Position numbers and translations under genes: made by a program. From contig NZ_CAFJ01000006.1 in the NCBI RefSeq assembly GCF_000239795.1, positions 1-34,102 of the forward strand: DNA of 34,102 bases. The letters are read 5' to 3'. The DNA comes from Bradyrhizobium sp. STM 3809. Its GTDB lineage: Bacteria > Pseudomonadota > Alphaproteobacteria > Rhizobiales > Xanthobacteraceae. Positions 1 to 34,102 of the stretch are shown here, one piece after another. Below the pieces are notes generated by a model that was not told the DNA's origin, did not search any database, and saw nothing but the letters and a program-made list of their open reading frames with translations. Positions within the stretch are counted from its first letter, which is position 1; each line of letters opens with the position of its first letter.

Positions 1-902
1 CAGCTCCGGATATCCATCGCGCTGCGCAAGCCGTCGCTCAACAAATTGAAGCAGATCGAGACGGCGAAGATCATCACGCCCGGGAGCGCCGCCACCCAGG
101 GATTGACGTAGATCGCCGTCCGCAGCGTGTTCAGCATCAGTCCCCATTCCGGCTCCGGCGGCTTGGTGCCGAGGCCGAGGAACGACAGACCGGCGGCGAG
201 GATCATCGACACCGAGATCAGGCCGGTCGCATAGACGAAGATCGGCCCGAGCACGTTGCCGAGCATGTGCGCGCGCATGATGGTGAAGGCGTTCGCTCCG
301 GAGGCGCGCGCGGCCTCGACGAAATCGCGATTGCGCACGCCGGTCGTGACGCTCTCGGCGACGCGGGTGATCTGCGGCACGAACACGATGGTCAGCGACA
401 CGATGGAGTTGGTGATCCCCGCGCCGAGCGCGCCGGAGATCGCGATCGCCAGCAGCACCGAGGGAAACGCGTAGAACACGTCGATGGTGCGCATGATCGC
501 GGTGTTGACCCAGCCGCCGACATAGCCGGCGACGAGGCCGAGCATGGTGCCGATGCCGAAGGCGAGGATCACGGGCGAGATGCCGATCAGCAGCGACAGC
601 CGCCCGCCATGGATCAGCCGCGCCAGCATGTCACGGCCGAGCTCGTCGGTGCCGAGCGGATAGTTCGGCGTGCCGATGTGGCGCAGCCGGCGGATCATCG
701 AGCCCTGATAGGGGTCGGCGAGATGCAGATAGGGCGCAAGCAAGGTGGAGAGAAAGATCAGCAGCAGGATCGCGACACAGACCATGCTGACCTTGTCCCG
801 AACGATGCGGCGGCCGACGGTGGCCCAATAGCCACGTGCCTTGGCGGCGGGCGCCGCCTGCAGAGACTGTTCGCTGACGGCGCTCGGAGAACTCACGCTC
901 AT
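1..902 (-). CDS. Dpp/Opp-type ABC transporter permease, DppC-like (partial, cut at left edge)
   Basis: Inner-membrane permease of a peptide/nickel-type ABC importer. The frame is open from an ATG at 902 to the window edge, giving about 300 residues with no stop. Family members are about 290-310 residues, so only the last few codons should be missing. A cytoplasmic N-terminus of about 30 residues precedes a first membrane helix. The DppC hallmark PLGTDELGRDMLARL follows, then further helices and a permease EAA loop beginning FVEAARASGA that contacts the ATPase. Only 2 nt separate its start from the stop of the upstream permease at 905, so the two are translationally coupled. The ATPase genes presumably lie beyond the left edge. 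The substrate cannot be read from the sequence. Confidence 0.93.
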   Translation of the reverse strand, partial: MSVSSPSAVSEQSLQAAPAAKARGYWATVGRRIVRDKVSMVCVAILLLIFLSTLLAPYLHLADPYQGSMIRRLRHIGTPNYPLGTDELGRDMLARLIHGGRLSLLIGISPVILAFGIGTMLGLVAGYVGGWVNTAIMRTIDVFYAFPSVLLAIAISGALGAGITNSIVSLTIVFVPQITRVAESVTTGVRNRDFVEAARASGANAFTIMRAHMLGNVLGPIFVYATGLISVSMILAAGLSFLGLGTKPPEPEWGLMLNTLRTAIYVNPWVAALPGVMIFAVSICFNLLSDGLRSAMDIRS

Positions 903-904
903 CG

Positions 905-1858
905 CTAGCCCCGCTTGATGCGCGGATCGATCGCGGCCTGCGCGATATCGACCACGAGGTTGAGGATGACGAAGAACATCGCCAGCACCAGGATCGTGCC
1001 CTGCAGCAGCGGCAGGTCGCGCTGGAAGATGGCGGAGTTCAGCAGCAGGCCCGAGCCGGGCCAGGAGAACACCGTCTCGATCAGGATCGAGCCGCCGAGC
1101 ATGTAGCCGAGCTGCAGGCCCATCACCGCGAGCGCGGTGGGCGCGGCATTCTTCAGCACGTGGCGGAACACCTGGGTCTCGCGCAGTCCTTTCGCGCGCA
1201 GCGCCTCGACGAAATCCTGGCTCAGGATGTCGCCGGTCAACGCGCGCACCGTGCGGGTGATGATGCCCATCGGAATGACCGACGTGGTGATCGCCGGCAG
1301 GATCAAGAATCGCAAATGCGCCCAGTCCCATGACCAGGCGCCGGAGCCGGACGGGCCGGCGCCGACCGCAGGCAGCCAGTTCAGCTCGACCGAGAAGATG
1401 ATGACCAGCACCATGCCGAGCCAGTAATGCGGCAGCGAGACGCCCGCGATCGCGATCGAGGTCGCGACCTTGTCGACCCAGGTGTCGCGGAAGTAGCCGG
1501 CGACGAGGCCGAAGAACAGGCCGAGCGAGAAGCCGATGATGGCGGCGGCGATGGCGAGCGTCACGGTGTTGGCGACGGCGCGGAGAACCTCGGCGAGCAC
1601 GGGCCGGCCGGTCGCGATCGAGCTGCCGAGATCGCCGTTGACGGCGCGCCACAGCCACAGGCCGAACTGCACCGGCAACGGCTTGTCGAAGCCGTAGGCC
1701 ACCCGCAGCTGCTGCGCGAGTTCCTGCGACGCGTCGGCCGGCAGCACGGCCACCAGGGGATCACCGGGCGTGATGTGAACGAGCATGAAGCAGACCAGCG
1801 CGACGCCGATGATGATCGGAATCGCATAGACCATCCGCCTGGCAGCATAAGAGAGCAC
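905..1858 (-). CDS. Dpp/Opp-type ABC transporter permease, DppB-like
   Basis: 317-residue inner-membrane permease of the BPD_transp_1 family, the usual length for DppB/GsiC proteins. The N-terminus (MLSYAARRMVYAIPIIIGVA) is the conserved first helix. It is followed by the family segment HITPGDPLVAVLP and a periplasmic region ending GDLGSSIATGRPV. The EAA loop starts FVEALRAKGLRETQVFRHVL, and the protein ends in the family-typical DPRIKRG. It pairs with the DppC-like permease 2 nt downstream and is fed by the solute-binding protein upstream (ends 1989). About 130 bp holding a palindromic repeat separates it from that gene, so transcription may be partly attenuated there. Confidence 0.95.
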   Translation of the reverse strand: MLSYAARRMVYAIPIIIGVALVCFMLVHITPGDPLVAVLPADASQELAQQLRVAYGFDKPLPVQFGLWLWRAVNGDLGSSIATGRPVLAEVLRAVANTVTLAIAAAIIGFSLGLFFGLVAGYFRDTWVDKVATSIAIAGVSLPHYWLGMVLVIIFSVELNWLPAVGAGPSGSGAWSWDWAHLRFLILPAITTSVIPMGIITRTVRALTGDILSQDFVEALRAKGLRETQVFRHVLKNAAPTALAVMGLQLGYMLGGSILIETVFSWPGSGLLLNSAIFQRDLPLLQGTILVLAMFFVILNLVVDIAQAAIDPRIKRG

Positions 1859-1882
1859 GAGTCACCTTTTGAAGGTCTATCG

Positions 1883-1972
1883 GTCGTCATGCCCGGGCTT
1901 GACCCGGGCATCCACGCGGTCTCCTCCACGGGTCAAAGATGGATGGCCGGGTCAAGCCCGGCCATGACGACG
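1883..1972. repeat. Palindromic intergenic repeat, copy 1 (GTCATGCCCGGG type)
   Basis: Imperfect long palindrome. It opens GTCGTCATGCC, closes GCCATGACGAC, and contains two hairpin-forming cores (GCCCGGGCTTGACCCGGGC and GGCCGGGTCAAGCCCGGCC). When translated it yields the WMPGSSPGMTT-like junk peptide often annotated by mistake in Bradyrhizobium. It sits between a solute-binding-protein gene and its permease, where it could stabilise the upstream mRNA 3' end or attenuate read-through. A related copy lies at 32225-32313. Confidence 0.8.
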
Positions 1973-1988
1973 AGTGGAGGATGGAGCC

Positions 1989-3638
1989 TTACGGCTCCAC
2001 CGAGATCGGCGAGAAGTCGATGAACCAGCTCTTCGGCTGCACCACGCCCTTCACCTTCGGGCTCATCGCACGCGGGCCGACGTCGTGGGCGACGTAGAGG
2101 AACGCGGCGTCGTCGACGGATGCCGCATGCAGCTCGGCCAGCGCCTTGTCGCGCTCGACGGGATCGAAGGTCTGGCGCGCCTTCTTCACCAGCTCGTCGA
2201 ACTTGGGATTGTTGATGAAGCCCCAATTGTTCGACACCGGCGGGGCCATCGACGACTGCAGGAAGCGCACCAGCGCGAAGAACGGATCCATCGCCGCATA
2301 GGTCACGTTGGTGGCGTTGGCGCCGTTGGCGGAGGCGTCCTTGGCGCCGCGGCGCCAATTGGTGAACAGCGTGTTCCACTCGATGACGTCGAGCTTGACG
2401 TCGAAATAGCATTCCGCGAGCGCCTGCTGCAGATATTCGTTCATCGGCAGCGGCTGCATCTGGCCCGAGCCGGAAGCCGACGTCTGGATCTTCACCTCGA
2501 GCTTCTTGTTCGGTCCGAAGCCCGCCTCCTGCATCAGCTTCTGCGCGGCGGCCTTGTCGTACTTGATCTCGAAGGTGACGTTGCCGCGCCAGGGATGGCC
2601 TTTCTCGAAGGTGCCGGTGGCCGGCACCATCAGGCCGGCGAGCAGGCCGTCTCGCAGGCCCTCGCGATCGACGCAGAGATTGGCGGCCTTGCGGACGCGG
2701 ATGTCGTTCCAGGGCGAGCCCTCGATGCGCGAGAACTGCCACGGCCAGACATGCGGCTGCTCATTGGCGTAGAGCTTGAAGCCGCGCTGCTTGATCTCCG
2801 GCAGCGCATCCGGCGCGGGCGCCTCGACCCAGTCGACCTGCCCGGACAGCAGCGCCGCGGTGCGCGCGTTGGCTTCCGGCATCGGCAGCAGGATCATCTT
2901 GTCGCTCTTGGGGACGCGCGCCTTGTCCCAGTAGGACTCGTTCTTCACGAGCTCCAGCCGTTCGCGCGGCGTGAACTTGGCCATCTTCCACGGGCCGGTG
3001 CCCGAGGCGTCCTTGGCGAACGCGGCCCAGGCGGCCTGCGACTTCGCCTTGTCGTCGGCGCCGGTGGCAGCCTCATAGAGCTTCTGCCACTTCGCCGGAC
3101 TCGCCATGAACAGGTTGGTGAGGTTGATCGGCAGGAAACTGTCCGGCTCCTTTGTCGTCAGCTCGACGGTGAGATCGTCGATCTTGCGCGCCGATGCGAG
3201 CGTCGGCATGCGCGAGGCGGTCACGCCGACCTGGCTCGGATCGAACTGCGGCGCGTCCTGCTTCAGCACCTTCTCGACGTTCCACACCACGGCGTCGGCA
3301 TTGAACGGCGCGCCATCATGGAAGGTGACGCCGGGACGCAGCTTGAAGGTCCACTTGGTCTTGTCGGCCTCATCGACCTTCCACTCGGTGGCGAGGCCGG
3401 GAATGACGACGCTCGGCTTGTCCGCCGACGACAGGTCCCACATCGTCAGCGCGTCGTACATCGTGAGGCCGGTGAAGCGGTTGCCCTCGAAACCCTGGTC
3501 GGGCTGGCCGAGCGTCCGCGGAATGTCCGCCGCCGTCATGCCGATGCGCAGCACGGATTCCGCGCCAGCCCGGGCCGGCAGCATGAGGATGGCAGCGCTC
3601 GTCATCACCGCGCCCATAACGGCCGCGCGCTTGGTCAT
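1989..3638 (-). CDS. ABC transporter solute-binding protein, family 5 (peptide/opine-type)
   Basis: Periplasmic binding protein (SBP_bac_5) that delivers ligand to the DppB/DppC-like permeases downstream. From the ATG at 3638 it is 549 residues. It has a typical Sec signal peptide ending PARAGA before ESVLRIG, then the family block beginning IPGLATEWKV and a TFHDGAPFNADAVVWN segment. A TTG ten codons upstream (3668) is preceded by GGAG and is an alternative start, but the ATG gives the better signal peptide. There is no lipobox cysteine, so it should be soluble in the periplasm. It is an evident paralogue of the divergent gene at 3857 (shared IPGLATEWKV, FHDG, FNADAV blocks). The substrate is unknown. 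Confidence 0.93.
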   Translation of the reverse strand: MTKRAAVMGAVMTSAAILMLPARAGAESVLRIGMTAADIPRTLGQPDQGFEGNRFTGLTMYDALTMWDLSSADKPSVVIPGLATEWKVDEADKTKWTFKLRPGVTFHDGAPFNADAVVWNVEKVLKQDAPQFDPSQVGVTASRMPTLASARKIDDLTVELTTKEPDSFLPINLTNLFMASPAKWQKLYEAATGADDKAKSQAAWAAFAKDASGTGPWKMAKFTPRERLELVKNESYWDKARVPKSDKMILLPMPEANARTAALLSGQVDWVEAPAPDALPEIKQRGFKLYANEQPHVWPWQFSRIEGSPWNDIRVRKAANLCVDREGLRDGLLAGLMVPATGTFEKGHPWRGNVTFEIKYDKAAAQKLMQEAGFGPNKKLEVKIQTSASGSGQMQPLPMNEYLQQALAECYFDVKLDVIEWNTLFTNWRRGAKDASANGANATNVTYAAMDPFFALVRFLQSSMAPPVSNNWGFINNPKFDELVKKARQTFDPVERDKALAELHAASVDDAAFLYVAHDVGPRAMSPKVKGVVQPKSWFIDFSPISVEP

Positions 3639-3856
3639 TGAGGTGGCAATACGCAAAAGCACGATCAAGATCTCCGATCAGCTGGCTAAATTCTGGGCAG
3701 CATTATGCAACGCCTATGCCAGCGCTGCTCCCGAGCGGGCGCCTGCGACGCGTGGTCACAACTGTTTGTACTCAAACGATCCGGCCGGTGGCTTGGCACC
3801 CGGATTGCAGGTTTTGCGCGTCGAATTCGATCCGTCTTCAACGGAGCTTCACCCTG
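3639..3856. promoter_or_regulatory. Divergent intergenic region between two paralogous solute-binding-protein genes
   Basis: About 218 bp separate the opposite-facing starts at 3638 and 3857, so both promoters must lie here. I could not pick convincing -35/-10 elements. Coding-like open frames crossing this stretch are extensions of the flanking genes and lack ribosome sites. Confidence 0.5.
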
Positions 3857-5452
3857 ATGCGTATGAAATTGTCCTTGCTCGCCACCGCGCTTGCGCTCGG
3901 CCTGTCCGCCGTGGCGGCACGCGCCGAAACTGTTCTGCGCTACGGCATCTCGATGGCCGACATCCCGCTGACGACCGGCCAGCCCGATCGCGGCGCCGGC
4001 GCCTATCAGTTTACCGGTTATACGATCTACGACCCGCTGGTCGCCTGGGACATGAGCGTCGCCGACAAGCCCGGCAAGCTGATCCCCGGCCTCGCCACCG
4101 AATGGAAGGTCGACGATGCCGACAAGAAAAAGTGGCGCTTCACCTTGCGCAAGGGCGTCAAGTTCCACGACGGCAGCGACTTCAATGCCGACGCGGTGAT
4201 CTGGAATCTGGACAAGGTGCTCAACGATAAGGCACCGCAGTTCGACAAGCGGCAGAGCGCCCAGGTCAAGACACGCCTGCCGTCGGTGGCGAGCTACGCC
4301 AAGATCGACGACTCCACCGTGGAGATCACGACCAAGACGGTCGACTCGTTCTTCCCCTATCAGATGCTGTGGTTCCTGATTTCGAGCCCGGCGCAATATG
4401 AGAAGCTCGGCAGGGATTGGGACAAGTTCGCCAGCCAGCCCTCCGGCACCGGCCCGTTCAAGCTGACGAAGCTGGTGCCGCGCGAGCTCGCGGAGCTAAC
4501 AAAGAATTCCGAATACTGGAACAAGGACCGGATCCCGAAGACGGACAAGCTGGTTCTGGTGCCGATGCCGGAGGCGCTGACCCGCACCAACGCGCTGCTC
4601 GCCGGCCAGGTCGACCTGATCGAGACGCCGGCGCCCGACGCCGTGCCGCAGCTCAAGGCGGCCGGAATGAAGCTCGTCGACAACGTCACGCCGCATGTCT
4701 GGAACTATCACCTCAGCATGCTGCCGGGCTCGCCCTGGACCGACATCCGGCTGCGCAAGGCGCTCAATCTCGCGATCAACCGCGACGAGGTGGTCGGACT
4801 GATGAACGGCCTGGCGAAGCCCGCCAAGGGCCAGGTCGATCCCTCGAGCCCGTGGTTCGGCAAGCCCACGTTCGAGCTGAAATACGATCTCGCCGCCGCC
4901 AAGAAGCTGGTCGAGGAGGCCGGCTATTCGCCGGCCAAGCCGTTGAAGACCACCTTCATCATCGCGCAGGGCGGCACCGGTCAGATGCTGTCGCTGCCAA
5001 TGAACGAGTTCCTGCAGCAGAGCTTCAAGGAGATCGGCATCGACATCGACTTCAAGGTCGTGGAGCTCGAGACCCTGTACACGCATTGGCGCAAGGGCGC
5101 GGCCGACGAGATGAACGCCGGCATCACCGCCAACAACATCGCCTACGTCACCTCCGATCCGCTCTACGCCATCGTCCGCTTCTTCGCCTCCGACCAGATC
5201 GCGCCCACAGGCGTCAACTGGGGCGGCTACAAGAACCCGAAGGTCGATGCGCTGATCGCCGAGGCCAAGCAGACGTTCGATCCGGCCAGGCAGGACGAGC
5301 TGATCGCCCAGGCGCATGCGCAGGTGGTCGACGATGCCGTGCTGGTCTGGGTCGTCCACGACACCAACCCGCACGCGCTGTCGCCCAAGGTAAAGGCATT
5401 CGTACAGGCCCAGCACTGGTTCCAGGACCTGACGACGATCGGGGCTGAGTAA
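3857..5452 (+). CDS. ABC transporter solute-binding protein, family 5 (paralogue of the divergent gene)
   Basis: 531-residue periplasmic binding protein. The ATG at 3857 is chosen because it is preceded by GGAG (3843-3846) and begins a clean Sec signal peptide ending VAARA before ETVLRYG. A second ATG two codons on (3863) is equally possible. The blocks IPGLATEWKV, KFHDGSDFNADAVIWN and LPMNEFLQQ place it in SBP_bac_5 and match the divergent protein at 1989-3638 almost segment for segment. No permease or ATPase follows on this strand, so it is either an orphan receptor or shares the divergent gene's membrane components. The gene is followed directly by a repeat cluster, with no obvious simple terminator. 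Confidence 0.93.
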   Translation: MRMKLSLLATALALGLSAVAARAETVLRYGISMADIPLTTGQPDRGAGAYQFTGYTIYDPLVAWDMSVADKPGKLIPGLATEWKVDDADKKKWRFTLRKGVKFHDGSDFNADAVIWNLDKVLNDKAPQFDKRQSAQVKTRLPSVASYAKIDDSTVEITTKTVDSFFPYQMLWFLISSPAQYEKLGRDWDKFASQPSGTGPFKLTKLVPRELAELTKNSEYWNKDRIPKTDKLVLVPMPEALTRTNALLAGQVDLIETPAPDAVPQLKAAGMKLVDNVTPHVWNYHLSMLPGSPWTDIRLRKALNLAINRDEVVGLMNGLAKPAKGQVDPSSPWFGKPTFELKYDLAAAKKLVEEAGYSPAKPLKTTFIIAQGGTGQMLSLPMNEFLQQSFKEIGIDIDFKVVELETLYTHWRKGAADEMNAGITANNIAYVTSDPLYAIVRFFASDQIAPTGVNWGGYKNPKVDALIAEAKQTFDPARQDELIAQAHAQVVDDAVLVWVVHDTNPHALSPKVKAFVQAQHWFQDLTTIGAE

Positions 5453-5464
5453 CGCGACCTGCTC

Positions 5465-5546
5465 CGTCATCGCGAGCGGAGCGAAGCAATCCAGAGCCGC
5501 GCAAATGACCCTGGATTGCTTCGTCGCTCCGCTCCTCGCAATGACG
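5465..5546. repeat. Palindromic intergenic repeat (CGTCATCGCGAGCGGAGCGAAGCAATCC type), intact copy
   Basis: Long imperfect palindrome. The left arm CGTCATCGCGAGCGGAGCGA and an inner AAGCAATCCAG are mirrored by CTGGATTGCTT and CGCTCCGCTCCTCGCAATGACG on the right. Translation gives the HCEERSDEAIQ junk peptide familiar from Bradyrhizobium and Rhodopseudomonas genomes. It lies just after the stop of the solute-binding-protein gene and could act as a 3' stabiliser or terminator. Confidence 0.82.
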
Positions 5547-5635
5547 ACCAGAGGCTGCCGTTCCTTCATCGCGGCGGTATGCGCCGTTGTCGTGAGGTCC
5601 AGACTCGGCGCCGCCGACGAAGAGTCCGTCTCCGA

Positions 5636-5715
5636 CGTCATTGCGAGCGCACCGACGCGACCCAGGGCCGAGCAAACGACTCTGGATTGCGTCGCGACGA
5701 CGCTGTCGCACTGAC
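5636..5715. repeat. Decayed second copy of the CGTCATTGCGAGCG repeat
   Basis: It begins CGTCATTGCGAGCG and retains the inner CTCTGGATTGC and a terminal CTGACG, but the arms have diverged and the hairpin is weaker than in the copy at 5465. Two copies in the same gap, about 90 bp apart, suggest local duplication or repeated insertion. Confidence 0.6.
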
Positions 5716-5730
5716 GTTGGAGAAGGTTTC

Positions 5731-5861
5731 GTAGGGTGGGCAAAGGCGCGCCCGCGCTCGGCCTGTCGTTCAAGGTCTTCCGCGCGCCGTGCCCACCGCC
5801 CGCACCCACCGCCGTCGATGGTGGGCACGCGTCGCCTGCGGCGCCGCTTTGCCCACCCTAC
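5731..5861. mobile_element. 131-bp MITE-like element with perfect 15-bp terminal inverted repeats
   Basis: The ends GTAGGGTGGGCAAAG (5731-5745) and CTTTGCCCACCCTAC (5847-5861) are exact inverted repeats. A second nested inverted pair, CGTGCCCACC (5788-5797) and GGTGGGCACG (5820-5829), lies inside. It has no coding capacity for a transposase, so any movement would be in trans. I saw no convincing target-site duplication. I recognise this GTAGGGTGGGCAAAG family as dispersed in Bradyrhizobium-type genomes. Confidence 0.75.
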
Positions 5862-5872
5862 GGATCATCACG

Positions 5873-8110
5873 CTACTTCGACGTCAGCGCGTGGGCGCCG
5901 TTCCAGTCGTCGGGCGGCGGGTTCTGCTGATAGGCACGAATCCGCGCCTCGTAGAGGTCGAACAGCTTGGCGAGATCCTTCTCCTCGTCCCTCTTCCGTC
6001 CCCTCGCGATCGCGGCCAGCGCCTCCTCCCAGTCGCGGCTGCGATAGGCGGCGAGCATCTCGATGGTCAGGTTGCGCAGGAGCTGGAAGCGCTCGGAATA
6101 CATCACGTCTTCGCGGCCGGCGATGGCGTAGATCACCTCCGGCTCGGTCTTGCCCTTGACCATGATGAAGTCGAGCTCGAGGATCGCGAGCTTGTCCTTG
6201 ACCGCGAGCGCGGTGGCCGAGCCGACGATGATCGGGAAACCGTATTCCTTGGTCTGGCCTTCGAGGCGCGAGGCGAGGTTGACGCTATCGCCCAGTACCG
6301 AATAGTTCTTCTTCAGCTCCGAGCCCATGTTGCCGACCACGCCGATGCCGGTATTGAGGCCGATGCCGACGTTGAGCGGGATGTAGACATGGCCGCCATG
6401 AGCGGCCTCCTGCTCGCGCTCGCGATTGACCTCGTCGATCTTGTCCAGCATGTCGAGCGCCGCCGTGCAGGCGTTGAGATGATGCTCCCGGTCGTCGAGC
6501 GGCGCGTTCCAGAACGCCATGATGGCATCGCCCATGTATTTGTCGACATAGCCCTTCCGCGCGATGATCGCATCCGTGAGCGGCGTCAGGAAACGGTTCA
6601 TCAGCGTGGTCAGGCCCTGCGGATCGTGCTTGTAGCTTTCAGAGATCGAGGTGAAGCCGCGCACGTCGGAGAACATGATGGTCATCTCGCGCTCCTCGCC
6701 GCCGAGAACCAGCTTCTCCGGCGACTGCGCCAGCTGCTCGACCAGAACCGGCGACATGTATTGCGCGAACCAGCCGCGAATCTCCTTCCGCTGCTGCTGC
6801 TCGCGAATGAAGCTCGCGAAGATCAGCGTCAGATAGATCGCCGTGGTCGACAGCATCGGATAGGTGAAGTCGATCAGAAGCCGATGCTGTGTGTAGAAAT
6901 ACCAGGAAGTGCCCAGCAGCGCGCCCGCGAACAGCCCTCCAACGATCACCAGCGTGACGGCGCCGAGCCGTGGTGCGAACACGATCACGAGCAGGCCTAG
7001 CAGCACTGCCCCGAAGAACTCGACCACGACGCCCCAATAGGGCCTCGTCAGCACAGAGCCCATCAGCACCGATTCCAGCACCTGGGCGTGAACTTCCACT
7101 CCAGGCATGGCTCGGTAGACAGGGGTTGTCTTGATGTCGTTGAGACCGATCGCCGATGGTCCGGGCCCGATCAGGACCAGCTTCTTTTCAACCTTCTCCC
7201 GCGGCACGCGTCCCTCAAGTACGTCGATGGCGGAGACGTAAAGCGAGGGGTCATGATTGGCATAGTGCACCCAAATCTTGCCGTTGCCATCAGTAGGAAT
7301 CTGAAAGCCGCGGAGAACAAGACTTGAAATGCCGCCATCCTCGGCCTTGACCAAGACCGTGTCAGTTCCGGTCACAACCCGCAAGATCTCGAAGCTCAGC
7401 GAGAGCATCGTCACGTCCTGAGCGCGCATGATCATCGGAACCCGGCGAATGATGCCGTCGCGCTCGGGCGGAATCGTGAACAGGCCACGGCCGATGGCAG
7501 CATGTTCGATCACCGGAACGTTGCGCAACAGCCCGGGGAACGGCTCCATGTAGGGGATCGGGTCGCCCACCATCGCAAATCCGGTCACTGGCAGCGTGTC
7601 GTCGAGATCCGCGCGCTTCACGAGACTTGCTGTTTCGCCGAGAACAATACGCGATTTGCGCAACGCGTCGGCAAGCACCTGGTCGTTGGAAGGCAACGCC
7701 TTCAACTTCTCACGGGTGGCCTCATCGAGATTTGGAAACATCTCGGCTGCGAGCGCAGGATTGAGCCGATCCGGCTCAGCGAACACGACGTCGAAGGCGA
7801 TGACGACGGCTCCGAGTCTCGTCAGTCTGTCGATGAGCTCCGCAATACGCGTGCGCGGCCATGGCCACTGGCCGAGCTTCGGGTCTGAAAGGCTCTTCTC
7901 ATCGATATCGATGATCGTAACCGGGCGCGCTGTCTTGGTTCGCGGGCTGAGCAATTGAAAGTTGTCGAATGTGCGCAGGCGCAACTCTTCGAAGGGCGGA
8001 GGGTCCGCAACGCGCAAGGCGGCAAAGCCGATCAGCAGCAGCAGACAGATCATGCGAGCATAGCCGAACTTGCGCGCGAGCCATCGTGGCACTGCCTTCA
8101 ACCGCTTCAT
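5873..8110 (-). CDS. CHASE2-domain membrane adenylate cyclase (class III)
   Basis: 745-residue signalling enzyme that should make cAMP in response to an extracytoplasmic cue. An N-terminal membrane helix precedes a periplasmic CHASE2 sensor (roughly residues 35-330). Two or three membrane helices follow (about 335-425), then a class III cyclase domain. Catalytic residues are intact: metal-binding D482 (FSDVRGFT) and D528 (KYMGDAIMAFW), adenine-selecting K524 and D608 (LGDSVN), and transition-state N611 and R615. The K/D pair predicts ATP rather than GTP as substrate. The start is taken at the ATG at 8110; the frame stays open to 8197, with an alternative ATG at 8173. It lies 105 bp downstream of, and on the same strand as, the giant FecR/VCBS protein, so it may be co-transcribed with it. 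Confidence 0.92.
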   Translation of the reverse strand: MKRLKAVPRWLARKFGYARMICLLLLIGFAALRVADPPPFEELRLRTFDNFQLLSPRTKTARPVTIIDIDEKSLSDPKLGQWPWPRTRIAELIDRLTRLGAVVIAFDVVFAEPDRLNPALAAEMFPNLDEATREKLKALPSNDQVLADALRKSRIVLGETASLVKRADLDDTLPVTGFAMVGDPIPYMEPFPGLLRNVPVIEHAAIGRGLFTIPPERDGIIRRVPMIMRAQDVTMLSLSFEILRVVTGTDTVLVKAEDGGISSLVLRGFQIPTDGNGKIWVHYANHDPSLYVSAIDVLEGRVPREKVEKKLVLIGPGPSAIGLNDIKTTPVYRAMPGVEVHAQVLESVLMGSVLTRPYWGVVVEFFGAVLLGLLVIVFAPRLGAVTLVIVGGLFAGALLGTSWYFYTQHRLLIDFTYPMLSTTAIYLTLIFASFIREQQQRKEIRGWFAQYMSPVLVEQLAQSPEKLVLGGEEREMTIMFSDVRGFTSISESYKHDPQGLTTLMNRFLTPLTDAIIARKGYVDKYMGDAIMAFWNAPLDDREHHLNACTAALDMLDKIDEVNREREQEAAHGGHVYIPLNVGIGLNTGIGVVGNMGSELKKNYSVLGDSVNLASRLEGQTKEYGFPIIVGSATALAVKDKLAILELDFIMVKGKTEPEVIYAIAGREDVMYSERFQLLRNLTIEMLAAYRSRDWEEALAAIARGRKRDEEKDLAKLFDLYEARIRAYQQNPPPDDWNGAHALTSK

Positions 8111-8215
8111 GCAGCATCCGATCTCATAGCGACGCTCGTTCCAGGAGTCCCGTGATGCCCGCGAGCGAGCCATCCCGCGATCCCAGTGAAGCAGCAAGGA
8201 GGCACGACGAAACGC

Positions 8216-11200
8216 TCAGACCAGGTGGAAACCGTCGTGATGCGCCTTGAACTGGTCGAGCGTCACGCCCTTGAGGGTCAGCGTATCATGTGCGGCATCG
8301 GTGATGACCGTATCGTGCCCGTTGTTGGCCGACTGCGCCGACGCGACGAGCGCCTCGGTGGTCGCGAACATCGAACGATCGAGCTCGACGACGTCACGGT
8401 TGAGATCGAGGTCGCCGATCGTGGCACTGCCGAAATGCGGGTTGAAGACGAAGGTGTCGTTGCCGCCCTTGCCGAAGATCGTGACGCCGCCGCCGACATT
8501 GACGAAATTGTCGTTCTGGTCCGTGCCGGTGACCGTCGAGGCGCCATTGCCGACCAGCGTGACGGTCAACGGCTTGATCGCAGATCCGCCGTGGCCGTCG
8601 CTCACTTGAGCCTGATAGGTGACGGTCAGCGTGTCGCCGGGAGCGAGGAAGTCGAGGTTCACCGCGGCCGGATGATAGGTCCAGTGCAGGACGTCGGACT
8701 TGCCGTCCGAAATCGCGCTGTCGAACGTGATCGCCTGGGAATCCGCCAGCGCCTCGAGATGGACATCGGCGGGAAGGCTCGTTGAGCCGTTGTACTTGAT
8801 CACGCCGTTTCCGCTCACTGCGGCGGTCAGCGTGTCGCCGATATCCTTATCCAGCACGCTCAGGGTGCCCGACATGCTGCTCGCCAGCTTGACCGGCTGA
8901 TCGGCGATGTTGCCGGCCGAGACGTTATCGACCTCGAACGCATTTGCGCCGCTGGCGAGCACGACCTTGTTGAACGGCGACAGGCCGAGGAACTCGACAT
9001 AGCCGTTCGAGGCGAACGAGGTCTGGCCGCCATTCGCGATCAGGGGCGCCACGTCGCTGCCGGTGTAGGACGCCACCAGCTTGCTGCCGTTATAGAACGA
9101 GATGCTGTTGTAGCTGTCGACCGACCCCCAATACAGGCCGAAGCTGTTCTTGACGCTGTCGAAGGTGATCGTCTCGTGCGCGTTGGCGCCGACGGTGAGA
9201 TAGGGCGTCTTGTCGCGGCCGTCGGGCATGTAGGGCGCCGACGACACCGGGGAGGAGCCCTGGACAATGCCCGCGGCGCCGCTCGCCGTGAAGGTTGCGT
9301 GCAGCGCCTTGCTGTAGAAGCTGTTCTGGTCGCGCCCTTCCTCGCCGCTGTCCGGCGACACCTGGTCGAAGGTTTCGGTCGGCATGCCCGCGGTGTTGGT
9401 GCTGACGGGGCTCGCAAGCACGATCGCGTGCTCGGACAGGATCACGGTCTGGACGGTCGGGTTGGTCTCTCCCGTAATGACCGGCGTATCCTCCGCCCCG
9501 TTCACCGTGATGGTGACGGGGACGTTGGCAACGCCGCCGTGGCCGTCGGCGATCTCGACATTGTAGGTCAGCGTGACGTGCCGGCCGACGCCGAGATAGT
9601 CGAACGTCTGGTCCTGGGCCGCGAAGGTCCACGCCTGCGAGGCTGCGCCGCCGCCGGTGGAATCTGTGAGCGTCCCGAGCGAGAGCCAGCCCTTGAGCAC
9701 CGACGCATCGGAGGGAAGTCCATCGACATCGCCGTCGGCGGTGACGCTGGTCACCTTGACGACATGGGTGTCGGTGACGTCGGCATCGGTGAAGGTGATC
9801 GTGCCGTGCGCAGCATCCGGGCTGGTCGAGGCGGACTTGCCGGCCTGCTCGGATATCACGGCGCCCTGCGCCGCGGACGTGACCACCGGCTGGTCGTTGG
9901 TGCCCGTCAGAGTGACGGCGATCGTCGAGGTCGCGGTGCCGCCCTGATGATCGTCGACGGTGACCTTGGTGGTGACCGTGACGGTCTGCCCGGCGCCGAG
10001 GAAGTCGAGCGCGCCGTCGGCGATGGCATAGGTCCAGCCGACCGCACCATTGTTGGTGTTGCCGCTCTGGCTCAGCTGCAGCGCGTGCTCCAGCGCCGCG
10101 ACCTGGTCCGGCGTGAGCTGGGCGGACAGATCCGTGTGACCATCGGCTGCGGTCCAGGTCACGCTCTGGGCATCCTTGAGGATGGCCGCCGTCGGGCGAT
10201 CGGTCAGATCGACATCGGTGAAGTGGATGGTGCCGCCGACGCTGTGCTGATTGGACGATCCGATCGCGCCGTCGGCTTCGACAATCGCCCCGGACTGACC
10301 GGCGTCGGCAATCACCGGCGCCGCATCGTCGGCCACCAGCGTGATGAGCGTTCCGCCTTTGCCGTCGTCGGTGCCGACGAAATGCGCGCTCGAATAGTCG
10401 GCGCCGCTCAAGGTCAGGTTGATGCTGTTGCCATCGCCATCGACGACCGTGAGCACGCCGCTCTGCGGATCATAGGAGGCGGTCGTGCTGGCCGGATCCC
10501 ATTTGATCATCGTCAGGTCGAGCTTGTCGGAGACGCCGAGCCCGACGATCTTGGCAGCGAAGCGGGAGTCTTCGACGACGAAGCCGGCGTCCTCGATCAC
10601 CAGCGTGCTGCTGCCGGCGCCGTTGAAATCGATCGTCTGCGTGTTGCCGCCGGCGACGTGAAGAACGGCGCCGGGATCGATCGCGATGGTGCCGTGGCCC
10701 GAGATCGGTCCGTTGATATCGACGATTCCGCCAACGATCTCGATGGTGCCGTCGTTGACCAGGGATCCGTTGATCTCGAACGTGCCGCCGACGATATCGA
10801 TCGTGCCGTCATTGATCAGCGAGCCGTCGACGCTGGAGAACCCGCTCGCCGTGAGCGTGCCGTAGACGTGCAGCGTGCCGTCGCCGCTCACCGTGGTGCC
10901 GGCCAGGCTGAGCAGCGCATCGACGTCCACGGTGAAGAGGCCGGCATTGTCGACATGCATGTCCGACAGGGTCACCCCGTTGCCGGAGATCTCCAGCGTG
11001 CCGACGATGCCGACGCTCAGCGTGCCGCCGGTGACGCTTGCCTCAGATAGCGTCAACTTGGCCGCGCTCTCGACCGTTATCACGCCATAGGCATTGTCGA
11101 CATCGGTCCCAAGATCGAGCTTCAGCGCGCCTTGCGACTGGACCACGATGTGGCCGGCATTGGTGACGGCCTCATTGGACACGACGTTGCCGCTCCCGGA

Positions 11201-13915
11201 CACCTCGATAGTGCCGAAATTGGCCAGCTCGCCACCGCTGATCTCAGCCCCCTTTAATACGAGCAGGCCGTCGGTCAACTGCGGCGCCTCCCCGGTGTCG
11301 TCGAGCATCCCGGACGTATGAACGACCAGCACGCCCTGCACCAGGAGCGCGCCCCCGCTGATGCTGCCGCCATTGAGGGACAGGGTCGCTCCCTGGTCGA
11401 TCTGGATGAGGCCGGAGCTGTCCTCGCCGGCGTTCTCGACATTTCCGTACACGGTCAGCGTGCCGCCTGACAGATCGAGCGTTCCGGTGTTGCTGATGCT
11501 TGCAGCGCGGCCGAACACGCCGCCACCGGCCAGCAGCAGCCCGCCGGAATTGTGCAATTCGGTCTGGTCGAGGATCTGCGCCGAGCCGCCGATGATGATC
11601 CGGGCATCGGCGAAATTGAAGATGCGCGAGTCGGCCTTGATGGTGAGCGCACCACTGATCGTCAGCGTGCCGTGATTATCGAGCTCCGGGACAGACCCAC
11701 CGCCGAAATCATTCAGGCTGAGCGACTTGGCGAAGGCCGCGGCATCGATCGTCACCGGGAAACCGGGCGTCAGGCCATGCGGCTGATCGGTCATGATGAT
11801 GACCTCGTCGGCGGCCGTCGGCGCTAGACCGGTCGCCCAATTCGCGTCGTCGCTCCACAACTTGACCAGGGCGCCGCTGCTCCCGCCCGGCTGCGCCGCG
11901 GCGATCCAGACCTCGCCCGCTTCGCCCGTCCCAGCGATCGTGACCGTGATCGTCTGGGTCGACGTTGCGCCTTGGGAATCCGTCAGGGTCACCGTGTAGG
12001 TGAGCGTCAGCGTCTGCCCGGCCGGAACGACCTCCGCAACATAGGTAGGCAGCTCGCTGAGGCTCCAAGCGATCTTGCCGGCGCCGCTGCCGGTGCTGTC
12101 CGCGACCAATGTCGCCGTCAGCGCCTGTTCGAACAGCGCCAGCGGTGCCAACGGAACGCCGCGGCCTTCGAGTTGGGCGCTGGTCAATCTGGCCGAGACC
12201 GTGTGGGTATCGGTAAGGTCGACATCTGTGAATGTCAGCGTGCCCGAGGTCGGTTCGTCAGACGTCAGCGGCGCGCTCGGCACGCTGGTATTGCCTTCGA
12301 ACGCGATGTTGGCACCGCTGGTCGTGATCTGCGGCTTATCGTTGGTGCCCGTCACGGTGATCGTGACCGCAACCTCCGTGAACTCATTGGCCAGCGCGTA
12401 ATTGGTATCGACGCGCACCATATAGGTTAGCGTCAGTTTCTCACCGGCGGCGAGGAAGTCGAACGCACTGTCGGGCACGCTGTAGGTCAGCGTCGCCGAA
12501 CCGTAGTTCTTGTTGTTCGGATCCGGCGTGACTTTGATCGCCACCGCCGTCGCCATGACGTCCTTCAGCTGCAGGACGTTCAACGAACCGGTGACGTCGG
12601 CCTGCTGCGCGCTGCTATACGTGAAGGACTTGAAGCTGACCGATACGGTCGGCCGGTCGGCGGGATTGATGTCGCCGAAATTGACCCGGCTCAGTATCGT
12701 GTCGAGATCGGTGCTGATCCCGGTCTGGCCGGCGCGCTCGCTGAGCCCGAAGCTCGAGCTGAGCCCGCCATTGATACCGAGCACCCGGACCTCCGGCGCA
12801 CCCGCATAGTGGTCCAGGCCGGTCGACGTGTTGCCGCCCGTCGACGTCGACGTGGAGTCATCAGTCACGATAATCTTAGGCGTCGCGGTGGTGCCGTTCG
12901 GCAGCGTCACCGGCTGCAGCGTCTGCGGCACGCCAAGATCGGCGAAGTGGGTCGTCGTCTTCGGATTGGTATTGTCGGTGAATTTCAGCGTGAAGACGTC
13001 GTTGATCAGCTTCTGGACGTCGGGCGTCAGCGGCACCGTCGTCTGGTTCACCACGCCGTTGCTGATCTGGATCTGCTGCCCGGCCTGATTGACGAGCGCG
13101 ATCGGCTGCAGCGTCGTCTTGTCGAACAGCACATAGGAGCCGGTGTGGCCGTCGGGCTCGACCAGCACCTGGAACTTGGCGTCGGGCAGGCCGCCCTGCC
13201 CCGGAACCGTGAAGTCGATCTCGACCAGCACGGCGGTGCCGCGGATGCCCATGGTCGCCACGGGCGTGTCGACCTTCATGTCGCCATGCTTGGCGGTCTC
13301 GCCCGCCACGAAGGAGATGGTGCCGGCGACGAGGCTGATCAGCGAGGAGTTGTTCGACCCGTTGGGGTCGTAGACCATCTCGTTCAGCACCATCCGCGCG
13401 TTCGAGGACAGGCCGAACACGGTGCCGTCGATGAAGGTGATGCCGAGCGTGGAATTCGAGCCGGACTGGACGATGTCGCCCTTTTCGACGTTGTCGCCAT
13501 TGTGCAGCAGGATCGACACGCCGTTGCGGATCACCGTCGCGGTGCCCTGCAGCTTGGTGACGTGGCCGATCACCTTTCCGGCAGCGGCGGCGCCGCCGGC
13601 CTGACTGACCTGCACGGCCCCGGAGAGCGCGCTGACGAGATCGCCGGTCAGCTGGGCGCCATCGGGCGAGGCCAGGACGGCCCGCTTCTCGCCCTTGAAA
13701 TAGTCCGGGACCACCAGCTCGCGGCCGTCGGACGACAGCACGAGGTCGAGGCCGGACCGCTTGAAATCGGCATGGAACAGGAAATGCGCGTCGGGAACGA
13801 CGATCGCGTCGGCCGGCGCATGCGCCGGCGGCGCGTCCAGCTTCACGAGCTTAGACGCGGTCGAGCCCAGGCCGTCGGAGAAAAGCGCGGCGTCAGATTT
13901 GCCAGCGTAATTCAC
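8216..13915 (-). CDS. Giant FecR-domain/VCBS-repeat surface adhesin with RTX-like C-terminus
   Basis: 1,899-residue predicted cell-surface protein exported by a type I system. There is no Sec signal peptide. Residues 1-112 form a linker with an AAAG motif at 110-113. A FecR domain spans about 114-235 (VIRNGVSILLHNGDNVEKGD; TPVATMGIRGTAV). VCBS/cadherin-like repeats occur around 380-530, 530-665, 1195-1335, 1337-1475 and 1660-1790, marked by GTNDKP or GTNDQP joints and LTFTDVDLTDTH-like segments. Between them lies a beta-helix-like core (about 685-1150) of short Gly/Asn repeats. A beta-sandwich-like region (about 1500-1655; GLYWGSVDSYNSISFYNG) precedes an RTX-like tail (GKGGNDTFVF) and a terminal FKAHHDGFHLV type I signal. 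The start is a GTG with no clear ribosome site; a stop lies eight codons upstream. Product class is secure; the adhesive role is inferred. Confidence 0.9.
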   Translation of the reverse strand: MNYAGKSDAALFSDGLGSTASKLVKLDAPPAHAPADAIVVPDAHFLFHADFKRSGLDLVLSSDGRELVVPDYFKGEKRAVLASPDGAQLTGDLVSALSGAVQVSQAGGAAAAGKVIGHVTKLQGTATVIRNGVSILLHNGDNVEKGDIVQSGSNSTLGITFIDGTVFGLSSNARMVLNEMVYDPNGSNNSSLISLVAGTISFVAGETAKHGDMKVDTPVATMGIRGTAVLVEIDFTVPGQGGLPDAKFQVLVEPDGHTGSYVLFDKTTLQPIALVNQAGQQIQISNGVVNQTTVPLTPDVQKLINDVFTLKFTDNTNPKTTTHFADLGVPQTLQPVTLPNGTTATPKIIVTDDSTSTSTGGNTSTGLDHYAGAPEVRVLGINGGLSSSFGLSERAGQTGISTDLDTILSRVNFGDINPADRPTVSVSFKSFTYSSAQQADVTGSLNVLQLKDVMATAVAIKVTPDPNNKNYGSATLTYSVPDSAFDFLAAGEKLTLTYMVRVDTNYALANEFTEVAVTITVTGTNDKPQITTSGANIAFEGNTSVPSAPLTSDEPTSGTLTFTDVDLTDTHTVSARLTSAQLEGRGVPLAPLALFEQALTATLVADSTGSGAGKIAWSLSELPTYVAEVVPAGQTLTLTYTVTLTDSQGATSTQTITVTIAGTGEAGEVWIAAAQPGGSSGALVKLWSDDANWATGLAPTAADEVIIMTDQPHGLTPGFPVTIDAAAFAKSLSLNDFGGGSVPELDNHGTLTISGALTIKADSRIFNFADARIIIGGSAQILDQTELHNSGGLLLAGGGVFGRAASISNTGTLDLSGGTLTVYGNVENAGEDSSGLIQIDQGATLSLNGGSISGGALLVQGVLVVHTSGMLDDTGEAPQLTDGLLVLKGAEISGGELANFGTIEVSGSGNVVSNEAVTNAGHIVVQSQGALKLDLGTDVDNAYGVITVESAAKLTLSEASVTGGTLSVGIVGTLEISGNGVTLSDMHVDNAGLFTVDVDALLSLAGTTVSGDGTLHVYGTLTASGFSSVDGSLINDGTIDIVGGTFEINGSLVNDGTIEIVGGIVDINGPISGHGTIAIDPGAVLHVAGGNTQTIDFNGAGSSTLVIEDAGFVVEDSRFAAKIVGLGVSDKLDLTMIKWDPASTTASYDPQSGVLTVVDGDGNSINLTLSGADYSSAHFVGTDDGKGGTLITLVADDAAPVIADAGQSGAIVEADGAIGSSNQHSVGGTIHFTDVDLTDRPTAAILKDAQSVTWTAADGHTDLSAQLTPDQVAALEHALQLSQSGNTNNGAVGWTYAIADGALDFLGAGQTVTVTTKVTVDDHQGGTATSTIAVTLTGTNDQPVVTSAAQGAVISEQAGKSASTSPDAAHGTITFTDADVTDTHVVKVTSVTADGDVDGLPSDASVLKGWLSLGTLTDSTGGGAASQAWTFAAQDQTFDYLGVGRHVTLTYNVEIADGHGGVANVPVTITVNGAEDTPVITGETNPTVQTVILSEHAIVLASPVSTNTAGMPTETFDQVSPDSGEEGRDQNSFYSKALHATFTASGAAGIVQGSSPVSSAPYMPDGRDKTPYLTVGANAHETITFDSVKNSFGLYWGSVDSYNSISFYNGSKLVASYTGSDVAPLIANGGQTSFASNGYVEFLGLSPFNKVVLASGANAFEVDNVSAGNIADQPVKLASSMSGTLSVLDKDIGDTLTAAVSGNGVIKYNGSTSLPADVHLEALADSQAITFDSAISDGKSDVLHWTYHPAAVNLDFLAPGDTLTVTYQAQVSDGHGGSAIKPLTVTLVGNGASTVTGTDQNDNFVNVGGGVTIFGKGGNDTFVFNPHFGSATIGDLDLNRDVVELDRSMFATTEALVASAQSANNGHDTVITDAAHDTLTLKGVTLDQFKAHHDGFHLV
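10709..10822 (-). repeat. Tandem 57-bp repeat inside the adhesin beta-helix core
   Basis: Two adjacent 19-residue units (10766-10822 and 10709-10765) read SLINDGTIDIVGGTFEING and SLVNDGTIEIVGGIVDING, differing at five positions. This is the clearest unit of the degenerate repeat that builds the beta-helix-like core. Such units are prone to length change by slippage. Confidence 0.85.
13577..13588 (-). other. Predicted LapG-type cleavage site (AAAG) in the adhesin N-terminus
   Basis: Codes for residues A110-A111-A112-G113 in the context GGAAAAGKVIG. The known LapG consensus is [T/A/P]-A-A-[G/D/N], cut between the two alanines; in Pseudomonas fluorescens LapA the site is TAAG near residue 108. 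Motif, position and the adjacent protease gene all agree. Cleavage itself is inferred. Confidence 0.65.
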
Positions 13916-13932
13916 GGGGGCACCGACTATCG

Positions 13933-13947
13933 TTAATTATTACATAA
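13933..13947 (+). promoter_or_regulatory. Near-consensus CtrA-like box upstream of the adhesin
   Basis: TTAA-N7-ATAA, one mismatch from TTAA-N7-TTAA, 18 bp upstream of the adhesin GTG. If bound it would overlap the promoter or leader of that gene. Because the local sequence is AT-rich, chance occurrence is plausible. Confidence 0.3.
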
Positions 13948-14008
13948 CAATTGGCGTTCGAAATCTGCATATCACTGGCAAGTGTCAGGAGGAACCATCT
14001 TCAGCTTG

Positions 14009-14023
14009 TGCCCCGGAGGGGCA
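14009..14023. other. Short GC-rich hairpin in the adhesin leader region
   Basis: TGCCCC-GGA-GGGGCA, a perfect 6-bp stem with a 3-nt loop, in AT-rich surroundings about 95 bp upstream of the adhesin start. No U-tract follows, so it is not a standard terminator. It could be leader RNA structure. Confidence 0.35.
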
Positions 14024-14064
14024 GAAACGGCGCAATCCACGAGTTTGCTGTCATGCTGACAAGA

Positions 14065-14079
14065 TTAAGCCTTCTTTAA
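14065..14079 (+). promoter_or_regulatory. Exact CtrA-type binding box (TTAA-N7-TTAA)
   Basis: TTAAGCCTTCTTTAA matches the full alphaproteobacterial CtrA consensus TTAA-N7-TTAA. It lies 150 bp upstream of the adhesin start and about 440 bp upstream of the protease start. CtrA controls motility, pili and surface genes in this class, so the context fits; binding is untested. Confidence 0.45.
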
Positions 14080-14244
14080 TTCCAAAAATTTCAAGTATAG
14101 TTACGTATCCACAGGCACTATACGGCCAAAATCAAGTCATATAAAGAATACACACCAACCGAAATACTAATCAGGGGCGCCGCATCCTTGCTTACTTACT
14201 ACCACGGACCGGTTTCCGGCCGGCGAGGGTGAGCGAGGCTACCG

Positions 14245-14267
14245 AAATCTACAAAATGTATAGATTT
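14245..14267. promoter_or_regulatory. Inverted repeat, candidate operator
   Basis: Arms AAATCTA and TAGATTT (7 bp, perfect) with a 9-bp spacer, itself partly symmetric (TACAAAATGTA). Centre-to-centre spacing of about 16 bp suits a dimeric regulator. It lies about 250 bp upstream of the protease gene. Confidence 0.4.
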
Positions 14268-14517
14268 GTCAGGCAATGCAGAAATCGACCGAGCACAACC
14301 TGACCGCGAACCAGACGCGCCATTCGCGACGTTCGTTCCGCTTTGGTTAATATTTGTCGCAGTGACGCAACACAATGTTCACCCTGACGGCCACGATTTT
14401 ATCGCGAGCAGCCCCCTTTTAAGCCGGGGCAAAGTCCTTGCGCTGATGCTCCCCGAACAAGCATCCGGTTCCGCAGGCGCGCCAACGAGCCGCTGAACTC
14501 CGAGCAGGGGGCGTTAC

Positions 14518-15255
14518 ATGACTATTCTCGCGCTGGTGCGTACCTTATTTGCGGCGGCAGTGACTAGCGCGGTGCTTTGGGCCTTGAGCCCGGCCCATGC
14601 CGGTCCGCTCGGCCAGCCGTTGGGACTTGCGGCCGTCGCGGCGGACACGGAGCCATTCGGGCTGCTGCGCAGCGAACTCGAGAGTGGCCCGCTGCGGGAC
14701 AAATGGCAGACGCTGGCGCGCAAGCTCGAGGACGAGCGCGTGCAGCTCGCCCTCTGCGATGGTGACCGGGAGCGGTGCGTATCACCAGCCGCCTTGCGGC
14801 TGCTGGCGATCGTCGATCAGGGGCGCGCCAAGGAAGGCCGCGCCCGGCTCGGCGAGATCAACCGGGCGATCAATCTGGCGATCCACCCCGCCAGCGACCT
14901 CGCCCAGTATGGCGAGATGGATGTCTGGGCCTCGCCGCTCGCCACCTTCGCCAGTCTGGCGGGCGATTGCGAGGACTATGCGATCGCCAAGTTCGTCGCG
15001 CTCCGGCTGGCCGGACTGCCGCCGCAGGATCTGCGCATCATCATCCTGCGCGACACCATGCGCGGCGAGGATCACGCCGTCGTTGCGGCGCGGCTCGACG
15101 GACGCTGGCTGCTGCTCGACAATCAGCGCATGGCCATGATCCAGGACAGCGACGCGCGACAGATCCGGCCGCGCTTCGTGCTCGACGACAGCGGCATCGC
15201 CGCACTGCAGGCTGCCTCCTGGGTGGCCCAGGTGAGCAACCGGTCCCGCGACTGA
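14518..15255 (+). CDS. LapG-like transglutaminase-type cysteine protease (BTLCP family)
   Basis: 245-residue periplasmic protease of the DUF920/BTLCP family, whose characterised member LapG cuts the surface adhesin LapA. A Sec signal peptide ends SPAHA at residue 28. The catalytic triad is visible: C151 (GDCEDYAIAKF), H186 (EDHAVV) and D201 (LLLDNQ). D150 and E152 flank the cysteine, as do the calcium-binding D and E of LapG. The length matches the family. It diverges from the gene for a protein carrying a LapG-type site, which strongly suggests enzyme and substrate. In known systems LapG is held inactive by the c-di-GMP receptor LapD; no LapD gene lies in this window. The start is the ATG at 14518 with GGGGG just upstream. 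Its 3' end faces the amidase gene 21 bp away. Confidence 0.92.
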   Translation: MTILALVRTLFAAAVTSAVLWALSPAHAGPLGQPLGLAAVAADTEPFGLLRSELESGPLRDKWQTLARKLEDERVQLALCDGDRERCVSPAALRLLAIVDQGRAKEGRARLGEINRAINLAIHPASDLAQYGEMDVWASPLATFASLAGDCEDYAIAKFVALRLAGLPPQDLRIIILRDTMRGEDHAVVAARLDGRWLLLDNQRMAMIQDSDARQIRPRFVLDDSGIAALQAASWVAQVSNRSRD

Positions 15256-15276
15256 CCTTCCGGTCTCCGCTGGCCG

Positions 15277-16752
15277 TCAGCCCTTGGTGACGTGCACCGC
15301 CGGCGTCGCGCCGCCATTCCATCGACCGTCGATGGCGCGCTCGATCTGCGCGGCCAGTTGCAGCAGCAGGCCGTCATCGGCCTGCTTGCCGATCGCCTGG
15401 ATGCCGAGCGGCAGGCCGTGCTCGTTGGTGCCGAGCGGCAGCGAGACCGCCGGAATGCCGCAGAGATTGGCGAGCGGCGTGAAGGCGAAATTGCGCCAGA
15501 GATTGCCGAACCAGTCGAGCACGTCGGGATTGTCGCTGATCGTCAGATATTCGGTGGTGCCGATCTTGGGCGTCGACAGTGCCGTGATCGGCGTCAGGAT
15601 GATGTCCCACTGTTCGAAGAACGCGCCGAAGGCGCGCGAGGTGGTATTGAACACCGCCTGCATCGCCGCGCGCTCGGCGAAGCTCGTGCCGCGGCCGGCC
15701 TCCCAGATGCGGATGTTGATCGGCTCGATCAGCTCGGCCGGCGGCCGCTCCAGCTTGCGCTGTGCGAGCAGGTTGTTGATGACGATGGCGAAGTTCGAGA
15801 TGTAGCAGGTGGTCTGTGCCGCGAAGGCGGCGCGATAATCGACGTCCGGCAGCGCGTAGCCGACGTGATGGCCGAGGCCCTCGAGGAATTTGCCGACGCG
15901 CTCCAGCTCGGCCGCGATGTGCGGCGTGGCGCGATAGTCGCCCCATTGGTGCGACAGCGCGATCCTGAGCTTGCCGGGGTCGCGCTTGATCAGCTCGACA
16001 TAGGGCTCCGGCGTGGTCCAATACGGCATGAACTCGCCCGGCGCGCCGCCGCGGCAATGATCGACGAAAGCCGCGGTGTCGCGCACGCTGCGCGACTGGC
16101 AGCCCTGGATCGAGACCAGGCCGGAGAGATCCGACAGATGCGGCGCGATCGAGAACACGCCGCGCGAGACCTTCAGTCCGATATTGCCGTTGACGCCTGC
16201 GGGAATGCGGATCGAGCCGCCGCCATCGGTCGCATGCGCGATCGGCACCACGCCGGCGGCGACCATCGCGGCGCTGCCGGCCGACGAGCCGCAGGTCGTG
16301 TAGTCGGTGTTCCACGGATTGCGCGTGACGTAGACCGCGGGATTTTCCGCCGAGCTGCAGACACCGAACTCCGGCGTCGTGGTCCGGCCCATCAGATTGA
16401 GCCCGGCCTTGCGCATCTTCGACGTCAGATGTGTGTCGGCGGCGGGGCGGTTGCCGCGCATGTAGAGCGAGCCCTGCTCCTGCAGGCGCCCGGCCATGGT
16501 CGGCCCGAGATCCTTCATCAGGAACGGCAGGCCGGCGAACGGGCCATCGGCATTGGCGCCGGCCTTGATCGGATCGTCGACCGCGTCGGCGAAGATCTCG
16601 ACGACGCCTGATAGTTTGGGATCGACCATGGCGATGCCTTGGGCGGCCTGCTGCGCCAGCTCCGCCGCTGTCACTTCGCCGCTGCGAACGCGCGCGGCGA
16701 GCGCCACGCCGTCATGCCGGGCCCATTCGTCCCAGCTCATCACCAAGGTCAT
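15277..16752 (-). CDS. Amidase-signature family hydrolase
   Basis: 491-residue cytoplasmic hydrolase that should cleave an amide bond. The Ser-cisSer-Lys triad of the family is present: K80 (LPFLMKD), the serine pair S156/S157 in CGSSAGSAA, and nucleophile S180 in DGGGSIRIPAG. The usual GGSSGG motif reads CGSSAGS here, a modest deviation. AGGA about 11 nt upstream supports the ATG at 16752; a second ATG at codon 5 is also possible. The C-terminal part (NLCGIPAVSLPLG) is typical. Family members include amidases of aryl and aliphatic amides, 6-aminohexanoate-cyclic-dimer hydrolases and GatA. The absence of gatB/gatC neighbours argues against the tRNA amidotransferase. The substrate is not identifiable. 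Confidence 0.92.
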   Translation of the reverse strand: MTLVMSWDEWARHDGVALAARVRSGEVTAAELAQQAAQGIAMVDPKLSGVVEIFADAVDDPIKAGANADGPFAGLPFLMKDLGPTMAGRLQEQGSLYMRGNRPAADTHLTSKMRKAGLNLMGRTTTPEFGVCSSAENPAVYVTRNPWNTDYTTCGSSAGSAAMVAAGVVPIAHATDGGGSIRIPAGVNGNIGLKVSRGVFSIAPHLSDLSGLVSIQGCQSRSVRDTAAFVDHCRGGAPGEFMPYWTTPEPYVELIKRDPGKLRIALSHQWGDYRATPHIAAELERVGKFLEGLGHHVGYALPDVDYRAAFAAQTTCYISNFAIVINNLLAQRKLERPPAELIEPINIRIWEAGRGTSFAERAAMQAVFNTTSRAFGAFFEQWDIILTPITALSTPKIGTTEYLTISDNPDVLDWFGNLWRNFAFTPLANLCGIPAVSLPLGTNEHGLPLGIQAIGKQADDGLLLQLAAQIERAIDGRWNGGATPAVHVTKG

Positions 16753-17133
16753 CTGTGTTCCGATCCTTCACACCGACTATCAATGAGCCGATGAGTCCGC
16801 GCCTGCATCGTCCGGCGGCGCGAACCTTAGTTTGCGAAGGCAGGCTGTCAATCAAGCAGGCTTGCATGCCGCCAATACGACATGCTCATGCGCCGCGGCT
16901 TACCGCTGAACGACCGCTTGGTTCCGAAAATCGGGACCTTCGCCTCGCCGCGCGTGAATCGCGCGCATCGCACGCCGCTCGCGCCGCAGGCATCGCCTTC
17001 CGCGCCACGCGGAGTCGACCAGCACCCTGCCTGCGCCCGCGCGCGATCCGTTGACGCAGTTCCCCTTGTTACATTGTTGCTGATCGACAACACCGCCGTC
17101 CGCGTGCTATCCGCCAGCCGAACAGGGGATGCC
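16753..17133. promoter_or_regulatory. Divergent region upstream of the amidase and metal-efflux operon
   Basis: About 380 bp between divergent starts. Several open frames cross it but have Arg/Ala-rich shadow composition and no ribosome sites. Near the efflux operon a weak inverted repeat TGTTG-N8-CAACA (17075-17092) lies 40 bp before the first start and could be an operator. A TTGACG hexamer at 17051 lacks a good -10 partner. I see nothing else. Confidence 0.35.
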
Positions 17134-17496
17134 GTGCGCAACAGTCGCCAGCGATATCTGACGCGCCGTCCGGGCTTGTTGCGCCGGATCGCCGCGCTGT
17201 GCCTGCTGCTCTCTTATCTCCTGGCCGGCGCGCTGCATGGCGCCTGCGACCTCGACGTCGCGCACGCGCCGTCTGGCAAGCCGGAGATCGCGGCGCTGCT
17301 CGACAAGGCCGGCCATGCCGACCCGCGCGGCATCGCCGATCATCATTGCCACGGCTGCTTCTCGGTCGCCGTGCCGCAACTGCAGCTCGCGGTGCTCCCG
17401 AGCGACATCGTCGCGGCGACAGATTGGCCGATCGTCGCAATGGGGGCCGGCATCCCGTCCGACTCCGATTCGCCTCCGCCCAAACACCTGATCTGA
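17134..17496 (+). CDS. Small secreted His/Cys-rich protein heading the metal-efflux operon
   Basis: 120 residues from a GTG at 17134, preceded by AGGGG at a good distance. The same frame is open further upstream (to 16882), but that extension has no ribosome site and a shadow-like composition. An arginine-rich N-terminus and hydrophobic stretch (LLRRIAALCLLLSYLLAGAL) look like a signal peptide or anchor. The notable feature is the metal-ligand cluster HHCHGC at residues 70-75. It resembles the small DUF2946-type proteins often found ahead of cobalt-zinc-cadmium efflux genes. A periplasmic metal-binding or sensing role is inferred. It ends 64 nt before the outer-membrane factor gene. Confidence 0.7.
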   Translation: MRNSRQRYLTRRPGLLRRIAALCLLLSYLLAGALHGACDLDVAHAPSGKPEIAALLDKAGHADPRGIADHHCHGCFSVAVPQLQLAVLPSDIVAATDWPIVAMGAGIPSDSDSPPPKHLI

Positions 17497-17560
17497 ATCT
17501 GACGTCAAGTGCCGGACGGCGCCAGCCGTCCTCATTGCCCGTCCAGACAGGTTGTTCGTC

Positions 17561-18825
17561 ATGCCATTCCCCGCAATGGCTGCGCGCGCTGCATGCGCCG
17601 CGGCCCTGCTCGCGCTGTTCGTGCACGGCGCGGCCGCGCAGAGCTTGACCCTGCGCGAGGCGCTGTCGCGCGCGCTCGCCGCCAATCCCAGGCTCTCCTC
17701 CGCCGATCGCGACGTCGGCATCGCCTCCGGCCAGCGGCTGCAGGCCGGCGCGCTGCTCAATCCCGAGCTGTCCTACGAGCAGGACAACTCGCTCGGCTCG
17801 GGCCCCTATCGCGGCACGCGCTCTGCCGAGACCACCTTGCAGATCAGCCAGGCGTTCGAATGGTTCGGCAAGCGCGACGCGCGCATCGCGGCGGGACAGG
17901 CCGGCGTGCGCGCCGCCGAGATCCAGCGCCAGGCGGTGCGGCTGGAGGTGCTGTCGGAAACCGCGGTCGCCTTCGTGACGGTGCTCGCGACGCAACGCCG
18001 CATCCAGATCCTCGATGACCAGGTCGCCGCCCTCGACCGGCTGACACCTTTGCTGCGGCGACGCGTCGAGGCCGGCGCGTCGTCGCCGGCTGAAACCGGC
18101 CGCGCCGAGGTCGCATCGGCACTGGTGCGCGCCGATCGCGAGCGCGTCAAGGCGACCCTGGCGAGCGCACGCCGCGAGCTCGCCGTGCTGACCGGCGACA
18201 GTCTTGCAAAACTCCCGTCCGTCACCGGCCGCTTCGACAGCACGGGCCAGCCGCCGTCGTTCCAGACCGTCATCGCGGCCATCGATGCCAACCCGCAGCT
18301 CGTGCGCTGGACCGCCATCTACGCGCAGCGCAACGCCGAGCTGCTGCTGGCACGGCTGAAGCCCTATCCCGACGTCCGCGTCAGCGCCGGCTGGCGTCAC
18401 TTCAACGATACGCAGGATGATGCCGTCAGGCTCAGCGTCTCCGTACCCATCCCGGTGTTCGATCAGAACCAGGGCAACATCCTCTCGGCGCAGGAGAGCG
18501 TCGCCAAGACCGAAGCCGAGCGCAAGGCCAACCGCAACGCCCTGCTGGTGATCGCGGGCCGCGCCTACGACTCGCTGCAGGGTTCGCTGCGCGAGGTGGC
18601 GGTGTTGCGCGAGATCGCGATCCCCAAGGCGCAGGAAGCCGCGGACGAGATCGCGCAAGGCTACAGCGCCGGGCGCTTCTCGCTGCTCGAAGTGCTGGAC
18701 GCGCAGGCGAGCGTGGCGCAGGCGCGGCTGCGCGAGCAGGAAGCACTGCAGAACATCCATGTCGCCGTGGCGACCATCGAAGGCCTGGTCGGCCGCCCCT
18801 TCACGCTGGCCCGGGAGATCGCGCG

Positions 18826-18829
<4 letters not shown>
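17561..18829 (+). CDS. czcC: CzcC-like outer-membrane efflux factor (TolC family)
   Basis: 422-residue outer-membrane channel of a heavy-metal RND pump. The ATG at 17561 begins a signal peptide ending HGAAA before QSLTLREALSRALAANP, the canonical start of the first OEP repeat. A TTG three codons earlier is a weaker alternative. Two long alpha-helical OEP repeats follow; the second includes GYSAGRFSLLEVLDAQ, the family's typical repeat end. Its stop overlaps the start of the membrane-fusion gene by ATGA, indicating coupled translation. Gene order C-B-A matches czc/cnr/ncc operons. The metal is not determined by this subunit. Confidence 0.92.
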
Positions 18830-23628
<4,799 letters not shown>

Positions 23629-23658
23629 TATCCCGTCTCCCGATGCCGCTCCGCACAA

Positions 23659-23777
23659 TGCGTGTGCAGCGCATGCTCAATCTCTGCTGTTTACATCCGA
23701 TATTTTTACATTAAAAATTCAATGAAGAAAACACATCAGGTGCGGCGTCACTGTGGACGCAGGCAGGACCGGGGAGC
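23659..23777. promoter_or_regulatory. AT-rich divergent promoter region with candidate regulator-binding repeats
   Basis: About 120 bp, AT-rich from 23685 to 23740. Two direct TTTACAT copies (23690-23696 and 23705-23711) are 15 bp apart. An imperfect palindrome with arms CATT and AATG covers 23709-23724. Either could be an operator for the divergent MarR-like protein; a chance match in AT-rich DNA is not excluded. Confidence 0.4.
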
Positions 23778-25028
23778 ATGACGATGGCTGGCAAGAGCGC
23801 TGGACAGTGGATCGATATTGCCGCCGCCGATGGCGGCACGTTCAAGGGCTACCTCGCGGTGCCCGCGTCAGGCTCCGGTCCCGGCATCGTGCTCCTGCAG
23901 GAGATTTTCGGCGTCAACGCCTCGATACGCGCGGTCGCCGACTACTACGCCGAGGAAGGCTATGTGGTGCTGGCGCCCGACCTGTTCTGGCGCTTCGAGC
24001 CGGGCATCGAACTCGGCTATGGCGAGGCCGATTTCGGCAAGGCCTTCGGCTACTATCAGCGCTTCGACGTCAATCTCGCGATCAAGGACACCGCCGACGC
24101 GCTGAAGGTGCTGCGCGCGCGGCCTGAATGCAAGGGCAAGGTCGGCGCGCTCGGCTTCTGCCTCGGCGGCAAGCTGGCCTATCTCACGGCCGCGCGGACC
24201 GATGTCGACTGCGCCGTCTCCTATTACGGCGTCGGCATCGAGGCTGATATCGGCGAGGCCAAGAACATCAAGGGCCCGATCGTCTTCCACTTCGCCGAGC
24301 TCGACAAGTTCGCTCCCGCCGAGGCGCGCGAGGCGATCAAGGCCGGCTTTGCCGGCCGCGATGATGCCGAGTTCTATCTCTATCCCGGCTGCGACCACGC
24401 CTTCGCCGCTCCGGAGCGCGCGAGCTTCGACAAGCCCGCGACCCTGATGGCGCATTCGCGCTCGATCGCCCTGTTCCGCAAGGTGCTCGGCCCGCATTAC
24501 GACCTGTCGTCGCTGTGGGACAAGCACACCGAGCTCGAATTCGCGACGCGCTCGGCGGAGGCGACGATGGGCACAATGGTCGCCGAGCCCTATGTCAACC
24601 ACATCCCGACCATGACCGGCGGCGTCGGCTACAAGGACCTGCTGCGGTTCTACGCCAACCACTTCATCCCGAAGACGCCGGCGGACACCAAGTTGGTGCC
24701 GATCTCGCGCACCATCGGCGCCGACCGCGTCGTCGACGAGATGCTGTTCTGCTTCACCCACGACATCGAGATCGACTGGATGCTGCCCGGCATCCCGCCG
24801 ACCGGCAAATATGTCGAGATTCCCCTGGTCGCGATCGTGCGCTTCCGCGGCGACAAGCTCTACAACGAGCACATCTACTGGGATCAGGCCTCGGTGCTGG
24901 TGCAGATCGGCCTGCTCGATCCATCCAAGCTGCCGGTCGCGGGCGTCGAGACCGCCAAGAAGCTGGTCGATGAAAGCCTGCCCTCGAACACGCTGATGAA
25001 GCGCTGGGCCGAGAGCGCGCCGCGCTGA
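23778..25028 (+). CDS. Dienelactone-hydrolase-family protein with extra C-terminal domain
   Basis: 416 residues, about 180 longer than a plain dienelactone hydrolase. Residues 8-235 form the alpha/beta-hydrolase domain with E42 (LLQEIFGVN), nucleophile C128 (GFCLGG), D176 (AELDKFAP) and H207 (CDHAF), the full DLH set. Residues about 240-416 form a second domain (SSLWDKHTELEFATRS ... ITYW-like NEHIYWDQASVLVQIGLL) resembling the NTF2/SnoaL-like ester-cyclase fold. The ribosome site GGGGAG (23771-23776) serves either ATG 23778 or 23784. It opens a likely operon with a peptide-type importer and a dehydrogenase. Lactone or ester hydrolysis is expected; the true substrate is unknown. Confidence 0.88.
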   Translation: MTMAGKSAGQWIDIAAADGGTFKGYLAVPASGSGPGIVLLQEIFGVNASIRAVADYYAEEGYVVLAPDLFWRFEPGIELGYGEADFGKAFGYYQRFDVNLAIKDTADALKVLRARPECKGKVGALGFCLGGKLAYLTAARTDVDCAVSYYGVGIEADIGEAKNIKGPIVFHFAELDKFAPAEAREAIKAGFAGRDDAEFYLYPGCDHAFAAPERASFDKPATLMAHSRSIALFRKVLGPHYDLSSLWDKHTELEFATRSAEATMGTMVAEPYVNHIPTMTGGVGYKDLLRFYANHFIPKTPADTKLVPISRTIGADRVVDEMLFCFTHDIEIDWMLPGIPPTGKYVEIPLVAIVRFRGDKLYNEHIYWDQASVLVQIGLLDPSKLPVAGVETAKKLVDESLPSNTLMKRWAESAPR

Positions 25029-25113
25029 TCGTGACGTGCGATGGCGACACGGGCGCCATCCCTTGAGCTGTTCTTCGCCGATCCGTCCTTCGTTCATCCG
25101 GAGTTGCATCACC

Positions 25114-26655
25114 ATGCGTGACCATCAGATCTCTCGTCGTACGATGTTGCAGCTCGCGGGCGCAGCTGCTCTGCCGCTCGCTGCCGGCCTGCCGCTGCGC
25201 GCCGCCGATGCCGCGGCGGGCACCTTGACCATCGCCTACAACGTCAATTTGCCGTCGTTCGATCCCACCGTCGGCGTCTCCGCGGTCAACCCGACGATCC
25301 AGTCGATCTACCAGGCGATCTTCGATCCCTATATCGGGCAGGCTGCCGATCTCTCCTTCACGCCGGGCCTCTTGACGAAGTGGGGCTGGAACGAGGACCG
25401 CAGCAAGGTGACGATGGAGCTGCGCTCCGACGCGACCTGGCACGACGGCTCCAAGGTGACGCCGGAGGACGTGGTGTGGTCGCTGACCCGCGCCGCCGAT
25501 CCGAAGGGCGGCAACCCCATCCAGTTCGTGTGGTCGAAGATCAACAACTTCAAGATCGACGGCCAGACCATCACCGCCGACGTCGTCGAGTTCGAGCCGG
25601 TGCTGTTCAAATGGATGGCGTTCCTGACTGGCTACGTGCTGCCGAAGGCCTATTACGAGAAGGTCGGCGCCGAGGGCTTCGAGAAGGCGCCGATCGGCTC
25701 GGGGCCCTACAAGGTCGATGCGTTCGAGCGCAACGCCTTCCTCCGGCTGAAGGCGCATCCCGGCTATTGGGGACCGAAGCCGGCGTTCGAAACCGTGGTC
25801 TTCAAGTTCGTCACCGATCCGACCAGCCGCGTCGCCGAGATCGAATCCGGCGGCTCCGACATCACCTTCGAGATTCCCTATGAGGAGTTCGACCGCCTCA
25901 AGGCCAAGCCGAACCTCGCCGGCGTGACGCAGCCGATCTCCGACATCGGCATGATCTTCCTCACCGACATCGATCCGATGCTCGACCGCAACGTGCGCCT
26001 CGCCGCCAATCACGCGATCGACAAGAAGGCGATCGTCGAGAAGCTGCTGCGCGGCTATGGCGTCCCGATCGACACGTTGGAAGCGCCGGGCTACGCGGCC
26101 TTCGATCCGTCGATCAAGGTCGCCTACGATCCGGAGCTCGCCAAGAGCCTGCTCGCCAAGAGCGGCTATTCGACGTCGAAGCCGGTCAAGTTCACCATCC
26201 AGACCACGCGCGGCTTCAAGCCGAAGGACTACGAGATGGTCCAGGCGATCGCCGGCATGTGGCGCAAGGTCGGCATCGAGGCCAATATCGAGGTCTACGA
26301 GATCGCCCAGCATTTCGAGCTGCGCGCCCGCCATGCGCTGGCGCCGGCCGCGTTCTACAATTGGGGCAATGCGATCGGCGATCCCACGACCTCGACCGGG
26401 TTCGCGATGTTCGGCCCGTCGCCGCATTCGGCGTGGAAGGGCAAGGACCTGATCGAGCGCATCGGACCCTTGTGGGGCGAGAAGGACGAAGCCAAGCGCA
26501 TCGGCGGCTGGAAGGCGGTCGACAAATACATCGCCGAGGAAGGCGAGGTGATCCCGCTGCTGCAATACGTCCAGCCGATCGTGCACAAGAAGGGGCTGAA
26601 GGTGGTGCCGCAGGCCAACGGCATGATCCTGCCGCAGCTCGTCACCCAAGGTTGA
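25114..26655 (+). CDS. Tat-exported ABC transporter solute-binding protein, family 5
   Basis: 513-residue periplasmic binding protein for the importer encoded just downstream. The ATG at 25114 has GGAG about 11 nt upstream. The N-terminus carries a twin-arginine signal (SRRTMLQLAG, then a hydrophobic stretch ending LRAADA), so it should be exported folded via Tat, unlike the two Sec-type family-5 proteins at the left of the window. SBP_bac_5 blocks are clear (TWHDGSKVTPEDVVWSL; GSGPYKVDAFERN). It begins 85 nt after the hydrolase stop and ends 27 nt before the first permease, consistent with one transcript. Confidence 0.93.
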   Translation: MRDHQISRRTMLQLAGAAALPLAAGLPLRAADAAAGTLTIAYNVNLPSFDPTVGVSAVNPTIQSIYQAIFDPYIGQAADLSFTPGLLTKWGWNEDRSKVTMELRSDATWHDGSKVTPEDVVWSLTRAADPKGGNPIQFVWSKINNFKIDGQTITADVVEFEPVLFKWMAFLTGYVLPKAYYEKVGAEGFEKAPIGSGPYKVDAFERNAFLRLKAHPGYWGPKPAFETVVFKFVTDPTSRVAEIESGGSDITFEIPYEEFDRLKAKPNLAGVTQPISDIGMIFLTDIDPMLDRNVRLAANHAIDKKAIVEKLLRGYGVPIDTLEAPGYAAFDPSIKVAYDPELAKSLLAKSGYSTSKPVKFTIQTTRGFKPKDYEMVQAIAGMWRKVGIEANIEVYEIAQHFELRARHALAPAAFYNWGNAIGDPTTSTGFAMFGPSPHSAWKGKDLIERIGPLWGEKDEAKRIGGWKAVDKYIAEEGEVIPLLQYVQPIVHKKGLKVVPQANGMILPQLVTQG

Positions 26656-26682
26656 GACAAGGCTGAGACGGAGCACACGGCG

Positions 26683-27690
26683 ATGCGCTGGAGCGCCCTA
26701 CTCAAGCGCCTCGCTCTGATCCCGCCGACGCTGCTCGGCGTCGGCGCCATCGTGTTCGTGCTGCTGCGCGTGGTGCCGGGCGATCCCATCGCGATGATGA
26801 TCCCGCCCGGCGCCTCGCCCGCCGATATCGCGCGGCTGCGCGCGCTGTACGGCCTCGACCAGCCGCTGCTGTCGCAGTTCATCACCTGGCTCGGCCAGGT
26901 CGCATCAGGCGATTTCGGCCGCTCGATCAGCCTGCGCCAGCAGGTGTTCGAGCTGGTCGGGGCGCGGCTGCCGGCGACCTTGGAGCTCGCCGCGCTTTCC
27001 GTCGTCCTGGCGTTGCTGATGGGCACAGCCGTCGCGCTGGTCGGCAGCCTGCTGCGCGGCACGCGCGCGGAGTGGCTGCTCGATACGGCGAATGGTTTCT
27101 TCCTCGCGATTCCCGATTTCCTCTGGGCGCTGATCCTGCTGCTCGGCTTCGGCGTGCTGCTGCCGCTGCTGCCGATCTCCGGCCGGCTCGATCCGCAGCT
27201 CGCAATCGCCTTCCGCACTCACTTCTATCTCGTCGAGAGCCTGCTCACCCTGCGCCTCGACATCGCCGCCGACCTGCTGCGCCACATGCTGCTGCCGTCG
27301 CTGGCGCTGGCGCTGCCTTTCGCCGCGCTGGTCGCGCGCCTGTTGAAGGCGCAGCTCGCCGAGGCCGAGGACCAGGACTACGCGCAGATCGCCCGCACCC
27401 GCGGCTTCTCCCGCACCACCATCCTGCAGCGCGAGGTGTTTCCCAACGCGCTGATCCCGACGGTCGCGCTCTCGGGCGTGCAGGTCACCCTGCTGCTCGG
27501 CGGCACCGTGCTGGTCGAACGCATCTTCTCCTACGAGGGCATCGGCAACATGGCGATCGACGCCGTCATCAACCGCGACTTCCCGCTGATCCAGGGGCTG
27601 ATCCTGACCTTCGCCGTGCTGTTCATCGCGCTCAACCTGGCCGTCGATCTCCTGGTGGCGCTGCTCGATCCGAGGCTGCGTCATGGATGA
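26683..27690 (+). CDS. Dpp/Opp-type ABC transporter permease, DppB-like
   Basis: 335-residue inner-membrane permease. It has the first helix, the VVPGDPIAMMIPPGAS segment, GDFGRSISLRQQV, several helices and an EAA loop (YAQIARTRGFSRTTILQREV), ending DPRLRHG. It is slightly longer than the 905-1858 homologue because of an extra periplasmic segment around LPISGRLDPQL. Its stop overlaps the next permease's ATG (ATGA), so the two are coupled. It forms the channel with the 27687-28586 product. Confidence 0.94.
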   Translation: MRWSALLKRLALIPPTLLGVGAIVFVLLRVVPGDPIAMMIPPGASPADIARLRALYGLDQPLLSQFITWLGQVASGDFGRSISLRQQVFELVGARLPATLELAALSVVLALLMGTAVALVGSLLRGTRAEWLLDTANGFFLAIPDFLWALILLLGFGVLLPLLPISGRLDPQLAIAFRTHFYLVESLLTLRLDIAADLLRHMLLPSLALALPFAALVARLLKAQLAEAEDQDYAQIARTRGFSRTTILQREVFPNALIPTVALSGVQVTLLLGGTVLVERIFSYEGIGNMAIDAVINRDFPLIQGLILTFAVLFIALNLAVDLLVALLDPRLRHG

Positions 27691-28586
27691 GTGCAATGGC
27701 TGATCTCGTCCTCTCCGGTCCGATCACCGCAGCGCCGTCGCGCTGGCGCAGCGCGGTCGCGCGCGGCGGCGCGCGGCTGTGGGCCGGCGGTCTCATCGTC
27801 GCGCTGCTGCTGCTGATCGCGCTGTTCGCCCCCGTCATCGCCCCGCATGATCCCGCCGAGCAGGACCTGATGTCGGCGCAGCTGCCGCCGGCCTTCATGC
27901 GCGGCGGTGAAGCCGCGTTCCCGCTCGGCACCGACAGTCTCGGCCGCTGCGTGCTGTCGCGGCTGATGTATTCCGCGCGCACCGCGGTGGCGGTCGCGCT
28001 GATCGCCTCGGCGCTGGCCGCGCTCATCGGCATCGCGCTCGGCCTGATCGCAGGCGCCTTCGGCGGCCTCTCCGATCAGCTGGTGTCGCGGATGATCGAC
28101 GTCTGGATGGCGTTCCCGCCGGTGCTGCTGTCGATCGTGCTCGCCGCCGTGATCGGCGCCGGCCTCACATCCGTCATCGCGGCGATCGTCGTCGTCGACT
28201 GGACCCGCTTCGCCCGCATCGTCCGGGCCGAGACCCAGGCCCAGCTCGCGCGCGACTACGCGGCCGCGGCGCGCGTGCTCGGCCTCACCCGCGCGCAGGC
28301 GCTGCGGCTGGAGATCCTGCCCAATCTCATCCCGCTGATCGTCACGCTCCTCGCCGTCGAGATGGGCATCGCGATCCTGGTCGAGGTCATCCTCTCCTTC
28401 GTCGGCATCTCCGTCACCGGCGACACCGCGAGCTGGGGCGGCATGATCACCGAGGGCCGCCAGATCGTCTACCAGGCGCCCTGGATCATGGCGCTGCCGA
28501 TCGCAGCGGTCATCGTCAGCGTCATCGGCTTCAATCTGTTCGGCGACGGCCTGCGCGCCGCGCTCGACCCGGTGCAACGCCGATGA
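27687..28586 (+). CDS. Dpp/Opp-type ABC transporter permease, DppC-like
   Basis: 299-residue inner-membrane permease. The ATG at 27687 overlaps the preceding stop by 4 bp; an ATG three codons later (27696) is an alternative. A short cytoplasmic tail leads to helix 1, then the DppC hallmark FPLGTDSLGRCVLSRLMYSART. The EAA loop contains YAAAARVLGLTRAQALRLEI. The usual GRDxLSRL motif reads GRCVLSRL, replacing the aspartate by cysteine. Its stop overlaps the first ATPase by ATGA. Confidence 0.94.
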   Translation: MSAMADLVLSGPITAAPSRWRSAVARGGARLWAGGLIVALLLLIALFAPVIAPHDPAEQDLMSAQLPPAFMRGGEAAFPLGTDSLGRCVLSRLMYSARTAVAVALIASALAALIGIALGLIAGAFGGLSDQLVSRMIDVWMAFPPVLLSIVLAAVIGAGLTSVIAAIVVVDWTRFARIVRAETQAQLARDYAAAARVLGLTRAQALRLEILPNLIPLIVTLLAVEMGIAILVEVILSFVGISVTGDTASWGGMITEGRQIVYQAPWIMALPIAAVIVSVIGFNLFGDGLRAALDPVQRR

Positions 28587-29458
28587 GTGCCATCCTCGAG
28601 ATCGACAACCTTCACGTCGCGATCGGCGCCGCCAACGTGCTGCGCGGCGTCTCCTTGCGCGTCGAGGCCGGCGAGGTGCGCGGCCTCGTCGGCGAATCCG
28701 GCGCCGGCAAGTCGATGGTCGGCCGCACCATCTTCGGGCTGCTGCCGTCGAGAGCGAAGATCACCGCGGGCTGCGTCAGCTTCGAGGGCCGCGATCTCCT
28801 GGCGTTGCCCGACAGGCAGCGCCGCGACCTGCTCGGGCGCCGCATCGCGCTGATCCCGCAGGATCCGATGACCTCACTCAACCCGGTCCGGCGCATCGGC
28901 GCGCAGATGGCGGCGGTGCTGCAGCTGCATCTGAAGCTGTCGAAGCGCGCCGCGCTCGCCCGCGCCGCCGAGCTGCTCACCGAGGTCGCGATCCGCGATC
29001 CCGCCCGCGTGCTCACACTGTATCCGCACGAGCTCTCCGGCGGCATGCGCCAGCGCGTGCTGATCGCGACGGCCTTCGCCTGCGATCCGTCGCTGGTCAT
29101 TGCCGACGAGCCGACCACCGCGCTCGACGTCACCGTGCAGCGCCAGGTGCTGCAGCTGGTCGAGCGGATGCGCCAGCGCCATGGCGCGGCGATCCTGTTC
29201 GTCACCCACGATCTCGGCGTCGTCGCCAAGATCTGCCGCAGCATGACCGTGCTGCATGCCGGACGCGTGCTCGAGGATGGCCTCACCGCGGACGTGCTGG
29301 TGAAGCCGCATCACGCCTACACGCGCGCGCTGCTGGCGGCGACGCCGCGCGCCGACCGGCCTGCCGACGCGCTCAAGCCGGTGCCGCCGGCATTGATCGA
29401 GAGCCTGTGGGCCGAGGCGCACCGGCTCGATCAGCTCGCCGCAGCGAGGCCGGCATGA
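28583..29458 (+). CDS. Dpp/Opp-type ABC transporter ATPase, DppD-like
   Basis: 291-residue cytoplasmic ATPase that powers the importer as a heterodimer with the next product. The Walker A is GESGAGKS (residues 37-44), the signature LSGGMRQRVLIA, and the Walker B LVIADEPTTALD with a following H-loop (VTHDLGVV). The tail HHAYTRALLAATPRAD is the oligopeptide/dipeptide C-terminal domain. It starts and ends with ATGA overlaps to its neighbours. Confidence 0.95.
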   Translation: MSAILEIDNLHVAIGAANVLRGVSLRVEAGEVRGLVGESGAGKSMVGRTIFGLLPSRAKITAGCVSFEGRDLLALPDRQRRDLLGRRIALIPQDPMTSLNPVRRIGAQMAAVLQLHLKLSKRAALARAAELLTEVAIRDPARVLTLYPHELSGGMRQRVLIATAFACDPSLVIADEPTTALDVTVQRQVLQLVERMRQRHGAAILFVTHDLGVVAKICRSMTVLHAGRVLEDGLTADVLVKPHHAYTRALLAATPRADRPADALKPVPPALIESLWAEAHRLDQLAAARPA

Positions 29459-30315
29459 GCGAGATCCTGCTGCGCACCGGCCGGCTCGGCTTCGCCTATC
29501 CGGCGCGGTCGCGCGCGCTGTTCGGCAAGCCCGAGATGCGCGACGTCATCAAATCGGTCGATCTCGCGGTGCCGCGCGGCGCCGTGCTCGGCCTCGTCGG
29601 CGAGTCCGGCTCGGGCAAGACCACGCTCGGCCGCCTCCTGGTGCGGCTGCTGGAGCCGACCGCGGGCGGCATCCAGTTCGATGGCGTCGAGATCAGTCAT
29701 CTCACCGAAGAGGCGTTGCGACCCTTGCGCGCGCGGATTCAGATGATCTTCCAGGATCCGCAATCCTCGCTCAATCCGCGGCTGCCGCTGGCGGTGACCC
29801 TGACGCGCCAGCTCGAAGTCTATGGCCGCCTCAACGGCCGGCGCGACCGCCGCGACAAGGCCGCGGCGCTGCTCGACCTCGTCGGCCTGCCGACGGCCTT
29901 CGTCGACCGCTATCCGCACGAGCTGTCCGGCGGCCAGCGCCAGCGCGCCGGCATCGCGCGCGCGCTCGCGCTGCAGCCCGACTTCATCGTCGCCGACGAG
30001 ATCGTCTCCGGTCTCGACGTCTCGACCCAGGCGCACATCCTGATGCTGCTGAAGGATCTCCGAGCCAAGCTCGGGCTCACCGTCGTTTTCATCAGCCACG
30101 ATCTCTCGGTGATCCGCGTGCTGTGCGACGAGGTCGCGATCCTCCGGGGCGGCGAGGTGGTGGAGCACGGCCCGGTCGGCCGCATCTTCTCCCATCCGCA
30201 ACACGCCTATACGCGCCAGTTGCTCGCCGCCATTCCGCTCCCCGATGTCGAGCCGGGCTGGCTCGACGACTCCCCGTCCCGTCAGCAACCGCAGCAGCAG
30301 GGATCCGCCGCATGA
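29455..30315 (+). CDS. Dpp/Opp-type ABC transporter ATPase, DppF-like
   Basis: 286-residue second ATPase of the importer. The ATG at 29455 overlaps the upstream stop. The Walker A is GESGSGKT (49-56), the signature [15 protein letters not shown], and the Walker B region [12 protein letters not shown]. In that last motif the usual PTSALD is IVSGLD, as in many DppF proteins. The C-terminal [18 protein letters not shown] domain is typical. The stop overlaps the dehydrogenase start by 4 bp, tying that enzyme to the transporter transcript. Confidence 0.95.
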
Positions 30316-31028
30316 GTGCACCGATCAAGGACTGCGTCGTCGTCATCACCGGCGCCACCGGCGCCATCGCGAAGGCGCTGATCGCCGAGCTGCTCGGGCG
30401 CGGCGCCGCCAAGATCTACGCCGCCGCGCGCGACGTCTCCGGCATTGCCGCGAGCAACAAGGTCGTGCCGCTGAAGCTCGATGTCACCAGCGACGCCGAC
30501 GCGGCCGCCGCCGCCGCGCAGGCCTCCGACGCGACGCTGCTGATCAACAATGCCGGCGTCAATCACAACACGGCCTTCATGCTGGCGCCCGATCTCGCCA
30601 TCGCCACCGAGGAGATCGAGATCAACTACCTCGCCCCATTGCGGCTGACCCGCGCCTTCGCCCCGGTGCTGATCAAGAACAAGGGCGCCGTGCTCAACAT
30701 CCTCACCATCCTGGCGCGCGTGAACCTGCCGCTGATGGGCTCCTATTGCGCTTCGAAGGCCGCAGCGCTGAGCCTGACGCAAGGCCTGCGCGGCGAGCTG
30801 ACGCCGAAGGGCGTGCGCGTCGCCGGCGCCCTGCCCGGCGCGGTCGACACCCGCATGACGGCGGGTCTTCCGATTCCGAAGATGACGCCGGCCGAGGCGG
30901 CGAAGGAGATCCTCGACGGCTACGAGGCCGGCGAGGAGGACATCTATGTCGGCGACATGGCCCGCGGCCTCGCGGCCGGCCTGGCGCAGGATCACAAGGC
31001 GGTGGAGAAGCAATTGGCGTCGGGGTGA
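30312..31028 (+). CDS. Short-chain dehydrogenase/reductase (SDR)
   Basis: 238-residue NAD(P)-dependent oxidoreductase with a Rossmann fold. The cofactor loop TGATGAIA lies at 13-20, NNAG at 79-82, the structural N105, and the catalytic Y145 and K149 in SYCASKAA. The position 13 residues before the tyrosine, normally the catalytic serine, is T132 (NILTILA). An R40/D41 at the end of the second strand hints at NADP use. The start overlaps the ATPase stop by ATGA, making this the last gene of the hydrolase-importer operon. It probably oxidises or reduces the imported compound or its hydrolysis product. Confidence 0.9.
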   Translation: MSAPIKDCVVVITGATGAIAKALIAELLGRGAAKIYAAARDVSGIAASNKVVPLKLDVTSDADAAAAAAQASDATLLINNAGVNHNTAFMLAPDLAIATEEIEINYLAPLRLTRAFAPVLIKNKGAVLNILTILARVNLPLMGSYCASKAAALSLTQGLRGELTPKGVRVAGALPGAVDTRMTAGLPIPKMTPAEAAKEILDGYEAGEEDIYVGDMARGLAAGLAQDHKAVEKQLASG

Positions 31029-31074
31029 CGCGCGAGACTGGCAGCAAGAATGGCAGCGCAGGCGCGTGCTCCGT

Positions 31075-31215
31075 CCTTCGAAAGGCTGGCTGCAGCGTTC
31101 GATCTCACCCCTCATGGTGAGGAGGCGCGCAGCGCCTTCTCGAACCATGACGCCCGAGCAACGGCCTCACCCTTCGAGACGCCCGCCTGCGGCGGGCTCC
31201 TCAGGGTGAGGGGCG
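31075..31215. repeat. Dispersed intergenic repeat (CTCATGGTGAGGAGGCGC type)
   Basis: Holds nested palindromes: TCATGGT (31112-31118) with ACCATGA (31144-31150), and CGCCCGC-CTGC-GGCGGGC near 31180-31198, ending CTCAGGGTGAGG. Frames through it give the FETPACGGLLRVR junk peptide seen in rhizobial intergenic repeats. It fills much of the gap after the dehydrogenase gene and could serve as a 3' stem-loop for that operon. Confidence 0.72.
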
Positions 31216-31315
31216 GGAGTTGGTCGAGCGGCTCGACTGCGCGGGGGGCCGCGAAGCTCCCGGCTCACCTCGCGAGCTCGCTGCCGGTGGCGGATGCGCG
31301 CCATCACTCGGAACT

Positions 31316-31372
31316 CGACCTTCATGGTGAGGGGGCCGTCTTGGCGGCGCGTCTCGAACCACGAGGCCTCAA
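31316..31372. repeat. Partial, diverged second copy of the CATGGTGAGG repeat
   Basis: CTTCATGGTGAGGGGGCCGTC ... GCGTCTCGAACCACGAGGCC parallels the left half of the element at 31075-31215. It lies just upstream of the VOC protein gene, so that gene's promoter must be within or next to repeat sequence. Confidence 0.55.
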
Positions 31373-31406
31373 TCGTTCGATGTCAACCCTTGGTCGGAGT
31401 CCTTCA

Positions 31407-32006
31407 ATGAAGATTGCCAAACTCATCAGCACAGCTTTCGCCGCCCTCGCCCTCTCCTCCTCCCTCGCCGCCGCCGACTCCATCCCCGGTCTGCGCGGCC
31501 ACGACCACACCGGCATCACCGTGCCCGATGTCAAGGCCGCGATCGCCTTCTTCACCGACGTGATCGGCTGCAAGCAGGCGATGTCGTTCGGGCCGTTCTC
31601 CGACGACAAGGGCACGTTCATGCAAGACGTCGTCAACGTGCATCCGCGCGCCGTCATCGACGAGATCAGCATGGTCCGCTGCGGCTATGGCTCGAACATC
31701 GAGCTGTTCCAGTACGAGGCGCCGGACCAGGCCAGGACACAGCCGAAGAACAGCGATTTCGGCGGCCACCACATCGCGCTCTATGTCGACGACATCGACA
31801 AGGCCGCGGCCTATCTGAAGTCGAAGGGCGTGCGCACCATGCAGGGCCCGATCCCGATCACCGAAGGCCCGGCCGGCGGCCAGTCGATCCTGTACTTCCT
31901 GACCCCGTGGGACCTGCAGATGGAGCTGATCAGCTATCCCAAGGGCATGGCCTACGAGAAGACCGCGACCACCGTGCTGTGGTCGACGACGGAGCCGCAG
32001 AAGTAA
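31407..32006 (+). CDS. Secreted VOC-fold (glyoxalase/dioxygenase superfamily) protein
   Basis: 199 residues. The ATG at 31407 has GGAG about 8 nt upstream. A Sec signal peptide (MKIAKLISTAFAALALSSSL, then AAA before DS) predicts periplasmic export, unusual for this mostly cytosolic superfamily. Two paired beta-alpha-beta-beta-beta modules are visible: GHDHTGITVPDVKAAIAFF ... NIELFQYE and GGHHIALYVDDIDKAAAYL ... MELISYP. H34, E99, H122 and E173 fall where VOC enzymes place their metal ligands, so a metal-binding active site is likely. It could be a lyase, isomerase, dioxygenase or binding protein. It is separated from the upstream operon by repeats, so probably has its own promoter. Confidence 0.85.
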   Translation: MKIAKLISTAFAALALSSSLAAADSIPGLRGHDHTGITVPDVKAAIAFFTDVIGCKQAMSFGPFSDDKGTFMQDVVNVHPRAVIDEISMVRCGYGSNIELFQYEAPDQARTQPKNSDFGGHHIALYVDDIDKAAAYLKSKGVRTMQGPIPITEGPAGGQSILYFLTPWDLQMELISYPKGMAYEKTATTVLWSTTEPQK

Positions 32007-32048
32007 GACGACGCGAAACCAATTCGCTCCACGTCGAAGCTCCCTCAA

Positions 32049-32076
32049 CTCTCTCCCCGTTCCTACGGGGAGAGAG
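32049..32076. terminator. Strong stem-loop downstream of the VOC gene
   Basis: Perfect 12-bp stem CTCTCTCCCCGT / ACGGGGAGAGAG with a TCCT loop, 43 nt after the stop. It lacks a following U-tract, so it may stabilise a 3' end rather than terminate. It also forms the left end of a dispersed repeat. Confidence 0.5.
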
Positions 32077-32185
32077 CCGGGGTGAGAGGCAGCCGCAAGG
32101 GGAGTGAATGTGGTGAGACCTGTACGCCCTCACCCGGATTGCATCTTCGATGCAATCGGTCCCCTCCCGGACGTGGCAGGACGAT
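32049..32185. repeat. Dispersed intergenic repeat (GGGGAGAGAGCCGGGGTGAG / ACCCGGATTGCATC type)
   Basis: Starts with the 12-bp stem-loop above and includes a second perfect hairpin, GATTGCATC-TTC-GATGCAATC (32137-32157), inside CCTCACCCGGATTGC. I recognise this combination as a common Bradyrhizobium intergenic family. It has no coding content. Confidence 0.65.
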
Positions 32186-32224
32186 CACATCTGACGACCG
32201 GAGTTTTGCGCCGGTCACTCTCCC

Positions 32225-32313
32225 CGTCGTCATGGCCCGGTTCGTCCCGGCCATCCACGCCCTTCGATATCCTGAGAACGACATGGATGCCCGGGACGCG
32301 CCCGGGCATGACG
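32225..32313. repeat. Palindromic intergenic repeat, copy 2 (GTCATGCCCGGG type)
   Basis: Opens CGTCGTCATGGCCCGG and ends GCCCGGGCATGACGG. Both halves contain their own hairpins, as in the copy at 1883-1972. It belongs to the same family; the inner spacer differs. Confidence 0.75.
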
Positions 32314-32467
32314 GAGAAACTCATCCGGAGGATCGTTCTCCGGGACGGCTCCGCCATTGCGTTTGCGATAGCCCGGCCATGAGCAGGGAACGGGTACGGA
32401 AGTCAGCGAGCGCAGTCGCGCCGTTCGAACGCGACAGCTGCGAACGCGGTCAGCTCAGACCCATGCC

Positions 32468-33055
32468 TCAGTTGAACCCCACCGGCGCGGCGCTCGCCAT
32501 CCAGCCATCCGAGCGCGTGTTGCGCGCGAACCGCTGATAGCGCGAGGCGCGGGCTTCGCGCGTCGGACCGGCAGCCGCCCCATACATCGAGCCGCCGCGC
32601 GGGTTGACGATGGTGTAGCCGGCGATCGAGCGCGGGTGCTCGCGGGTGACGTGGCCGCCGGAATTGCCGTCATGCACCAGCCAGACGTTGCCGGCGACCT
32701 GCTGCTGCAGGATCATCACGTGGCCCGTGCGGACGGCGGCCATGCCCGGAGCCGGCATGGCGCGCGGGAAGCGGCGCCAGTTGGCAGCTAGGTTGAGCTC
32801 GGGAATGACGCGGCCAAAGGTGTAGAGCGAGGCCTCGCAGCCGCAGAACGCGTGCGGACAACCCGACGGGCGGCTGCCGACGACACGACCTTCGACGACG
32901 CGGCCATCGCCCGGAATCGAGGCCATCGCGCTCATGAAGCCGTGGTGGCGGTAGGAATAGTGATGATGAGAGAAATGATGATGGTGACGAGGACGCGCCT
33001 CGGCTTGAACGGAGAGGGCGAGCAATGCGGCGACGACAAGAACAACGCGGTACAT
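32468..33055 (-). CDS. Secreted His-rich protein with a CHAP/NlpC-like cysteine-peptidase look
   Basis: 195 residues from the ATG at 33055, with AGGAG about 8 nt upstream; the longer frame to 33103 lacks a ribosome site. A signal peptide (MYRVVLVVAALLALSVQAEA) is followed at once by a His/Tyr-rich segment (RPRHHHHFSHHHYSYRHHG), a possible metal-binding tail. The rest has CPHAFCGCEAS, then GHVMILQQ and WLVHDGNSGG, in the order Cys...His...Asp/Asn expected of a CHAP/NlpC-type fold. I do not recognise a named family with certainty. A role in cell-wall remodelling is possible but inferred. Its upstream gap faces the GFA gene. Confidence 0.75.
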   Translation of the reverse strand: MYRVVLVVAALLALSVQAEARPRHHHHFSHHHYSYRHHGFMSAMASIPGDGRVVEGRVVGSRPSGCPHAFCGCEASLYTFGRVIPELNLAANWRRFPRAMPAPGMAAVRTGHVMILQQQVAGNVWLVHDGNSGGHVTREHPRSIAGYTIVNPRGGSMYGAAAGPTREARASRYQRFARNTRSDGWMASAAPVGFN

Positions 33056-33264
33056 TGGAGGACTCCTGTACGCTGTGAAATCCCCCTGCCGCGCGCCAAT
33101 CAACCGCTAAACATGTCCTCAAAGTGACGGAATCGCCCCTGAGCCATGCATTTGCGGGACAGAGCTGCCCGCTCATGCGGTTCCGAATTAACGTATTTGC
33201 TTGACTCGCAGTCGAAATCCCTTTCGCCAATTCCGCTGGTCCTTTCGTGTCCCAGGAGGAAAAA

Positions 33265-33660
33265 ATGACCGCCTTCAAGGGCAGCTGCCTGTGCGGCGAC
33301 GTCGCTTTCGAGGTCGACGGCCCGTTCGACAAATTCCTCAACTGCCACTGCTCGCGCTGTCGCAAGGCGAGCGGCACCGCGCATTCCTGTGAGGTCGTCG
33401 TCAAGGCGGCGGCGCTGCGCTGGCTGCACGGCACAGCCAACGTCGCGCGCTTCGACCTGCCGCAGGCGCGCAGCTTCGCCACCGCGTTCTGCACCCGATG
33501 CGGCAGCCCGATGCCGCATCTGACACGCAGCGGCCGCGAGGCCATCATTCCCGCCGGCAGCTTCGATCAGCCACTCGGCGCCGCGCCCGACCGCCACGTG
33601 CACTGGGCCTCGCGCGCCGACTGGTACATCCACGGCGAAAGCCTGCGCGCGGAGGATTGA
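33265..33660 (+). CDS. GFA/Mss4-fold zinc-binding protein
   Basis: 131 residues with the cysteine pattern of the glutathione-dependent formaldehyde-activating enzyme (GFA, DUF636) family: C8 and C10 (GSCLCGDV), C27, C29 and C32 (NCHCSRCRK), and C76 and C79 (FCTRCGSP). These form two zinc sites. A strong ribosome site AGGAGGA sits 4 nt before the ATG at 33265. Most family members have no proven formaldehyde activity, so the function stays open. Transcribed divergently from the secreted protein at 32468-33055. Confidence 0.92.
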   Translation: MTAFKGSCLCGDVAFEVDGPFDKFLNCHCSRCRKASGTAHSCEVVVKAAALRWLHGTANVARFDLPQARSFATAFCTRCGSPMPHLTRSGREAIIPAGSFDQPLGAAPDRHVHWASRADWYIHGESLRAED

Positions 33661-33816
33661 TCCGGTCGAGAGGCGTGCCGCGTGCGCCGGGCCGTTGCCC
33701 GTCGGCCAAATCAGCGACGAGGCGCGCCTTCAATCATTCGCTTCGCAGGCCTCGACCGACCGCAAAGCGACGGGTGCAATAGACCTGTTTTCCGGCGCAG
33801 CTCCAACGTGATGGAT

Positions 33817-34102
33817 CTGTCCGCACCGACCGCGACGAAGATTCATCTTCCGTTTTTTCGAAATTCATGCTTCTCTGGGCGCATCCCGTCTCATCGACGA
33901 GGGGCGCTGCGCGGTCGTCACGAAGCGTGGAGTGCGGGATGTGGTGGGCGGGCCGGTTTGCAGCGTGAGTGATCGCGCCGACGAACAACACCGGCCCGTA
34001 CGGTCAAGTCGCGTGGTCCTGGCCTCCCGAAGCTGAGGTCAAGTCTGCGGTGATGCGCGGCAAGCGCGTCCTGGAGATGACGGTGGCCAACACGCCCGGC
34101 GC
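33817..34102. repeat. Dispersed Bradyrhizobium-type repeat, truncated by the right edge (probable)
   Basis: The stretch CGTCACGAAGCGTGGAGTGCGGGATG followed by CAGCGTGAGTGATCG and a frame giving YGQVAWSWPPEAEVKSAV closely recalls a multicopy non-coding sequence of Bradyrhizobium, whose spurious ORFs contain VVWSWRPEAGAKLAV-like peptides. The frame opens at a GTG (33969) without a ribosome site, which argues against a real gene. Identification rests on remembered pattern, not a search. Confidence 0.5.

Follow-up and report, generated by a model that had tools for sequence, protein, structure and literature searches.

A conserved leader gene ahead of an IhpABC-type exporter operon in Bradyrhizobium as a candidate CutF-like metal sensor

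In the cutFOG operon of Rhodobacter capsulatus, copper on the nascent, exported CutF chain delays export via a C-terminal stalling-like motif, and with export delayed, a stem-loop shielding the cutO Shine-Dalgarno sequence can be opened (PMC9973294). The accessible text of that article counts CutF-like proteins in the thousands, with OEP genes as their most frequent downstream neighbours, and proposes that metals other than copper are sensed by some of them (PMC9973294). As described in the accessible parts of two further articles, the RAPP motif of CruR stalls in a purified in vitro system (PMC12992588), and an LPPP arrest peptide stalls the ribosomes of B. subtilis well and those of E. coli hardly at all in vivo, perhaps on account of EF-P (PMC10987492).

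Here we analysed a small gene at the head of an efflux operon in Bradyrhizobium sp. STM 3809; the whole stretch of DNA considered, 34,102 nt, is referred to as the window. A search of the article texts in one open-access library found the work on CutF, CruR and CzcI, and we recognised in it no published name for this leader. Our preferred reading is that the leader probably acts in cis as a CutF-like translational sensor of a divalent-metal exporter.

The leader gene and the exporter operon behind it

The leader gene and its parts were located as follows.

17134..17496, forward strand: leader gene of 120 aa with a GTG start and a TGA stop, supported by homologues
17134..17244, forward strand: hydrophobic, signal-peptide-like N-terminus (residues 1-37), read by eye from the translation
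17341..17358, forward strand: putative metal motif HHCHGC (residues 70-75), from the translation and leader alignments
17473..17484, forward strand: arrest-like C-terminal motif PPPK (residues 114-117), from the translation and leader alignments

The translation bears out the open reading frame, the hydrophobic N-terminus and the cluster H70-H-C-H-G-C75 of the original prediction; export is suggested by this N-terminus as seen by eye only. The protein ends in SPPPKHLI, and no Pfam model scored above its cut-off on it, nor did any NCBIfam model match. The GTG start and the 120-codon length are common to the window and all four close Bradyrhizobium relatives (L080-L083), whose leaders are 67-77% identical to that of the window. 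In the ten pairs formed by these five sequences dN was 0.12-0.19 and dS 0.45-0.83 (ratio 0.19-0.36). Because start and length are shared and dN lies well below dS, 17134-17496 is a genuine gene under purifying selection.

Three genes follow the leader.

17561..18829, forward strand: ihpA, outer-membrane channel subunit (NF045679, 759 bits; cut-off 650)
18826..19809, forward strand: ihpB, periplasmic adaptor with an N-terminal His stretch (NF045680, 538 bits; cut-off 450)
19802..22987, forward strand: ihpC, CusA/CzcA-type RND pump (TIGR00914, 1552 bits)

The operon had been predicted to be czcCBA. This name is refined to ihpABC, since the first two products pass the NCBIfam equivalog cut-offs for IhpA and IhpB; judged by these scores, the operon is classed as an IhpABC divalent metal ion exporter. 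A 15-residue motif of the ihpC pump is presumably of the divalent-metal type, and, going by the title of one paper, IhpABC is linked with the iron homeostasis of B. japonicum. The His-bearing linker foreseen for the adaptor was found near the N-terminus of IhpB (His 37, 40, 48 and 54). On the plasmid loci L190, L191 and L192, ihpB and the pump gene are separated by a gene whose annotation reads P-II family nitrogen regulator; there is no space for such a gene in the window, where ihpB overlaps ihpC.

The claim that no dedicated metal regulator adjoins the operon holds broadly, although the reverse strand carries a winged-helix (HTH_27) gene at 22975-23658, convergent with ihpC and overlapping its stop by 13 nt. 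This gene is a poor candidate for the operon regulator: its relatives were found in two (L081 and L083) of the 80 loci from named genomes, which extend only about 1 kb beyond the pump gene, and at no other fetched locus. It is perhaps linked to the hydrolase and binding-protein genes downstream of it.

Conservation with ihpA, two islands and a ruler

The leader is present in 19 of 60 related genomes, all 19 of them among the 36 genomes of its own genus, and 20 of the 21 non-self leader places lie directly 5' of an IhpA gene, the exception being L022. The reverse search recovered 32 IhpA copies in 24 of the 36 own-genus genomes. A leader-type open reading frame (CxxC plus a C-terminal PP) stands just 5' of IhpA in all 30 fetched loci, window included; 28 of these leaders passed a first filter, and L045 and L046 (CQFC, PPPIA) a looser one. 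Among the best 80 of 114 leader relatives in named genomes, ihpA begins within 400 nt in 79 and the ending PPP or PPK occurs in all 80. At the remaining locus, L148, the junction is kept and the first ihpA codons can be made out by eye, so it seems to retain an ihpA remnant. Conservation ahead of the efflux genes was one of the two points on which the original prediction had staked itself, and both collections of loci came out in its favour.

The distance between leader and ihpA is 64 nt in the window, 53-73 nt in 111 of 113 junctions and 93 nt in the other two. Three named plasmids, from Nitrobacter hamburgensis, Rhodopseudomonas and Bradyrhizobium, carry the leader 54-59 nt 5' of ihpA; it is annotated there only as "hypothetical protein", and ihpA of the Bradyrhizobium plasmid as "TolC family protein". 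Across the taxonomic family of the window, leader matches occurred in 103 of 296 genomes and 22 of 47 genera, and a class-wide draw gave matches in 6 of 385 genomes, 2 of those from the window's own genus.

Comparison of the leaders points to two conserved islands. Invariant in 17 leaders are R17, H35, H71-C-H-G-C-F76 and P115-P-K117, and in a more diverse set of 18 only C72, C75, P115 and P116. The motif reads HCYTC, HCYSC or HCYVC in leaders before other IhpA paralogs, and HGCHGC in another family of the same order, whose leaders end in DLPPPRA or near variants. Little sequence is conserved between the His/Cys island, which ends in CxxC, and the PPP(K/R) island. Counted from the last motif Cys, the proline run nevertheless ends after 41 residues, a distance we call the ruler, in 102 of the 104 non-redundant leaders, that of the window among them, and after 42 in two (sd 0.14). 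In the same leaders the distance from hydrophobic core to motif ranges from 34 to 57 (sd 4.64); four residues follow the proline run in 89 leaders and two in 15. The 104 were obtained from 116 distinct leader/ihpA junctions by dropping three spurious frames and nine near-duplicates, and the ihpA start was re-set by script for L014, L015, L089 and L152. Four additional junctions outside the pairing counts given below (L049, L050, L077 and L099) all have the 41-residue ruler.

A stable periplasmic metal-binding protein working in trans, as a chaperone to IhpB or as a CzcI-like brake on the pump, would fit the purifying selection on the leader and the presence of a separate His stretch in IhpB. 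CzcI occupies the same position before czcCBA and is said, in the accessible text of its description, to quench CzcCBA for zinc and cobalt (PMC10127602). A free protein, however, needs neither a fixed spacing of 41 nor a proline end, and these are kept while the sequence between the islands is hardly conserved; moreover, CzcI-type proteins end in (E/D)RP-x-W in 9 of 10 cases and in PPP(K/R) in none. We therefore regard a protein acting in trans as unlikely. Membership of the window leader in the CzcI group was also rejected directly, at a BLASTP E value of 0.24 and with the (E/D)RP-x-W end absent.

The CzcI of C. metallidurans CH34 (L195:10177-10524) carries RAPD, a variant of RAPP, which ends 41 residues past its CxxC. 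As RAPD stands at 41 residues in only 3 of 10 CzcI-type proteins, this spacing is not a general feature of CzcI.

A wider view was taken from 40 further places in the taxonomic family, hand-picked for spread, divided equally between weak and strong matches and including some duplication (L344 and L360 are near-identical, and L365 is apparently the L148 place). In all 40 leaders the C-terminal PP has K, R or I after it. The ruler was 41 in 17 of the 35 measured by script and 40 or 42-44 in the other 18; it was 41 by eye in L336. The second Cys is missing in four of the 40. An ihpA-like gene comes next in 32 of the 40, a count biased by a search profile that included both conserved islands, and in the other eight none was found within the stretch examined.

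Several leaders have other neighbours. The leaders of L328, L335 and L337, which carry CxxC and PPPK, have a gene for a MarR-type regulator about 200 nt downstream (family checked for L328); no ihpA-like gene was found in the stretch examined, and none of these loci was among the matches of the HTH_27 gene. In L359, a leader with GHCHGC and PPPPK has a CDF family exporter gene about 330 nt downstream, which scored above the CDF cut-off, had ZitB as its best single model while remaining under the ZitB cut-off, and is truncated at the end of the stretch. L076 and L022 hold leader-like frames (HHCHSC/HHCHGC, PPPK) with rulers of 40 and 41, respectively, which have no ihpA next to them. They lie about 200 nt 5' of a gene that looks FlgF-like (flagellar) by eye, near a second leader that does precede ihpA; on pMOL30, flgB-annotated genes are likewise found near metal-efflux genes.

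The leader-ihpA junction and the promoter region

Folding of the window junction, together with the consensus of related junctions, predicted three paired elements.

17483..17495, forward strand: anti-Shine-Dalgarno arm AACACCTGATCTG in the last leader codons (fold, consensus and covariance-model match)
17514..17531, forward strand: apical hairpin GGACGGC-GCCA-GCCGTCC (fold and consensus)
17544..17556, forward strand: 3' arm containing the ihpA Shine-Dalgarno sequence, AGGT at 17549-17552 (fold and consensus)

The predicted folding energy of the window junction is -33.2 kcal/mol (z -3.30), which 1 of 200 shuffles equalled. In the predicted outer helix the last codons of the leader, AACACCUG-A-UCUG, pair with CAGACAGGUUGUU, the Shine-Dalgarno segment, so that a stem-loop over the Shine-Dalgarno sequence, as in CutF-like genes, is predicted here with a masking probability of 0.88. 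RNAalifold, run with no structure given on 86 HCHGC-type junctions, paired leader ACCUG with CAGGU and added a GGGCG/CGCCC hairpin. When the full structure is applied, 90.5% of the alignment cells can pair, compared to 37-47% with a slid partner and 88.1% with within-column shuffles. The covariation score was 0.163 vs 0.124 and was reached by none of 500 shuffles, which ignore relatedness. Two of five covariation measures were unremarkable (both-side pairs and pair types, reached by 228 and 349 of 500 shuffles), and some slid versions match the real junctions in the number of both-side changes. Compensatory changes are confined to the inner helices; in the helix that holds the Shine-Dalgarno sequence, only one side varies.

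In 93 of 104 junctions the Shine-Dalgarno sequence was predicted to pair with the leader end (P > 0.5), with weak masking (P <= 0.5) in the other 11, compared to 8 of 44 control gene pairs; among controls with a perfect Shine-Dalgarno 4-mer, 5 of 15 were masked. Tandem genes lying 40-80 nt apart in three own-genus genomes served as controls; a first set had only 11 pairs (2 masked), and looser limits on ORF length raised the number to 44. In a swap test that ignored relatedness, own pairing came to -12.61 vs -12.17 kcal/mol, a result equalled by 25 of 5000 permutations. A covariance model built from the 86 HCHGC junctions reached, beyond its training set, 6 of 7 HCYxC loci and the three named plasmids at E <= 1.2e-4, and gave weaker matches (E 0.08-0.22) to L076, L065 (0.14) and L044. 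It missed L045, L046 and 12 of 13 HGCHGC loci, and the control stretches gave no match at E <= 1. No known RNA family was found by an Rfam scan of 16800-18000 at E <= 1, and no terminator-like site in 17000-17620.

Pairing of the last codons with the next Shine-Dalgarno sequence would be needless for a free protein, which argues further against action in trans. Plain translational coupling, in which translation of any upstream frame opens the hairpin and the His/Cys motif has no regulatory role, would need only the hairpin and the masked Shine-Dalgarno sequence. Real codons mask better than a synonymous-codon null in 87 of 104 junctions, the window not being among them (P 0.88 observed, null mean 0.93); random synonymous codons thus mask well at many loci, as coupling would allow. 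Coupling leaves the invariant CxxC, the proline end and the ruler unexplained, however, and of the explanations considered here we find it the hardest to credit.

Two further elements were found upstream of the leader.

17067..17080, forward strand: operator-like conserved block TGTTACATTGTTGC, beginning 67 nt 5' of the leader
17084..17112, forward strand: promoter-like TCGACA-N17-CTATCC, read by eye, just 3' of the operator-like block

The block TGTTACATTGTTGC recurs within 3 mismatches in 71 of 103 junction loci and in none of 515 shuffles. As this block is conserved, a transcriptional regulator probably acts as well as the leader. The pattern YGTWACAWTGTTGC had one exact match, at this promoter, in five of eight genomes searched; a wider operator regulon was discarded, as all further matches carry one mismatch and occur about as often as control matches do. 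A consensus promoter scan of 17000-17620 reported nothing.

Proposed mechanism and comparison with known systems

That the gene is a conserved leader is well supported by the sequence comparisons. Its role as a metal-sensing arrest peptide is plausible by analogy, and we infer stalling, metal binding and the nature of the metal alike. A cis-acting nascent-chain sensor is favoured because of the PPP(K/R) end, the near-fixed spacing of 41 and the Shine-Dalgarno pairing, and because the anatomy of CutF and CruR can be recognised in the leader. Of the roles first proposed for the protein, sensing of metal is therefore a fair reading, whereas capture or chaperoning in the periplasm is disfavoured by the same three features.

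A paused ribosome reaches about 15 nt downstream. In the proposed mechanism, the exported nascent chain would bind divalent metal via the putative HHCHGC site, and binding would lengthen a ribosome pause at PPPK. In the LPPP stall the P site lies on the third codon of the motif (PMC10987492). If the leader pauses at the matching place, with the second proline (Pro115, 17476-17478) in the P site, the ribosome would cover 17479-17493 and hence nearly the whole arm at 17483-17495. The Shine-Dalgarno sequence would be freed and ihpA translated under metal excess, with ihpB and ihpC following via coupling; without metal, the leader would be completed and released and the hairpin would close. Metal is expected to prolong the pause and to switch the pump on because the downstream genes encode an exporter.

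Against a strong stall, the proline motif of CutF is, by the accessible text of its description, not a strong stalling sequence by itself (PMC9973294). That LPPP hardly stalls E. coli ribosomes in vivo points the same way (PMC10987492). Within the wider family, the drift of the ruler between 40 and 44, the four leaders of 40 without a second Cys and the eight without an ihpA-like gene also count against a CutF-like reading. So do the weak masking at 11 junctions, the loci missed by the covariance model, the one-sided variation of the Shine-Dalgarno helix, the two unremarkable covariation measures and, in the window, masking no better than that of random synonymous codons.

The logic might instead be reversed, as in a CruR-type leader: metal would relieve the PPPK pause, and Rho-dependent termination rather than unmasking of the Shine-Dalgarno sequence would decide. 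CruR, which acts via Rho, is laid out in the same way, with a CXXC, a conserved spacing and RAPP at the C-terminus (PMC9426467, accessible text), and the sign of a metal effect is unreadable from sequence. CruR, however, precedes a copper-repressed importer with a 162-nt intergenic region (PMC9426467, accessible text), whereas here an exporter follows after 64 nt. The predicted masking of the ihpA Shine-Dalgarno sequence, moreover, makes most sense if pausing activates the pump. We accordingly give this reversed logic little credence, less than the trans-acting protein.

Metal exporters are usually held to be under DNA-binding regulators or two-component systems. If the CutF-like reading is true, translation of Bradyrhizobium IhpABC would be under the control of a peptide sensing metal during its own export, and the two copper cases, CutF and CruR, would be extended to divalent metals. 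The leaders with HCHGC, HCYTC, HGCHGC and CQFC on one ruler would then form a natural series for the study of specificity and tunnel geometry. We also entertain, at somewhat less than even confidence, that these leaders form a separate nascent-chain sensor family, centred on the taxonomic family of the window. Such a family would respond not to copper but to a divalent metal (zinc, iron, cobalt, nickel, manganese or cadmium), would have a PPP(K/R) arrest motif and a ruler of about 41 residues that are its own, and would set the translation of an RND exporter.

Among the described systems, CzcI of the czcICBA operon of Cupriavidus metallidurans resembles the leader as a His/Cys protein standing first before an RND metal-efflux operon (PMC10127602, accessible text); CzcI is exported, as the leader may be. 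The CzcI of CH34 ends in DRPQWQRLA and, unlike the window leader, has no PPP(K/R) end. The leader also resembles LPPP/RAPP-like arrest peptides, which carry a proline stall motif near the C-terminus of small exported proteins ahead of regulated genes; according to the accessible parts of the sources, these are mostly tied to Sec/YidC and other pathways, unlike the putative metal leader considered here (PMC10987492, PMC12992588).

With CruR of Bordetella pertussis, a DUF2946 protein, the leader shares a CXXC and a C-terminal Pro-Pro, and the spacing of CruR matters for its regulation (PMC9426467, accessible text). CruR and DUF2946 have RAPP where the window family has PPP(K/R), and the first Pro of PP stands 45-54 residues after the Cys, with a mode of 48, in 22 of 25 DUF2946 proteins, compared to 37-40 in the leaders here. 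Assignment to DUF2946 was rejected: the window leader gave no match to PF11162 at E <= 1 (gathering cut-off 23.7 bits) and ends in PPPK instead of RAPP. Five of 17 members of the leader family match DUF2946 weakly (best E 0.0043), and HHalign gave a probability of 20% between the two.

The closest likeness is to CutF. Both are small proteins with a Cys motif and C-terminal prolines, followed by a short intergenic stem-loop, predicted in the window, over the Shine-Dalgarno sequence; CutF is exported, as the leader may be, and the commonest neighbours of CutF-like genes are the RND outer-membrane (OEP) genes (PMC9973294, accessible text). By the features that mark CutF-like proteins, the leader has 120 aa (limit below 150), PP within its last 15 residues, HHCHGC in its mature part with both Cys invariant in the 18 diverse leaders, and ihpA 64 nt on (limit 1000) on the same strand; leaders of the window type may be among the CutF-like proteins of the supplementary list of that article. 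The two differ in that CutF, as far as the accessible text describes it, has CxxxC, responds to copper and controls a multicopper oxidase, whereas the window leader has HHCHGC and PPPK before a divalent-metal exporter and, unlike CutF as described there, holds its predicted masking arm inside its own last codons.
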